Shown here: one piece after another, positions 1 through 64,000 of the stretch | How the letters are laid out: each line of letters opens with the position of its first letter | How positions within the stretch are numbered: position 1 is the stretch's first letter | Assembly (NCBI GenBank): GCA_029861865.1 | Contig: JAOTYL010000001.1 | Span: 624,536-688,535, forward strand | Source of the DNA: Myxococcales bacterium | GTDB lineage: Bacteria; Myxococcota_A; Polyangia; Polyangiales; Houyiibacteriaceae | Length of the DNA stretch: 64,000 bases | Direction of reading: 5' to 3' | Notes under the pieces: model-generated | Databases searched by the model: none | The model's input: only the letters and a program-made list of their open reading frames with translations | Told to the model about the DNA's origin: nothing | Translations under genes and position numbers: made by a program

Positions 1-121
1 AGGGGACATCGCAGCTCGCCAAGACGACAAGCGCAAAGCGATCACGATGTTGGAACGGGCGCTTGCCGAGGACGCGAGCCACGAGCAGGCTTCGCAGCTA
101 CTCGCTCAGTTGAAGGGTTGA
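1..121 (+). CDS. 3' end of a TPR-like protein (partial)
   Basis: The reading frame is open from base 2 to a TGA at 119-121, giving about 39 residues that end in LLAQLKG. The segment AITMLERALAEDASHEQASQ has the helix pattern and spacing of a tetratricopeptide repeat (alanines and leucines at TPR-like positions). The rest of the gene lies outside the window. The stop is only 3 bases before the next start codon, so it is probably the upstream member of an operon with the aminotransferase gene. The protein's overall role cannot be inferred from this fragment. Confidence 0.55.
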   Translation, partial: GDIAARQDDKRKAITMLERALAEDASHEQASQLLAQLKG

Positions 122-124
122 ATC

Positions 125-1006
125 ATGGCGACAGGCAAGGTCTGCATCGACGGGGAGATCGTCGACACCGCAGAAGCGCGCGTGCCGGTGCTCGATCGGG
201 GCTTCCTCTACGGTGACAGTGTGTTCGAGGTCTATCGGACCTACGGGGGTGTTCCGTTTGCCGAAAAGGAGCATCTCGAACGGCTGAGCCGGTCGGCGGA
301 CCGCCTGATGATTCGGATGCCGGTGCCGATCGACGCGCTTTCGTCCGAGGTGCGGGCCACGCTGGCGGCCGCCGGAGAAGGCGAGTGGTACATCCGGGTC
401 GTGATCACTCGCGGAACGGGGCCGCTCACCTACGACCCTACGACCGCGACCTCGCCGTTGCGGGTGATCATCGTCGCCCCGATCACGCCGTATCCTCGGG
501 AGCTTTACGAGCATGGGGCGGCCGTCGTGCTGCTCAGCGCTTCGCGGCCTACCGACGACGCACGCGCAGCCGGCGCCAAGGCATCGAACTACCTCGCCAA
601 CTTGCTCGCCGTGCACGAAGCGAAGCAGAAGGGGGCCCAGGAGGCGATCGTCCTCGGACGGCGTGGGCAGCTTCTCGAAGGGGCATCCAGCAACCTCTTC
701 GTGGTGAAGGACGGGGTCATTCGGACGCCAAAACCGGAGCCGGGAATCCTAGTCGGGATCACGCGTGCGACGGTGCTCGACGTCTGCAGATCGGAGGGGC
801 TGTCGGTCGACGAGACCGAGCTCTACCCAGCGGACCTCTACGACGCCGATGAAGCATTCATCACCAGCAGCATTCGGGAGGTGATGCCGGTGGTGCTCGC
901 CGATGGCCAATCGATAGGTGATGGAACGCCAGGCCCGTTTACCGAAAGGCTTCGTCAGGGGTATCTCAGGGCTGTTGCGGCTGGAACCCGCGCAGCGGCG
1001 GTTTGA
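125..1006 (+). CDS. Class-IV PLP-dependent aminotransferase (BCAT/DAAT/PabC family)
   Basis: The 293-residue product has the usual length of fold-type IV aminotransferases. It opens with the family pattern VPVLDRGFLYGDSVFEVYRT. The likely PLP lysine is K152 in GAKASNYLANL, and E185 in LLEGASSNLF fits the conserved glutamate that contacts the cofactor. The family includes branched-chain aminotransferase, D-amino-acid transaminase and aminodeoxychorismate lyase; the exact substrate cannot be decided from sequence alone. The start is ATG with AAGGG a few bases upstream. It follows the upstream gene by 3 bases and is probably co-transcribed with it. A cytoplasmic enzyme is expected. No ilv or pab genes lie nearby to settle its pathway. 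Confidence 0.85.
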   Translation: MATGKVCIDGEIVDTAEARVPVLDRGFLYGDSVFEVYRTYGGVPFAEKEHLERLSRSADRLMIRMPVPIDALSSEVRATLAAAGEGEWYIRVVITRGTGPLTYDPTTATSPLRVIIVAPITPYPRELYEHGAAVVLLSASRPTDDARAAGAKASNYLANLLAVHEAKQKGAQEAIVLGRRGQLLEGASSNLFVVKDGVIRTPKPEPGILVGITRATVLDVCRSEGLSVDETELYPADLYDADEAFITSSIREVMPVVLADGQSIGDGTPGPFTERLRQGYLRAVAAGTRAAAV

Positions 1007-1054
1007 CCGCTGGGGCTCAGGGCAGTATCAAGCCGCTCTCGGATCTTCCAGAGG

Positions 1055-1096
1055 CCTTCGGCCGCAGTTGGTCCCGCCCCACCACCCCCGCGCGAA
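1055..1096 (+). repeat. Dispersed hairpin-plus-box repeat, copy 1
   Basis: This copy has a small GGCC-TTC-GGCC hairpin followed by the box TTGGTCCCGCCCCA and then a C-rich run. A second copy with the same order lies at 9087-9127 behind the Nudix gene. About 24 of 26 bases match in the box and C-run. Both copies follow the end of a plus-strand gene. A terminator or processing role is possible; no T-run follows. Confidence 0.5.
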
Positions 1097-1101
1097 CACC
1101 T

Positions 1102-1242
1102 ATGTCAGACACCAGTAAGACCAAGGCCCGGCGGCGCCGGAAACGAGCCGCCCAGGGCAAAGACCGCAAGAAGAAGCTCGAGAAGCAGGGCAGCACCCCG
1201 AAGTTTCCGATCCACCCCGCGGCGTCCCCAAAGCCAGACTGA
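1102..1242 (+). CDS. Small, highly basic protein of 46 residues
   Basis: An ATG at 1102 opens a 46-residue frame that is Lys/Arg-rich (TKARRRRKRAAQGKDRKKKL) and then changes to a proline-rich tail (KFPIHPAASPKPD). A longer in-frame version starts at 1003, but the added part overlaps the aminotransferase and reads poorly, so the shorter start is preferred. The charge suggests nucleic-acid or ribosome binding, which is an inference. It has no family signature I recognise. It sits between a dispersed repeat (1055-1096) and a hairpin (1271-1304) in a convergent gap. Confidence 0.45.
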   Translation: MSDTSKTKARRRRKRAAQGKDRKKKLEKQGSTPKFPIHPAASPKPD

Positions 1243-1270
1243 CGTCTCGCAACCAACGTCTGACCCATAA

Positions 1271-1304
1271 ACTAGTGTGCAAGCGAAAAGATCCGCACAC
1301 TAGT
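1271..1304. terminator. 10-bp inverted repeat in a convergent gap
   Basis: The arms ACTAGTGTGC (1271-1280) and GCACACTAGT (1295-1304) are perfect complements around a 14-base loop. It lies just after the small basic gene and overlaps the stop of the leftward peptidase gene. On the minus strand the stem is followed by TTTA. It could terminate both converging transcripts. Confidence 0.5.
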
Positions 1305-2373
1305 GGAGGGTGTGGGATTCGCCGTCATGCTCGACCCGCGGCACGCCCGCATCGCTCACGACGTCCGTCTCGGCCTCGGGCGGCGGTGGAGGAAGCGTTG
1401 CTTCCGCTGCCTCGAGCTCTTCGCGATGGGCCATCTGTTGCAGCTTGAGATGATGGTAGCGTCGTCTCCGGCGGTACGCGACCACGACCAGGATGGCAGC
1501 GAGAACCCAAATCGTCGTCCCACCTAGGAGAGCCGGCACGATTCGGTACCGCGTGCGGAGGCTTTCACGCCATTCGCGCTCGAGCCCGACGCTGGTCCAC
1601 CCGTATGCAGTCGAGAGCGCCGTATCGAACGTCTCCCCGGCCGCCATGGATTGGATCAAGAGATGAAAGCGCCGCTTGTCGTTGGGCGTGCGGCGCAGGA
1701 ACCCAACGATGTCCGCGCTCTGCGCGTAAGCGATGTTGACCTCGTGAGGTCGGTTCGGGAATCGGTCGGAGAGCTCCGAGAGGCGCAGCATCGATCGCTG
1801 AGCGGCGGCGCGCAGGAGTGATTGCATCCGCGGCAGGAGACGGACCTCCGATTGGTGGATGGCGACGCCCTCGCTGAACCAGCGCGGGACGCCGTGTCCC
1901 CTGACGGCACGGTAGAGCGCGACGTGAGAGAGCTCGTGTACCAATACGACTTCGAGGTCGGGGGGCTGCCACGTGTCGGGGGCCGACATGGTGATCAAAA
2001 TCACGCCCCAGCGCGGGTACGCGACCCCGGTGGCATAGTCGGGAGGCGGATACCCGATCGGCGACAGCGCACGCATCTCCCGTGGGTTTCGCGCGACGCG
2101 AATGGTCAAGCGATCGTCGATGACGACGCCGAAGTCCGTCGCGACCGCAGCCCAGTGCTTCTCGACGCTCTCGACCAGCGGGACGACCCGCTTCCGCTCG
2201 GAAACCGGAAAAGTCCAGGTGACCGGGCCGACCTGCTCGGTCGCGTAGCCGGTCGGCGGCGTCGGCAAAGGAGCCTCGGGAGGCGCCTGAGCCGCTGTGA
2301 CGGTCGCAAGGAAGGGGACCACGACCAAACACAGAATCGCCCCGGGCCAGGGTCGTTCTCGTCTATTCGTCAC
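1300..2373 (-). CDS. Secreted or membrane-anchored metallopeptidase, peptidase MA-like
   Basis: This is a 357-residue protein with an N-terminal signal or anchor segment (residues 11-29), a zinc motif HELSH at 146-150 and a downstream glutamate in WFSEGVA (E168). That is the gluzincin arrangement seen in the peptidase MA family. Near the C-terminus a transmembrane segment (IWVLAAILVVVAY) is followed by an Arg-rich stretch and an acidic/proline-rich cytoplasmic tail, so the catalytic domain should face the periplasm. The start is GTG at 2373, overlapping the end of the upstream gene by 11 bases, so the two are probably translated together. The substrate is unknown. Confidence 0.75.
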   Translation of the reverse strand: MTNRRERPWPGAILCLVVVPFLATVTAAQAPPEAPLPTPPTGYATEQVGPVTWTFPVSERKRVVPLVESVEKHWAAVATDFGVVIDDRLTIRVARNPREMRALSPIGYPPPDYATGVAYPRWGVILITMSAPDTWQPPDLEVVLVHELSHVALYRAVRGHGVPRWFSEGVAIHQSEVRLLPRMQSLLRAAAQRSMLRLSELSDRFPNRPHEVNIAYAQSADIVGFLRRTPNDKRRFHLLIQSMAAGETFDTALSTAYGWTSVGLEREWRESLRTRYRIVPALLGGTTIWVLAAILVVVAYRRRRRYHHLKLQQMAHREELEAAEATLPPPPPEAETDVVSDAGVPRVEHDGESHTLH

Positions 2374-3235
2374 CAGGCCTGAATCTTAGCAGCGGAGGTC
2401 CCGGGTCGTTAGTGCGACGTCCGTCAACTATGAGGTAGGTTACACCTGCCGCGAGAAGCGCACCGACGACGAAGTAAGGCCAGGCCTTCTTGATCCATCG
2501 TTTTTTCTCGGGTTCATCGGTGGGCTTGCCGGTCGCGTCGACTTGAGCGCCTGCCGCGTCAGGGGGGCTTGGGTCCTGGAGCCATCGTGTCTGCGCTGTC
2601 TCAGCGCGACGCTCGATGTAGTGCGCGCGCTCCTCGGGTGTCGTGCCATCGAAGTCGAGGGCTCCTTCATAAAACTGGGAAGCGGCCGCATCGAAGACTT
2701 CGATTTTGATGGTGCCTTCGCGGCGAAGAACGACCAGCGCGTCCGCTCCGGTAATGGTGCCGAGACGCTTGTACGAGGCAAGATCCTTCCGGGGATCGAC
2801 GCCGAGACTCCGCCGAATCGAACGAAGCCCATCAAGCCCATCTTCCTCGGAGTCCGGCTCACCGCGGAGGGCCGCGCGGAGAGCCGGGTCGGCGGGGATG
2901 CTGAGCCCCGCGCGAGCGCACTCCTGCTCGATTTCGGAGGCGGTTTTGAGGACCGATTCATCGGGATCGCCGGCAACGACAACGGCAACTTTGGGAGGGA
3001 GGGGAGGGGCCGTGTCAGTGCCAGGATCAGCGACAGTGTCAGTGTCAGCGCCAGTGCCAGCGCCAGTGTCGGTTTCAGTGCCAGTGTCAGTGTCAGCGCC
3101 AGCGACAGTGCCAGTGTCCGTGCCAGTGTCAGTGCCAGCGATAGTGCCCTCTTGCGCCGAAGCGCTAGCCGCGGTGAGGAGTAGGCCTAGGCTCAGGATC
3201 AGGCGCACCGGTGGACGATAGGCAACGAGGGCCAT
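2363..3235 (-). CDS. Exported protein with Thr/Gly/Asp repeat linker and C-terminal membrane anchor
   Basis: The 290-residue protein has a signal peptide (LILSLGLLLTAASASAQ), then about 45 residues of low-complexity Gly/Thr/Asp (GTDTGTDTGTVAGADTDTG), then a globular domain beginning near PPKVAVVVAGDPDES, and finally a transmembrane helix (YFVVGALLAAGVTYLIV). The linker is encoded by a hexamer repeat tract that also occurs between genes elsewhere in this window. The gene precedes and overlaps the metallopeptidase gene by 11 bases, suggesting a two-gene unit at the cell envelope. I do not recognise the globular domain. Confidence 0.7.
   Translation of the reverse strand: MALVAYRPPVRLILSLGLLLTAASASAQEGTIAGTDTGTDTGTVAGADTDTGTETDTGAGTGADTDTVADPGTDTAPPLPPKVAVVVAGDPDESVLKTASEIEQECARAGLSIPADPALRAALRGEPDSEEDGLDGLRSIRRSLGVDPRKDLASYKRLGTITGADALVVLRREGTIKIEVFDAAASQFYEGALDFDGTTPEERAHYIERRAETAQTRWLQDPSPPDAAGAQVDATGKPTDEPEKKRWIKKAWPYFVVGALLAAGVTYLIVDGRRTNDPGPPLLRFRPGDE
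3012..3148. repeat. Degenerate hexamer tract inside a coding sequence
   Basis: Units of the type CAGTGY/CAGCGC (reverse strand RCTGRC/ACTGGC) repeat for about 137 bases. It encodes the Thr/Gly/Asp linker of the 2363-3235 gene. Because the period is six, copy-number changes keep the reading frame. Related tracts occur at 23921-23995, 25911-25960, 38953-39030 and 53681-53745. Confidence 0.85.
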
Positions 3236-3261
3236 CCGCGCTAGCGTCCGGCCGGACTGAG

Positions 3262-4155
3262 ATGGGCGAAGAGAAGGTGCGATTTCCGCATGGGGTCTGC
3301 TTGTGCCTCGGCTACGACGGTACCGACTTTCATGGATGGCAGGCCCAGCCCGGCCTCCGAACCGTCCAGGGGATGATCGAGGAGGCCATCGACGAGATGG
3401 GGCTCGAGCATTCGCCGGTCAAAGGGTGCAGCCGGACCGACGCGGGTGTGCACGCGCTCGGTCAGTTGGCGAGCTTTTCGTGCACGCATGACGTCCCCCC
3501 GGAGGGCTGGGTGCATGGCCTCAACGCCAGATTGCCAGAAGACATCGTCATCCACGATGCGCAGCCTTGCTTTCGCCGATACAACCCGCGGTTTCACGCG
3601 GCACACAAGCGATACCGGTACCTCGTGCGTGTGGGTCGTCACCGCGACCCCCTGCTTCGAAGGCGCGCTTGGCAGCTCGGCCCCAAGGACGGTCGCAAAG
3701 ACGTGCCACCCGGCGGGGACTTCGTCGAGGACTACCTCGATGTAGAGGCGATCCGATCAGCGGCAAAGCATTTCCTCGGGACGCACGACTTTCGAGCCTT
3801 CCGCCAGTCGGGAGATCAGCGCGAAATCCTGGAGCGGACGATGTTTGCGATCCGTGTGCTTCCGGGCTGGAACGGAAGGCGCGACCTCTTGGCGATCGAG
3901 GTCATCGGCAATTCGTTCCTCAAGAACATGGTACGCATCATGGCAGGCACGTTGGTCGAAGTCGGCCAGGGGAGAATCGCTCCAGAGCACATCCCGGGGA
4001 TGCTGCATGGGGACGCTGACCGCGCCAATGCTGGACAGACGGCTCCTCCGCACGCACTAACTCTCGTCGAGATCGAGCTCGCTCGTTTCGATGGACCTGC
4101 CGATGCCTTCGACCGGCCCACGGTGGGCGAGCCCCCGCGACGAAGCGCCGTCTAG
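3262..4155 (+). CDS. truA: tRNA pseudouridine(38-40) synthase TruA
   Basis: TruA isomerises uridines 38-40 of the tRNA anticodon arm. The 297-residue product has the typical motifs: LCLGYDGTDFHGWQAQPG near the start, the catalytic aspartate D60 in GCSRTDAGVHALGQ, HAAHKRYRYLV in the middle, and NSFLKNMVRIMAGTLVEVGQGR near the end. An upstream in-frame ATG at 3211 exists, but the intervening residues do not resemble the family, so the start at 3262 was chosen. The N-terminus is divergent with the exported repeat protein. At its 3' end the stop overlaps that of the opposing barrel gene within the sequence CTAG. Confidence 0.95.
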   Translation: MGEEKVRFPHGVCLCLGYDGTDFHGWQAQPGLRTVQGMIEEAIDEMGLEHSPVKGCSRTDAGVHALGQLASFSCTHDVPPEGWVHGLNARLPEDIVIHDAQPCFRRYNPRFHAAHKRYRYLVRVGRHRDPLLRRRAWQLGPKDGRKDVPPGGDFVEDYLDVEAIRSAAKHFLGTHDFRAFRQSGDQREILERTMFAIRVLPGWNGRRDLLAIEVIGNSFLKNMVRIMAGTLVEVGQGRIAPEHIPGMLHGDADRANAGQTAPPHALTLVEIELARFDGPADAFDRPTVGEPPRRSAV

Positions 4156-4856
4156 AAAGTCAGCCCGAGGCCGCCGGTGAAGTAGAGATTGTCGCCCATC
4201 TTGGCCTTGCTGTTCGTGTCGGAGCCCGCGAGCTCGAAGAAGAAGAACGAGCTGTTGATGCCCCAGTCTTCGTCGAGGGCATTGGCGCGTCGCTCGTTCA
4301 CGAAGTTGAGCTCGATCGCGAACTGCGCCGCCCACCCGAATCCATGGGTTCGACCAGTGGATTTGCCCCTGCCCGCGTCCTCGTTGAAGAACACGCTGTT
4401 GAAGCCGACCTTGCCGGTGAACACAAACGGCACGGGGGTCTTTCGGGCAAGGGCATCGATTCGGAGGACCGCCATCACGTTCAAAGGGAAGAGATTGAGC
4501 TTCGCGGTTTGCGTGGAGGGCACGCAGGTTTCCGGAAGGCTGGCGGTCTCGCAGGTGGCGCCTTTGTAGCTGCTCCAGCCTCCGGCAATCCCAAGGCCGA
4601 TCGGACCGATGAAGGGGATCCTGTACAGATAGAAATCAAACTCGAGCAAGAGAATCGGACCCTTGTCGTCTGGATAGAAGAGGTCGAAGTTCTCGCTTCC
4701 GGGATTGGGACGATACGCTCCCACGCCGAACGAAAGTAAATATCCCTCGGGGGTCCACCCCTCATCGGCCGCGCGGCCGATCGCCTCGGCGGTCACGCGG
4801 TCGGGCACCAAGCTCATGACGGAGACCAGGATGAGAGCCGACGCGAGTCGCTTCAC
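4152..4856 (-). CDS. Outer-membrane beta-barrel protein (MXAN_2562-like)
   Basis: This 234-residue protein starts at GTG 4856, where GGAGG lies 8 bases upstream, and has a signal peptide (LASALILVSVMSLV). The body alternates aromatic and polar residues (FDFYLYRIPFIGPIGLGIAGGW, split by turns) and ends in phenylalanine (GGLGLTF), as expected for a transmembrane beta-barrel. The pattern resembles the myxobacterial MXAN_2562 outer-membrane family, an assignment made by eye. The GTGA start/stop overlap with the upstream glycine-rich gene indicates translational coupling. A longer version from 4970 would run into that gene and is rejected. Confidence 0.7.
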   Translation of the reverse strand: MKRLASALILVSVMSLVPDRVTAEAIGRAADEGWTPEGYLLSFGVGAYRPNPGSENFDLFYPDDKGPILLLEFDFYLYRIPFIGPIGLGIAGGWSSYKGATCETASLPETCVPSTQTAKLNLFPLNVMAVLRIDALARKTPVPFVFTGKVGFNSVFFNEDAGRGKSTGRTHGFGWAAQFAIELNFVNERRANALDEDWGINSSFFFFELAGSDTNSKAKMGDNLYFTGGLGLTF

Positions 4857-5989
4857 CGGCGGAGCCTCCAGAGGGCGGCCAGAACAAACATCAAGCCGAG
4901 GACCCAAGCGACCGAGCCGGGACCGCGCGAGCCCGCGAGGCTCACAGGTGAGGCCGAGCAGCCCTCGCACTCTCCACTGACGTCGCAGAAGCCAGACACC
5001 GCAACGTTCGTGACCATGACCCCTTCGGAGAGCTCCCCCTCGTTGGCGAGAAATGGGTCGGAGACGAACGCCTGATCGAAAGCGTTCACGAAGACAAAAC
5101 CAGACTCGCCCGGTCCGAGACCGAGCGTCGTCGCTGAAATCGTCTGACTTCTCTCACTGAGCGGCGCGGTGATGCTCAATTGCGTCGCAGTTGCGGGGTC
5201 GTCGGTGCTGGAGAACCAAAACGACCAAAGCTGAATCTTATCTACGGGATTAGGGTCGCTCCAGGTGATGTTGAAGTTGAATTGGCGCTGGGGGGCCGTG
5301 TCGACGATGGGCTGGTTCGGCGGTTGGACGTCGATGGTGAACGTGGAGATCCCGTAATTGGACGGGTCGACGAGGTCGGACCCTGGGGCCTGCCGGAAGG
5401 CGAAAATTTCGTAGGGCGTACCCGACAATCCTGACGTCTCGCAGAGGACGAGCTCAGTCGTGCCAGCGCGCGCGTCGAGCAGGGCCTGGAGCGTGAGGCT
5501 GATCTGACCCGGGAAATCGGTACCCAACTGGAACGGGCTGCCCTCAACTTGTCCGCAGGTCCCCATGGTCTCGTTTCGGTTCTCCGGCCGCTCGCACCCC
5601 GCGTTCTCACCGCCAACCCAGAGAAATACATCGGTTCCGAGTGCGGTGGATTGCTGGAGGCGGATCTCGAAGGTCGTGGTCTCGGGGCTCTTCTGTACCG
5701 CTGCGCCGATGCCACCAGTCCCAGCGACGCCGCCCGCGCCGGCAGCTCCGCCCGTGCCCCCAGCCCCACCGATACCGCCCGCGCCCCCAACCCCACCGGT
5801 GCCGCCAGCGCCGTCAACACCGCAATCGCGGCTGTTGAAATAACGAATTTGGTTCTCGGACTCGAAGCCGTCGTCGTCGTTGATGGAGACTATCAGGTCG
5901 GCCAGGGGTTCTTGGGCAAGTGCGTCGATGGGGCCGAACGCCACCCCTGCTCCGAGCAGCGAGACAAGCAATAAGAGATGGTCCTTCAT
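4853..5989 (-). CDS. Secreted glycine-rich surface protein with MYXO-CTERM-like tail
   Basis: The 378-residue product starts at ATG 5989 with a signal peptide (LLLLVSLLGAGVAF). About 40 residues of GG-x repeats (GGTGGVGGAGGIGGAGG) follow, then a domain rich in beta strands that contains several cysteines. The C-terminus has a cysteine pair (ECEGC), a Ser/Pro/Gly spacer, a hydrophobic helix (VAWVLGLMFVLAAL) and a terminal Arg cluster (WRLRR). This tail fits the myxobacterial MYXO-CTERM surface-sorting signal. It overlaps the downstream barrel gene by 4 bases. The function is unknown; cell-surface display is inferred. Confidence 0.7.
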   Translation of the reverse strand: MKDHLLLLVSLLGAGVAFGPIDALAQEPLADLIVSINDDDGFESENQIRYFNSRDCGVDGAGGTGGVGGAGGIGGAGGTGGAAGAGGVAGTGGIGAAVQKSPETTTFEIRLQQSTALGTDVFLWVGGENAGCERPENRNETMGTCGQVEGSPFQLGTDFPGQISLTLQALLDARAGTTELVLCETSGLSGTPYEIFAFRQAPGSDLVDPSNYGISTFTIDVQPPNQPIVDTAPQRQFNFNITWSDPNPVDKIQLWSFWFSSTDDPATATQLSITAPLSERSQTISATTLGLGPGESGFVFVNAFDQAFVSDPFLANEGELSEGVMVTNVAVSGFCDVSGECEGCSASPVSLAGSRGPGSVAWVLGLMFVLAALWRLRR

Positions 5990-6110
5990 AGGAGGATTTC
6001 CGTGCAATCCCTGGGCCAATCGTGCAACCTCAAAAGCCGTGTGTTTTCGGGAGTCCGGAGGACAAACTGGCATCATCCGCCCTACTTCTACGCCAGGCGC
6101 TGACATTTCG

Positions 6111-7121
6111 TCACTTTATCAGAACTTTTTCGGCGATTTGGACCGCATTGAGGGCGGCGCCTTTTCGGAGGTTATCCGAGACGACCCACATCTGGATCCC
6201 GCCGGGATTTCCCACGTCATCGCGGATGCGGCCCACGTAGACCGGGTCCTGCCCTGCGGCGTCGATAGGCTGCGGGTAGCGCCCTTCGCTCAGATCATCG
6301 ACGACCACCACGCCTTCGGCCTTTTCGAGGAGCTCCCGCGCGCGCGCCGCGGTCAATGGCGCGTGGGTTTCGACGGTCACCGCCTCGCTGTGGGCGGTCA
6401 CCACCGGGACGCGGACGGCGGTCGGTGAGACAGCGATGGAGGGGTCCCCGAAAATCTTGCGGGTTTCGGAGACCATTTTGAGCTCCTCTTCCTGGTAGCC
6501 GGTGTTGGGATCAGGCTTCCAATGCATCAGAAGATTGCGGCTCAACTGACCAGAAAGTTTGTCTTTTTCGACAGGCTTGGCATGGCTGGTGGCCGTTTCC
6601 TGAGCTTCGAATGCCGCAACGGCCTGGGCGCCAGCGCCGCTGATCGCTTGATAGGTCGCAACGACTACACGCTTGAGCCGAGCCTCGTCGTGAAGCGGCT
6701 TGAGGGCCACCACCATCTGGATCGTCGAGCAGTTTGGGTTGGCGATGATTCCCTTCGGACGGTCGGCCGCCGCATCGGGGTTCACCTCCGGGACGATCAG
6801 CGGGACCTCGGGGTCCGCGCGAAATGCCGAGGAGTTGTCGACGACCAGGGCTCCTTTGCTCGCTGCGATCGGGGCCCAGTGCCGCGAAGTCGCACCGCCC
6901 GCGGAAAAGAGGGCCAGGTCGACGCCCTCGAATACCTCCGGGGCGATTTCGACGACGGTGTGCTCTGCTCCTTTGAACGTGACGGTCTTGCCGGCGCTCC
7001 GGGCCGAGGCGACCGGGACGAGCTCACGCACGGGAAACGCGCGTTGCTCGAGCACGCGAAGCATCTCTGCACCGACCATGCCGGTGGCTCCCACCACCGC
7101 GACTTTCAAGCCCTGGGACAT
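6111..7121 (-). CDS. asd: Aspartate-semialdehyde dehydrogenase
   Basis: Asd reduces aspartyl phosphate to aspartate semialdehyde, the branch point to lysine/diaminopimelate, threonine and methionine. The 336-residue protein starts with the NADP-binding loop VAVVGATGMVGAEML, contains VVDNSSAFR, and has the catalytic cysteine C131 in IIANPNCSTIQM. The length is normal. It is divergent from the TolC-type gene across 85 bases that must hold both promoters. Downstream, 121 bases separate it from the glycine-rich gene. No other lysine or threonine pathway gene is nearby. Confidence 0.95.
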   Translation of the reverse strand: MSQGLKVAVVGATGMVGAEMLRVLEQRAFPVRELVPVASARSAGKTVTFKGAEHTVVEIAPEVFEGVDLALFSAGGATSRHWAPIAASKGALVVDNSSAFRADPEVPLIVPEVNPDAAADRPKGIIANPNCSTIQMVVALKPLHDEARLKRVVVATYQAISGAGAQAVAAFEAQETATSHAKPVEKDKLSGQLSRNLLMHWKPDPNTGYQEEELKMVSETRKIFGDPSIAVSPTAVRVPVVTAHSEAVTVETHAPLTAARARELLEKAEGVVVVDDLSEGRYPQPIDAAGQDPVYVGRIRDDVGNPGGIQMWVVSDNLRKGAALNAVQIAEKVLIK

Positions 7122-7206
7122 AGGCCGGGGCTATAGGTCGGCGCCCAGAGACCGGCAAGCGGGCTTTGCACATGCTCGGGTATGATGCCTTCGGCAAGGA
7201 GTATTC

Positions 7207-8685
7207 ATGAGGTTTCAACGCTACAGCGGTTTGATCGGGCTCGCGGGTGTCTTGTTGTTGGTCGGTGTGACCAAGGTGCGTGGACAGGCGCCTCCCGAAG
7301 TCGACGCATTTGTACCCGCCGGTGATCAGCAGGACGCCGCTGCGCGCGGCTTGCGTTCCCTCTACGTCCCCGATGGCCTCACGGCGGAGCGAGCTGTCGA
7401 AGAAACCCTGCGTACGTCACCGAATGTTCAGCGAACCCACGCGCTGTCGCTCGAAGCCAAGGGCGGCGCGGTTCAGGCGATGTCGGGGCTGGTGCCACGG
7501 CTCGAGCTCATCGGCCGCGCGACCAAACTCAGCCCGGTGGAGACCGCAGGCCTCACGGACGCTGGTAGCGACGCCAACGACCTCATCGCCATGCTTCAGG
7601 ACCCCGCTGCCCAAACGCTCTGGCGGGGCCTTTTCGCCTTTCAGTTTCCGTCGTTGACGACGCAGTACGCGACCGATGCCACGCTGATCTACTCGTTCAC
7701 CGGCTCACTTGCCGAAGCGCTGCCCGCATACCGAGCAGCCAAGAAGAACAAGAAAGCCGCCCGGCAGCAACTGGACGCCGAGCTGAACAATGTCGCGTTC
7801 GACGCGCGGCGGGCGTACTACGAGTTTGCCCGTGCAAAGGCCGGTGTAGGCGTGGCAGAGAGCACCGTCGCCGCCGCGGAAGCCCAGCGCAAGGATACGG
7901 CGGCGCTGGTGAATGCTGGGGCGGCGGCAAGAGTCGATCTACTGCGCGTCGAAGCCCAGCTCGAGGCCGCCAACGTGGCGTTGGAGCGAGCCAAGCTCGG
8001 CTTTCAAGTGGCGCAGCGCGCGCTTCAAACGTTGATGCACACCGACGAGGTGCCGACGCTCGGCGAAGATCTGTCGCAACCGGTCACCGGCATGCCCGCC
8101 GAGACCGAGGAGGAGTTGAAGGAACGAGCCTTTGCCGATCGCCCTGACCTGCAGGCGCTCTACACGTACGTCGAGGCGACTCGACACCAGCTCAAATCGG
8201 CGAACGGCGGACGAGCACCCGATCTTCTGGTGCGCGGAAGTGCACAATACTCGAATCCCAATCTACGCGTGGTCCCACAACAAGAGCGGTTCGAGGGCAC
8301 CTGGGAGGTGAGCGCGGTGATTCGCTGGGCACCGAACGACACCGTGGAGGCCCAAGGTCGGTCGAAGCAACTCCAGGCTGCGCTCCAACGTGCGGAAGCG
8401 GATGTGATCGCGCTAGGCGATGCGATTCGCGTCGAAGTGGCGGAGGGCTACCATGGCGTGCGTGCGGCCAATGCTGCGCTGAAGTCCGCGGGCCTCGGGC
8501 TGGCAGCCGCCGAGGAAGGGTACCGGGTCAAGCGAGAGCAACTACGAGCGGGTATCGTGAACACGACCGACCTGTTGCAGTCGCAGTCCGAGCTGATTCG
8601 AGCGCAGGTCGATGTGGTCGACTCGGCGGTCGGTCTTCGGATCGCCAAGGCGCAGTTGCTCCGGGCGATCGGGGCGAGGCCATAG
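7207..8685 (+). CDS. TolC-family outer-membrane efflux protein
   Basis: This is a 492-residue protein with a signal peptide (FQRYSGLIGLAGVLLLVGVT). It has two long heptad-rich helical segments typical of the outer-membrane-factor trimer (around residues 185-280 and 395-485), including the family-like EVAEGYHGVRAANAAL and GYRVKREQLRAGIVNTTDLL. It probably forms the outer-membrane channel for an exporter or secretion system. No inner-membrane pump or adaptor gene adjoins it; its only close partner is the Nudix gene, whose GTG start overlaps its TAG stop by one base. GGAG precedes the ATG. Confidence 0.85.
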   Translation: MRFQRYSGLIGLAGVLLLVGVTKVRGQAPPEVDAFVPAGDQQDAAARGLRSLYVPDGLTAERAVEETLRTSPNVQRTHALSLEAKGGAVQAMSGLVPRLELIGRATKLSPVETAGLTDAGSDANDLIAMLQDPAAQTLWRGLFAFQFPSLTTQYATDATLIYSFTGSLAEALPAYRAAKKNKKAARQQLDAELNNVAFDARRAYYEFARAKAGVGVAESTVAAAEAQRKDTAALVNAGAAARVDLLRVEAQLEAANVALERAKLGFQVAQRALQTLMHTDEVPTLGEDLSQPVTGMPAETEEELKERAFADRPDLQALYTYVEATRHQLKSANGGRAPDLLVRGSAQYSNPNLRVVPQQERFEGTWEVSAVIRWAPNDTVEAQGRSKQLQAALQRAEADVIALGDAIRVEVAEGYHGVRAANAALKSAGLGLAAAEEGYRVKREQLRAGIVNTTDLLQSQSELIRAQVDVVDSAVGLRIAKAQLLRAIGARP

Positions 8686-9074
8686 TGCCGACCATCGTGG
8701 CAGCGGCGGTGGTCATCGAGGGCGGTCGCGTGCTTCTCACCCAGCGAGCCGAGGGAAAGCACCTCGGAGGCCTTTGGGAGTTCCCGGGCGGCAAGCTCGA
8801 ACGTGGTGAGTCTCCTGAGGAAGCGCTCGTTCGCGAATGCCGAGAGGAATGCGGGATCGAGATCGCGGTCGCCGACATTCTGGACGTGACCTTTCACCGC
8901 TACTCAGACAAAGACGTGTTGCTGTTGTTCTATCGCTGCTCGATCGTGTCCGGCGAGGTGCGTCACTTGCAGGTCGAGGACCACGCATGGGTCGACCCCC
9001 AGAAGCTCGATCGCTACGAGCTACCACCGGCCGACGCACAGGTGACCGCCCGCCTCCAAGCGCTGAGGCTCTGA
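8685..9074 (+). CDS. Nudix hydrolase, MutT-like (8-oxo-dGTP diphosphatase type)
   Basis: The 129-residue protein contains a complete Nudix box: G-x5-E-x7-REUxEExGU is met by GKLERGE...RECREECGI. It follows LGGLWEFPGGKLERGE, as in MutT. MutT-type enzymes cleave oxidised nucleoside triphosphates; the substrate here is inferred from the overall resemblance and short length. The start is GTG, sharing one base with the upstream TAG. A dispersed hairpin repeat lies directly downstream. Confidence 0.88.
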   Translation: MPTIVAAAVVIEGGRVLLTQRAEGKHLGGLWEFPGGKLERGESPEEALVRECREECGIEIAVADILDVTFHRYSDKDVLLLFYRCSIVSGEVRHLQVEDHAWVDPQKLDRYELPPADAQVTARLQALRL

Positions 9075-9086
9075 CGGGGCCGGACC

Positions 9087-9127
9087 GCCTTCGGCGGGCA
9101 ATTGGTCCCGCCCCATCACCCCCACGC
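9087..9127 (+). repeat. Dispersed hairpin-plus-box repeat, copy 2
   Basis: A CCGCC-TTC-GGCGG hairpin precedes the box TTGGTCCCGCCCCA and a C-rich run. It matches copy 1 at 1055-1096 in order and sequence. It lies between the Nudix gene and the convergent lipoprotein gene, so a terminator function is possible. Confidence 0.5.
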
Positions 9128-9639
9128 TATCGCCTACGCGCGCCTTCGATGATCAGACCCTTCACCAGCGTCACGTCCTCGGCGGGCATCGTCACCGGCT
9201 GTGCCAGGATGTTGATCATCTGGCCGGTCGTCACGTTTTGCTGCGTGTAGAGCATGCCCTTCTGAATCGCTTTGGGCTCGCCAAAGAGGTCCGTGAGCTG
9301 AATGATGTTGGGCTTGGCCTCGTCGTCGAACTGGAAGACGATGCGGGTCACCACTTCGCCCGGCGTGGTGAGGATGATGCGATAGCCTGGGTAATGCATC
9401 AAAACCTGCGCCGTTGTCCGAGCCATGATCACGCCCTCGAGCTCTGCGGCTACCAGGTCGACAGTCGGGCGCTCTTTGCTCCAGACTCGCACCGCCCGAC
9501 GGACCGAATTGAGGGCCGCCTCGCTGCCCTCGGTGGGTGTGCCAGCGGCGGGACCCTCTTGCTCTTCGGCCGCTTCCTCCTTCGAGCAGGCGATCGCGCT
9601 GAGGGCGATCAGAAAGACGAGGGCACTTCGCTTCAACAC
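9127..9639 (-). CDS. Small lipoprotein of unknown function
   Basis: The 170-residue product has a lipoprotein signal with lipobox LSAIAC near residue 18. An acidic, disordered Glu/Ala/Gly/Pro stretch follows, then a compact alpha/beta-like domain (GYRIILTTPGEVVTRIVFQF). The GTG start at 9639 is supported by AGGAG five bases upstream. I do not recognise a family. It is the gene after the sulfite-reductase pair on the same strand, 64 bases away, and could belong to that transcript. Confidence 0.65.
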   Translation of the reverse strand: MLKRSALVFLIALSAIACSKEEAAEEQEGPAAGTPTEGSEAALNSVRRAVRVWSKERPTVDLVAAELEGVIMARTTAQVLMHYPGYRIILTTPGEVVTRIVFQFDDEAKPNIIQLTDLFGEPKAIQKGMLYTQQNVTTGQMINILAQPVTMPAEDVTLVKGLIIEGARRR

Positions 9640-9703
9640 ATCAGCTCCTGGCTGGCGTTTGTACCGCGAATGACGCCGTCACCCAAAAGAATGCGCGCTC
9701 AGC

Positions 9704-10269
9704 TCAGCGCCTCGCGAGGGCGTCTCCGACGCTGCCATTCGCGCCAGTGGCGATGCGAACGGCGAACGGGTCACGCGACGAACCGATCCGTTCGAGCGAC
9801 GCCGAGCCTCCGAAGAATGACCCGGCGGCCTTTTCGAGGGGGCCTTTGTACGCGTCATAGGTAGCGTCGTCGTTCGGCGCCGCCAATCGATCCTGGACCC
9901 GAAAGAGCACTTCGTCGGTGGCGAAGCTGAAACCCAGATCGGCCTCCGATTCGAGCAGCTGGCAGGCGCGAAGCGCACGCCGAAAGGCGTCTTCGATCCC
10001 TGTTTGGAAATCTCCGTCGAAGCCCCGCTTGCGGCTGTAGAGCAAACCGGGACGGTCATCGGCCACATCGAGATAGTAGTCCGATTGGTGGCCGATCAGA
10101 ACGACGCCCGGCCCCTGCGGAACGTGCGCGTAATCCGCGACGTCGATCAAGAGCTCGTCGGGAATTTTCTTTTCGCGGATCCACCGATGGAAGACCGGAA
10201 CGAGCTTCTCGAGCTCGATCTCACCGGCGCTCGTGTAAAGCTTCACCTGAAACTTCGTCGGTTTCATCG

Positions 10270-10273
<4 letters not shown>
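9704..10273 (-). CDS. Conserved-looking protein coupled to the sulfite/nitrite reductase
   Basis: This 189-residue soluble protein begins MTMKPTKFQVKLYTSAGEIE and is predicted alpha/beta. Its ATG overlaps the TGA of the reductase gene (ATGA), indicating translational coupling and probably a shared function. It has no signal peptide, membrane segment or cofactor motif. One segment (HRWIREKKIPDELLIDVADYAHV) resembles proteins found beside siroheme reductases, but I cannot name a family. A role in the assembly, regulation or electron supply of the reductase is an inference from position only. Confidence 0.65.
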
Positions 10274-12513
<2,240 letters not shown>

Positions 12514-12756
12514 GGTGCTCCTGTACCTAGGCAGCGAAAAGCGTTGCCAGCGGCAACCAGGACTATTCCGCAGTTTGCACGATGGTCAAGTCAACAATTG
12601 CACGAACAGACTTGTAGGGCCATTTTCAGGTGAAAAACAAGAATAAATATATGACTAAAAGAGTCAAGATTGTGGGTTTCTCCCACTCGGTTGCTGCCCC
12701 AAGCGCTGCCGCTATAGTGCCGCCGCTCGGCGCCCGATGTTAAGGTGTCGCTCCAT
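12514..12756. promoter_or_regulatory. AT-rich intergenic region between the reductase operon and tRNA-Gln
   Basis: These 243 bases hold no gene. They are clearly more AT-rich than their surroundings around 12590-12680. Two inverted repeats are visible: GTTGCC-AGC-GGCAAC at 12543-12557, shortly upstream of the reductase start, and GTGGG-TTTCT-CCCAC at 12672-12686. Promoters for the leftward reductase operon and rightward tRNA genes must lie here. The first repeat is a candidate operator. Confidence 0.5.
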
Positions 12757-12827
12757 TCGGGGATCGTCTAACGGCAGGACTCCAGTTTCTGGTACTGGCT
12801 ATCTAGGTTCGAATCCTAGTCCCCGAG
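12757..12827 (+). tRNA. tRNA-Gln(CTG)
   Basis: The acceptor strands TCGGGGA and TCCCCGA pair. The anticodon stem CCAGT/ACTGG holds the loop TTCTGGT with anticodon CTG. The T-arm is CTAGG-TTCGAAT-CCTAG and the discriminator is G. The gene is followed by CTA rather than CCA. A copy of the 3' end followed by CCA occurs 240 bases downstream, so the original 3' end appears to have been displaced by a tandem duplication. Confidence 0.9.
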
Positions 12828-13069
12828 CTACTGAACAGCTAAAGGAGGTGCTCACAGGGAACCCGGATGCCCACGCTTCGAGAGCGGTCCAGCTGAGGCT
12901 GGCCCGCGTTTGGTCTCGCGCGTGCGGTTCGAATCCTAGTCCCCGAGCTACTGAACAGCTAAAGGAGGTGCTCACAGGGAACCCGGATGCCCACGCTTCG
13001 AGAGCGGTCCAGCTGAGGCTGGCCCGCGTTTGGTCTCGCGCGTGCGGTTCGAATCCTAGTCCCCGAGCC
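12807..13069 (+). repeat. Perfect 120-bp tandem repeat containing the tRNA-Gln 3' end
   Basis: Two identical 120-bp units (12807-12926 and 12927-13046) are followed by a 23-base partial third copy (13047-13069). Each unit begins with the 3' part of the tRNA-Gln gene (T-loop through discriminator). The remaining ~97 bases are non-tRNA sequence with a CCAGC-TGAG-GCTGG hairpin and the string AAAGGAGGTG. The first two tRNA ends read GCTA and the last reads GCCA. Confidence 0.95.
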
Positions 13070-13097
13070 AGCCTTCTGTTACGAAGGCCCGACTCAA

Positions 13098-13172
13098 GGC
13101 CCCATCGTCTAGTGGTTAGGACATCGGCCTCTCACGCCGGTAACGCGAGTTCGAACCTCGCTGGGGTCACCA
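13098..13172 (+). tRNA. tRNA-Glu(CTC)
   Basis: The acceptor GGCCCCA pairs with TGGGGTC (one G-U), the D-arm is ATCGTCTAGTGGTTAGGAC, the anticodon loop is CTCTCAC with anticodon CTC, and the T-loop is TTCGAAC. The discriminator A is followed by an encoded CCA. It lies 29 bases after the last tRNA-Gln 3'-end copy and is probably co-transcribed with tRNA-Gln. Confidence 0.95.
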
Positions 13173-13176
13173 CTGT

Positions 13177-13199
13177 AGCCCGGCTTCGGCCGGGCTTTT
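13177..13199 (+). terminator. Rho-independent terminator after the tRNA pair
   Basis: A perfect 8-bp stem AGCCCGGC/GCCGGGCT encloses a TTCG tetraloop and is followed by TTT. It ends the tRNA-Gln/tRNA-Glu transcript, and the convergent beta-helix gene stops just beyond it. Confidence 0.9.
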
Positions 13200-13202
13200 C
13201 AG

Positions 13203-15245
13203 CTAACGCCGACGCAAGCGTCGCCTGAGCGACAGAGCCAAGGCGCAGCACAGCAGGGCGAGCCACGTTGCCGAAGGCCTTGACGGTGCAGCGCTGCCGA
13301 CCGTGCATCCGCCACCACCATTGTCGGCATCCGCTCCACCCGTGCCGCCGCTGCCCGCGTCGCCGCCTGCTCCACCGACACCGCCCATTCCGCCAGCGCC
13401 GCCGGTTCCCGGGGGATCCTCCGGACACGGCGGTAGTGTTCCGGCTAGCGAGAAGAACGTGTCGAAGTCGTTGTCCGCGAAGCAGTTTCCGCGGGGGCCG
13501 GCTGTCAGCAACGCGAGGTCGCCAGCGAAGTCTTTGAACGGGTTGTCGGGTTTGACATTTGTTGCGTTGTTCAGGACGATATTTCCCACGATGCGATTGT
13601 TCTCGGCAGCCTGGTCCGCGAGGAATCCAGGCGCCATCATCACGTCGGGATCGACTTCGCAGTCAAACATGGGATCCCCGTCAAACGGGATGCAATAGTC
13701 GACGACGCCAATCCCAACGAAGTCGTGATTTTCGACCGTGTTCCCCGAGGCCACTGACTCGTCCACTCCCACATAGAGGATGCCGATTCCGCTCGGGATG
13801 CCGGAGAGGATAGCGCCCGGCCGCGCGGTGTTTTCCCTGTTGTTGTCGTGGATATCGTTGCCCATGAGGTTGATGCGTTTGGCGCTGCCTCTGTTGGGAT
13901 ATATGTCCGGGAGGAGCAGGATGGCCGCGCCGACCGTGTTGTTTCGGGACTCATTGCCCATGACCATGACGTCGTCGCTGTTCGACACCTCGATGCCGTT
14001 GACGCTGTCTTCGACGAGATTGTTGATGACGCGGACGCGCTCGGAAGTCTCGACCCAGAGTGCGCTATCCAAGTCTGAACCCGTGGAATAGCTGTTTTGG
14101 ATCAAGCCGTCCCTCGATAGGACGGGGAAGATTCCATAGTTCCGGTTGTCGATCGATTCGACGTCCTCGAACGTGAAGCGCTCGACGTGCTCGGTGAAGA
14201 GCCCGTTGTTCTCGAAGCCTTGGATCGTGATGCCTTGGATCACGATGTCGCTGAGCCAGGGCTCGTTTTCCTTCGGGATGATCTTCGGCACGTTCGGATG
14301 CAGGGGGAAGGGCGGCGCCATGTCCGTGTGACAGCCCATGCAGTCGGTCCGTTCGACATGGAGCGAGTCGACCCCCTTGGGCTGCGCCGCTTGCGGAACC
14401 TCCGGCGGCACAATGACAATACCGTTGCGCTGAGTGCCGGTGCTCCTCACGATCACGCGCTCCTCGTCGAGGCTTTCCGGCCCGGCTGCCGCGGTGCTCA
14501 GCCCGATCAGTTGGATTCCGTTCTTGGTGATTTCGAGCCCGTTGTCCACGTTGCAGGGTTCTTCGTAGACGCCAGGCTCGACCTCGATCCGGGTGTCCTC
14601 TTCTGCCTGATCGAGGGCCGCCTGGATCGACTGGCCCTGCGTGACGGTGATCGTGCCGTCCCCGATCTGCTCGGGGGGAATCGGATCGCGCTGGCAGTCG
14701 CCGCCAGCGCCACCGGTGCCGCCCATGCCGCCCATGCCACCAGCCCCGCCAGCGCCATCCGGATCGTACGGCTCGAGGCCCTGCACCGGGTCCTGATTTA
14801 AGATCGTGGCGACTTGGGTGAAGATCGTGTTGTTGGGTCCCGTGGTCCAGCCGGGCTGTGCGCCGGCGTTGATCTCGGTGACGTTGTCGCTACCGGTGGG
14901 GTCGCCGGGAAAGTCGGAGTCGTCCGTCTCAACGCAAGCAAACACCTCATCCAGGCTGAGGGTGCCATTCATTGGGGACCCGTCAGCGCCGTCGCATGCC
15001 AGGTCGCCTGTCGCGTCGAAAATGTCCCAGCCGTACCCGTTCCATTCGGGAACGGATGTGTTCCCGTGGCACAACTGGCAGTCCGCGTTACCCGGAATGG
15101 GAATGGGGCCGTAGAAAGTTTCCCAAGCGTTCCGTATCGCCGGGGTCGCACTCGCAGGCGGCCCGCCGACCAAGAACACAACAAGTGCCGCGCCCAGGAC
15201 GAGCAAGCACCAGGTTCGTAGACTCGCGAAAACAGATGTACGCAT
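13203..15245 (-). CDS. Exported di-heme parallel beta-helix protein with glycine-rich linkers
   Basis: From ATG 15245 (GGAG upstream) the product has 680 residues. In order it shows a signal peptide (LVLGAALVVFLVGG), a heme-binding CQLCH at 56-60, a GG-x linker near 164-182, and a right-handed beta-helix region (about 190-600) of NosD/PbH1 type with repeated N/D-rich turns. A second CMGCH (302-306) lies inside the helix. A second GG-x block and a hydrophobic helix with an Arg-rich end (LSLRRRLRRR) close the protein, as in MYXO-CTERM surface proteins. It probably acts outside the cell, binding or processing a polysaccharide with redox capability; that role is inference. Confidence 0.75.
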   Translation of the reverse strand: MRTSVFASLRTWCLLVLGAALVVFLVGGPPASATPAIRNAWETFYGPIPIPGNADCQLCHGNTSVPEWNGYGWDIFDATGDLACDGADGSPMNGTLSLDEVFACVETDDSDFPGDPTGSDNVTEINAGAQPGWTTGPNNTIFTQVATILNQDPVQGLEPYDPDGAGGAGGMGGMGGTGGAGGDCQRDPIPPEQIGDGTITVTQGQSIQAALDQAEEDTRIEVEPGVYEEPCNVDNGLEITKNGIQLIGLSTAAAGPESLDEERVIVRSTGTQRNGIVIVPPEVPQAAQPKGVDSLHVERTDCMGCHTDMAPPFPLHPNVPKIIPKENEPWLSDIVIQGITIQGFENNGLFTEHVERFTFEDVESIDNRNYGIFPVLSRDGLIQNSYSTGSDLDSALWVETSERVRVINNLVEDSVNGIEVSNSDDVMVMGNESRNNTVGAAILLLPDIYPNRGSAKRINLMGNDIHDNNRENTARPGAILSGIPSGIGILYVGVDESVASGNTVENHDFVGIGVVDYCIPFDGDPMFDCEVDPDVMMAPGFLADQAAENNRIVGNIVLNNATNVKPDNPFKDFAGDLALLTAGPRGNCFADNDFDTFFSLAGTLPPCPEDPPGTGGAGGMGGVGGAGGDAGSGGTGGADADNGGGGCTVGSAAPSRPSATWLALLCCALALSLRRRLRRR

Positions 15246-15453
15246 GATCAACTCCAGTGGGCAGGGGGCAGAGGATGGCGTGACGGCGATCCAGCCGTGC
15301 GAACGCTTCAAATACCACGACGGCGCCGATAAAATCAATGGCCAGTCCCGGATGACCATGCCGGGGTGCAGTGCTCAAACGCTGCTTCAACCTGGGTCGG
15401 AACCAGGACTGGCAGGGGATAAGACAGCGAGTGTCGGACAGGTACTACGAACG

Positions 15454-15699
15454 CTTTTGGCCAACGTCCCGGGCCCTCAGGTGCCATTGTATTTCTTGGG
15501 CTCGAAGTTGCTCGCGATCTATCCGATGATGCCGCTTTTCCCGAATCAAGCGCTCTCCGTCGCAGTGCTCAGCTACAACGGCGACGTGTTCTGGGGCTTC
15601 AATTCAGACTGGGACTCACTTCCCGACGTTCACAATGTGGTCGAGGGCATTGGCGCTCAGTTTGGCGAGCTGCGTGCGGTATCCTCCGGGCGAAGCTGA
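15454..15699 (+). pseudogene. C-terminal remnant of a wax ester synthase/diacylglycerol acyltransferase
   Basis: About 78 in-frame residues match the C-terminal domain (DUF1298-like) of WS/DGAT enzymes, with NVPGPQVPLYFLGSKLLAIY, LSVAVLSYNGDVFWGFNSD and VEGIGAQFGEL all in the right order. The N-terminal acyltransferase domain, including the HHxxxDG catalytic motif, is missing. The frame upstream to an ATG at 15244 reads as unrelated sequence and overlaps the start of the opposing beta-helix gene. This is best read as a deletion remnant. Confidence 0.75.
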
Positions 15700-15731
15700 C
15701 GGTCTTTGGGGGATCGGTGGACAATACGGCG

Positions 15732-16475
15732 CTAGAACAGGTACGGCACGAGCCACCAGCTGCGCTCTTTGTATTCGCGCCACTCTGGGTAGCGGCTCAT
15801 GCTGGCCTCTTTCATCGCCATGTTGGTCGAAAAATGGATGCCCCAGAAGTACACGAGCACCAGCGCTGGAATCCAATGCCACGCGAGCAGTGCGAAGCTT
15901 CCGTACACCATCATCTCTCCGAGATAGTTTGGGTGCCGCACGCGCTTGAACATGCCCTCGGTGATCAGGCCACGCTTCACCCGGAGCGTCGAAAACTTCT
16001 GGACGTCTGCGGCGATCATGATGACGCAGCCCAGGATGCACAGGGTCACGCACAGGCAGAACCACGCGCTCTTCGGCAGCGGATAGTTCTGAGTCGAAAT
16101 GCCGGAGATCAAAACGAAGCCGGCTAGCCAATAGAGTGCGAGCGCCGCCGCATCGGCGATGCTGCTAGCGATTGTGGCCCGGCCTTGCCAGTTGGCGTCT
16201 GGGAACCGAAGGTCCTTCATGAGCCAAGTCAGCCCGTACGATCCATGCATCGCGAGGTAGAGCCAGGCCGCCGTGGATGTCGCGGCCGGCGTCTTGCCAG
16301 CGTAGTACCACATCAGGAGTGCGATCACCGGGAACGTGCCGGCCTTCTGCAGGTTGATGATGGTCGCAAGCTTGAACGGCCGCGGGCCGCCACCAATGTC
16401 GAACATCATCCAGTGGTTGAAGCGCGACAGCGTATGCGCCCAGCGCGGAGGTGGCTTTTCGAGAGTGTCGTCCAT
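15732..16475 (-). CDS. Integral membrane protein, DUF1295/steroid-reductase-like
   Basis: The 247-residue protein has about six transmembrane helices. Its C-terminal third has GMFKRVRHPNYLGEMMVYGSFALL and YPEWREYKERSWWLVPYLF, the conserved block of the DUF1295, steroid 5-alpha reductase and isoprenylcysteine methyltransferase superfamily. Members use NADPH or S-adenosylmethionine on lipid-like substrates in the membrane. Which chemistry applies cannot be read here. The gene stands alone, with the acyltransferase remnant convergent downstream and a 160-base promoter region shared with the divergent glycosylase gene. Confidence 0.75.
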   Translation of the reverse strand: MDDTLEKPPPRWAHTLSRFNHWMMFDIGGGPRPFKLATIINLQKAGTFPVIALLMWYYAGKTPAATSTAAWLYLAMHGSYGLTWLMKDLRFPDANWQGRATIASSIADAAALALYWLAGFVLISGISTQNYPLPKSAWFCLCVTLCILGCVIMIAADVQKFSTLRVKRGLITEGMFKRVRHPNYLGEMMVYGSFALLAWHWIPALVLVYFWGIHFSTNMAMKEASMSRYPEWREYKERSWWLVPYLF

Positions 16476-16636
16476 CGGATCCTCCGAAGCGGGCCTACGA
16501 AGCGACCTCGCCCGATGAACGAAGACTACCCTGCCTAGCGCACCAAGTGGAAGTCGCCGTTGAAGTCGCCCATATCGCCGAACTCGGGAGCGAATGAGGG
16601 TGGCACCACCCCGGCCCCTGAATCACACTCCCTCCC

Positions 16637-17242
16637 GTGCCGGGCCGCCTTCTGCCGCGACAGTTCTATTCTCGCGATGCGCTGGAGGTCGCGCGGGATT
16701 TACTGGGGCAGGAGATTTGGCACGGGAGCGTTGGGCTTCGGATCACCGAGGTCGAGGCGTATCGGTATCCCGACGACAGCGCGAACCACTGCCACCTCGG
16801 TCGCACGCCGAGGAATGCGCCGATGTGGGGTCCGCCGGGGCACGCGTACGTGTACCTCTGTTACGGCATCCACCAGTTGCTCAACTTCGTGACCAATCGA
16901 AATGGGGAGGGTGCTGCAGTGTTGATTCGGTCCTGTGAGCCTATCGCAGGTCATCGCGCGATTCGACGCCGCCGCGGAAGGAAGGAGGGTCCGGTGCTGT
17001 TGACGGGTCCCGGCAAGATCGGCCAGGCGCTGGGGCTCGACGGCTCGTTTTGCGGACACCCACTCTATCGACTTGGCGGGCTCGAGGTGCGGGAAGGCTC
17101 GCGCGCATCCAAGATCGCGATCGGATCTCGGATCGGCATCGGCTATGCTGAGCCCGAGCATCAAGAAGCCGAATGGCGGTTGGCGATCGCAGGCTCTCCT
17201 TGGGTGAGCCACGCGAAGGCGCTGAAAGCGGTGCGCCGATGA
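16637..17242 (+). CDS. mpg: DNA-3-methyladenine glycosylase (AAG/MPG family)
   Basis: The enzyme removes alkylated or deaminated purines to start base-excision repair. The 201-residue product begins at GTG and shows LARDLLGQ-like VARDLLGQEIW, the catalytic glutamate in ITEVEAY, GRTPRNAPMWGPPGHAYVYL (DNA-intercalating loop region) and LTGPGKIGQALGLD. Length and motif order fit the family. Its TGA overlaps the ATG of apaG (ATGA), so the two are coupled. Confidence 0.93.
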   Translation: MPGRLLPRQFYSRDALEVARDLLGQEIWHGSVGLRITEVEAYRYPDDSANHCHLGRTPRNAPMWGPPGHAYVYLCYGIHQLLNFVTNRNGEGAAVLIRSCEPIAGHRAIRRRRGRKEGPVLLTGPGKIGQALGLDGSFCGHPLYRLGGLEVREGSRASKIAIGSRIGIGYAEPEHQEAEWRLAIAGSPWVSHAKALKAVRR

Positions 17243-17640
17243 CCGCACTTGCGACGAGCTCGAGCGCTGAAACCCGAGGGGTCTTGGTCGAAGTGCAGAG
17301 CTACTACCTCGAAGAGCAATCGCATCCGGCGTCGCGGCGTTTCGTTTTTGCTTACACGATCACGATCACCAACAACGGCAACGAAGTGGTACAGCTGCGG
17401 TCACGCCGCTGGATCATCACCGACGGCCTCGGGGATGTCGAAGAGGTGGAGGGGCCCGGCGTAGTCGGCGAGCAGCCCGTCCTTCGCTACGGAGAAAGCT
17501 TTCGGTATACGAGCGGTGCCATCCTCACCACCGAGCGCGGCACGATGAAAGGCACCTATCAAATGCATTTCCCCGAAGGCGGCCAGTTCGACGCAGAGAT
17601 AGCCGAGTTCCTGCTAGAGAGGCCATACTCCCTGAACTGA
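17239..17640 (+). CDS. apaG: ApaG (Co2+/Mg2+ efflux-associated) domain protein
   Basis: The 133-residue protein has the compact Fn3-like ApaG domain: VEVQSYYLEEQSHPASRRFVFAY, TITNNGNEVVQLRSRRWIITD, GEQPVLRYGESFRYTSGA and a final GTYQMHFPEGGQFDAEI. ApaG's biochemical role is not firmly established; it has been linked to metal efflux and nucleotide binding. The ATG at 17239, overlapping the glycosylase stop, is preferred over an in-frame start at 17173 inside that gene. A palindromic terminator follows directly. Confidence 0.93.
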   Translation: MTALATSSSAETRGVLVEVQSYYLEEQSHPASRRFVFAYTITITNNGNEVVQLRSRRWIITDGLGDVEEVEGPGVVGEQPVLRYGESFRYTSGAILTTERGTMKGTYQMHFPEGGQFDAEIAEFLLERPYSLN

Positions 17641-17643
17641 AAT

Positions 17644-17662
17644 AAAGGGGACAGTCCCCTTT
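17644..17662. terminator. GGGGAC palindrome, copy 1 (bidirectional terminator)
   Basis: The arms AAAGGGGAC and GTCCCCTTT are perfect complements about a central A. The A-run on one side and T-run on the other let it work as an intrinsic terminator in both directions. It fills the 23-base gap between the converging apaG and 17664-18164 genes. Near-identical copies occur at 38331-38351 and 38928-38949. Confidence 0.8.
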
Positions 17663-17663
17663 T

Positions 17664-18164
17664 CTAGTTGGTCTTGTCCCAAGCGGCTTTGATCGCTTTG
17701 TAGGTTTCGATGCCGCTCTCGGTGAGATCCAGGGCGCCTGCGCCCACCAGCCTTTGATGCACCTCTTTCGGGTCACGCTCCCAACCCGTGGGCAGGTCGA
17801 GCTTCACGTTGACGGGGACACCACCGAGGAGGCCTTGCTCTTCCATGGTCCACAAAGCTTCGGCGGCGAGAAACTGCCCGGCGACCTTTCGGAGCTCGGG
17901 CGCCAGGTGGCTGGCGAGCGGAAAGACGTCGTAGAGCCCGATCTCCTCGGCCGGCACCGCGAGCGGTTGCCGCAGAGCCTTGAAGACCGGAGCCGCGATC
18001 GGCAGCTCGACGAGGTCGAGCCCGGCGATGTCCTGGCCTTGGCTGGCCATCAGCGACCGCTCGAGGGCGTCGCCATGGCTGCGGGTGATCGCAGCGGGCC
18101 GGGCGGAACCGTCCAAAAGAACGGTAAGCACTAGGTAGGGGCGCGGGTCTCGCTCTTCGTTCAT
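17664..18164 (-). CDS. Unknown soluble protein, 166 residues
   Basis: The protein has no signal peptide or membrane segment and reads as alpha/beta (YLVLTVLLDGSARPAAITRS, then DLVELPIAAPVFKALRQPLA). The C-terminal half is helical (ELRKVAGQFLAAEALWTMEE). The open frame and codon use match the neighbouring genes, so it is likely real. I do not recognise the family. It is divergent from tsaC, with 93 bases between them. Confidence 0.6.
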   Translation of the reverse strand: MNEERDPRPYLVLTVLLDGSARPAAITRSHGDALERSLMASQGQDIAGLDLVELPIAAPVFKALRQPLAVPAEEIGLYDVFPLASHLAPELRKVAGQFLAAEALWTMEEQGLLGGVPVNVKLDLPTGWERDPKEVHQRLVGAGALDLTESGIETYKAIKAAWDKTN

Positions 18165-18257
18165 TTTCGGAGCGCCTTGTTAGCGCATTTCGCACCGGTT
18201 GGGTAGTCCTCGTCGCCTTGACGGGGGCTACTGCCTTCGTTAGCTGCACCCGCCCCG

Positions 18258-18857
18258 ATGCGTATCGAAGTTCATCCGACCCATCCTCAGGCAAGACAGG
18301 TCAAGCGGGCGGCCGAAATCCTTCGTCGGGGCGGTGTCATCGTCTATCCCACGGGAACGGTATACGGCCTAGGCTGCGATATTCATCAAAAGCGCGCCGT
18401 CGAGCGCATCTATCAGATTCGGCAGCTCAAGAAAGATCACCCGTTGAGCTTCGTCTGTCCGGACCTAAGCAAGATCGCCCGTTACGCCTACGTCGACGAC
18501 TTCGCGTATCGCACCATGAAGCGCCTCATCCCGGGGCCGTATACGTTCGTCCTTCGTGCAACCCGGGAGGTTCCCAAGATTCTCGTCCGAAAACAGAAGA
18601 CCGTGGGCATCCGCGTGCCCGATCATCCGGTAGCGCAGGCGCTCCTCCAGGAGCTCGGAAGCCCCATCGTCTCCACCTCGGCGATGATCGGCGACGAGGT
18701 CCTCAACGATCCAGACGAGCTCCATCAACGATTCCCCCAGGTCGAAGCATTTGTCGACGCCGGCTGGGGAGGGATTGAGCCCTCGACCGTCATCGATCTC
18801 ACCGGCGACGAGCCCGTCGTGCTCCGTGAGGGCGCCGGCTCGATCGACATACTTTAA
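18258..18857 (+). CDS. tsaC: L-threonylcarbamoyladenylate synthase (TsaC/Sua5/YwlC)
   Basis: This enzyme makes threonylcarbamoyl-AMP for the t6A37 modification of ANN-decoding tRNAs. The 199-residue protein has the YrdC fold signatures IVYPTGTVYGLGCDI, IYQIRQLKKDHPLSFVCPD (nucleotide-binding KxR...HPLS), TVGIRVPDHPVAQALL and SPIVSTSAM. The Sua5 C-terminal extension is absent, so it is the short single-domain type. ATG 18258 fits the family start. Confidence 0.95.
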   Translation: MRIEVHPTHPQARQVKRAAEILRRGGVIVYPTGTVYGLGCDIHQKRAVERIYQIRQLKKDHPLSFVCPDLSKIARYAYVDDFAYRTMKRLIPGPYTFVLRATREVPKILVRKQKTVGIRVPDHPVAQALLQELGSPIVSTSAMIGDEVLNDPDELHQRFPQVEAFVDAGWGGIEPSTVIDLTGDEPVVLREGAGSIDIL

Positions 18858-18893
18858 CCCAGTGAAACCCCGTGGCCGATGCAAAGCGCTGGT

Positions 18894-19448
18894 CTACGCG
18901 GACCGAACCGGGGAGCCACGCGCTTCGGAGATAATGCTTCGAAGGAGCGCCGTCCACTCCCGGTATCGAGGCGCTCGGCTCATCTGTTCGACCAACCGTT
19001 CGGCGGTCCATTCGTCGCGGCCCTGGTACTGGGTCACCGCCGCCCAATTGGCAAGATGCTGGTCCCACTGCTCCGCGGTCCAAGAACCGACCTCGCCAGA
19101 TCGAAAGATGAACAAATGGTCGTCGGCCAGGTCTGCGCCAGCCACCCAGAGGCCGGTATCCGTGATGAAAGGGCCAAGCGATCGAATGACGAGCTGGCGC
19201 TCCGCAGCCCGTCCGAGCGGTTCGAGCGCGCGGTCGAACTGCTCCCAGCTCCGGGTGAGGGTGCGCACTCGTTCTTCAGAGATCGGCATGTGTGGTTTGA
19301 ATGCGCCTGGCGCGACACGAGCATCGTGATCGTCGTGGATGCGGATGCCGTGCTGCTCTTCGGCGGCGCGATAGGCTCGTAGGGCCTCGTCTCTCGAGAC
19401 CTCACCGTCGATGCACCCGACAAACGAAGCGATCAAAGGACGGGTCAC
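18894..19448 (-). CDS. Unknown soluble protein, 184 residues
   Basis: The GTG start lies 12 bases after the coaBC stop on the same strand, so it is probably the second gene of that transcript. The sequence is largely helical and rich in Arg, Asp and Trp (WTAEQWDQHLANWAAVTQYQ) with no export signal. I recognise no domain. Its position suggests co-expression with coenzyme-A synthesis, but no functional link is visible. Confidence 0.6.
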   Translation of the reverse strand: MTRPLIASFVGCIDGEVSRDEALRAYRAAEEQHGIRIHDDHDARVAPGAFKPHMPISEERVRTLTRSWEQFDRALEPLGRAAERQLVIRSLGPFITDTGLWVAGADLADDHLFIFRSGEVGSWTAEQWDQHLANWAAVTQYQGRDEWTAERLVEQMSRAPRYREWTALLRSIISEARGSPVRSA

Positions 19449-19460
19449 AATGCGCTCGTT

Positions 19461-20693
19461 TCAGTTGGGCGCATCCGGCCCGGCTTTCGTCGCGGTGCGG
19501 CGGGGCTGTCGTTGCAACAGCGCGCTCACGCGATCGAGAATTTGGTTGGCGAGGGCATGCTTGCTCATCTCGGGAAGAGAGGTGGCCGAGCTCGCCTCGA
19601 CGAGGGTGGCCCGATTGGTGTCCCCGGCCAGCCCGTCGCTTGCGGCATTGGCGACGATCAGATCAGCCCCTTTTCGCTCGAGCTTATGCCTCGCTGCCTG
19701 CTCGAGGTTTTCGGTCTCGAGGGCAAAGCCCACGAGCACTGCGGGCCGGTGCCCGCGCTTGGCCCCGACGTCGGCGAGGATGTCCGGGTTGCGGACGAGC
19801 TCGAGCTGAAGGCCGTTCCCTTTTTTGATCTTGCGGGGCGCGCGCTGTTCGGGTCGGTAGTCGGCGACTGCGGCGGCCATGATCACGACGTCGGCTTCCT
19901 CGAAACGCTGCATGACCGCCTCGTGCATCTCGCGCGCCGCCCGCACGCACACCACATCGGCGCCCCGGGGGTCGGGCAGATTCACCGGCCCGCTCACGAG
20001 CGTGACCGAAGCGCCACGCCGAAGTGCCTGCGAAGCGATCGCGTAGCCCATCTTGCCCGTGGAGCGGTTGCCGAGGAAGCGGACCGGGTCGAGGTCTTCG
20101 TGCGTGGGACCGGCCGTGATCAAGACGTGTCTGCCGGCTAAGTCGTCTCCTCGCGCGAACTGGGTCTCGAGCTCATCGGCGATGTCCTCGGGCTCCATCA
20201 TCCGGCCTAGGCCGATTTCGCCGTTCGCGAGCGTCCCGGTCACCGGGCCGAGCATGACCGCGCCGCGCTCGATCAGCCGTGCGACATTGGCTTGCGTGGC
20301 CTCGTGTGCCCACATCCGATGGTGCATCGCGGGCGCAAAGAAGATGTCTCCGCGCGCGCAGGCAAGCGTTGCGAGCACCGCATCGTCCGCCAGGCCCGAA
20401 GCCGCCCTGGCCATCAAGTTCATGGTGGCCGGCGCGACCACGATGGCGTCGGCCCATTCACCGAGCTCGACATGGACCTCGCCCGCATAGTCCTCCGCCC
20501 AGAGGTCGGTGACTGGCGGCTTCCCGGTCAGCCCCGCAAACGTGATCGGCCCGACGAAGCGCGTGGCGGCGTTGGTCATCGCCACTTGCACTTCGGCGCC
20601 ACGGCGCATGAGCTCACGCACGAGCTCCACGGCTTTGAAGGCCGCGATACCGCCACTGATACCAACGACGATCCGCTTTCCCTGGAGGGACAT
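19461..20693 (-). CDS. coaBC: Bifunctional phosphopantothenoylcysteine decarboxylase/phosphopantothenate-cysteine ligase
   Basis: CoaBC performs two consecutive steps of coenzyme-A synthesis. The N-terminal flavin-dependent CoaC half has VVGISGGIAAFKAVELVREL and the active-site region FAPAMHHRMW. The C-terminal CoaB half has LITAGPTHEDLDPVRFLGN, NRSTGKMGYAIA and AAVADYRPEQRA. At 410 residues it is normal length. The start is ATG 20693. Confidence 0.95.
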   Translation of the reverse strand: MSLQGKRIVVGISGGIAAFKAVELVRELMRRGAEVQVAMTNAATRFVGPITFAGLTGKPPVTDLWAEDYAGEVHVELGEWADAIVVAPATMNLMARAASGLADDAVLATLACARGDIFFAPAMHHRMWAHEATQANVARLIERGAVMLGPVTGTLANGEIGLGRMMEPEDIADELETQFARGDDLAGRHVLITAGPTHEDLDPVRFLGNRSTGKMGYAIASQALRRGASVTLVSGPVNLPDPRGADVVCVRAAREMHEAVMQRFEEADVVIMAAAVADYRPEQRAPRKIKKGNGLQLELVRNPDILADVGAKRGHRPAVLVGFALETENLEQAARHKLERKGADLIVANAASDGLAGDTNRATLVEASSATSLPEMSKHALANQILDRVSALLQRQPRRTATKAGPDAPN

Positions 20694-20778
20694 CCTCGGC
20701 GCAGTCTAGCAGGGGCGGGGTGATTTGCGACGCATCATCTGACCTGAACGCCCGATGGGTGTCAGCGTGTGCGGGCGC

Positions 20779-22032
20779 TCACTTTGTCGGCACGCCAGGC
20801 GCGGGAAACTGGTCGCAGAGGTCCTTGATCTCGCCTGCAACACGGGTGACGAGGGTCTCGTTCTCGACGTCCTCGATGACGTCGCCCATCCAATTGCCGA
20901 GCCGCTTCATCTCGTCGCTGCCCATGCCTCTGCTGGTGATGGCGGGCGTCCCCAGGCGGATGCCGCTTGGGTCGAAAGGCTTGCGCGTGTCGAAAGGCAC
21001 CGAGTTGTAGTTCGCGACCATCCCTGCGCGGTCGAGGGCCTGGGCCGCGACTTTGCCAGGCACGTCTTTGCTCGTGAGGTCGATCAAGATGAGATGGTTG
21101 TCGCTGCCGCCCGTCACGAGATCGAAGCCGCGAGACAAGAGCACCTCCGATAGGGTGCGGGAGTTGTCGACGACGGCGTGCGCGTAAGACTTGAATTCGT
21201 CTGTCATGGCGAGCTTGGCCGCGATGGCGATGCCGGCGGTCGTGCCGTTGTGTGGCCCGCCCTGGAGCCCCGGGAAAACCGCGCGGTCGATGGCTTTCCT
21301 GTGCTTTTCGTCGCACATGATCATGCCGCCTCGCGGTCCGCGGAACGTCTTGTGCGTGGTGCTGCTGATCACCTCCGCGTGCCCGACTGGCGACGGGTGC
21401 GCCCCGCCGGCGACCAGTCCCGAGATGTGCGCGATGTCCGCCACGAGAATCGCATCGACCTCGCGGGCGATCTCGGCAAACTTTGGGAAGTCGACGATGC
21501 GCGAGTAGGCTGTCGTGCCGCAAAACAAGACCTTTGGTTTGTGCTCTCGGGCAAGCGAAGCGACTTGGTCGAAGTCGATGCGGTGGTCGTCTCGGCGCAC
21601 CCCGTACTGAATCGCGTTGAAGTACTTGCCGCTGATCGAGACCTTCCACCCGTGCGTGAGATGACCGCCGCTTGGAAGGCCCATGCCCATGATCGTGTCG
21701 CCCGGGTTACAGAAGGCGAAATAGACGGCTAGGTTTGCGGGCGAGCCCGAGTAGGGCTGGACGTTCGCGTGGTCGACACCAAAGAGCGCCTTCAGCCGCT
21801 CGATGGCCAGTTTCTCGATGGCGTCGATGTTCTGTTGGCCCTCGTAGTAACGCCGCCCGGCGTACCCTTCCGAGTACTTGTTGTTGAGCACGCTTCCGCA
21901 CGCCTCCATGACGGCAGTGCTCGCGTAGTTTTCGCTTGGAATGAGGCGTAGCTTCTCGTGCTGACGCCGAACCTCGTCAGCGATGTACTTAGAGATTTCA
22001 GGGTCGACTTCAGCTAGGTGTGGGTCCGCCAT
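20779..22032 (-). CDS. glyA: Serine hydroxymethyltransferase
   Basis: GlyA interconverts serine and glycine while charging tetrahydrofolate with a one-carbon unit. The 417-residue protein has LRLIPSENYASTAVMEACGS, NKYSEGYAGRRYYEGQQNID, and the PLP lysine in SSTTHKTFRGPRGG. Length and motif order are standard. It is divergent from trpE across only 68 bases, so the two promoters must overlap or lie close. Confidence 0.97.
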   Translation of the reverse strand: MADPHLAEVDPEISKYIADEVRRQHEKLRLIPSENYASTAVMEACGSVLNNKYSEGYAGRRYYEGQQNIDAIEKLAIERLKALFGVDHANVQPYSGSPANLAVYFAFCNPGDTIMGMGLPSGGHLTHGWKVSISGKYFNAIQYGVRRDDHRIDFDQVASLAREHKPKVLFCGTTAYSRIVDFPKFAEIAREVDAILVADIAHISGLVAGGAHPSPVGHAEVISSTTHKTFRGPRGGMIMCDEKHRKAIDRAVFPGLQGGPHNGTTAGIAIAAKLAMTDEFKSYAHAVVDNSRTLSEVLLSRGFDLVTGGSDNHLILIDLTSKDVPGKVAAQALDRAGMVANYNSVPFDTRKPFDPSGIRLGTPAITSRGMGSDEMKRLGNWMGDVIEDVENETLVTRVAGEIKDLCDQFPAPGVPTK

Positions 22033-22100
22033 GTTTTCTCCACGGGGGCCTTAGCACCCGGCAACTTGGCGAGCCAGAGGGTCGGTGTTATCCGAAGGCG

Positions 22101-23582
22101 GTGAGCGGCTATTTTCCAAGCTCCAAAGAGTTCGAGCGGCTCAGCGCGACGGCCACGGTCGTTCCGGTGTACCGCGAGGTGATCGCCGATCGTCTCACGC
22201 CGGTGCTCGCCCAGGCGACGCTCGGACACGGCCCGGGCAGCTTCCTGCTCGAGAGCGTCGTCGGCGGTGAGAAGTGGGCCCGTTATAGTTTTGTCGGGGC
22301 CGATCCTGAAGTGATCGTGCGAGGGGTCGCGGATCGCTTCGAGCGAGTGGTCGACGGGGTGGTGGACCAAGAGCTCGGCGTCGATCCGTGGGAGCGCCTT
22401 CGCGAGACGTTGGCGGAGTGGAAGCCGCCGGAGGTCGACTGGCTGCCCCGATTCTGGGGCGGAGCCGTGGGTTTCGTCAGTTATGACGCCGTTCGGACCT
22501 TTGAACCCACCGTAGGGCCCGCTCTCACCCGTGACGACGATTGGGAGTTCTGCTTCGCGGTCGGCGGAACGGTCCTCATCTTTGACAGCGTCCGTGGGAC
22601 ATTGCGCGTCGTCGTGCCGGCCCGCGTGCAAGGCGACGCGAAGAGCGCATACGAGCGCGCCACCAGGCGTATTGAAGCGACTCTTCGAGCTCTCGATGAG
22701 CCCAAGCTTCCACGGAGGCTCCATCCGCCCGAATCGAACGGCGAGCTCGAGCTTCCCGCGTCGAGTTTCGATCGCCCGGGCTTCTGCAAGGCGGTCGAGG
22801 AGGCCAAAGAACATATCCGCGCCGGCGACATCTTCCAAGTGGTGTTGTCCCAACGCTTTCGAGTGCCGCTCGGCAACACCGACGTGTTCGATGTCTATCG
22901 TGCGATGCGGGTCATCAACCCGAGCCCGTACATGTATTTTCTCCGGCTCCCGGACCGAATCGTCGCCGGTGCCAGCCCAGAAACTCTGGTCCGTCTCGAA
23001 GACGGCCAGGCTTACGTTCGTCCGATCGCCGGTACGCGGCACCGCGGCCGAACCGAAGAGGAAGACCTCGCGATCGAGGAAGAGCTGCTCGCCGATCCCA
23101 AGGAGCGCGCCGAGCACGTCATGCTCGTCGACCTCGGCCGAAATGACGTAGGGCGCATCAGCCGACCGGGTACGGTCACCGTCACCGACCAAATGCTCGT
23201 CGAGCGGTATTCCCACGTCATGCACATCGTGTCGAACGTCGTCGGCGACCTCGCGCCAGGACGCGACGCCCTGGACGTCCTTCGAGCCACGTTCCCCGCC
23301 GGAACGTTGAGCGGTGCACCCAAGGTGCGCGCGATGCAGATCATCGAGGAGCTCGAGCCCGAGCGGCGAGGGGTTTACGGCGGAGCCGTCGGGTACATAG
23401 GCTTCGATGGCAACATGGATGTCGCGATCGCGATCCGGACGATCGTCGCACGCAATGGCGAGATGTGGTTGCAAGCCGGTGCCGGCATCGTCGAAGCCAG
23501 CGACCCGGACAAGGAATACGAAGAGACCGTCAACAAGGCACGCGCCGGTTTGGTCGCGGTGAAGGCGGGGCAGCAGTCGTAG
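22101..23582 (+). CDS. trpE: Anthranilate synthase component I
   Basis: TrpE converts chorismate to anthranilate with TrpG supplying ammonia. The 493-residue product from GTG 22101 (AAGG upstream) has the N-terminal domain with ARYSFVGADPEV and GGAVGFVSYDAVRTFE, then the chorismate-binding core with IRAGDIFQVVLSQRF, ASPETLVRLEDG, RPIAGTRHRGRTEEED, LVDLGRNDVGRIS and GTLSGAPKVRAMQIIEELEP. No trpG or other trp gene follows; tRNA-Asp is next. An ATG-like start at 22020 would overlap glyA and is rejected. Confidence 0.95.
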   Translation: MSGYFPSSKEFERLSATATVVPVYREVIADRLTPVLAQATLGHGPGSFLLESVVGGEKWARYSFVGADPEVIVRGVADRFERVVDGVVDQELGVDPWERLRETLAEWKPPEVDWLPRFWGGAVGFVSYDAVRTFEPTVGPALTRDDDWEFCFAVGGTVLIFDSVRGTLRVVVPARVQGDAKSAYERATRRIEATLRALDEPKLPRRLHPPESNGELELPASSFDRPGFCKAVEEAKEHIRAGDIFQVVLSQRFRVPLGNTDVFDVYRAMRVINPSPYMYFLRLPDRIVAGASPETLVRLEDGQAYVRPIAGTRHRGRTEEEDLAIEEELLADPKERAEHVMLVDLGRNDVGRISRPGTVTVTDQMLVERYSHVMHIVSNVVGDLAPGRDALDVLRATFPAGTLSGAPKVRAMQIIEELEPERRGVYGGAVGYIGFDGNMDVAIAIRTIVARNGEMWLQAGAGIVEASDPDKEYEETVNKARAGLVAVKAGQQS

Positions 23583-23661
23583 TCAGCCGCCGCAGGCCTT
23601 TGACAGCGCCGAGGGCACAGGCTAAGAAGCGCGTCCCGAGGGGCGACCCTCTTCGGGGGAT

Positions 23662-23738
<77 letters not shown>

Positions 23739-23763
23739 CCACCCGCCCAGTGAGGGCGGGTGG
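23739..23763 (+). terminator. Stem-loop directly after tRNA-Asp
   Basis: A perfect 10-bp GC stem, CCACCCGCCC/GGGCGGGTGG, encloses AGTGA. No T-run follows, so it may be a processing or stability hairpin or a weak terminator. Confidence 0.6.
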
Positions 23764-23886
23764 CGTCGCGTCCTCCGGTCCTCTCACCGGGGTGTACTCG
23801 CGCCCTTTGGGCGCTGCGTACTGCGTTTGGAACGCTGAGCTACACGGACTGACGTCCGTTCCGCTTCGCAGCGTTCCAACCGCACA
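23764..23886 (+). other. Structured non-coding block between tRNA-Asp and its first 3'-end copy
   Basis: No gene is visible. Several perfect inverted repeats are packed here: GCGCCC-TTT-GGGCGC (23800-23814), and a nested pair in which the outer arms TTGGAACGCTG (23827-23837) and CAGCGTTCCAA (23869-23879) enclose ACGGAC-TGAC-GTCCGT (23844-23859). This is dense enough to suggest a structured RNA or a recombination site rather than random spacer. No family is recognised. Confidence 0.5.
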
Positions 23887-23905
23887 CGAGTCCCGTCCGC
23901 CGCGC
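23887..23905 (+). repeat. Second copy of the tRNA-Asp 3' end
   Basis: The 19 bases CGAGTCCCGTCCGCCGCGC are identical to 23718-23736 inside tRNA-Asp (T-loop through the start of CCA). No other tRNA part accompanies it. It marks the end of the structured block and looks like an attachment-site-type direct repeat. Confidence 0.85.
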
Positions 23906-23920
23906 TAACACCCGGCCCCT

Positions 23921-23995
23921 GCGTCAGCGCCAGTGTCAGTGACAGGGTCAGTGTCAGCGCCAGTGACAGCGTCCGTGTTAGGGCCTGTGTCAGTG
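23921..23995. repeat. Degenerate hexamer tract, intergenic
   Basis: Repeated units of the CAGCGC/CAGTGT/CAGTGA type run for about 75 bases just after the second tRNA-Asp 3'-end copy. It is the same repeat class as at 3012-3148. It does not encode a plausible protein here. Confidence 0.8.
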
Positions 23996-24142
23996 AGGGA
24001 CGCGCGGTCGTTTCGTCGCCAATCCCACCGAACGCAGATCTTTCGGCCACGGTTCTGTAAAGCCCACAAGAATCCGCGGTTTTGCGTTGGCACACCGCAT
24101 GCATTTACATGCCTCTACTTGGTGGCGGTCTGGTAGGGAGCG

Positions 24143-24679
24143 TTGCAACCGAGGAGGGTTCTCATCCGTTACTTTTTCGGATTTCTATGTGTCTGTGCGC
24201 TGGACGTAGTGCCGTTGCCCCGGAGCGCGAGCGCACAGGCCGGTGAGGGAGCCACGACCTCTGAGTCCGCGCCCTCGTCTGAGCCAGCATCTGAAGAGCC
24301 CGTGTTGCAGCTCGAGCTAACCCTTGCCGGTGTTGACGTTGCGCCAAGCCCGCCACGGACGGTCGACGGATACACGCTTGAGGAGATGGATCTTCGTGTG
24401 CGGCGAGCGCGGATCGGGCTCATCAGCTCCGCTGCTGTTTTGGTTGTTGGTGGGGTGCTCCTGGGGGTTGCCGGCGCTAGCGCTAACATCGTTACTGACG
24501 AGAGCTTGGGGCTCCTTTGGGGCGGGGTGGCTCTGGCGGGGATCGGCTCCGTCGGGATGATTGCCACCGGCATCCTGCTGGGCGTCCGCAAGCGAAAGCG
24601 GCGCAAGTTGCACGAAGCGGACTATGGCAGACCGCGCAAAGTTCAATGGGATCTGGCAAGATCTCGAGTCGTGTTCTGA
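24143..24679 (+). CDS. Small exported membrane protein of an unknown paralogous family
   Basis: The ~178-residue product has a signal peptide (FFGFLCVCALDVVPLPRSASAQA), an acidic Ser/Pro/Glu stretch, and two transmembrane helices (LISSAAVLVVGGVLLGVAGA and LWGGVALAGIGSVGMIATGI). A basic tail ends in VQWDLARSRVVF. The same tail is encoded again at 26611-26676, so the window held at least two paralogues. The start is uncertain: a TTG at 24143 gives the frame shown, but a strong AGGAGG lies inside it, six bases before an ATC codon, with no ATG or GTG at the expected place. It sits inside the segment bounded by tRNA-Asp 3'-end copies. Function unknown. Confidence 0.6.
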   Translation: MQPRRVLIRYFFGFLCVCALDVVPLPRSASAQAGEGATTSESAPSSEPASEEPVLQLELTLAGVDVAPSPPRTVDGYTLEEMDLRVRRARIGLISSAAVLVVGGVLLGVAGASANIVTDESLGLLWGGVALAGIGSVGMIATGILLGVRKRKRRKLHEADYGRPRKVQWDLARSRVVF

Positions 24680-25248
24680 GCGGTGTGACGCCCCGGCGGC
24701 ACGATGTGCGACGTGGGGGCGTTTGAGTTGGAGAAGTAGTTACCCTCCCAGTCGAGCAAACAACTCAACCGAGCGCCTTGGCGTCGAGGTGGCGCCCCTC
24801 TTCTCTTGCGGCCTTGATCGCGCGCATGAGTTGGACATTTTTGAGGCTCTGGTGTCTCTACGTTACCCGAGGGTCCCTTTTCGTGCCTTTGTAGCGCAGC
24901 GTTTCGAGTCCCGTCCGCCGCGCCGCTTGTTGCGACAGACAAGTCGCAGCGTGCTCGACGGAGTCGACGAAGACCAAGGCGATGAGTCGCTCGATGCCGG
25001 GTGGGCCATGTTCGACGGCGAAAAGCGCGTTCTGGAAATGAGTGGCCCCAGAGAGCCCCAACGGGGAAGCGCAGGGTCCGACATGCTAGTTGCCGGCGGG
25101 CGTGACGGGCTGCGTACGAAACTTGGCGGCGCGCAACGGGCTCATCGGCGAGAGCGGTTCACTTTGGTTCCTTGAGAGAGATGAGCCTGGGTGATAGGGT
25201 CGAAAGAAACTGTCAACGCTATCAGACCTTAAACGCAGTGAGGTTGGG
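24680..25248. other. Gene-poor stretch with a tRNA-Asp 3'-end copy
   Basis: These 569 bases contain no convincing gene on either strand; the open frames have unlikely composition and no start signals. The only recognisable item is the third tRNA-Asp 3'-end copy at 24903-24924. Confidence 0.55.
24903..24924 (+). repeat. Third copy of the tRNA-Asp 3' end
   Basis: Twenty-two bases from TTCGAGTC through CCGCCGCGCC are identical to 23716-23737 of tRNA-Asp. It lies 1.2 kb from the tRNA and bounds the segment holding the structured block, the hexamer tract and the small membrane-protein gene. Confidence 0.85.
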
Positions 25249-25821
25249 ATGTTTCGAACATTGGTGATCCTGGGAGTTCTGGCGATCGCGCCGTTTGCGA
25301 TCGGCTGCGGCGGCACGGATGGTGACGGTGGCTCCGGCGGTAATGGCGGAAGCGGCGGAGTGGGTGGCGATGGCGGAACCGGCGGAATGGGTGGCGATGG
25401 CGGAACGGGCGGAGTGGGTGGCGATGGCGGAACCGGCGGCGTGCCGCCCAGCTGCACACCGGGCTCGCTGGTTGCCACAGCCTGGATCGACGTCCGCTCG
25501 GTATCCGAGACTCAGTTCTCAACCGATGGCGTGATCCGGTCTTCTACCTGCAACGGAGAAGACTTCCTCGCAAAGAAATCTGGAGCATTCCGGCTTCAGG
25601 TGGTCGTGAACGATGGCGTGGACGACGATGACACCATCGGCTCGAACATTCCCACTTTCGGTATAGCCACTACGGATGACGACATCTTCTCCAACGGGAG
25701 CCAACTATTGCAGTGTTCAATATCTATCCCGCCCACGATTCTGTGCATGAGCTTCGACTTCAGCGATGGCGCGGGTAATCCGGCCTTTCCGAACGATTCG
25801 GTGTTCGTCGTCGTGTATTGA
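25249..25821 (+). CDS. Glycine-rich lipoprotein
   Basis: The 190-residue protein has a lipoprotein signal with lipobox FAIGC near residue 20, then about 45 residues of GG-x/GGDGG repeats (GGVGGDGGTGGMGGDGG), then a ~120-residue beta-rich domain with four cysteines that could form disulfides. GAGG lies just before the ATG. The architecture resembles the other glycine-rich surface proteins in the window but lacks their C-terminal anchor. It is probably displayed on the outer membrane. The function is unknown. Confidence 0.65.
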   Translation: MFRTLVILGVLAIAPFAIGCGGTDGDGGSGGNGGSGGVGGDGGTGGMGGDGGTGGVGGDGGTGGVPPSCTPGSLVATAWIDVRSVSETQFSTDGVIRSSTCNGEDFLAKKSGAFRLQVVVNDGVDDDDTIGSNIPTFGIATTDDDIFSNGSQLLQCSISIPPTILCMSFDFSDGAGNPAFPNDSVFVVVY

Positions 25822-25910
25822 CGCCCGACGATCCCTGGCGGCTCGTCACCCGACGCTCGCGGGCAGGTCAGACTCCATCCGGCGCCGCTCATGTGGCGTG
25901 CTGAGGCGGA

Positions 25911-25960
25911 TAGTGACACTGGCACTGGCACTGGCGCTGAAACTGACGCTGGCACTGACC
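25911..25960. repeat. Degenerate hexamer tract, intergenic
   Basis: About 50 bases of CACTGG/CGCTGA/CACTGA-type units lie between the lipoprotein gene and higA, just beyond the higA stop. The orientation is opposite to the tracts at 3012 and 23921. Confidence 0.75.
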
Positions 25961-25963
25961 CGA

Positions 25964-26263
25964 TCAGCCGGTCTGGTCTAGGGGGATGATCGCTTCGAGC
26001 TCGCTAGCCTTGGCCATTGACTCATCCTCCAGGTCGTAGTCTTCTTGAAGACCGAGCCAGAACTTTGCTGAGGTGCCGAAGTACTTCGCCAGGCGAAGCG
26101 CCGTGTCCGCGGTGATGGCGCGACGTCCATGGAGGATCTCCGATACTCGCGTCGCGGGGACGCCGATCTCTTTGGCCAGGCGATACGCGCTTACGTCTAA
26201 GGGCTTGAGGAACTCCTCGCCAAGCACTTCTCCTGGATGAACATTCTTCAGCCTTCGACCCAT
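25964..26263 (-). CDS. higA: HigA-family antitoxin (XRE helix-turn-helix)
   Basis: The 99-residue protein begins with the HigA pattern HPGEVLGEEFLKPL, followed by an XRE helix-turn-helix (AYRLAKEIGVPATRVSEILHG) and RRAITADTALRLAKYFGTSAKFWLGLQ. HigA proteins neutralise HigB and repress their own operon. It follows the toxin gene by 9 bases; toxin-first order is typical of higBA. Confidence 0.93.
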   Translation of the reverse strand: MGRRLKNVHPGEVLGEEFLKPLDVSAYRLAKEIGVPATRVSEILHGRRAITADTALRLAKYFGTSAKFWLGLQEDYDLEDESMAKASELEAIIPLDQTG

Positions 26264-26272
26264 GACGACTCC

Positions 26273-26557
26273 TCAGCGATGATAGTCCACGATCGAGACA
26301 TCGTGGACATGACCTTCCTTCCACCGAAAGCAAACCCGCCACTGTTGGTTGATGCGAATACTGTGCTCGCCACGCCGCTCACCCTTGAGCGCTTCCAGTC
26401 GATTGCCTGGCGGCACTCTCAAGTCTTCGAGCGTTTGGGCGTTGTTCAACATGCGGAGCTTTCGCCTAGCGATTTGTTGGACCGACCGGGGCAGCTTCTT
26501 GGAGCCCTCACCCCGCCAGATCCGCTCGGCTTCCTTTGCTCGGAAGCTCTGGATCAT
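26273..26557 (-). CDS. higB: HigB-family toxin (RelE/ParE superfamily)
   Basis: This 94-residue protein has the HigB features ARRKLRMLNNAQTLEDLRVPPGNRLEALKGERRGEHSIRINQQWRVCFRW and a terminal VSIVDYHR (segments given in sequence order). HigB toxins cleave ribosome-bound mRNA. It is the first gene of the toxin-antitoxin pair, read leftward. Its upstream side abuts the truncated copy of the 24143 gene, so the pair may have inserted into or recombined with that paralogue. Confidence 0.92.
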   Translation of the reverse strand: MIQSFRAKEAERIWRGEGSKKLPRSVQQIARRKLRMLNNAQTLEDLRVPPGNRLEALKGERRGEHSIRINQQWRVCFRWKEGHVHDVSIVDYHR

Positions 26558-26610
26558 GATCTATAGTAACGCGAGGCGTTAGTAACGTCAAACAGTATTA
26601 TGAGTTGGTG

Positions 26611-26676
26611 CTTCTGCACTTTGGGCGACCACACAGGGTGCAATGGGATCTCGCAAGATCACGTGTCGTGTTCTGA
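26611..26676 (+). pseudogene. 3' remnant of a paralogue of the 24143-24679 gene
   Basis: The frame reads LLHFGRPHRVQWDLARSRVVF then TGA, matching the end of the 24143 gene product (KLHEADYGRPRKVQWDL and on). At DNA level 37 of 40 bases match between 24644-24683 and 26641-26680. No start or upstream body is present; homology fades at about 26605, near the higB promoter. It is therefore a truncated copy. Confidence 0.8.
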
Positions 26677-26736
26677 GCGGCGCGCAGGCATCACCGACTT
26701 TCCCTTCCGGTTGCAGCACTAGCCTTCGGGTTTCCT

Positions 26737-27717
26737 GTGTGCTCTATGGAGCGGGTCGTGATTCCATCGATCGCGCATTTCGTTTGGTACGGGACGAGGC
26801 TTCCTTATCTGCACGCCTTGGCGATTCGTTCGGCGGCCACGCATGGCGGGTTTCGGGCGGTGAGGCTCCACCACACCGATGCGCTTGAACACCTTCCGCA
26901 CCTGGTTGCCCTTCGTGATCTTCCGAAAGTCGAATTCATCGCCCTCGACGACCTTGCGCTCTGCGAAGAGGCGGCCGGCCCCGAGCTTGCGGAGCTTTGC
27001 GATGCGCTCGAGTCACCGGTGGCGCGCTCGAACTTGGTGCGGACGGCGTTGGTGTATCGCGAGGGCGGGGTTTATCTCGACATGGACACGCTCACGATTC
27101 GGTCGTTTGACGCGGTTCGTGCCACGGCGCCCGGCTTTGTCGGTGAAGAGCACATCGTCTTCCCGCGAGAGGTCGTCGAGTCTTGGGATCTGCTCGTCAA
27201 GGCCAAGGCCTATCTCAAGACCACCATTCGCGACCTGTTTCGGCGTCTCCCCCACGGATACCGATACTTCCCCCGAATCGAGCAGCACTATCACCGTGCG
27301 GTGAACGGGGCGATCATGGGCGGTGTTGCGGGACACCGATTCTTTCGGGAGTACCTCGAAGCGATGACCAAAGTCCCAAAAGCCCGATGGAACCGACGTC
27401 ACGCGCTCGGGACGCACTTGTTGCAAGCCACCTGCGCCGGGTACGACGGCGACGACCTGCACAGCTTTCCGCCTCGGGTGTTCTATCCGCTTCCGCCCGA
27501 GATCAGCGCGCACTGGTTCCGTGACTACCCCAAGGGTGTCGATGCGCGCGAGGTGATAGACCCCGCCACGTGCTGTGTGCACTGGTACGCGTCGGTTCGC
27601 ACGAAGAAAGTCGTGGCGACGATGGTCGACGACACGCGGGTTCGGGAGATGGCGGAGACCCAGCTGTTCAGCTCGTTGGCCCGCAGAGTCCTCGACGGCG
27701 AAGCCATCGGTCTTTAG
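26737..27717 (+). CDS. DXD-motif glycosyltransferase (GT32-like)
   Basis: The ~326-residue protein starts with IPSIAHFVWYGTRLPYLHAL, the typical opening of GT32/TcdA-TcdB-type sugar transferases. It has RSNLVRTALVYREGGVYLDMD, with the DMD nucleotide-sugar/metal motif near residue 115. A later NGAIMGGVAGHRFFREYL and HWYASV fit the family. It probably adds a sugar to a surface polysaccharide or lipid. The start may be GTG 26737 or ATG 26746; neither has a clear ribosome site. It converges on the MMPL gene with only 1 base between. Confidence 0.82.
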   Translation: MCSMERVVIPSIAHFVWYGTRLPYLHALAIRSAATHGGFRAVRLHHTDALEHLPHLVALRDLPKVEFIALDDLALCEEAAGPELAELCDALESPVARSNLVRTALVYREGGVYLDMDTLTIRSFDAVRATAPGFVGEEHIVFPREVVESWDLLVKAKAYLKTTIRDLFRRLPHGYRYFPRIEQHYHRAVNGAIMGGVAGHRFFREYLEAMTKVPKARWNRRHALGTHLLQATCAGYDGDDLHSFPPRVFYPLPPEISAHWFRDYPKGVDAREVIDPATCCVHWYASVRTKKVVATMVDDTRVREMAETQLFSSLARRVLDGEAIGL

Positions 27718-27718
27718 G

Positions 27719-30124
27719 TCAGCTCGCGGCCCAATCGGTGGGGTTACTGCCGACCCACGTGCGGAGCCACCCGAGATTCACGAGGAGCGAGATGCCGAGG
27801 CCGAGCACGCCGACCGTCCCGAGTGAGCGGATTCCCGGATGCGATGCGGTCATCAGGGCACCGAACGCCACCATCGAGGTCAGCGTCGAGGCCGCCACGG
27901 CTTTGTAGGTTGCATACTCTCGCCTCTGATCGTCGTACATCTGCGCCCACCGGACGTGCACCGCGCCGTCGACCGACAGCCCGATCACGACTGGCACCGC
28001 GAGCAGGTTATAGAGATGAAGCTCGATGCCGAGCACGTCCAGCGCAGCCCCAAAAAAGATCGCGCTCATCGCGGTCGCAAGGAACACATCGCGGGTGACG
28101 ACCAACGACCGACTGGCGACGCCGGTCGCGACGATGAGCCCCAAGAAAACGAGCCCTAGGATCCAGGGTGCATCTCGGACGAGCGCAGGCGTGACCTCGC
28201 CGAGGAGCCCAGCGGCCGAAGCAAAGGTGACGTCGGGGTTTTGCGCGCGAAGCTCTTCCAACCAGGTGGCGAGCCGCTCCATCGCATCCGCGTCCGAGCC
28301 GCGGAGGGGCACGTAGATGATCCCGCTCTTGCCGACGCTGCCGTCCTTTTCGACGAGGGTCGCGGCGAGCCAAGGAGGAAGCTGGTCCGGCTGCGGTGCA
28401 CCGTCGATCTCGAGCCACGACTCGATCTCGTCGATCTCCTCGATGGTCTTTTGATCCCCGCGCTCGATCGCTTTTTCGTGGGCGCGCCTGAGAGTGTCCC
28501 GGATCTTGTCGAGCGTTGCGGTTTTGTCGTCCGCGTCAGCCGGGAAGATGACCTGAGACGACACGACGATGGGCTCGACCCCCATAATCCGAAGCCCCCC
28601 TTCGGTCATCGCTTCGCTTCCGAGCGCGTGGTCGACGTCTTGGCGCGTCTCGCCGAGGTACAGGGCGTTGATATGCCTCCGCGCGCGCATCACGTCGGCG
28701 TTGATTCCGTGTTCAACCACCTTCGGCTGCAGGTCGCCGAGGTTGCGTTCGAAGTCGACGTTGGCCGCGAGCGGGATCGCCAGCAGGCCCAGCACGAGGC
28801 CGGCGATGGCGAGCTTTCGATTCCCGGACGGTCTGGCGGGCCGTTGCCGGCGTGGCTTGTCGGTTCCGGGGAGCACGCGGACGACGCTCGGAAAGATGGC
28901 GAGGGTCCAAAGCAGGGTGACCATGATGCCGAGCGACGCCATCCAACCCATCTGAGAGAAGCCTTGAAAATCGGTCATCGACAATGCCGCGAAACCACAG
29001 GCTGTCGTCACGCCCGCGACCAGAAGCGACACCCAAAACTCTTGGACGCTGGCCTTGGCAGCTGTGGGCGGGCTCAGTCCGTCCGCGCGAGCGGCTTGAT
29101 AGTGCATCAACAGATGAATCCCGAAGTCGATCGCCATCCCAGCCAGAATTGCCAGTGCCGAGGCGCTGATGATGTTCAGGCTCGGTTCGATCAGAGCGAT
29201 CAGCCCCACCGCTACGGCGAGCCCCGAAAGCATGGGCACCGCGAGCTGCACGACCGCGGTCGGGTCTCGAAAGAAGACGAGCACCAACAGCAATGAGCCG
29301 ACCGCCGCGAGGATCGCCACCAAACGAAGGTCGTCCAAAATGATGCTGTGCTCGAGCGGAGCGACCCGATAGCGGCCGATGACCCGGATGCGAGTCTCCT
29401 CCGGTTGCCCGACCTCGAGCGGTTCGATAATCGCTTCGGCGCGCTCGTTGATCATCCGCGCAAACCTGAGGTCACCAGGGGAGCCATCGAGCATCGCCTG
29501 CACCGCGCACACCGAGCCGTCGTCGTTGCAAAGCGCGGTCGGCCCGCCAGCGCCCTCGTCGTTGGCCCGAGCCTTCTTGGCTGACGTTCCGGTGAGCTCC
29601 CGAAGGACCTGCCCAGCAGGCGATGCGTCCACCGCCGCACGTACGTCGCCACTGTCGGGGAGCTCCGGCGGGTCGGCGATCGTGACGCAAACCGGCGACG
29701 CTTTGCAGACTTCCCAGTCGAGCGCCTCTTCCGCCAACTCGCTCCATTCGTCGAGCGTCTCGGCGTCGACGTAGTAGAGGGCGCGTTCCGCGAGTCGATC
29801 CAAGCCGTAGCCCGTCATCACCCATTGGGTCTCCGGCCACTTGCTGAGCTCGGCGGCGAGCTGCGCGGTGAGGGCTTTGTTGCGCTCGGCGTTGTCCGAC
29901 GCCACAAGGATGGTGAGCGGCTCTTCGATCCCGAGCTTGTCTCGGGTCTTTTGAATCGACACCACCGACACCGAGTCAGAGGGCAAGAGCGCCTCGACGC
30001 TGGTATTGAGCTCCAGGCTCCGGGCGGCCGCCACACCGAGTGTGGTCAAACCCACAGCCACCCCGAGGACTAAAAGCGCTCGCTTCACCCGAATCCGAAG
30101 GTTGGCCCGGTCTTGGCAACACAC
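27719..30124 (-). CDS. RND/MMPL-superfamily exporter
   Basis: The 801-residue protein has the duplicated RND layout: a transmembrane helix near the N-terminus, a large periplasmic loop, a bundle of five to six helices (LVAILAAVGSLLLVLVFF onward), then the same again. Conserved features include AILAGMAIDFGIHLLMHYQ in the first half and VPVVIGLSVDGAVHV in the second, which fit the MMPL/hopanoid-transporter branch rather than AcrB. It likely exports lipids. The start is either GTG 30124 or GTG 30088. It lies between two glycosyltransferase genes, suggesting a role in moving a glycosylated envelope lipid, which is inference. Confidence 0.85.
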   Translation of the reverse strand: MCCQDRANLRIRVKRALLVLGVAVGLTTLGVAAARSLELNTSVEALLPSDSVSVVSIQKTRDKLGIEEPLTILVASDNAERNKALTAQLAAELSKWPETQWVMTGYGLDRLAERALYYVDAETLDEWSELAEEALDWEVCKASPVCVTIADPPELPDSGDVRAAVDASPAGQVLRELTGTSAKKARANDEGAGGPTALCNDDGSVCAVQAMLDGSPGDLRFARMINERAEAIIEPLEVGQPEETRIRVIGRYRVAPLEHSIILDDLRLVAILAAVGSLLLVLVFFRDPTAVVQLAVPMLSGLAVAVGLIALIEPSLNIISASALAILAGMAIDFGIHLLMHYQAARADGLSPPTAAKASVQEFWVSLLVAGVTTACGFAALSMTDFQGFSQMGWMASLGIMVTLLWTLAIFPSVVRVLPGTDKPRRQRPARPSGNRKLAIAGLVLGLLAIPLAANVDFERNLGDLQPKVVEHGINADVMRARRHINALYLGETRQDVDHALGSEAMTEGGLRIMGVEPIVVSSQVIFPADADDKTATLDKIRDTLRRAHEKAIERGDQKTIEEIDEIESWLEIDGAPQPDQLPPWLAATLVEKDGSVGKSGIIYVPLRGSDADAMERLATWLEELRAQNPDVTFASAAGLLGEVTPALVRDAPWILGLVFLGLIVATGVASRSLVVTRDVFLATAMSAIFFGAALDVLGIELHLYNLLAVPVVIGLSVDGAVHVRWAQMYDDQRREYATYKAVAASTLTSMVAFGALMTASHPGIRSLGTVGVLGLGISLLVNLGWLRTWVGSNPTDWAAS

Positions 30125-30305
30125 GCAGAGGCGATTTGGACAAACGGCACGAGACAGCCCTTATTGACGCACAAAACGAAAGTCAGCGTACCGCGCTAGG
30201 CCGGGTAGTGCTTGGTTGCGGTCGCAACACGACGAAATTTTCTCAAAGGTGTGAATCTCAGTCACAGTTGACGGCGTCACCGCTGCTAATTACGGAGGGC
30301 CCAGC

Positions 30306-31694
30306 ATGTATTCCCACGAGCGAAGGTGGCTGCGCCGATTGGCGATTCTGAACGACTACGTCCGGATTCCGTATGCGAACGGGTCGTCCTATGCGTCCCA
30401 GTTTCTGTACAGGGAGATGACCGCGCGCGGGCACGAGGTGACCATCGTGGGCCCCGGCGATCCAAACGCCAAGCCGAGCGAGCTCCCGCCGCATCACATT
30501 TCTTTGCCGAGCATCCCGCTCCGCAATCACCCCGGTGTCTACCTTGCGATGCCGTCGCCGTCGTCCCTCGAGACGTTGCGCGAAGCGGACTTCGACATGT
30601 TGCTCGCCCAAAGCGCGAGCGGGCTCCTGTACGCGGGTGGCTGGCTCCGTCAACAGCACGGGGTGCCGCTCGTGTCGGTGAACACCGTGCACATGCCGAG
30701 CGTGTACAACGTGGTGCTTCCTGATGCGCTCAACCAGGTGCCCTCGGTGAACAGATTGTTCTCGCGGCGGGTGATTCCCTGGGTCGAGGACAACACGACC
30801 GATGCTTACAATGTCGGCGATGCGCTCGTATGTTTGAGCCCTGGCTTGAAGAAGTACTGGGAAGATCGTGGGGTCGAGGTCCCGATCCACGTGATCCCGC
30901 GCGCCATCGAGAAGCGAATTTTCGATGATACCGGCCAAGAGGACCCTTTCCCACATGAGGCGGTGCGGGGAGCTCGCCTTCTGGTCGTGTGCCGTCACAC
31001 GCGCGAAAAACAGGTCGACCGCTTGCTTCGTTTGTTTGCCCAGTACGTCCACCCGCGCGTCGAAGGCTCAACTCTGACACTGGTCGGCGATGGCCCCGAG
31101 CACGAGGCCCTGAAGGACCTGGCGAGAGAGCTGGGCGTCGAGCAGAGCATCTATTTCGTCGGCGAGCAGAGTCTTTCACGGATGCCGGCCTGGTATCGGC
31201 ACGCAGACCTCTTCGTCTACACCTCGCTTTCCGAGACTTACGGTCAGGTCGTCAGCGAGGCTCTCTGGTGCGGGCTGCCGGTGGTTGCGTTTGACGATGG
31301 CATGGGCGTCTCCGGCCAAGTGACCGACGGCGAAGACGGCTTTTTGGTCGGTCCCGAGGACGGGGAAGCAGACCGTCAGTTCGCAAGCCACGCGGAGCTC
31401 TTGCTCACCAAGCCGATGCTCCGCCGTCAGATGTCCGGCCTCGCGGTCCGCAGTGCGAGGCACCGCTCCGATCCCGACGCCTGCATCAAGCATTACCTCG
31501 AGGTGTTCGAGGTCGCCCGGGACCACGCGCGAAGCTCGCATCGCGGCTCGCAGAAGATTCAGGCGTACCGGAACTTGGCGCGTTGGGCTGGGATGCATGC
31601 CACGGCCGGTGCCCTTGGGCTCATGAGGCGTCCCGTCGAGCTCAACCGCAACCACGCGGTGACCGGGTCCTGGACGTTCTCCAAGGCTTCATAG
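30306..31694 (+). CDS. GT4-family glycosyltransferase
   Basis: The 462-residue protein has two Rossmann-like halves. The N-terminal acceptor domain begins RLAILNDYVRIPYANGSSYA and contains TARGHEVTIVGPGDP. The C-terminal nucleotide-sugar domain has LLVVCRHTREKQVDRLLRLF, LTLVGDGPEHEALKDLARE and the E-x7-E motif SETYGQVVSEALWCGLPVVAF. It retains the donor sugar's configuration. Acceptor and donor are unknown. The start is ATG 30306 with GGAG upstream. It is divergent from the MMPL gene over about 180 bases and converges on the efflux operon. Confidence 0.9.
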   Translation: MYSHERRWLRRLAILNDYVRIPYANGSSYASQFLYREMTARGHEVTIVGPGDPNAKPSELPPHHISLPSIPLRNHPGVYLAMPSPSSLETLREADFDMLLAQSASGLLYAGGWLRQQHGVPLVSVNTVHMPSVYNVVLPDALNQVPSVNRLFSRRVIPWVEDNTTDAYNVGDALVCLSPGLKKYWEDRGVEVPIHVIPRAIEKRIFDDTGQEDPFPHEAVRGARLLVVCRHTREKQVDRLLRLFAQYVHPRVEGSTLTLVGDGPEHEALKDLARELGVEQSIYFVGEQSLSRMPAWYRHADLFVYTSLSETYGQVVSEALWCGLPVVAFDDGMGVSGQVTDGEDGFLVGPEDGEADRQFASHAELLLTKPMLRRQMSGLAVRSARHRSDPDACIKHYLEVFEVARDHARSSHRGSQKIQAYRNLARWAGMHATAGALGLMRRPVELNRNHAVTGSWTFSKAS

Positions 31695-31699
31695 GTGCG

Positions 31700-34600
31700 C
31701 TACTCCTCGGCGACGAGGAGCTCGATGTCGGCATCCGCAGGCTCCGAAGGGGGCGGCGGGGGTACGGTCGGCCGGCCTCGAAGCCTCGCAAAGAAGTTGC
31801 CCATGTTCCGGCGCGCGTCTTCGAGGGCGACGTAGCTACACGGAACGATGACCAGCAGGATGAAGGTGGCCGCCAATACGCCGAAACCCAGCGACACGGC
31901 CATCGGAATCAAGAACCGCGCCTGCACCGATGTCTCCAAGATCATCGGGGCGAGCCCGAAGAACGTCGTTAGCGAAGTCAGCAGGATAGGCCGAAACCTC
32001 CGCGCGCCGCCGGCGATGATCGCGTCCCACATGCTCATCCCTTCGTCGCGGTATCGGTTGATCGACACGATCAAGATCAGCGAATCGTTGACGACGACGC
32101 CCGACAGCGCGACCAGGCCCATCATGCTCATGAGGCTCAAGGTGAAGCCCATCACCACGTGGCCCCAGACCGCACCCACCATCCCGAACGGAATGGCCAG
32201 CATCACGAGCAGGGGCTGCGTGTAGCTGCGGAATACGACCGCAAGCATCGAAAACATCACGATCAACGCCAAAACGAAGCCGAGCCCGAGCGCGCTCATC
32301 GTTTCGGCTTGCCGCTCCTGCTCGCCGCCGAGGCTGTAGGCGAGGCCGGGGAAGTCTGCGAGCAGTTGCGGAAGCTCTCGCTGGCGGATCTGCGCGACGA
32401 TCTCGTTGGCGTTGGCGTTCTCGTCTGCGATGTCCGCGGTCACGCTGATGTTTCGACGACCGTCGGTGCGGTTGATCGCTGTGTAAGCCTGCCCTCGCTC
32501 GAGGATGGCCGCTTGTGCAAGTGGCATCTCGCCGCCGCTCGGCGTACGAATCACCAACTCCTCGACGTTGTAGAGGGACTGGCGCTCCTCGAGCGGGAGC
32601 CTGACATAGGCACGCACTTCGTCGCGGCCGCGCTGTTGACGTACGGCTTCGGCCCCGAAGAACGCCCCGCGAACCTGCCGGGCCAGCTCGAGCTCCGTGA
32701 GCCCCTGCGCAACCGCCGCATCGGTGAGGCGGAAGTCGAGTTGCTCCTTGCCCCTAGTGACCCCGCTATCAATGTCGCGAAGGCCGGCGTACGAGCCGAT
32801 CTCGGACGCCAGCCGCTCGGCTGCCGCCTCGAGGGTGGGCACGTCATCGTGAATGAGCTGGATGTCGATGGGACTGCCCGGCTCGACACCCACCTCGTAG
32901 GAGAAGACGAGCGACTCGGCTCCGGGGATCTCGCCGATATCATCGCGCCACCGCTGCACGAACTGTTGCGTGGTGAGCTCGCGGGAGCCGGCATCGGTCA
33001 GATACACCATGACCGTGGCGAGGTGGCTGCCCTCTCTACCGAGCACGTCGATGGAGGCTTCGATCAAGCTCATGGCGCCGACCTCCTCGTAAAGCCCACG
33101 AGACATGGTGGAGCTGTCGGATTCGGCGTCTTCTTGGTCGATGATCGCCTGGGCGTTGGCCCCGATCCAGTCGGCGATTCGCTCGGTTTCGGCGACCGGG
33201 GTGCCGACGGGCATCTTGAGATGGGCAGTGATCATGTCGCCCTCCACCTTTGGCAGGAAGGTGAACGGGATCCGCCCCGCGACGTAGCCCAGGGTGAAGA
33301 GTAGGGTCGCGATGCCGAGCGTGATCGTGAAGTACCTCCACTCGAGGGCTTTCTTGAGCAACGGAACGTAAACCTGCTGCACGAACCGCTGCAACCGGTG
33401 CGGCATCTCGAGCTTGGCGACGAAGCGCATCACAAAGAGGTAGGGCGAAAGAAGGACCCTCACCCCCCACGGCATCGGATGCGACAGGTGAGCGGGCAGA
33501 ATTAAGAGCGACTCGACCAACGAAATCATCAAGACCGCGATGACCACGATCGGCACGACCCGAAAGAACTTGCCCATCGGGCCAGGCACCACGAGCATCG
33601 GCGCAAACGCGACACAGCTCGTCAGAATCGCGAAGATGACCGGCTGCGCAACCTCCTTAGCCCCAATGATCGCGGCCTCGAGGCGCCCCTTTCCGTCGCT
33701 CCGATACTTGTGGATAGACTCGCCGACGACGATCGCATCATCGACGACCATGCCCAACGTGATGATGAACGCAAAGAGCGAGATCATGTTGATCGAGATG
33801 TCGGTGACTGGGAAGAACAAGAGCGAGCCCGCAAACGAAATCGGAATACCAAGCGTCACCCAGAACGCGAGGCGCGCTTCGAGGAAGAGACCGAGTGTAA
33901 GCAGCACGAGCAGGAGGCCGATGCGAGCATTGTTCATGAGGAGCGAGATGCGTTGCTCATACATCTCGGACGTATCGAACCAGGGAGCGGCAGAAAGGCC
34001 CTCGGGCAATGTCTCGTTTAGCTTTTGAACGTATTCCTTGCCTGCGGCGGCGACTGTCAGAGGTGTTTCATCTCCGACGCGAAAGATATTGATCATCGCG
34101 GCGCGCTTGCCGTTGTAGGTCGCCTCTTTGTCGTTCTCCTGGAAACCGTCCCTGACGGTGGCTACGTCCCGAACGCGCACCTGAGACCCGTCCGGCTGGC
34201 TCAACAAGATGATATCGCCGAACTCGTCGCCGCGATCGCGCCGTTCCGTCGTTCGAAGCAAAACCTCTCCTGCGTCCGTCTTCACGCCACCGCCGGGAAG
34301 CTCGACCGATGCGGCTCGTATCCGCGCGGCGATCTCGTCGAGGGTCAGCCCGTACTTTCGCAGTTGCGCCTGGGGGACCTCGATGCTGATCTCGAGAGGC
34401 CGAATGCCCGAAAGCTCGAGGTAGGTGATGCGCTCATCGCGAAGCAGCTCGCGACGGCTGTTCTCGGCGACCGCACGCAGCGTTGCCTCGTCGACGTCTC
34501 CGTAGAGCACCAGCGAGATGACCTGCTGCCGGTTCGAAATCAGGCTGACCGTGGGGCGCTCCACGTCCTGCGGGAACGAGGTAATTCGGTCGATGGCGCT

Positions 34601-34966
34601 CTTGGCGTCGTTGAGCGCGCGGTCCTTGTCCGTGCCGAGGAGAAGCTCGACGGAGATCATCCCCACGCCTTCCATCGCGGTAGAGGTGACCTTTTTGACA
34701 CCATCGATGCCACGGATTGCCTCTTCGACCGCGAGGATGACCGCCTGCTCGACCTCTGCGGGGCTGGCGCCTGGGTAGCTGATCTCGATCGAGACGATGT
34801 CCATCTCGACCTCGGGAAACACCTCTTGTCTGATGCCTGACGCCAGGGTGACCAGTCCTCCGACGATCAACACCAGCATGAGGACGTTCGAGGCTACGGC
34901 GTTCTTCGCCATCCAGGCGATAGGCCCGCGCTCTTTGGCTGGGTCGAAGTCGGGTGAATCGGTCAT
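31700..34966 (-). CDS. RND efflux pump inner-membrane subunit (AcrB/MdtB-like)
   Basis: The 1088-residue transporter has the twelve-helix, two-large-loop layout of the HAE-RND family. It starts [20 protein letters not shown] and continues with [20 protein letters not shown] and [22 protein letters not shown]. Helices near residue 400 hold the proton-relay type sequence [18 protein letters not shown], and the second bundle has [20 protein letters not shown]. Its ATG overlaps the TGA of the adaptor gene (ATGA). It is the last gene of a TetR-OMF-adaptor-pump operon and forms the proton-driven component. Confidence 0.95.
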
Positions 34967-36177
34967 GGGATGGCGGCCGCGGCGGGTTCGCTGGGGCTCT
35001 CGGCTTCGGTTGCGGGCTCTTGTCCTGCGGTTCGAAGGAGCATGTTGGGGATCGGCGTCGGGATGCGGCTGATGACGACCCGCTCGTCGGGCTCGAGGCC
35101 GCCGGAGACCAGCACCGAATCGGGCTCGGTCCACGCGATTTGCACGGTGCGGATCTCGAGCAGGTCATCGTCATTCATGACGTACACGTCCCGACCGTTG
35201 TGAAGCGCGCCGCGGGGGACTCGCACTGCGTTTTCGATCGGGGCCGCCGCCACCGCGACGTCGACGAACGAGCCGAGCAAGAGTGGGAGACCTTCTCCGT
35301 CGCCAAGCGGATCCTCGATACTGACGAGGATTCGGGCCATCGCGCCGCCGGGATCGAGGTCCGGAAGCTTTCGAATCAGCTCGCCCTTTCGCTCGATGGT
35401 TTCCTGTCCTACGCGTTGTACGACGCTCACCTCGGAACCTGGTTCGTCTCCCGACCGGACATTCATCGTCCTCAACGAAACGACGGGAACCGAGACCTGG
35501 ACATGGTACTGATCCGTACCGACGAGACGAGCGACCGCCGTCTGGGGGCTGAGGAGCTGGCCGGTGTCGACGCTCTCGCTGACCACCATGGCATTGAAGG
35601 GCGCACGAAGGGTGGTGCGCGCTAGATCGAGCTCGGCCTTCTTCAGAGAGCTTTGAGCGGCCTTGAGCGCGAGCCTGCTGGCTTCGAGCTGAGGCTCGCG
35701 TTGTGCCAGCGCTCGCTGATCCTCGCTCGCGTCGATCTCGCCGAAGGCATTCCACTCCCGCTTGGCGACCTCCCCGCGTCGGGCTTCGAGTCGAAGATCG
35801 AGCTTTGCGCGGTTTACCTGCGAACGAAACGACTCGACGGCAAGTTTATAGTCCCGCGCATCGATTTTCAGGATCGGTTGCCCTTCTTCGAAGCGACCGC
35901 CCGGGACAAGCTCCGGGCTTTGCCAAATCACTCGGCCGCCGAGCTCGGTCTGAAGGACGACTTCTTTGGCGGGAACGACCGTACCCTTGGCATGGAGCTC
36001 GACCTCGTGGCGGTTGCCCTGCACCTCGATCACCTCGACCAACGTCCCTTCGAGGGGCTTGTCGGCGCGTGGGGGCTCGTCTTTGGTCGCCACCAGAGCC
36101 CACGCGCCTCCGATCGAGACGAGCAGCACCGCGATCGACAGAGCCCATTTTAGACCCAGTTGCCTTCGTCTAGTCAT
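34963..36177 (-). CDS. RND efflux periplasmic adaptor (membrane fusion protein)
   Basis: The 404-residue product from ATG 36177 has a membrane anchor ([20 protein letters not shown]), a lipoyl-type half ([25 protein letters not shown]), a coiled-coil hairpin (about residues 110-190), a second lipoyl half with [19 protein letters not shown], and a beta-barrel domain. It links pump and outer-membrane channel. The ATG overlaps the preceding TAG by 8 bases, and its own stop overlaps the pump start. Translation from further upstream lies in the outer-membrane gene and is rejected. Confidence 0.93.
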
Positions 36178-37621
36178 CCTCGGGCTCTCCGAATTCTTCG
36201 GGCCACGCGCCTCCGAGGGCCCGATATAGCTGGACGCGATAGGAGACCAGTTGGCGTCGGGCTGCCACGAGTTGCAGCTCCGAGATCTGGCGCGTGGCCA
36301 GCGCCGTGAGGACCGGCAAGAAATCACTCAGCCCAGCGCGGTAGCGATCCCGCGTAGCGTCGAGCGTGATCCCAGCCAACCGAAACTCGTCCTCGAGATA
36401 CTGGATGCGCAGCCGCTCTTGGCGCTCGAGGACTAGAGCCCCCTCGACCTCGGAAAGGGCTGTCAAGATCGTTTCCGCGTACCGTTCTACGAGCTCAGCG
36501 ACGATCGCGCGTTCAGTGTTGATCTGAGAGCGCCCGAGGAGCCCGTCGAAGATCGGCACGGACATCCTTGCGCCGGCTCTCCATGTGAATCCGTTGGTCG
36601 TCTGAAAACCTTGGTCAGGGATTTCATCGCCGGTGATCTTGGAATTCAGCCAAGTGTAGGACGGCGTGAAATCGATGACGACCTGAGGCAGACGTGCGCC
36701 AATCGCCGCGGCGACGCGTCGGTCTTCGGCCTCGACGCGGGTCTGGGCGGCGCGAATGTCGGGTCGTCCCTTCAAGAGCACCGCGGGGACTTGGGCGTCG
36801 GGGGTCGGGCCAATGTCAGGAAGCGTCTTGTCCTCCACGGGAAATTGTCGCCCGGGCGCTTCTCCCAACAAGACCGAAAGTCGTTGGTCGGTGAGATCGA
36901 TTCGGCCTTGCGAAAGCGCGAGAAGGGCACGTTGGCCCGCCACCCGCTGGCGTTGCTGGTGGACGTCGACCGCGGAGTTCAACCCCTCTCGATATCGGAG
37001 CTCGACTAGCTCGAGAAATCGCAAATCGGTGTCGAGCTGTTGCGCGACCACGGCGACTTCGATGCGCGCATTGATCGAATCGAACCACGCTTCGGCGACT
37101 TCGGCAGAAATCGAAATCGCGAGCGCATCTTGATCGAAACGCGCCGCCGTCGCGTCGAGCTTGGCGCCCTGATGCTCACGTGCGCGTCGCGCGAACAGAT
37201 CCACTTCGTACGAGACCGGGGCGGAGCCCGTTGCGGTCTGAAAGCGCACGTCTCCAAAAGGCTGAATCGTCTTTCCGACCCCATATTCGCCGGTCAGACC
37301 GACTTGAGGCATCTGTGCGGCCCGGACCTGGTTGGCGATGTATTTAGACTGGCGGACTCTGGCCCAACCCGCGCGGACGGTCTGGTTCCGCCGGAGCGCC
37401 TCCTCGATCAACGCGCTCAAGGTCGGGTCGCCCATGTGTCTCCACCAGCGGGCGTCGCGAATTTGCTCGACGTCGCTCTTGGTGCCGGGGTGAGGGGCCT
37501 GTTCGTCGCCCTCGGTATAGGTCTCGGGGACCGCGACGGGCGCGGGGATCTCGGTTGCCTTCTTGTAGTTGCAGCCAAACACCGAGACGGCGATCAGCGC
37601 GACGAGTATCTTGCGCGGCAT
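36170..37621 (-). CDS. Outer-membrane efflux lipoprotein (NodT/TolC family)
   Basis: The 483-residue protein from ATG 37621 carries lipobox VSVFGC around residue 17. Helical hairpins with the outer-membrane-factor patterns WFDSINARIEVAVVAQQLD and LRYREGLNSAVDVHQQRQ follow. It then shows RPDIRAAQTRVEAEDRRV, typical of NodT proteins. It completes the tripartite pump. Its start shares one base with the TetR stop (TGATG), with AGGAG nine bases upstream. Confidence 0.93.
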   Translation of the reverse strand: MPRKILVALIAVSVFGCNYKKATEIPAPVAVPETYTEGDEQAPHPGTKSDVEQIRDARWWRHMGDPTLSALIEEALRRNQTVRAGWARVRQSKYIANQVRAAQMPQVGLTGEYGVGKTIQPFGDVRFQTATGSAPVSYEVDLFARRAREHQGAKLDATAARFDQDALAISISAEVAEAWFDSINARIEVAVVAQQLDTDLRFLELVELRYREGLNSAVDVHQQRQRVAGQRALLALSQGRIDLTDQRLSVLLGEAPGRQFPVEDKTLPDIGPTPDAQVPAVLLKGRPDIRAAQTRVEAEDRRVAAAIGARLPQVVIDFTPSYTWLNSKITGDEIPDQGFQTTNGFTWRAGARMSVPIFDGLLGRSQINTERAIVAELVERYAETILTALSEVEGALVLERQERLRIQYLEDEFRLAGITLDATRDRYRAGLSDFLPVLTALATRQISELQLVAARRQLVSYRVQLYRALGGAWPEEFGEPEDD

Positions 37622-38271
37622 CAAGACCGCTCCTTTCTGGCGAGCGCCCGTGCCATGGCCTCGATATGTACGTTCACCACCTGGTCTAGGTCTACCGGCA
37701 TGGGAAGTCTTTGGGAGACGCTTTCCTTGTTGAGGTTGATCAGGATCACGCCGAGCATGCTGGACCACAACTGGAGCGCTTGGGGCAGGGGGTCGACGTC
37801 GAGTCGCACGCTGCCGTCGGCTTGGCCGCGCTCGATGGCAGTCACGGCATGCTGAAGCACGTGACCTACGCGTTCCCGATACAGTTGAAAGGCTTCGGTC
37901 GAGTCGTCCATGCGCTCCCCAGAGCTCAGCCAGCTCACCGCGAAGCGGAAGTGGTGCGGGTGCTCACGCGTGAAATCGAAGTACGTTTGGAGCACTTGCT
38001 GGACGGCGTCGAGGCCAGAGGAGGTCTTGGCGAGGTTCTTCTCCAGAACCGGAAGGAGCTCGTCGATCAGGCGGCTCGCCACCCCCGCGCAGAGCGCTTC
38101 CTTGTTGGCGAAGTAGAGATAGATCGTGCCCTTGCTGAGCTCGGCCGCATCGGCGACCGCATCCATCCGAAGCGCCTGGTAGCCGACCTCGGCGGTCAGT
38201 CGCTGCGCCGCATCGAGAATCGCCTCCCGTCGCGCAATTCGTTCTCGTTCTCGTCGTTCGGCAACCGCCAC
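37621..38271 (-). CDS. TetR/AcrR-family repressor of the efflux operon
   Basis: The 216-residue protein has the N-terminal TetR DNA-binding domain: REAILDAAQRLTAEVGYQALRMDAVADAAELSKGTIYLYFANKEALC in continuous helical form (shown here as the region 15-60). The C-terminal ligand domain is helical and variable. It is the first gene of the operon it presumably controls, and a 19-bp palindrome lies 28-46 bases upstream of its start, consistent with autoregulation. The inducer is unknown. Confidence 0.93.
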   Translation of the reverse strand: MAVAERRERERIARREAILDAAQRLTAEVGYQALRMDAVADAAELSKGTIYLYFANKEALCAGVASRLIDELLPVLEKNLAKTSSGLDAVQQVLQTYFDFTREHPHHFRFAVSWLSSGERMDDSTEAFQLYRERVGHVLQHAVTAIERGQADGSVRLDVDPLPQALQLWSSMLGVILINLNKESVSQRLPMPVDLDQVVNVHIEAMARALARKERS

Positions 38272-38298
38272 ATTCCCTCCGTAGTGCCCTAATGACCG

Positions 38299-38317
38299 TT
38301 AGTCAGTGGCTGACTAA
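38299..38317. promoter_or_regulatory. Candidate TetR operator
   Basis: A perfect palindrome, TTAGTCAG-TGG-CTGACTAA, lies just upstream of the TetR gene. Overlapping it is the direct/inverted element TGACCGTTAGTCA. Size, symmetry and placement fit an AcrR/TetR binding site. It would control the whole efflux operon. Confidence 0.7.
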
Positions 38318-38330
38318 GAGTTAGCAAGAA

Positions 38331-38351
38331 AAAAGGGGACTGTCCCCTTTT
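38331..38351. terminator. GGGGAC palindrome, copy 2
   Basis: The arms AAAAGGGGAC and GTCCCCTTTT surround a central T. It lies between the small methyltransferase stop (38380) and the efflux promoter, placed to terminate transcripts in either direction. It matches the copies at 17644-17662 and 38928-38949. Confidence 0.75.
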
Positions 38352-38379
38352 CTCAGGGGTTAAACCGCAGGCGTGCCGC

Positions 38380-38898
38380 TCACGGGGTGGATCGAGGCGA
38401 CCAGGGGGTTCGCCGCGGGATCCAGCGGGGCACGTGCTCGGCGTAGTCGCGGTATTCGCGTCCGAAGCGTTTGACGAGCCCGGGCTCTTCGAACACCGGC
38501 ATGTAGATCGCGTTGACGAGGACGAACAGGGCGAACCAGGCGAGCAGCGCCAGCGAGCCGGTTGCGAGCGCCTCGCCCAAGAGCACGAGGGCCACCCCCG
38601 AGATCATCGGATTGCGAACGTAACGATATGGCCCTTCGATGACGAGGTGGACGGTCGGATCCCACGGAGCGAGGGTTCCTCGTCCGAGGCGACCGAAGAG
38701 GCGGATGGTCTTCACCATCAGCGTGAGACCGAGCAAAGCCAAGCACAGACCCAGAGCGGCTCCCATGATTGCGACAACCAGGCCACCACGCTCGAACCCA
38801 GGTCGCCACGGGATGAGCCACAGCAGGATCGCCGGGACCGTGACGATCGCATTGAACGGCAGCGCCATCACGCTGCTGAGCTCTCGACCAACACTCAT
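38380..38898 (-). CDS. Membrane methyltransferase-like protein (ICMT/PEMT superfamily)
   Basis: The 172-residue protein has four to five transmembrane helices and the conserved block GPYRYVRNPMISGVALVLLG followed by VFEEPGLVKRFGREYRDYAE. This matches isoprenylcysteine carboxyl methyltransferase and phospholipid N-methyltransferase-type proteins. S-adenosylmethionine-dependent lipid or protein methylation is therefore likely but the substrate is unknown. The gene is bracketed by two copies of the GGGGAC palindrome. Confidence 0.8.
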   Translation of the reverse strand: MSVGRELSSVMALPFNAIVTVPAILLWLIPWRPGFERGGLVVAIMGAALGLCLALLGLTLMVKTIRLFGRLGRGTLAPWDPTVHLVIEGPYRYVRNPMISGVALVLLGEALATGSLALLAWFALFVLVNAIYMPVFEEPGLVKRFGREYRDYAEHVPRWIPRRTPWSPRSTP

Positions 38899-38927
38899 GC
38901 CGTCGCTTGGATTCTACTGGATTCCCC

Positions 38928-38949
38928 AAAAAGGGGACTGTCCCCTATT
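38928..38949. repeat. GGGGAC palindrome, copy 3
   Basis: The core AGGGGAC-T-GTCCCCT with flanking A- and T-runs lies upstream of the methyltransferase gene. Together with copy 2 it brackets that gene. It is a slightly less perfect version of the same element. Confidence 0.7.
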
Positions 38950-38952
38950 TGA

Positions 38953-39030
38953 CGGGCGCTGACGCCGGTACTGGCGCTGGCACCGTCACGGACACTGCCA
39001 CTGCCACTGACACGGACGCTGGCACTGCCA
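38953..39030. repeat. Degenerate hexamer tract beside tRNA-Val
   Basis: About 78 bases of GCTGGC/CACTGC/CACTGA/CACGGA-type units lie directly downstream of the tRNA-Val 3' end (leftward). It is the same repeat class as the tract following tRNA-Asp. Confidence 0.8.
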
Positions 39031-39039
39031 CTGCTTCGG

Positions 39040-39111
39040 TGGGCGGGACAGGGGTCGAACCTGCGACATCCGGCGTGTAAAGCCGGCGCTCTACCGCTGA
39101 GCTACCCGCCC
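39040..39111 (-). tRNA. tRNA-Val(TAC)
   Basis: Read on the minus strand, the acceptor GGGCGGG pairs with CCCGCCC, the D-arm is GCTCAGCGGTAGAGC, the stem CCGGC/GCCGG holds loop TTTACAC with anticodon TAC, and the T-loop is TTCGACC. The discriminator is A. The 3' end reads CCG rather than CCA, so CCA would need to be added after transcription. Confidence 0.93.
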
Positions 39112-39148
39112 AAGAGGGCCGGAGCATGACGGACCCTACGCGTGGTGT

Positions 39149-41653
39149 CTACTGACGCGCCCCGGGTGGGTCGACGGTGGGCTCGGGGACGTCTTCCTCG
39201 TCGGGCTCATCGGGGGTGATCAGGCGACCCTGTCGGTATTCGATAGGGCGCACCGCGTGCTCGCCGAAGAGGGCATCCGGGTCGCTCAGGACCAAGGCCT
39301 GGCGGAGAACTTCGTCCATGTGCTCGACGAGCACGATGCGGAGCGCGTTGAGCACTCTCCGCGGGATCTCTTTGAGGTCTTTTTGGTTCTCTTTTGGAAT
39401 CAAAACCACTTCGATCTCGGCACGGTGCGCGGCAAGAAGCTTCTCTTTGAGGCCGCCGATGGGGAGGATCCGACCGCGAAGGGTGATCTCCCCCGTCATC
39501 GCAACCGTCTTGCGAACCGGGATTTTGAGGAGCGCGCTTGCGATGCCGGTCGCCATAGTGATCCCGGCGCTCGGACCGTCTTTAGGCACAAAGTTCGGGA
39601 AGTGGATGTGGACATCGTAGCGCGAGTGGAAGTCTTCCTCGAGGCCGAGGACCTTTTGGCGCGAACGGATGTAGCTCATCGCCGCTTGTGCCGACTCTTG
39701 CATGCCCTTTTCGAGCAAACCGGTGATGTGGAGCTTGCCTTTGCCTGGAACGACTGCCACCTCGCATTCGAGGATAGAACCCCCGAATGCATTGACCGCG
39801 AGCCCGTTGGTCAAACCGACGTGGTCTTTCTCGTTGGTCTTGTCGGGGCGGTACTTGGGGACGCCGAGAAAATCGGCGATGTCTTTCGCCTCGATGCGGT
39901 AGCTCTTGGTCTTGGCATCTTCGCCGTCTTTCAGGACCTGCCGCGCGATCTTTCGGCAAATGCTGCCGATCTCGCGCTCCAGGTTTCGGACGCCGCTTTC
40001 CATCGTGTAGTAGTGGATGATCTGCCGAATCGCATTTTCCGTGATTTCGATGTCGATCTCGGTGAGGCCGGCGTTCTTGCGCTGCCGTGGGACGAGATAC
40101 CGCGTCGCGATGTTGAGCTTCTCGAACTCGGTGTAGCCGCTGATCTCGAGGATCTCCATGCGGTCGCGAAGCGGAAGCGGAATGCCCTGGAGCGTGTTAG
40201 CGGTGGTGATGAACATCACGTCCGAAAGGTCGTAGTCGAGGTCGAGGTAGTGATCGTTGAAGCTGTGGTTCTGCTCCGGGTCGAGCACTTCGAGCAGTGC
40301 AGACGCCGGGTCACCTCGGAAGTCCGACGACATCTTGTCGACCTCGTCGAGCAAGAATACCGGATTGTTCGCGCCGATCTTGCGGAGTTGCTGAATCAAC
40401 CGACCGGGTAGGGCGCCGATGTACGTACGACGATGCCCGCGGATTTCGGCTTCATCCCTGACTCCGCCTAGTGACAGCCGAACGAACTCACGGCCGGTCG
40501 CGCGCGCAATGCTCCGCGCAAGCGAGGTTTTGCCGACACCGGGTGGCCCCACCAAGCAGAGCACGGGCCCCTTGAGCTTTCTGACGAGGGCCTGAACGGC
40601 CAGATATTCGACGATGCGTTCCTTTGGCTTCTTCAGGCCGTAGTGGTCTTCATCGAGGATCTCTTCCGCGGCATCGATGTCGTAGTTCTCTTCGGTCTTG
40701 TCGCCCCAGGGGAGCGCCAACACCCAGTCGATGTAGTTGCGGATGACCGTCGCCTCCGCGCTCATCGGCTGCATCATCTTGAGCTTCTTGAGCTCTTTGC
40801 GCGTCTTGAGGTGCGCCTCCTTGGTGAGCTTCTTCTGCTTGAGTTGTTGCTCGAGCTCTTGGATCTCGCTCTTGAACTCGTCGCGCTCGCCGAGCTCCTT
40901 CTGAATGGCCTGCATTTGCTCATTCAGGTAGTACTCCTTTTGCGTCTTCTCCATTTGCTTTTTGACGCGCGAGCGGATCTTCTTTTCGACCTGGAGGATT
41001 TCGATCTCCGCGTTCATGAGCTGGAACAAACGCTCGAGGCGCTTTGCAGGATCGATCGTCTCGAGAATCTCCTGTCGGTCGGCGAGCTTGATGCTCGTCA
41101 GGTGAACGACAACGGTATCGGCGAGCTTCGACGGGTCGTCGATGGTTTGCACCGTCATCAACATCTCGGGTGCGATGCGCTTGTTGAGCTTCGCGTAGAC
41201 ATCGAACGCCGATTGCACCGAACGAATCAGCGCCTCGACCTCGACGTTCGCCGCGTAAACTTCTTCGACAGGCTCGGTCGCACAGAGGAAGTGCTCCTCG
41301 TTTGGCACGAACCGCGAAATTCGTGCGCGGCGCTTCCCTTCGACGAGCACTTTGACCGTGCCGTCCGGAAGACGCAGCAACTGGATGATCGTCCCGACGG
41401 TGCCAACCTCAAAGATGTCCTCGGGCGTGGGGTCGTTTGTCTTGGCCTTCTTCTGCGCTGCGAGCAGGATCTCTTTGTCCTGGCTCATCGCCTCTTCGAG
41501 AGCGTTGATCGACTTTTCGCGCCCTACGAACAGCGGCACGACCATGTGCGGGAACACGATGATGTCGCGCAATGGAAGCAGCGGATAGACATCGCCGGCG
41601 GGCACACCGGCACCCGGATTGTTGTCGCCGTCGTCGTTTCGGTGAAAGAACAT
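39149..41653 (-). CDS. lon: ATP-dependent protease Lon
   Basis: Lon degrades misfolded and regulatory proteins. The ~834-residue product has the N-terminal substrate domain ([20 protein letters not shown]), a coiled-coil region, an AAA+ module with Walker [14 protein letters not shown] (near residue 370) and Walker [11 protein letters not shown], and a C-terminal protease domain. The catalytic serine is in [14 protein letters not shown] and the lysine is in [17 protein letters not shown] 41653 was chosen; an in-frame GTG lies 18 bases upstream. It is the last gene after clpX, 48 bases away. Confidence 0.97.
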
Positions 41654-41701
41654 CGCTCTACTCAGTCCCACACGGGGCAGCGGTGGGCGGCATGCGCCGC
41701 A

Positions 41702-42961
<1,260 letters not shown>

Positions 42962-43041
42962 CTACCTACTTCGGTGAAGTCTAGCGTCCTGCCTCGTTTC
43001 CGGCAAGCACCTGGCGACGCGCTTCCACTGCGTTTTACGGT

Positions 43042-43653
43042 TTATTCATCCGACTGCGGGGCGATCACCTCGTCGATCAAGCCGTACTCTCGGGCCTCTT
43101 CGGCCGACAGATAGCGATCGCGTTCAGTGTCGTCCTTAATACGTTCGGTCGTTTGGCCTGTATGCTTGGCCAGGATCGTGTTCATTTGTTCACGAAGTTT
43201 CAAGATCTCTCGTGCATGAATCTCGATGTCGGTCGCCTGGCCGCGAATTCCGCCTAGAGGCTGGTGGATCATGATTCGGCTATTGGGCAGACACTTGCGC
43301 ATCCCGTGGCTACCCGATGCGAGGATCCAAGCCGCCATCGACGCCGCCTGACCGAGACAAACCGTCGAAACGGGTGACCGAACGTACTGCATCGTGTCGT
43401 AAATCGAGAGCCCTGCTGTAATCGAGCCGCCGGGGCTGTTGATGTAGAGAGTGATCTCCTTGTCGGGATCGTCACTTTCGAGGAAGAGCATCTGCGCGAT
43501 GATGGCATTTGCGACGTCGTCGTTGACCTCGGTCCCGAGGAAGATGATGCGGTCCTTGAGCAAACGGCTGAAAATGTCCCACTGACGCTCGCCGCGGTGC
43601 GTCGTTTCCACCACCCAGGGCATGTACATCTGTCCGGTCGCTGGCTCACTCAT
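43042..43653 (-). CDS. clpP: ClpP, proteolytic subunit of the Clp protease
   Basis: The 203-residue serine protease has the catalytic triad S105 ([11 protein letters not shown]), H130 (MIHQPLGG) and D179 ([12 protein letters not shown]). Family landmarks [15 protein letters not shown] and [13 protein letters not shown] are intact. ATG 43653 overlaps the TGA of tig by 4 bases. The order tig-clpP-clpX-lon is the classic bacterial arrangement. Confidence 0.97.
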
Positions 43654-44999
43654 GACTCTTCCCCTTCTTCCGCTTCGTTTTGCGAGGCCTCCTCGGAGGT
43701 CTCGACCGGCTCGGCAGGCGCCGGTGGCTCCCCCTCCTTGATTTTGGCTCGCTCGATCAAAAGCGCCATCACCTTTTCTTCGAGAAGCTGGGACTCGAGG
43801 GCGTCTCGCTGGGCCTCCTGATAGTCGGCTTTGACTTTGGCCACATGCTTGCCTGTCTGCTCGGCGATCTCCTGGAACTTGGCGTTTAGGTCGGCCTCGG
43901 TGACTTCGATGCCTTCTTGGCGAGCAAGGCTCCCAAGCAAGATGCCAGCCTGAACTCGCCGCTGCGCTCGATCCTCGAGCCCTTTGAAGAAGTCTTCCCC
44001 GGGCGCGCCCCCCTGTCCGGTCATCTGCATCAGCTGCGCCATCTCGTACATCATCATTTGCTGCTGCTGTTGCACCATCGAGGGAGGCACGGGGATATCG
44101 TTGTGCTCGATCAAGCTGGTGACGAGCTGCTCCTTGACCTCCGCCTCTGCCCGCCGCTCTTCGCCCTGCTCGAGGCGTTCGCGAATTTTGAGTCGGAGCT
44201 CGAGCAGCGTTTCGTAATCGCCGCAGTCCTTGGCAAACTCGTCGTCGAGCTCGGGCAGTAACTTCTCGTGCAGGTCGTTGGCCTTCACTGCGAAGACTGC
44301 GGTCTTGCCCTGGAGGTCTGGGTTTGGATGATCGTCCTCGAACGCGACCTCGATGGACTTCTCGTCGCCGGGCTGCATCTTGAGGAGCCCATCTTTGAGC
44401 GCCGGCAGAAGCTGTGCGTCACCGATCTCGACCTGCCTACCCTTGGCGCCGAGCTGCTCTTTAGCCTCGCCGTCGACCGAAACCTCGTAGTCGATGGTGA
44501 TCAGGTCGCCGTCTTGCGCGGGACGCATCGGCTCGGGGACTTGAATCTCGGCGTGTTGGTGGCGGAGGCGTTCGACCTCGGCGTCGATGTCTTCCCGAGG
44601 CACGTCGATCGGGCGCCGCCAAGCTTCGATGCCTTCGGTGAGGACATTGTCGATCTTGGGTCGCACTTCGACTTTGGCCTTGAAGGTCAGAGGCTGGCCT
44701 TGCTGAAGCTGAGGCGCCTGCTCCATCTCGGGTTGGGCCACGATGTGAAGCTCGTGCTCCTGCACCGCCTGCATCAGCCCCTGCTCGACGAGCGTCCCGG
44801 TCACCTGCGCCTTGACCTGTCGTCCGTAGACCTGCTGGACGACGTTCTTGGGCGCCTTGCCAGGCCGGAAGCCTCGAATGCGCGCCGTCTTGCCGATCTC
44901 GCGGTAGGTGTCGTTGAGGTCCTTTTGGATTCGCTCCCAGGGCACCTCGACGGTGACCTCGAAAAGGACCGGGCTGATCTCTCGAATCTCAGATTGCAT
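43650..44999 (-). CDS. tig: Trigger factor
   Basis: Trigger factor binds the ribosomal exit tunnel and shields nascent chains. The 449-residue protein has the ribosome-binding signature in [21 protein letters not shown] (G-F-R-x-G-K), a middle FKBP-type prolyl isomerase domain ([14 protein letters not shown] onward), and a long helical C-terminal chaperone domain ending in an acidic tail. ATG 44999 overlaps the end of the dCMP deaminase gene by 11 bases. An upstream extension lies in the other gene and is rejected. Confidence 0.96.
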
Positions 45000-45447
45000 T
45001 GGACCCAGTCTTGGCGACCGCTTTCTCGCGGTGAAGCTCGACGAGCTCGATCCCGAGCGCCTGCGAAACCTCGAAAATCCGCTCATCTCGGTAAAATTCC
45101 TCGAACACGATCCGCTTGACCCCGGCGTTGCAGATCGCCTTGAAGCAATTCCAACACGGGGATGCAGTCACGTAGATCGATGCCCCATCGATGCGCGCGC
45201 CGTTCTTGGCGGCCTGGATGATGGAGTTGATCTCGGCGTGTATCGTTCGGACACAATGGCCATCTTCCATCATGTGGCCCGCCTCGTCACAGTGGGGAAG
45301 GCCCCTCACCGAGCCGTTGTAGCCCGTCGACAAGATCGTCTTGTCGCGCACGATCACCGCACCGACGCGCTTGCGAGGGCAGGTCGATCGCGCAGCTACT
45401 ACTACTGCGATATCCATGAAGTATTCATCCCACGAAGCGCGTGCCAC
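44989..45447 (-). CDS. Deoxycytidylate deaminase (ComEB family)
   Basis: The enzyme deaminates dCMP to dUMP for thymidylate synthesis. The 152-residue protein shows the zinc-dependent deaminase motifs: HAE in RTIHAEINSIIQAA and PCWNC in ASPCWNCFKAI. The family start WDEYFMDIAVVVAARSTCPR is present. Translational overlap with tig is unusual for this enzyme but clear. It lies 37 bases after the lipoprotein metallopeptidase gene. Confidence 0.93.
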   Translation of the reverse strand: MARASWDEYFMDIAVVVAARSTCPRKRVGAVIVRDKTILSTGYNGSVRGLPHCDEAGHMMEDGHCVRTIHAEINSIIQAAKNGARIDGASIYVTASPCWNCFKAICNAGVKRIVFEEFYRDERIFEVSQALGIELVELHREKAVAKTGSNAI

Positions 45448-45484
45448 CGGAGGTTCCTAGCCCGAGCCTCGAGCGCCGACAACC

Positions 45485-46855
45485 TCAATACAACGACTCG
45501 CGCGTCCCCCGAGGAGTGCGCCGCCCCTGGAGGTCTCGGGCAAAGCTCCCGAAGGCTTTCCGCACTGCTCGGTGAAGGCGGGGCGGTAGGTTGCGCACGA
45601 TCAAGACGGTGCGCCCCCGATGTTCCACCAAAGAAGATGGCTTCTTCAGCGCGACACGTCGTGCCGCTTGGTACGCCTCGATGGCGTCCGCCTCCGAATC
45701 CCAGGCTGTCCACCAGACGACCGCCGTCGCGTCCGCGCGTCGATAGACTGCGAGGTGATCGCCATCCCAGCCCGCGGCCGCGGCCTCGTTCGTTCCGGTC
45801 GGCGAATCCTGACCCAGATATACGGCGAGCTCGAGCTCCCCAAGCGTATCTTCCGCGATTCGTCGATACCCTGCCTGCTCGACCGCGCGGATGTCAGGGA
45901 CTTCAAACACCTCCCCACGCTCCGCTTCGAAGAACTTTTCGGGGTGCAAGATCTGTTCGGTGGTGGTGGGTGGCCTCCGATGGGTTCTATTGACCGAGGG
46001 CCACCCCCCGGTCGAATGAACCGCCGAGATGAATTGCAAGCCGCGCAGGTACGGGGCGACCAACGTCACCCGCAGAATCGCCGGCGCTTCATCGAGTTTC
46101 TCACCGCGGACGAAAGCGTCGACATCAATATTGGTCCCCATCTGTTGAATCCCTCGAGTTGCCGCCGACAGAGGAATGCCCTGACCGCGGAGCGCGTTCG
46201 CGAGCATCGCGAGAGTTGCGTCGCCCTCGATGACAGCCCGAAAGGCGTTATCTGCGTCGGCCGTTCGCGTCTGATCGTAGGACTCCCCGAGCCCAAGACG
46301 TTGATCTTGGAGCGCATGGACCAGCTCGTGCACCAAGACCAGCCGCGCCTCCTCGGTCTCTTCGGACCCACGCGCCCCGAGTAGCCCTTTGATCACATCG
46401 TCGCGAATGACCAGACGGGTCTCTTTCGGATCGTAGTAACCGATCACCTGCTCGCCCAGCACTTCAGAAAAGAGGGCGCGCAGATCCGCGTCGGGGTCGA
46501 TCAGGCCGAGGGCGCCGTACAGAAGTCGCGCTCGCTCGATCTCTTCATCTTCGATCTGATCGCGCAAGCTGCTCGCGATGGCGATCCCATCTTCGATCTC
46601 GATCGTAATCGGATGCAGGAACCTGAGCTGACGCACGGATTCAGCCGAACGCGCGAGCTTTTCGATCGTCGCACGCTCCTTCGAGGTGGCCGGTCGCCTC
46701 AGCCCCGGCTTCGGCGGCGACGGCTTTGAAGACCCAACATCGCTCGCATCCTCGGGGCGAGGGGCGCTTAGTTCCTGCTGTGGCTCCGGTTTCGCTTGTC
46801 GATGGCAACTGCTTAGGCAGAGCGCTGCGATCAGGCCCACGACCCAGCGGTTCAT
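45485..46855 (-). CDS. Lipoprotein with metallopeptidase-type HELVH motif
   Basis: The 456-residue protein has a lipoprotein signal with lipobox LCLSSC near residue 16. A Pro/Ser/Glu-rich linker leads to a domain with GEQVIGYYDPKETRLVIRDD, then the zinc site HELVHALQDQ and a downstream glutamate in FRAVIEGDATLA, where the third ligand would be expected. This looks like a gluzincin-type peptidase, probably on the outer membrane or periplasmic side. The substrate is unknown. Its ATG overlaps the RNase J stop by 4 bases, so production is coupled. Confidence 0.75.
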   Translation of the reverse strand: MNRWVVGLIAALCLSSCHRQAKPEPQQELSAPRPEDASDVGSSKPSPPKPGLRRPATSKERATIEKLARSAESVRQLRFLHPITIEIEDGIAIASSLRDQIEDEEIERARLLYGALGLIDPDADLRALFSEVLGEQVIGYYDPKETRLVIRDDVIKGLLGARGSEETEEARLVLVHELVHALQDQRLGLGESYDQTRTADADNAFRAVIEGDATLAMLANALRGQGIPLSAATRGIQQMGTNIDVDAFVRGEKLDEAPAILRVTLVAPYLRGLQFISAVHSTGGWPSVNRTHRRPPTTTEQILHPEKFFEAERGEVFEVPDIRAVEQAGYRRIAEDTLGELELAVYLGQDSPTGTNEAAAAGWDGDHLAVYRRADATAVVWWTAWDSEADAIEAYQAARRVALKKPSSLVEHRGRTVLIVRNLPPRLHRAVRKAFGSFARDLQGRRTPRGTRESLY

Positions 46856-48525
46856 GATGCCTCGACCACGGCCGCAGCGATGAGCGGGCGCTTGCGGTGA
46901 TGGTGAATCAGAAAACGACGCGCTGCCTCGATCGCGATTTCTTCGGCCAGCTCATGCCGGGTAAAGCTTCGTCCCTTGAGCTTGTCGCGGATGTGGTTGG
47001 CGACCTTTTGCTCGACCCTGGACCGGATGTCGGTGCCGACGACGCCGCGCGCCAACACACGGGGAGAGCTCTTCAGCCTGCCGTCCTTCATCGCGATCGA
47101 GATGGTCACGAGCCCGCCCGAGGCCATCGCCCGGCGGTCCTCGATGACTCCCTTGCCGAGTGGCTCCATCCGTTCGACATAGACGCGTCCGACGGGCACT
47201 GACCCAACCAACTCTAGTGAGTCGCGTGTGACCTCCAGGACCTTGCCATTTTCGACGAGCTCGATCTGCGCCACGCCCTCCTCACGGGCGAGCTCCGCGT
47301 GTCGGCGATGATGACGGTGGGTTCCGTGCACAGGGACGAATGCCTCCGGTCTGAGGAGGCGAAGCATGGACCGCTGCTCCTCGCGAGAGCCATGGCCGCT
47401 TGCATGGATCTCCGGGTGCTCGCGGCGGGTGATCACTTCGAGTCCACGCCTCTCGAATCGATTGATCACGTCGAGCACGGCGAGCTCGTTGCCTGGGATG
47501 ATCCGCGACGAAAAAATGACTGTGTCGCCTTCCGAGAGATGCAGATAGGAATGCTCTTCGCGGGCGAGGCGCGTCAATGAAGCACGGGGCTCCCCCTGGG
47601 TGCCACCCGTGATGATCATGACTTCGTGGCGAGGCAGGGTGGCCGAAACTTCGGCAGACACGAGCAGGGAATCGATGGGGGGCACTAGCTTGAGGGCAGT
47701 CGCAACCTCGGTGTGGTTGCGCACCGACATCCCGAGGAGACAGACTTTTCGACCGTGCGCCCTGGCGATCCGAAGGGCTGCACGCAGTCGGAAGACATTG
47801 GAAGAGAACGTGGCGACGACCACTCGATGCGGTGACCGCGCGACCCAGCGCTCGAGCGCATCTTCGGCAGTGCACTCGAGGTTAGACGTACCTTCGACGT
47901 CCGCTCCGGTGGAATCGCTGAAGAGCAATCGAACGCCGTCTCGGGCGACCTCTTCGAGTCTTTCGCGATCGAACAACTGGCCCGCGCAGGGCTCCGACTC
48001 GATCTTGAAGTCGCCCGTATGCACCACGGTGCCGACGGGGGTATCCAAGATGAGCCCTGTTGCATCCGCAATCGAGTGATGAACCGCAAACCGTTCTACC
48101 GTAAACGGTCCAATTTCAAAGCGGCTGCCGGCGCTCCCGACCCGGAGGTCGATGTCCTCCAAACGGTGCTCCCGAAGGCGATCCCGGATCAGAGCGGCAG
48201 CGTAGGGCGGCGCATAGACGGGAACTCGAACTCGCTTCAGTAGATAGGGAAGGGCGCCGATGTGATCCTCATGGCCATGTGTGACGACGATCGCGCGTAA
48301 CCGGTCGCGCTGCTCCTCGAGCCAGGCAAAATCGGGATGGAACATGTCGGCACCAAGCTCATCGGTAAAACCTACGCCGCAATCGATCGCAAAGACCGTG
48401 TCACCCGACGCCAGTGCGGCACAGTTCATTCCGATCTCACTCAGGCCGCCAAGTGGGATGAAGCGCAGACTATCGGTCACGGAGCTCTCGGGTGCCGGGC
48501 TAAAGGTCCGCGGCGATTGGGTCAA
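46852..48525 (-). CDS. rnj: Ribonuclease J
   Basis: RNase J is a metallo-beta-lactamase/beta-CASP ribonuclease with 5'-3' exonuclease and endonuclease activity in mRNA decay and rRNA maturation. The ~557-residue protein has LRFIPLGGLSEIGMN, the metal motif HGHEDHIGALP, HTGDFKIE, the beta-CASP region and a C-terminal domain. TTG 48525 gives the frame shown, but GTG 48480, closer to LRFIPLGG, may be the true start. It is first in a leftward run that continues to lon and is divergent from the outer-membrane protein. Confidence 0.92.
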   Translation of the reverse strand: MTQSPRTFSPAPESSVTDSLRFIPLGGLSEIGMNCAALASGDTVFAIDCGVGFTDELGADMFHPDFAWLEEQRDRLRAIVVTHGHEDHIGALPYLLKRVRVPVYAPPYAAALIRDRLREHRLEDIDLRVGSAGSRFEIGPFTVERFAVHHSIADATGLILDTPVGTVVHTGDFKIESEPCAGQLFDRERLEEVARDGVRLLFSDSTGADVEGTSNLECTAEDALERWVARSPHRVVVATFSSNVFRLRAALRIARAHGRKVCLLGMSVRNHTEVATALKLVPPIDSLLVSAEVSATLPRHEVMIITGGTQGEPRASLTRLAREEHSYLHLSEGDTVIFSSRIIPGNELAVLDVINRFERRGLEVITRREHPEIHASGHGSREEQRSMLRLLRPEAFVPVHGTHRHHRRHAELAREEGVAQIELVENGKVLEVTRDSLELVGSVPVGRVYVERMEPLGKGVIEDRRAMASGGLVTISIAMKDGRLKSSPRVLARGVVGTDIRSRVEQKVANHIRDKLKGRSFTRHELAEEIAIEAARRFLIHHHRKRPLIAAAVVEAS

Positions 48526-48588
48526 GGAGTCAATCGCCTCGTTGACCCGTGCGTTTCCAGCGTGCTACGCCCCGGACCGCACGGTTTC

Positions 48589-50616
48589 ATGCGGCGTTAC
48601 TTAGCGATTATAGGGGTGGTCTGCCTCTGGGCGACGGCAGGTGCGGCGCAGGAGGAGTCCACGCCGACCGGAGCGCGTCGCGAGGCCGCAACGGAGGAAG
48701 AGGCCTGGGAGGCCGAGAAGGACGCCTCTAGCGAGATCGAGCCGGCGGAGGAGCCACCGCCCCGGCTGCGAGCTCCCAGCCTGGAAGGGCTCGAGCTGCC
48801 CGGCGAAGAGCTCGAGGAGGCTGAGGACGACCTTCCCGACGACTTCCAGTCCGAGGAAGAGATGGCCGCCGAAGACGCCGCGCTTCTCGGGATGGCGGAA
48901 CCACCTGCTTCGGACCCCACGCTGGCGTCGTGGACCAATCCGCGCCCCGTCTTTTCGCTAAACGGTTACTTCCGCGTTCGCGGCAACATGAACAACAACT
49001 TCCATCTCAGCCGCCAACGGGTAGAGCGCCTCACCGGCGACCCCTTTGCTCGGTGGATCGGCATCGATGCGGGCGAGAACAATCAGGGCGTGTTGCCGGC
49101 CGGCGGCTGCAGTGGAGCCCCCTCGTCACCGGCCACCCAGGATCAGCGCTGTGCCGCGAGCAAGAGCATCCGGTTCGCCAACATGCGGCTTCGGCTTCAG
49201 CCCACCTTGTCGTTGAGCGACAACATTCGCCTCCACATGATGGTCGACGTCTTCGACAACCTGGTGCTCGGGTCGACTCCCGACGTGAAGTCGGTCAACC
49301 AATTCGGTCAGATCACCGGCCGCGCCCCCGGGGTGCCCGTCGACAGCTTGACCCTGACGCAGCCCCCGCCCGAGAGCTTTCGAAATACGATTGGCGACAA
49401 CATCCAGGTGCGGCGGGCGTGGGGCGAGGTGACTAACAGCACCATCGGCCAGCTTCGCTTCGGTCGCATGGGTCACCAATGGGGCCTCGGCATGCTCTGG
49501 AATGCGGGAGAAGGCACGAACATCCTCGATACGCAGCTTGACTCGGACTTTCAGACTGAGATCGACCGCATCCAGTTGATCGCCAAGTTCAAGGACATCT
49601 TCTTTGGTGTCTCGTGGGACTTCGTGAACAAGGGCTTTACCGTCGATCCGCTCGGCGACATCCAAGCGATCGCCCGAGACGGCACCAGAAATGACGACAC
49701 CCGGCAATGGAGCTTCCTCATCGCGCGCCGGATGGATCCGTTGAAGCAGCGCAAGCGCCTCAAGAAGGGCAAATGGGTGTTCAACGGTGGGGCCTACTTC
49801 ATCTACCGGACGCAGTTCCTGTCGACCTCCACCGCTCCGCTCCTTGCGACGCCAGAACAGCTCGAGTCCGTCTTCGTTCGCCGCGACGCCAAGGTCTACA
49901 TCCCTGACGGTTGGTTCCAGGTCTTGTGGAAAGACTTGAGGCTTCAAATCGAGGTGGCCGCGATCCTCGGAAAGATCCAGAACATTGCGGCGGGCGAGTT
50001 TCCTCCGACCGCCGAGGATGCCCCATTCAAGCTTCGACAATGGGGCTTGGCGTTTGAAGGCGAGTATCGATTCCTGAACAGGAAGCTCGGTGTGTTCCTC
50101 AAGGGAGGTGTGGCCTCCGGCGACCCCGATGTGGTTGGGCTTTCGCAGTACGAAGACCTGGCGACACAACCGATCGGGAGCAAGAACATCTCGACTTTCT
50201 CGTTCGCAGAGGACTACCGCATCGACTTGATCCTGTGGCGGGAAATCCTCGGGCGGGTGGCCGGCGCGTACTATTTCGCGCCGGCGATCAGTTACGACTT
50301 GATCCATACCGATTTCGGACGCGTGTTCGGCGCGAAGCTCGATTTCATCTACAGCCGCGCGATGTTCGAGCAGCAGACGTATTCGTCAGAGCCAAACCTC
50401 GGCGCCGAGCTCGACCTTTCGCTCTACTACCGGACCGAAAACGGGCCGAGCTTCACCGATGGTTTCTACGCAGCCTTTCAATATGGCGTGCTCTTCGCGC
50501 TCAACGGGCTCGACTATCTCGTGGTCGATGGGGTTCGCGAGCCCCTCGAGGGGGAAGAGGTGGGCGGCGTGGGCAACGCGCAAGTTTGGCGCTTGATCCT
50601 CGGGATTCAGTTCTGA
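48589..50616 (+). CDS. Outer-membrane beta-barrel protein (TIGR04551-like)
   Basis: The 675-residue product from ATG 48589 has a signal peptide (YLAIIGVVCLWATAGAAQ), an acidic/proline-rich periplasmic stretch of about 100 residues (residues 22-105), then a long run of amphipathic strands (FSLNGYFRVRGNMNNNFHL onward) ending in WRLILGIQF. The final phenylalanine fits recognition by the Bam complex. It resembles the deltaproteobacterial TIGR04551 family, a call made by eye. A role as a porin or surface receptor is possible. It converges on gmk with 2 bases between stops. Confidence 0.7.
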   Translation: MRRYLAIIGVVCLWATAGAAQEESTPTGARREAATEEEAWEAEKDASSEIEPAEEPPPRLRAPSLEGLELPGEELEEAEDDLPDDFQSEEEMAAEDAALLGMAEPPASDPTLASWTNPRPVFSLNGYFRVRGNMNNNFHLSRQRVERLTGDPFARWIGIDAGENNQGVLPAGGCSGAPSSPATQDQRCAASKSIRFANMRLRLQPTLSLSDNIRLHMMVDVFDNLVLGSTPDVKSVNQFGQITGRAPGVPVDSLTLTQPPPESFRNTIGDNIQVRRAWGEVTNSTIGQLRFGRMGHQWGLGMLWNAGEGTNILDTQLDSDFQTEIDRIQLIAKFKDIFFGVSWDFVNKGFTVDPLGDIQAIARDGTRNDDTRQWSFLIARRMDPLKQRKRLKKGKWVFNGGAYFIYRTQFLSTSTAPLLATPEQLESVFVRRDAKVYIPDGWFQVLWKDLRLQIEVAAILGKIQNIAAGEFPPTAEDAPFKLRQWGLAFEGEYRFLNRKLGVFLKGGVASGDPDVVGLSQYEDLATQPIGSKNISTFSFAEDYRIDLILWREILGRVAGAYYFAPAISYDLIHTDFGRVFGAKLDFIYSRAMFEQQTYSSEPNLGAELDLSLYYRTENGPSFTDGFYAAFQYGVLFALNGLDYLVVDGVREPLEGEEVGGVGNAQVWRLILGIQF

Positions 50617-50618
50617 GC

Positions 50619-51248
50619 TCAGCGTTCGAGAAGCGCCTCGGCCTTCGCGGCGACGCGCCATTGACGACACCCTTCGGCGAGCACGATGCCGCGAAGCTCG
50701 GCGAGCGCCTGTTGTAGCTCGTCGTTGACGATCATGTAGTCGAAGAACGGGTAGTGCTCGATCTCTTCGCGAGCCTTCTGAAAGCGTTTGCGTCTCGATT
50801 CCGCGTCGTCCGAGCCGCGGCTGTCCAAGCGCCTTCGAAGCTCATTCATCGACGGCGGCAGGATGAACACCCCGACAGCCTCGGGGAACTTCTCTTTGAT
50901 CTGACGTGCTCCCTGGTAATCGACGTCGAAGAGAACCCCGTGTTTGCCATCCGCCCGTGCACGGTCGATCTCGGTGACACTAGTGCCGTAGAGATTGCCA
51001 TGCACCTCGGCCCATTCTGCAAAGGAACCCTCGTCCACGAGCTGCTCAAAGGTCTGTTCGTCGATGAAGTGATAGTCTTGGCCGTCGACTTCGTTCGCGC
51101 GCGGCCGCCTCGTCGTATGAGACACGCTGAACCGAAGCTCGGGAAACTCTTGGAGCAATCGGTGGGTCAGCGTCGTCTTACCGGCTCCAGAGGGTGAGCT
51201 GATAATCAACAGAATGAGATCCGGATCGGTGGAGACGGAGGCGCTCAT
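50619..51248 (-). CDS. gmk: Guanylate kinase
   Basis: Gmk phosphorylates GMP to GDP. The 209-residue protein has the P-loop ISSPSGAGKTTLTHRLL, SVSHTTRRPRANEVDGQDYHFID (GMP-binding), FAEWAEVHGNLYGTS and FDVDYQGARQIKEKFP. It is the third gene of the DUF507-yicC-gmk operon; linkage of yicC with gmk is common in bacteria. Confidence 0.96.
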   Translation of the reverse strand: MSASVSTDPDLILLIISSPSGAGKTTLTHRLLQEFPELRFSVSHTTRRPRANEVDGQDYHFIDEQTFEQLVDEGSFAEWAEVHGNLYGTSVTEIDRARADGKHGVLFDVDYQGARQIKEKFPEAVGVFILPPSMNELRRRLDSRGSDDAESRRKRFQKAREEIEHYPFFDYMIVNDELQQALAELRGIVLAEGCRQWRVAAKAEALLER

Positions 51249-51290
51249 GCCCTTAACTCCCGATGGTCACTACCCCTTGAAGCCCCCGAG

Positions 51291-52166
51291 CTAAAGCACA
51301 TTTTGCGCCTGCTCTCTCATTTGTTCCACCGTAGCCTTCAACTCGATGACGAGCGTAGCGATTGCGGCCTCTTGGACCTTCGACCCGATGGTATTGGCCT
51401 CACGCGCCATTTCTTGAAGCAGAAAGTCGACGCGTTTCCCAACCGGCTTGCTCGAATGTTCGATGAGCGCGAGCATTTGAGAACGGTGACTATCGAGGCG
51501 AACGAGCTCCTCCGCGATGTCGCTTCGGTCGGCGAGCACGGCGACCTCTTGTTCGAGGCGGGAGGGTTGGAGCTCGACTTCGACGTCTTCGAGCAAAGCC
51601 TCGAGTCGAGCGCGAAGCCGGGTGCGACGCCCCTCGACCATGCCGGGGAGCTCGGCCCTCAGGGCTTCCATCTGTGCGGCGACTTCATCCAGCCGGGTCT
51701 TTAGCTCGTGAGCCAAGGCTTTGCCCTCGGCACGCCTCATGGCGGTGATGGCGCTACAAGCTTCGGCGGCGGCGGCGGCGAGTGCTTCATCGAGCTCCTC
51801 CTGGTCGATCGCCTTACTGGCCACGAAGAGATCGGGCACGCAGGACAGCACCGAAAGCGGGAGAGGTTCGTCGGGGCTCAGCGCATCGCGCAATGCTCCA
51901 AGCTCTTGGTAGACCGCGCGCGCGCGCGCGACGTCCAGCTCGGGTTGAGGGAGCGTCTGGCCTTCGAACCGCGCCGTCACGTCGATTCGTCCGCGCTCGA
52001 GCCGGCTCCGGATGATGCGTTCGACCGTAGGGGTACGACTCTGCACGCGCGGTGGGAGGCGCACGCGAACGTCCAAGTACTTGTGGTTGACCGCACGTAG
52101 ATCGAGCACGACGTGCCCGTCACCGAGCGTGGCGCGGCCGCTCCCGTATCCGGTCATGCTCTGCAT
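51291..52166 (-). CDS. yicC: YicC-family endoribonuclease
   Basis: The 291-residue protein opens with the family pattern MQSMTGYGSGRATLGDG, has VNHKYLDVRVRLPPRV, and ends with GKRVDFLLQEMAREANTIGSK and VIELKATVEQMREQAQNVL. YicC proteins are RNases that act on small RNAs. The start is ATG 52166, 7 bases after the DUF507 stop. Confidence 0.94.
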   Translation of the reverse strand: MQSMTGYGSGRATLGDGHVVLDLRAVNHKYLDVRVRLPPRVQSRTPTVERIIRSRLERGRIDVTARFEGQTLPQPELDVARARAVYQELGALRDALSPDEPLPLSVLSCVPDLFVASKAIDQEELDEALAAAAAEACSAITAMRRAEGKALAHELKTRLDEVAAQMEALRAELPGMVEGRRTRLRARLEALLEDVEVELQPSRLEQEVAVLADRSDIAEELVRLDSHRSQMLALIEHSSKPVGKRVDFLLQEMAREANTIGSKVQEAAIATLVIELKATVEQMREQAQNVL

Positions 52167-52173
52167 CAGACGC

Positions 52174-52686
52174 CTACTCGAGCCCGCGCTTGCGCTTGAT
52201 CTGGTCCATCACCTTGGCGTACTCGACCTCGAAAGCCGCGGTGCCTTCTTGGAGGTTCTTGATCTTCGAGCGGACCTCTGCGTCGAGACCGGTCTCGACC
52301 TCCATGTGTCGACGAAGCACGGGCGTGATCTTCTTTCGTAGGGTCGTGTCATCCGCGTAGATCTCCACGACATTGGCGCTATGAAACAGCATGTTGAGGA
52401 GCTGATCGACGAGGTAGGGAAGCACCTCGTCTTGCTGCGGAAAGCCCATCTCTTTGGCCAGACGCTGTCGCATTCGGCCGAGCTTCGAGTATCCAAGGCC
52501 CTCCCGCTCCATCCGGTCTTTAGCTTCGTCGATCATCTGGCGTTCTCGCCGGACGAACTCTTTTAGGACGGCTTCGAGGTCCAACCGCACCTCAGCCTCC
52601 TGCTCCACCTCAATGTCCTGCTGAGCGGTGAGCTCCCTCACCAAGTCGTCGACGATAGGGCCAATCTTTCCTGAGTAAAGTCGCAT
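52174..52686 (-). CDS. DUF507 family protein
   Basis: From ATG 52686 the 170-residue product reads MRLYSGKIGPIVDDLVRELT, a characteristic opening of DUF507 proteins, followed by a helical body with VLPYLVDQLLNMLFHSANVVEIYADD. The function of the family is unknown. It leads the operon with yicC and gmk. An in-frame extension to 52881 crosses the divergent promoter region and is rejected. Confidence 0.88.
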   Translation of the reverse strand: MRLYSGKIGPIVDDLVRELTAQQDIEVEQEAEVRLDLEAVLKEFVRRERQMIDEAKDRMEREGLGYSKLGRMRQRLAKEMGFPQQDEVLPYLVDQLLNMLFHSANVVEIYADDTTLRKKITPVLRRHMEVETGLDAEVRSKIKNLQEGTAAFEVEYAKVMDQIKRKRGLE

Positions 52687-52854
52687 GTTTATGGGGTGTA
52701 ACGTGAACCTCTGTAAACGCTCACCCCCTGGCGCGACCCTACCCAAGGCGGGGGTCCGGGTCAATACGGCTGGACCGTTGCCTGAATCAGCTTTGTGAAA
52801 ATGCATCTTGACGGTAATCCTGTGATAATGCACCATACCGTTAAGGCTGTAAGT
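52687..52854. promoter_or_regulatory. Divergent promoter region of DUF507 operon and Crp/Fnr-type gene
   Basis: These 168 bases separate two divergent starts. An inverted repeat with arms ACGGTA (52811-52816) and TACCGT lies about 20-50 bases upstream of the regulator's ATG and could be an operator for it. No classic -35/-10 pair with proper spacing is obvious. Confidence 0.4.
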
Positions 52855-53583
52855 ATGGATTCGAACGCTCCTGCACTGCAAAACGGCTCTGGCGCGCGGC
52901 GACTGCGGACGACGGAAGAGCGTCGAACCCGCATCCTGACGCGATGCCGTGTGTTCGAAGGATTGGCAGCGGAGGTCCGAGAGCGCGTCCTCAATGGGAG
53001 CGCGCTCGTGGATGCGGACCGGCGGGAATCGCTCTGCATGCCGAGCGATCCGGCGATCTTCGTCATAGGGAGCGGGCGCGTGCGGCGTGTGCGGCGTACG
53101 CAGGAACGAGAACTAACGCTCGGTTACTACGGACCCGGAGATCTCGTGGGGGAGATGTCTTTGGTCGATCCGGAAGCCCGTCTCGAAACGGTGGTTCTGG
53201 ACTACGTGGAAGCGCTTCGAATCCCGCCGCGTCTGATCAAGATGGTCATGGGCGAGGACCTTGGGTTTGCGGCTGCGATGCATCGGTTGATGGGGGAGCG
53301 TCGCCTGATGGCGGAGCGCCGAATCGATGCATTGTTGACCCGCAGCGTAGAATCGCGGGTCGCAGAGTTTCTTATCGATGCATCCTCACGACACGGTATC
53401 CCAGACTCACGGGGGATTCTCGTCGGTGTGAAGTTCACACACCAGGAGATTGCGAGCTATGTCGGCTCGACCCGGGAAACCGTCACACTGGTGCTCGGCG
53501 CGTTTAAGAGGGGCGAGTTGATCGCAACCGATCACCGCCGCGTCGTCATCCGGGACGTCGCAGGACTGCGAAAGAGAGTATGA
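52855..53583 (+). CDS. Crp/Fnr-family transcriptional regulator
   Basis: The 242-residue protein has an N-terminal cyclic-nucleotide-binding-like sensor (ELTLGYYGPGDLVGEMSLVD) and a C-terminal winged helix with FTHQEIASYVGSTRETVTLVLGAF as the recognition region. It lacks the N-terminal cysteine cluster of oxygen-sensing Fnr, and the cAMP-contact residues are not clearly conserved, so the ligand is unknown. ATG 52855 was chosen; an upstream in-frame ATG at 52795 lies in the shared promoter region. Confidence 0.9.
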   Translation: MDSNAPALQNGSGARRLRTTEERRTRILTRCRVFEGLAAEVRERVLNGSALVDADRRESLCMPSDPAIFVIGSGRVRRVRRTQERELTLGYYGPGDLVGEMSLVDPEARLETVVLDYVEALRIPPRLIKMVMGEDLGFAAAMHRLMGERRLMAERRIDALLTRSVESRVAEFLIDASSRHGIPDSRGILVGVKFTHQEIASYVGSTRETVTLVLGAFKRGELIATDHRRVVIRDVAGLRKRV

Positions 53584-53680
53584 GCTAGGGGGAGTCGTCC
53601 AAACGGCGCGGCCTGGGGGGGGCCGCCGCCGGGCGGACACTTTTAATCAGCGGCAGTGTGAGCACCCCTTGACGCACAGC

Positions 53681-53745
53681 ACCGACAGTGACGCTGGCAC
53701 TGGCACTGGCACTGACGCTGGCACTGGCGCTGTCACTGTTTCGAG
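53681..53745. repeat. Degenerate hexamer tract, intergenic
   Basis: About 65 bases of GACGCT/GGCACT/GGCGCT units lie between the Crp/Fnr-type gene and the mlaC stop. It is the fifth occurrence of this repeat class. The stretch 53584-53761 holds nothing else recognisable apart from a G-rich run near 53615. Confidence 0.8.
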
Positions 53746-53761
53746 TCACCGGTATGATGGC

Positions 53762-54421
53762 TTAGATGAGCTCGTCTTCTTCTTCGTTGAGCTTCTTTTC
53801 CATCCGGCCGATGAGGCCCTCCCAGCCTTCGTCGTTGATCACGCGACGGAACTGGCGCTTGTAATTCTTCACGAGGCTGACGCCGTCGGTGGAGATATCC
53901 CATACGCGCCATTCCTTCCCGTCAGGACGCATGCTGTAGTCGATTGCGACAGGGGGCTGTCGCTTCTTGATGTGGGAGCGAGCCGAGGATTTGACGAGGA
54001 CGCTGGTGCCGTCGAGCGCTTCGCTACCCACCCAGATGACTTTGTACTTGAGGGTAGACTCCATATTGCGTTGATACTGACGCTCGACCAGCTGGCGCAG
54101 TAGACTCACAAATCGCTTTCGCTCCTTCGGTGAGCGTTCGTTCCATTCCCGGTCCAGGGAGAGCTCGGCGAGCATGTCGTAATCGAGGAACTCGCCCAAG
54201 AGCTCGGTGAGCTGGTCTGCCCGCTTTGGCGTGTCTCGCCGTCGAAGCACCGCGCGCACCCTATTGTGCTTGGTCCGGATGAACCGCTCGGCTGCCTCGA
54301 TGTCGACGGGGGGGACGTTAGGGGCGACGCTCGGAGCGGGCGCCGTTTCCTCGGCGAGGGCCGGCCCCACCAGCAAAGAGATCCCGACAATCACGATTGA
54401 AATGAACCGAAAAACCGCCAT
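53762..54421 (-). CDS. mlaC: MlaC/Ttg2D-like periplasmic phospholipid-binding protein
   Basis: MlaC shuttles phospholipids between the inner- and outer-membrane Mla complexes. The 219-residue protein has a signal peptide (ISIVIVGISLLVGPALA), then the family body with LGEFLDYDMLAELSLDREW, RFVSLLRQLVERQYQRNM and a C-terminal VWDISTDGVSLVKNYKRQFRR. No other mla gene is in the window. It is the last gene of the envelope-biogenesis run. Confidence 0.9.
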   Translation of the reverse strand: MAVFRFISIVIVGISLLVGPALAEETAPAPSVAPNVPPVDIEAAERFIRTKHNRVRAVLRRRDTPKRADQLTELLGEFLDYDMLAELSLDREWNERSPKERKRFVSLLRQLVERQYQRNMESTLKYKVIWVGSEALDGTSVLVKSSARSHIKKRQPPVAIDYSMRPDGKEWRVWDISTDGVSLVKNYKRQFRRVINDEGWEGLIGRMEKKLNEEEDELI

Positions 54422-54451
54422 ATGTCCCGTTAGACGACTATAGCGGAGGAT

Positions 54452-55837
54452 TTATTCCTCGCAGCCCGGCGGTCGCCAGCCCTTCGAGTCGAGCATCGGC
54501 ATTCCGGTCGCCTGCTCCAGCCCTGCGATGGCCAGGTTGTACTCTGCGATCGCGATCAGGTGCTTCGAACGCGCGCTGAAGTAACCCTCGATCGAGTCTT
54601 CGAGATCCTTGGCGGTCATGGTCCCGACCTCGTAGCCCTGGCCTGCAGAGACAAACCACTTCCGTGTCTCCCGTTCGGCGCGCGCCCAAGAATTCATCCG
54701 GCGTTTGGCATCCTGGAGGTGCTCGAAAAGTGCGATCACCTCGAGCTCGATCCCGTCGTGGGCCTCCTCGGTCTTGGCCTTCAGCGATTCGATTTCCGCC
54801 TTTGCTGCTTTGACGCGGGCATTGGTGCCCGCGAAGTCGAGCTCCCACCTCGCGACGAGGCCGGCGAACGCCCCCCTGAAGTTGCCCCGATCGATGATGA
54901 AGGGGTTGTTGATGTCGGTCACGATGGGGGTCGACGCAAAGCTCGCTGCCAGGGCGAGAATGATATCGGGTAAGTAGCCCGCTCTCTTGACGACCAAGTT
55001 CGCGTCGCTCGCCGACTTGGCGGCTTTGAGCTGTTCGATCTCGGGTCGGTTGGCGAGCGCGCGATCCAGGTGCTGACTCAATGCAATGACTTCGCTCTCA
55101 ACCGGCTCTAGCCGACATTCCGGAACGATGGCCGGCTTGATCCCCGAGAGGATCTCGAGCGCCGCCCGGGCCGAGGCTTCGAGCCGGAGCGCCTCCGATT
55201 CACGCGATTCGATCTCGGCAAGCGTCGAAAGCAGCCGCCAATAGTCGGTTTGCTTGACACGCGGATCATCGGCGTTGAGGCGCGCCTCGAGTTTGTCGAC
55301 TGCCTTGGCGAGCTTGCCTTTCCCATCCGAGATCATCGACTGCAGGTCGAGCGAAAGCTGCGTGCCAAAATAAGCCCGCCGAACGTCGTAGACCACTTGG
55401 TTGAGGGTTTTCTCGCGTTCCTGCTCGGCTGCTCTGATGCCCGCGCTCGCCGCTGTCTTGCCGGCCCGGTACTTGCCGAAGGTATAGATGGGAATGCCGC
55501 CTTCTGCGTTGAGCTCGACACCCGGACCCCATCGATTGCTCAGCGGTAGCTGGCTGTCGGGGCTGAAGATGGGAGTACCCGACGCCCCGGGTCGGACGAA
55601 GAACGCGGCGTTGCCTCGAAACTGAAAGAAGGGCGAGAGCCTAGCCTCGTTCAAACGTGCATGCGCCACTGCGATGTCAGCTTTGGCCGCGCGCAGAGAC
55701 GGATAGTGCTGGATGGCCGCCGCGGTGAACTCGTCCAAGTAGTGGACGCGGGGGTTCGGCGCTTCTTCGGCGCTGATGCGCAAGGCGAACCCGAGGGTCG
55801 CGAACCCAATCACGGCTAAGGCAGGCCACCTGACCAT
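54452..55837 (-). CDS. TolC-family outer-membrane protein
   Basis: From ATG 55837 the 461-residue protein has a signal peptide (WPALAVIGFATLGFALRIS), two long coiled-coil repeats and FKAAKSASDANLVVKRAGYLPDIILAL-type patterns split across the two halves (residues around 270-330). It is the third TolC-type protein in the window and the only one in the envelope cluster, between ompH/skp and mlaC. A pump or secretion partner is not adjacent. A possible export role for lipids or proteins is inference. Confidence 0.85.
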   Translation of the reverse strand: MVRWPALAVIGFATLGFALRISAEEAPNPRVHYLDEFTAAAIQHYPSLRAAKADIAVAHARLNEARLSPFFQFRGNAAFFVRPGASGTPIFSPDSQLPLSNRWGPGVELNAEGGIPIYTFGKYRAGKTAASAGIRAAEQEREKTLNQVVYDVRRAYFGTQLSLDLQSMISDGKGKLAKAVDKLEARLNADDPRVKQTDYWRLLSTLAEIESRESEALRLEASARAALEILSGIKPAIVPECRLEPVESEVIALSQHLDRALANRPEIEQLKAAKSASDANLVVKRAGYLPDIILALAASFASTPIVTDINNPFIIDRGNFRGAFAGLVARWELDFAGTNARVKAAKAEIESLKAKTEEAHDGIELEVIALFEHLQDAKRRMNSWARAERETRKWFVSAGQGYEVGTMTAKDLEDSIEGYFSARSKHLIAIAEYNLAIAGLEQATGMPMLDSKGWRPPGCEE

Positions 55838-55889
55838 GGGGTTTTTGTACCCGGAAAAGGGCGGTCGGGCCACGAATGCGCGATTCTGG

Positions 55890-56438
55890 TTACTTCTTCT
55901 TGCCGCCGCCGCTCTTCTTGGCTTGCGCGTTGTAGCGCTGAATCAGCACATCGGTGAGGTCCAGGTTGGAGGGCACCCATACGATGCCACCCTCGTTGGC
56001 CTCCACGATCAACGTATAACCGTCGGTCTGCCCAATGCGCCGGAGAATCGCCTGCATTCTGTCGAGGATCTTCTTGGTGAGCTCGGCCTCTTTGGTGGAG
56101 AGCTCGCGTTGGTAGTCGACGTACTCGGTCTGCAGAGCCATGAGGTCTTCCTGATACTTCTCGACCTTCTTTTTGAGTGCCTCCTCGCTGAGCACATCCT
56201 GTTGCCGCTCGATGCTCTCTTTTTGCGACTTGAGGGAGCCCTGGGCGGCATCGAGCTTCTGCTGCCGTTGCTCGAAGAGCTTCGTCAGCCTTCGTTTGGC
56301 CTGTCGGCCGTCTTCGGTTTCGTTGATTGCGCGCTGCAGATCCACGACGCCGATCTTGACTTGCGCACCCACCGTCGATGCGGTGTTGGCAAACACGAAC
56401 GCTGCAAGTGCGAGAGGTACGATTCTACTAAAACCCAT
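55890..56438 (-). CDS. skp: OmpH/Skp-family periplasmic chaperone
   Basis: Skp holds unfolded outer-membrane proteins on their way to the Bam complex. The 182-residue protein has a signal peptide (IVPLALAAFVFANTASTVGAQ), the opening KIGVVDLQRAINETEDGRQA, a long Lys/Glu/Gln-rich coiled coil and the end region TDGYTLIVEANEGGIVWV. It directly follows bamA, the usual bacterial neighbourhood. Confidence 0.93.
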   Translation of the reverse strand: MGFSRIVPLALAAFVFANTASTVGAQVKIGVVDLQRAINETEDGRQAKRRLTKLFEQRQQKLDAAQGSLKSQKESIERQQDVLSEEALKKKVEKYQEDLMALQTEYVDYQRELSTKEAELTKKILDRMQAILRRIGQTDGYTLIVEANEGGIVWVPSNLDLTDVLIQRYNAQAKKSGGGKKK

Positions 56439-56529
56439 CAGAGCATCCTTTCGAGCCCGGCCTAGCTAGCCGTTTGGCGGTGGGCGGTCAAGCCGCAGGG
56501 GTTATACGGAGCCGCGTCGAGAGACATTC

Positions 56530-59121
56530 TCAGAACGACTGACCGATCGTGAATTCGAAGCGAATCGGGGCGTCCTGGGGGCGTCGGCGGATCGGAATGC
56601 CCCACTCGAATCGCAGGGGGCCGAGCGGGGAGAACCACCGCAGGCCAAAACCAACCGAGTATCTGAGGAACGGATTGATGCCGCACGGCTGAGAGGAGCG
56701 ATCGTTCTCGGGTGCGATGGGGGCCTGGCAGTTGCCGAACTGATCGCGGAACGCAAAGAGGTTCCATGTGTTGCCGCCATCAGTGAAGATCACGCCTCGG
56801 ATCCCGATCGCTTCGATGAGGGGAAACTCGAGCTCGATGTTGTAGAAGGCCTGGAAGTCTCCGCCGATCGGTCGACCCTCGGGCACGATCGGAAGGTTTG
56901 GGTCGCCGGCGGCTGCGATGCCCGCCTGGGGGCCGACCGACTGAAGCCGGTAACCGCGAATCGTGAAGATACTTCCGAGGTAGAAGCGCTCGAAGACAGG
57001 CACCAGCTTTCGGGACGTGATCAACCCGAGCTCGGTGTTCACCTTGAAGACCACCGGCCCGAAGATTCGTTTGTAGAAGCGTGCGAAGGCGGTCTGGCGA
57101 ACGAACGTGTTGTCGGAGCCGAGAAATTGGTCGGCCACTTGAACCCCATAGTTTGCAAAAATTCCGCCGGTCGTGGACAGCCGATTGTCTCGACTATCCC
57201 AGTTGATGGTGAAGCGGAGCGAGCTGGTGATGCCGTCGCGGAACGCGTTGGCGATGAAGATGTTGGAGAACGTGTCTCGGAGCTGTCCACCGATGCCGAC
57301 GAGGTTGCCCCGGGGTTGTGAGATCACGACGTTCTCGAACTCGTAGCGGACGAAGACGCGGAACCTCGGGTTGAACAGAGGATGGCCTGTCGTCAGGTTG
57401 GCACCTGTCGAGTCTTGTCGAAAACTAGCGAAGTCCCGGATCCGCTTGAAGAAGCCAAAGCCAAGGCTCCATTCGGAACCGAGGAACCACGGCTCGACGA
57501 AGTTCAAATCGATCTGTTGACGGATTCCGGACAGCTGCAGGTTCAGCCCGAGTGTTTGACCGCGGCCAAACAGATTCTGCTGTTGGACCTGAGCCGTGAT
57601 GATGAAGCTCTCGAGAGACGAAAATCCAGCGCCGACCTGGAACGTGCCGGTTGGCTTTTCGGCGACTTCGACGTTCAGCACCATTTGGTCGCGGGCGCTG
57701 CCTTGCTCTTCGGATACGTCTACGCGCTCGAAGTAACCGAGTTGGTTCGCCAGCGCCCTGCCGTCCTCGATCTTGCTCTGGCTGTACAGGTCGCCCTCGC
57801 TGATGCGGAACTCGCGTCGGATGACTGCGTCGCGCGTCTTGGTATTGCCGCGGACGTGAATGCGCTCGATGTAGACGAGCGGACCGCGCTGGATGTTGAC
57901 GCTCACATCGACCAAGCGATTGACCTCGTCGAGGTCGGTTTCCGGAATGATCTCGACGAGCGCGTAACCCTGGTCGCGATAGGCGCGGCTGATCCCTTCG
58001 ATGCCTTCGGCGATCTTGCTTCGGCTGAACCAGTCGCCGGACTCGAGCTCTATCGCGCCTCGAAGCTCAGCCTTCGGTGCGATGGTTTCGACCTCGTTGC
58101 CGACCTCGTCCTTTTCGAGGACGTCGACGTTGCGAATGCGGAAGCGGGGACCTTCCTGCACCGGAATCGTGATGTCGACGTACTTCCGGTCGGCCGTGAG
58201 CTCTACGCTCGGACGCCCCGGGCGCATCATCAGGTAGCCCTTGTCGTAGTACCAGGCCTGGACCCGCGTGACGTCCTCGTCGAAGGCTTCTTGGTTGAAT
58301 TTGTTCCGGTCGCTCAGAAACGAGAACATCCCAGTCTCGTTGGTTTGCATGATCTTGAGGAGCTCTTGGGACGGGAGCTGCTCGTTCCCGACGAAGCTCA
58401 CCCGACGGACGTCGACTTCTCCGCCCTCGTCGATCTTGAAAAGGACGTCGATTTGGTTGTTGTCTCCGGGGATGCGCTTGAGCTCGTACTGGACCTCCGC
58501 CAGGAAGAAGCCGCTTTCCGCATAGAGCGCGCGGACCTTGTCGGCGCTATTTTCGACTTCGGGAACCGCGAGAATCGTCCCTGCTTCGAGTGTGATCGCC
58601 TCGTCGATGTCATCATCGTCGACCTCGTCGTTGCCCTCGTACTTGATCTTGCGGATCGCGGGGCGCTCGAGAACGCGAATCGTGAGCTTGATGCCATCGC
58701 CGAGCGGGTCCGATTCGATGGCGAGGTCGTCGAAGTAGCCCATGTTCCAGATAGCGCGGGCATCTCGGGTGATCTCAGGGTCGGTGCAAACCTTGCCGCG
58801 GCCTAGCTTCATCGTGGCGCGGACGTCGTCGGGATCGACCCGCCGAGCGCCGACCACCGCGACCCTACGAATGGTCTTACCGTGACAGCTCGTCCGAGGG
58901 ACCTGAATCGCTGCGTCCGGGTCCTCGACCGGTTCGTAGTCCTCGACCTCAGGTTCTTGGTCGGGCGGAGGCTCGGGGGGCCGCGAAGGTCGTGGCGAGG
59001 TTCGAACCGGCCGGGTCGCAGGGGGCGGCGGCTCAGGAATGTTGTCTGGACTCTGGGCGCCCGCCACGGAAGCGAGCCCTGCAACGAGGGTCAGGGCTAT
59101 GGCAGGGGCGGAAGGGCGCAT
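56530..59121 (-). CDS. bamA: BamA, outer-membrane protein assembly factor
   Basis: BamA inserts beta-barrel proteins into the outer membrane. The 863-residue protein has a signal peptide, an unusually proline-rich linker of about 60 residues (PEPPPPATRPVRTSPRPSRP), five POTRA-type repeats (first with IRRVAVVGARRVDPDDVRAT, third with VDVRRVSFVGNEQLPSQEL), and a C-terminal 16-strand barrel with the VRGF-like loop TIRGYRLQSVGPQ. It ends in phenylalanine. The length is slightly above the ~800 usual, mainly because of the linker. Confidence 0.95.
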   Translation of the reverse strand: MRPSAPAIALTLVAGLASVAGAQSPDNIPEPPPPATRPVRTSPRPSRPPEPPPDQEPEVEDYEPVEDPDAAIQVPRTSCHGKTIRRVAVVGARRVDPDDVRATMKLGRGKVCTDPEITRDARAIWNMGYFDDLAIESDPLGDGIKLTIRVLERPAIRKIKYEGNDEVDDDDIDEAITLEAGTILAVPEVENSADKVRALYAESGFFLAEVQYELKRIPGDNNQIDVLFKIDEGGEVDVRRVSFVGNEQLPSQELLKIMQTNETGMFSFLSDRNKFNQEAFDEDVTRVQAWYYDKGYLMMRPGRPSVELTADRKYVDITIPVQEGPRFRIRNVDVLEKDEVGNEVETIAPKAELRGAIELESGDWFSRSKIAEGIEGISRAYRDQGYALVEIIPETDLDEVNRLVDVSVNIQRGPLVYIERIHVRGNTKTRDAVIRREFRISEGDLYSQSKIEDGRALANQLGYFERVDVSEEQGSARDQMVLNVEVAEKPTGTFQVGAGFSSLESFIITAQVQQQNLFGRGQTLGLNLQLSGIRQQIDLNFVEPWFLGSEWSLGFGFFKRIRDFASFRQDSTGANLTTGHPLFNPRFRVFVRYEFENVVISQPRGNLVGIGGQLRDTFSNIFIANAFRDGITSSLRFTINWDSRDNRLSTTGGIFANYGVQVADQFLGSDNTFVRQTAFARFYKRIFGPVVFKVNTELGLITSRKLVPVFERFYLGSIFTIRGYRLQSVGPQAGIAAAGDPNLPIVPEGRPIGGDFQAFYNIELEFPLIEAIGIRGVIFTDGGNTWNLFAFRDQFGNCQAPIAPENDRSSQPCGINPFLRYSVGFGLRWFSPLGPLRFEWGIPIRRRPQDAPIRFEFTIGQSF

Positions 59122-59169
59122 TGTCAGGGCTTGTGATCCGGGCGGCTATAGCCGTGGCCCAGGAGGGGG

Positions 59170-59931
59170 TCAAGTTGGTTTTCCTTGGTTTTCAAGGGGT
59201 TGAGCAGCATCGCCGGGCGTTTGGTCCGCGGGGCTTGTCGATGACAGGGGCCGTCGTTCGTCGGAGTCGATCCGTCCGTCCCTCATCGCGACCTGCCTCG
59301 GCATCATGGCGGCGAAATCTCGGCTGTGGGTGACGATCAAAAACGTCGTCCCATAACGCCGATTGATCTCGAAAAAGAGCTTTTGCACCGAGTCACTGCT
59401 CTGGCTGTCGAGATTGCCGGTCGGCTCGTCCGCGAGCACCAGCTTCGGCTCCATGAGAAGCGCGCGGGCGAGGGCGACCCGCTGTTGCTCACCGCCTGAG
59501 AGCTCCCCCGGGCGATGGGTCAATCGGTGGGTGAGCCCCACTTCGTCGAGGAGCTGCCGAGCTCGGCCCTCGAGCCGACGACTCCCTTGAATCAGCCCCG
59601 GCATCATCACGTTCTCCAGCGCCGTGAACTCCGGGAGCAGATGGTGAAATTGGAAAACAAATCCAATACTTCGGTTTCGAAATTCAGCGAGGTCAGAGCT
59701 GCCGAGACGGGTCACGTCTTGGCCCTGGTACCGAATCGTGCCGCGCGTTGGAAGGTCGAGGGTGCCAATGAGGTGCAGCAAAGTGCTCTTGCCAGCCCCG
59801 GAGGGGCCGACGATCGTCACCATCTCTCCGTCGCCGATCTGGAGGTCGATGCCTTTGAGGACTTCGAGGGACTGACCTTCGTGTTCGAAGGTCTTGGTGA
59901 CGTTTTCGACGGTGACGAGAGGGTCGGACAT
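59170..59931 (-). CDS. lolD: LolD, ATPase of the lipoprotein-release transporter
   Basis: LolD powers release of outer-membrane lipoproteins from the inner membrane. The 253-residue ABC protein has Walker [16 protein letters not shown], the signature [16 protein letters not shown], Walker [14 protein letters not shown] and the H-loop. It follows the LolC/E-like gene by 15 bases, matching the usual lol operon. Confidence 0.93.
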
Positions 59932-59946
59932 CGAGAATGCGATCGA

Positions 59947-61989
59947 TCAGTCGTACCGCAGCGCGTCCACCGGGCGCACGCGACTCGCTTGATAGGCCGG
60001 AAAGAGAGTTGCCGCCAGGCATACCACCACGGTCGCCGCACCGACTAGGGCGAACTCGGTCGGGTCGAGGTTCACGGGAAGTTTGTCGATGTAATAGACC
60101 TCGGGATTCATCCGGATTCCAAAGTGTTCGGCCGCGAATGTCATGACGAAGCCAAGACCGAGCCCCAGTAGGCCACCAGCCGTTCCGATGAGGAGGCCTT
60201 CGATGACGAAGATCCGAATCACCCCGCGTGCCGAAGCGCCCATGGCCTTGAGGATTCCCACTTCGCGCCGCTTTTCTTGAACCAGGAGCGTCAAGGTGCC
60301 GAAGACCGAAAAGCCCGCAATCAGAATCGCGATCCCGAGCGTGATGAACATGGCGAGTTTTTCGAGGGCCAACGCGCCAAAAAGCTGCTGGTTCATCATC
60401 TTCCAGTCGCGCACGCGCAGCTCGTCGCGACCGAGGATCGACGCGAGCTCGGTCGCCATCGCCGGGGCCTTTTCGACGTCTTGCACCTTCACCTCGATGC
60501 CGCTGACCGCCTCACGGGCTTTGAGAAAGCGTTGTGCGACGTCGAGCGCGACGTAGGCGTGCTTCATGTCGTATTCGTACATCCCGCTGTAGAAGATGCC
60601 CGCGATCCGGAACGGCTTGGTGCGTGGGATGGGACCGGTAGGTCCGAGCTCTCCGCGCGGAGACACGACGGTCACGCGATCGCCAACGACGAGCCGGAGC
60701 GCCCGCGCCAGCTCTTGACCGACGATCAGGCCGGGCATCGTATCCGCGCCCGGTCGCGGATCGACGTCTTCGCCAGGCTCAGCCTCGAGCATCGCGTCGA
60801 GAGGGCTTTTTCCCGAGCTACCGATGGAGTCGTCGAGGATTTGTTCGGGGTGCTCGAGGTACTCGAGCTTGCCGTAGGTCATGTTCTTGGCGAGGTCGGT
60901 CACTTCACTCACGGACGCGGGATCGATTCCCCGCAGAATTGCTCCGGCCCGATTCGACAGGCTCGACACCATGACCTCGGTCTCAAGGTATGGCGTGGCG
61001 CCTATGACGCCTTCGGTGGCCCGCGTCTGCTCGAGGATGGGCCGCCAATCGTCGAGCTCCTTCAATGCCTGGTCGATGACGATGTGGGCGTGGTTGCCGA
61101 GGATCTTTTTCTTGAGGTCGGCCCGAAAGCCGCCCATGACGCTCAGGACCGAGATCAACATGCACGACGAGACCGCAACCGCCAGGACGGAAAGGGTGCC
61201 GCTTGCCGCGAGAAATCCGGTCTTCTTCGCGCGCAAGTGACGTGCTGCCACCATCGGTCGAAACCCGATGCGCTCGAACGCCGAAAGGAGGGGCCCGACC
61301 AACCGGAGCGCGACCCGGATGGCGAAGAGGGTTGTCACCGTCACGCGCACGACGGCGCCGCCGAGGCTCGCGTCGTCTCCCTCGACGGGGGTTATGGGAA
61401 GCACAAAACTGACGGCGGCGAAGGCCAGGACCATGCCGGCGTCGAAGACCCACCAGAATCGTTCGCGTCTTGGGAGGGGCAAGAGGAACCAGCATGACGC
61501 GGCCAGGATGAAGAGAGCGGTGCCGGTCGCCCACTGAAGGCTCGTGGCGGTCTGATAGAGTGTCCGAATCCACTCGAGCTCGAGGTCCGGGTACGCGAGA
61601 TGGGTCAGGCCGAACAGAAGGCTCGGGGTCGTGCCGCCGAGCACGTGGCCAAGCGATGCGCGTGCCGACCACAAGATGACCCCGATCGAGACAGTGGTGA
61701 TCGTTGCATGAAGCCCCGCGGCGACGGAAAGGCCCACGATACGCGCTCGCCCCACCGCGCCGCGTGGCATGCGACGCGCGCGGCGTGCGATGGCCAAGCT
61801 GAGGAGGACGAGGATCAGCTGCGCGGTAGCCCAGCCGATCACGAGCCGGATCCAAATCAGCTCGTCAGCCTGCATCGCCTGAAACCACAACGTGCTGCTA
61901 CCGAGGAATACGACCGTCGCCACGGCGTGCAAGACCGCTAGGCCACACAGGACCGCCGTCCAGAAGCCGAGGGGGCGGCCGCTCGTCAT
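59947..61989 (-). CDS. LolC/LolE-like lipoprotein-release permease with extra N-terminal membrane domain
   Basis: The 680-residue protein is much longer than the ~400 of LolC or LolE. The C-terminal ~430 residues are standard: VAARHLRAKKTGFLAASG, ISVLSVMGGFRADLKKKILG, the periplasmic domain, then FTX-type helices with EKRREVGILKAMGASARGV. The first ~240 residues are different, with about six to seven extra transmembrane helices. Only one LolC/E-like gene is present, so the protein may act as a homodimer with LolD. Its ATG overlaps the lysS stop (ATGA). A longer start at 62049 lies inside lysS and is rejected. Confidence 0.88.
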   Translation of the reverse strand: MTSGRPLGFWTAVLCGLAVLHAVATVVFLGSSTLWFQAMQADELIWIRLVIGWATAQLILVLLSLAIARRARRMPRGAVGRARIVGLSVAAGLHATITTVSIGVILWSARASLGHVLGGTTPSLLFGLTHLAYPDLELEWIRTLYQTATSLQWATGTALFILAASCWFLLPLPRRERFWWVFDAGMVLAFAAVSFVLPITPVEGDDASLGGAVVRVTVTTLFAIRVALRLVGPLLSAFERIGFRPMVAARHLRAKKTGFLAASGTLSVLAVAVSSCMLISVLSVMGGFRADLKKKILGNHAHIVIDQALKELDDWRPILEQTRATEGVIGATPYLETEVMVSSLSNRAGAILRGIDPASVSEVTDLAKNMTYGKLEYLEHPEQILDDSIGSSGKSPLDAMLEAEPGEDVDPRPGADTMPGLIVGQELARALRLVVGDRVTVVSPRGELGPTGPIPRTKPFRIAGIFYSGMYEYDMKHAYVALDVAQRFLKAREAVSGIEVKVQDVEKAPAMATELASILGRDELRVRDWKMMNQQLFGALALEKLAMFITLGIAILIAGFSVFGTLTLLVQEKRREVGILKAMGASARGVIRIFVIEGLLIGTAGGLLGLGLGFVMTFAAEHFGIRMNPEVYYIDKLPVNLDPTEFALVGAATVVVCLAATLFPAYQASRVRPVDALRYD

Positions 61990-63593
61990 TCGCTTTCCGG
62001 TCTGAGGAGGGGGAACAAGAGCACGTCGCGGATCGATGGCTGCTTGCACAGAAGCATGATCAGCCGGTCTACGCCGAGCCCGAAACCGGCGGCGGGTGGC
62101 ATGCCGTGGGAGAGCGCGCGGATGAAGTCCGCGTCGAAGTCCATCGCCTCGTCATCTCCGCGTTCGCGGTTGCGCAACTGATCTTCGAAGCGAGCTGCCT
62201 GGTCGTCGGGGTCGTTGAGCTCGCTGAAGGCATTGCTGATCTCGCGCCCATCGATGAATAGCTCGAACCGATCGACGAACGCGGAGTCGTGGTCGCTGCG
62301 CCGCGCCAGTGGGGAGACTTCGATCGGATACTCAGTGATGAAGACCGGGACGGTTTGGCTGTCATCTGCGGTGCGGTAAAGCGCGGCGAGGTCGGGCTCG
62401 ACGAGCTGCTCGAAGATCGCAAACAGCCTCTCTCCGTGGGTCTCGCAATGCTCGAGCTGCTTTTGAGCGACGGGGTCGAGCTTGGGGAGCATCGCCTTGC
62501 AGGCATTTGCGAGCGCCTCCGGATCGTTGATCGCCTCGCGTGAGAGATGGTCGCGCCAGGCGGTTTTGGGCACGCCTTTCTGACCGGCGCGCTCGAGCCG
62601 TTCTGCAATCGAATCGCGCAACGTCACCCGTCTCCAATCGGCGCTCAAGTCGAACGCGGGTCTGGCGGTGAGCCCGGGGAAGCGTGCACGGAGGTCGGCA
62701 TCGACTTCGCGGATCATCTCGACTGCGAGGTCCATCAGGTCCTCGTGGGTGGCATAGGCCATGTAGAGCTCGAGGATGGTGAACTCCGGGTTGTGCTTCG
62801 TGCTGATGCCCTCGTTGCGAAAGGCTCGGCCGAGCTCGTAGACTCGGTCGAAGCCGCCGACCAATAGCCGTTTGAGATAGAGTTCCGGCGCGATGCGGAG
62901 GATCAGCTCTAGATCGAGCGTGTTGTGGTGGGTCTCGAACGGCTTCGCGGTGGCCCCGCCTCGGGTCACGTGCAGCATCGGGGTTTCGACCTCCAAGAAG
63001 TCGAGAGCGTCCAGGAAGCGGCGCAGAGACTGGACCACCACCGTGCGCGCGCGGAAGACCTCGGCGACGGCAGGATTCGCAAAGAGGTCGACGTACCGCT
63101 CTCGGTAGCGCTTTTCGACGTCCTTCAGACCGTGCCATTTGGCGGGCGGCGGCAGCAGAGCCTTACCGAGGTGTTCGTAGCGACGGGCGCTGACCGCGAG
63201 GGCGCCGGTCTTCGTTCGGATGGCCGGACCTTCGACCATGACGTGATCGGCGAGATCGACGAGCTTGAGGAGAGCCGCATCACGCTCACTCAGTTTCTCC
63301 GGACGCACCAACGCCTGCGCATCTCCGTGTGGAGTCCGAATCACGAGAAACGGACCCCGCTTGGCGATCACGCGCCCGAAGAGCGGCACATGCGCGGCGT
63401 CGTCGGTGAGCTCGTCCTCGAGTGGAAGCTCCGACCGTGCCGACTCGTCCGCGGCCAGCTCGACGACTGAGCGGCGCTTGTCCTCGAGCGCGGGATTGGT
63501 GCGCCAGTCGTTCGGGTAGGGCAAGACGCCCACCTCGCGAAGCCGCTCGGCCTTGTTGAGCCGTGTTTTTCGAAGCTCGTCTTCGGTGGCCAT
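61986..63593 (-). CDS. lysS: Lysyl-tRNA synthetase, class II
   Basis: LysS charges tRNA-Lys. The product from ATG 63593 has about 535 residues. It contains an OB-fold anticodon domain (HVPLFGRVIAKRGPFLVIRT), class II motif 1 region (FLEVETPMLHVTRGGATAKP), motif 2 (VGGFDRVYELGRAFRNEGIS, HNPEFTILELYMAYA) and motif 3 (GFGLGVDRLIMLL). The ATG is preceded by AAGGGG. It is 10 bases after prfB and overlaps the next gene by 4 bases. Confidence 0.96.
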   Translation of the reverse strand: MATEDELRKTRLNKAERLREVGVLPYPNDWRTNPALEDKRRSVVELAADESARSELPLEDELTDDAAHVPLFGRVIAKRGPFLVIRTPHGDAQALVRPEKLSERDAALLKLVDLADHVMVEGPAIRTKTGALAVSARRYEHLGKALLPPPAKWHGLKDVEKRYRERYVDLFANPAVAEVFRARTVVVQSLRRFLDALDFLEVETPMLHVTRGGATAKPFETHHNTLDLELILRIAPELYLKRLLVGGFDRVYELGRAFRNEGISTKHNPEFTILELYMAYATHEDLMDLAVEMIREVDADLRARFPGLTARPAFDLSADWRRVTLRDSIAERLERAGQKGVPKTAWRDHLSREAINDPEALANACKAMLPKLDPVAQKQLEHCETHGERLFAIFEQLVEPDLAALYRTADDSQTVPVFITEYPIEVSPLARRSDHDSAFVDRFELFIDGREISNAFSELNDPDDQAARFEDQLRNRERGDDEAMDFDADFIRALSHGMPPAAGFGLGVDRLIMLLCKQPSIRDVLLFPLLRPESE

Positions 63594-63603
63594 CAGCTGC
63601 CCC

Positions 63604-64000
63604 TTAGTCCTCTCGGTGTCCTTGGGCGTCAACCGCCTTCTTGCGTCGCTGTTGCTTGTTGGCGTTCATCAACAAGTACGTCTCGATGAATTCGTCCAGG
63701 TCTCCGTCGAGCACGGCATCTGCGTTGCTCACCTTGTGCTCGGTTCGCTCGTCCTTGACCATCGTGTAGGGCTGAAGGGTGTAAGTGCGGACCTGTGATC
63801 CAAACGCGATATCTGCGCGGTCGCCGAGGAAGGCCTCCTCGAAGGCTTCTTCCTGCTCACGGCGCGCCTTCTCGAAGAGCAACCCTCGAAGGATTTTCAT
63901 CGCCGTCTCTCGGTTCTGGTGCTGCGACCGTTCCGCTTCACATCGCACCGTGAAGCCGGTTGGGATGTGCTTGATCCGCACCGCCGATTCGGTTCGATTG
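63604..64000 (-). CDS. prfB: Peptide chain release factor 2, C-terminal part (partial)
   Basis: The window ends inside this gene; about 132 residues are present, starting NRTESAVRIKHIPTGF, just after where the GGQ motif would be. RCEAERSQHQNRETAMKILRG and SNADAVLDGDLDEFIETYLL are typical of RF2. The stop-codon recognition motif (SPF) and any programmed frameshift are outside the window. It probably heads the transcript with lysS. Confidence 0.92.
   Translation of the reverse strand, partial: NRTESAVRIKHIPTGFTVRCEAERSQHQNRETAMKILRGLLFEKARREQEEAFEEAFLGDRADIAFGSQVRTYTLQPYTMVKDERTEHKVSNADAVLDGDLDEFIETYLLMNANKQQRRKKAVDAQGHRED

Follow-up and report, generated by a model that had tools for sequence, protein, structure and literature searches.

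Why does the 3′ end of a tRNA gene occur three times in a row, and where does the sequence between the copies come from? The question is raised by a complete tRNA-Gln(CTG) gene in the window, by which we mean the whole 64,000-nucleotide stretch analysed (C6:624536-688535 of G000, a 4.2-Mb draft genome of 23 contigs, hereafter this genome). The features of the array and the next gene are as follows.

12757..12828, + strand: tRNA-Gln(CTG), complete, the insertion host (ARAGORN; Rfam RF00005, 53.9 bits)
12806..12828, + strand: repeat copy 1, positions 52-C74 of tRNA-Gln, the left att-like copy
12829..12925, + strand: family-1 element, copy 1, 97 bp (similarity to the tRNA-Arg element; model R1)
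12926..12948, + strand: repeat copy 2 of the tRNA-Gln 3′ end
12949..13045, + strand: family-1 element, copy 2, 97 bp, identical to copy 1
13046..13068, + strand: repeat copy 3, the original tRNA-Gln end now displaced; CA follows (GCCA), then a native-like flank
13098..13172, + strand: tRNA-Glu(CTC), the next gene, on the same strand (ARAGORN)

TRF reported the array at 12806-13068 with a period of 120, 2.2 copies, a match of 100% and a score of 526. The 23-mer GGTTCGAATCCTAGTCCCCGAGC, corresponding to tRNA-Gln(CTG) from position 52 in the T-arm to C74, begins at 12806, 12926 and 13046. Letter for letter, both full 120-bp units are identical. A perfect 120-bp tandem duplication repeating the tRNA-Gln 3′ end three times, as announced in a preliminary description of this DNA, is thus present, although the limits given there (12807-13069) were one base off. 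That description also placed CCA after the last copy only, and indeed GCCA is found at copy 3 and GCTA at copies 1 and 2. Since the first unit begins within tRNA-Gln, what was inserted amounts to two 120-bp units, and the partial third copy represents the original 3′ end; with the left copy providing a 3′ end, the gene remains whole. The element at 12829..12925 matches model R1 with an E-value of 4.9e-26, its sequence being in the R1 training set. The sole long reading frame over the array (12737-13228) passes through the tRNAs.

Some neighbouring details were noted in passing. An inverted repeat and T's 3′ of tRNA-Glu (about 13178-13199) appear terminator-like by eye and were left unflagged by the scan. 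ARAGORN called a tRNA-Ser(CGA) at 14081-14172 within a long ORF, probably falsely, as it is missing from the Rfam tRNA list of the genome. Repeats of 6/12 bp of the CAGTGTCAGTGCC type occur in the window at 3012-3138, 23921-23996, 38987-39034 and 53679-53738, two of these arrays adjoining tRNA genes.

We then compared tRNA-Gln sites in relatives, as the preliminary description had suggested, and empty sites do exist. In these relatives, too, tRNA-Glu comes after tRNA-Gln. The gap between the two genes measures 269 nt in this genome with its two family-1 units, 155 nt in the sister species G018, which has one unit, and 31-76 nt in nine congeneric species that have none. Subtraction of 240 and 120 from the two occupied gaps leaves 29 and 35 nt, matching the size of the smaller empty gaps. 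These remainders, together with the single unit in G018, indicate that material was inserted and that the original tRNA-Gln end now lies downstream.

A search with the 120-bp unit revealed a second family-1 place in this genome, tRNA-Arg(TCG) on contig C22; the other matches inspected, away from Gln and Arg, were attributed to chance. The tRNA-Arg and tRNA-Gln cores share 83% identity over 69 bp (E 1.8e-11), and the repeats flanking the tRNA-Arg core are GGTTCGAATCCTTCCGGGTGTGC, the 3′ end of tRNA-Arg itself. In G018 the tRNA-Arg site is empty and the downstream sequence nearly identical to that of this genome, so the insertion there can be defined as 117 bp: a 94-bp core and a 23-bp duplication. 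Homologous cores at two different tRNAs, each carrying the repeat of its own tRNA end, together with empty sites, point to a mobile unit that was inserted. These sequence comparisons give good support to a mobile mini-element having been inserted at the T-loop, in agreement with the earlier suggestion of a minimal element of about 97 bp at a tRNA 3′ end that pushed the original end downstream. As a side observation, a dispersed repeat of ~110 bp lies upstream of tRNA-Arg (locus L063, about 1304-1415) and has many copies in the genus; a similar sequence follows a family-2 module (see below) in G021, in reverse orientation.

A tandem duplication arising locally, and without a mobile element, would account for the identical units at tRNA-Gln and their exact period, and by eye the first ~20 bp after the first tRNA-Gln copy are like the native downstream flank. 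It is contradicted by the tRNA-Arg core with its own tRNA end and by the empty sites, which require foreign sequence, and as an explanation of the locus it is very improbable, surviving for the second unit only. For that unit, the two identical copies here against the single one in G018 favour a single insertion whose unit was then duplicated in tandem between short direct repeats, an account that explains the array better than the repeated integration first put forward.

Family 1 looks rare: run against 184 order and 379 phylum genomes, its covariance model, built from the Gln and Arg copies, found members only in this genome and G018. There are two sites in all, tRNA-Gln in both species and tRNA-Arg in one of them. 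Pattern scans of genome and viral contigs for family 1 yielded solely matches lacking a tRNA or a repeat, judged to be chance. Copies of the unit in non-tRNA contexts, which the preliminary description had named as evidence against its reading, were not encountered for family 1, although modules of the second family do occur off tRNAs in other genera.

This second gene-less family is unrelated to family 1 and has the same build. Its elements, of 145-175 bp, lie at tRNA-Leu, Asp, Lys and Asn, and one of them is in the window.

23662..23738, + strand: tRNA-Asp(GTC) with a family-2 element, same architecture as the Gln array (ARAGORN)
23718..23736, + strand: repeat copy 1, C56-C74 of tRNA-Asp
23737..23886, + strand: family-2 element, gene-less and structured (model match 23771-23893)
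23887..23905, + strand: repeat copy 2 of tRNA-Asp C56-C74
23906..24904, no strand assigned: segment of ~1.0 kb between tail copies 2 and 3, with an ORF at 24143-24679 (178 aa)
24905..24923, + strand: repeat copy 3 of tRNA-Asp C56-C74, without a tRNA body

The tRNA-Asp element scores 126.7 bits with model R2 and 117.7 bits with model R3, being a training sequence of both; the ~1.0-kb segment behind it is probably a second insertion in tandem. We checked 44 tRNAs (ARAGORN calls in stretches around the tRNA places of this genome) for 3′-end repeats. tRNA-Asp, Leu(aag) and Leu(cag) have a family-2 element whose right repeat begins at C56; the one at Leu(taa) runs off a contig end. The minimal family-2 duplication is C56-C74 (19 bp), that at Leu(cag) in this genome 37 bp, and across elements the length varies between these values. 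Ahead of C56, family-2 right repeats have CACA in place of the T-loop bases GGTT. In family 1, GGTT exists on both sides of the element, so the same insertion point as in family 2, T55|C56, fits.

Model R2, made from three copies, gave matches at E up to 0.05 in 34 of the 184 order genomes. Within the genus family 2 is present in 17 of 19 genomes, and the strong matches lie directly 3′ of tRNA-Leu(cag, aag, taa), Asp, Lys and Asn. Occupation varies: tRNA-Lys bears an element in G018 and tRNA-Asn in G010, both sites being without one in this genome. At the tRNA-Lys of G018 (L328), the 3′ strand of the T-stem reads CCTGG in the tRNA (pairing with CCAGG) and CCAGG in the downstream tail copy; in this genome it is CCAGG. 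In other genera, family-2 hairpin modules are also found off tRNAs (for example L331-L339, in G053 and G021), inside dispersed MITE-like repeats of ~230-300 bp with terminal inverted repeats. Rfam searches of both families returned the tRNA alone above cut-off. A viral scan with the family-2 hairpin motif produced matches resembling coding coincidences and another viral scan was empty; blastn against plasmids and phages was negative apart from one weak cystovirus match that was put down to chance.

These copies also bear on whether the second unit at tRNA-Gln could be an artefact of assembly, the true state being one unit as in G018. With its 263 bp the array may be longer than a short read, and the assembly is a draft in 23 contigs. 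Repeats are however usually collapsed rather than multiplied by assemblers, and tandem family-2 copies are seen in several other species, lying ~165 bp apart at tRNA-Leu(cag) in G018, G013 and G011; in some tandems the units differ. We consider an artefact improbable.

The fold of family 2 was examined in an alignment of 26 copies (A6), made against a model that holds the fold and hence leaning towards it, the slid controls being far lower. Paired cells amounted to 91.5%, and 23 of 36 pairs showed changes on both sides. The covariation score, 0.289 as compared with 0.106 after shuffling and 0.019-0.080 with partners slid, gives the fold strong support. The tRNA strand has more A-C mismatches (40) than G-U pairs (16), counted over cells that are not independent, the sequences being related. 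The strand opposite the tRNA has the lower MFE in 24 of 25 elements, with a consensus energy of -44.5 against -28.9 for the tRNA strand. The A-C excess and the lower energy suggest that the active family-2 strand is probably the one opposite to the tRNA, as folded DNA or antisense RNA.

This result matters for a different kind of explanation, in which the units are small-RNA genes transcribed along with the tRNA and retained for a role in the cell, as for RttR/tpr of E. coli tyrT, any mobility being ancient or incidental. In many species of the genus, family 2 with its conserved structure does follow tRNA-Leu(cag); on one strand and within about 420 bp lie tRNA-Gln, the array and tRNA-Glu; and the E. 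coli layout, which is the same, comes with an annotated small RNA. Presence at Gln, Arg, Lys and Asn varies, though, among closely related species, and substitutions favour the fold of the strand opposite the tRNA and not that of the co-transcribed strand. Retention for a small RNA is in our opinion unlikely.

With 94-175 bp between repeats, the mini-elements contain neither integrase nor transfer genes. The preliminary remark that no integrase lies nearby holds for the 64-kb window, where none was found; it does not hold for the rest of the genome, in which tyrosine integrases adjoin several tRNAs. Tyrosine-recombinase matches number seven each in this genome and in G018, several of them beside tRNAs. 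In G018, tRNA-Gly(gcc) is followed by a Phage_integrase gene (PF00589, E 1e-18), and the island ends 3.07 kb further on with a copy of the tRNA-Gly end (18/19). A family-2 motif lies directly before this right repeat (R3 31.5 bits, E 7e-6 in 151 kb), a modest score from one island. This island is likely the autonomous relative. In G015, an island related to an integrase-bearing one of this genome ends with a family-2 copy placed between the anticodon-arm remnant and the tail copy of tRNA-Thr; such an arrangement fits accretion at shared sites. No integrase-bearing relative with a family-1 end turned up, and the integrase link, as we infer it, concerns family 2 and comes from the single tRNA-Gly island.

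Two further islands were observed in this genome. At tRNA-fMet (C6; L362:672-2381), a large serine recombinase gene lies beside the tRNA, and ~4 kb beyond it two repeats of the tRNA-fMet end surround a weak family-2 match. At tRNA-Leu(taa) (C6:1-5985, L364), an island between two family-2 copies encodes a UG4-class reverse transcriptase, a MobP relaxase, a NikA-like protein and a REP-type transposase-like ORF, and no site-specific integrase was seen in it.

The latter island could suggest that the unit moved by reverse transcription, with an enzyme such as this UG4 protein (RT_UG4, E 3.5e-106), which together with the relaxase sits between two family-2 copies. A strong UG4 match is nevertheless restricted to this genome among the 19 of the genus (E 2e-105; next G014, 3e-33), as opposed to family 2 in 17 of them, and the enzyme has no tie to family 1. 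Counting further against it, UG4 has been linked to fimbrial neighbourhoods (PMC8934634). This distribution in the genus disfavours the UG4 reverse transcriptase as mobilizer, and we find a retroelement origin hardly credible.

We also looked at the relation between the elements and their targets. Many family-2 elements contain an inverted copy of a T-arm resembling that of the occupied tRNA, as at tRNA-Lys of G018; in G003, the Leu(taa) element has GGATTCG and its tRNA CGAATCC where others have CGAGTCC. In most family-2 elements, the inverted T-arm segment can pair with the right repeat, closing hairpins. An earlier permutation test of T-arm matching (1/5000) was discarded as confounded by related elements. 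As T-arms are alike and orthologous elements related, a fair test takes one element per tRNA type; the exact permutation over eight types then gave p = 0.035 for tRNA-matched pairing, and neither of the two family-1 elements ranked its own tRNA first. Pairing matched between element and tRNA end is thus suggestive, a lead with weak tRNA specificity.

The explanation that we favour, and hold to be fairly probable, is that a gene-less integrative element at the tRNA-Gln T-loop was moved in trans by a T-loop tyrosine integrase and later duplicated in tandem. An element of ~97 bp, with a 23-bp copy of the tRNA end, would have entered the T-loop region of tRNA-Gln. Its mover would be the tyrosine integrase of a T-loop island, as for cis-mobilizable elements, which keep attL/attR and have lost their genes. 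The second unit may have arisen by later slippage or recombination between the short direct repeats. The recombination substrate probably includes the conserved fold beside the right repeat and, more speculatively, could be a folded single strand. At 120 bp a unit would make a short double-stranded circle, and one may ask if single strands are the mobile form; a folded single strand is a plausible hypothesis. One may go further and imagine a new class of gene-less elements entering tRNA T-loops as folded single strands, in which the inverted T-arm copy pairs with the right repeat to form a double-stranded att core, the enclosed hairpins guide the tyrosine recombinase and the pairing segment is matched to the occupied tRNA. 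We put this forward tentatively, as a possible but rather doubtful extension. Points that count against the favoured explanation itself are the CACA in place of GGTT before C56 in family-2 right repeats, unusual for a 7-bp overlap, the spread of duplication lengths from 19 to 37 bp, the small number of family-1 sites, the weak tRNA specificity of the pairing and an integrase link that comes from one family-2 island.

Folded single-strand att sites are known in the integron attC and the CTXphi attP. As an analogy only, these resemble our elements in being short structured DNA beside a tyrosine-recombinase site, one strand folding better here. The present elements differ by their insertion at tRNA T-loops with duplications of 19-37 bp, and the attC core sites GTTRRRY and RYYYAAC are not evident by eye at the junctions. 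SEs are strand-biased circularizing integrative elements of the tyrosine-recombinase type with one-strand circularization (PMC9345347). They too serve as an analogy here, and differ in being kilobases long and encoding their own recombinases.

CIMEs are gene-less, att-flanked remnants known to form tandems (PMC5704250). Our elements share with these and with integrative mobilizable elements the direct repeats (attL/attR) including the target tRNA 3′ end, the whole tRNA, the lack of integration genes and tandem accretion (PMC5704250). Unlike CIMEs, they measure no more than 94-175 bp, are entirely free of genes and have a conserved fold; their cores at different tRNAs are related, and each is accompanied by the end of the tRNA it occupies. 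An end motif shared with an integrase island was found for family 2 only, in the tRNA-Gly island of G018, and not for family 1. The integrase gene beside the tRNA, typical of autonomous T-loop islands, is present in that island and absent from the mini-elements.

The closest layout of tRNA-end repeats is, to our knowledge, otherwise known from one E. coli tRNA operon. At tyrT (tyrTV) of E. coli K-12, the tRNA 3′ end from the T-loop onward is likewise repeated at a fixed period 3′ of a complete tRNA, with tail copies at 0, 178, 356 and 534 bp, units identical at 168-169 of 178 positions (94-95%) and a period of 178 in place of 120. The sequence is another one, the locus is single, and RttR and Tpr are annotated there; Rfam gave no RttR match in 12500-13500 of the window (tRNA alone over cut-off, other matches up to E 10 being weak). 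Here we find instead two families, several tRNAs, empty sites and an integrase island with a family-2 end motif. A pattern formerly known from that single operon hence recurs as tiny gene-less elements at several tRNA genes, with a rebuilt tRNA end and a conserved fold, and its empty, single and tandem alleles offer material on how tRNA genes tolerate and lose insertions.
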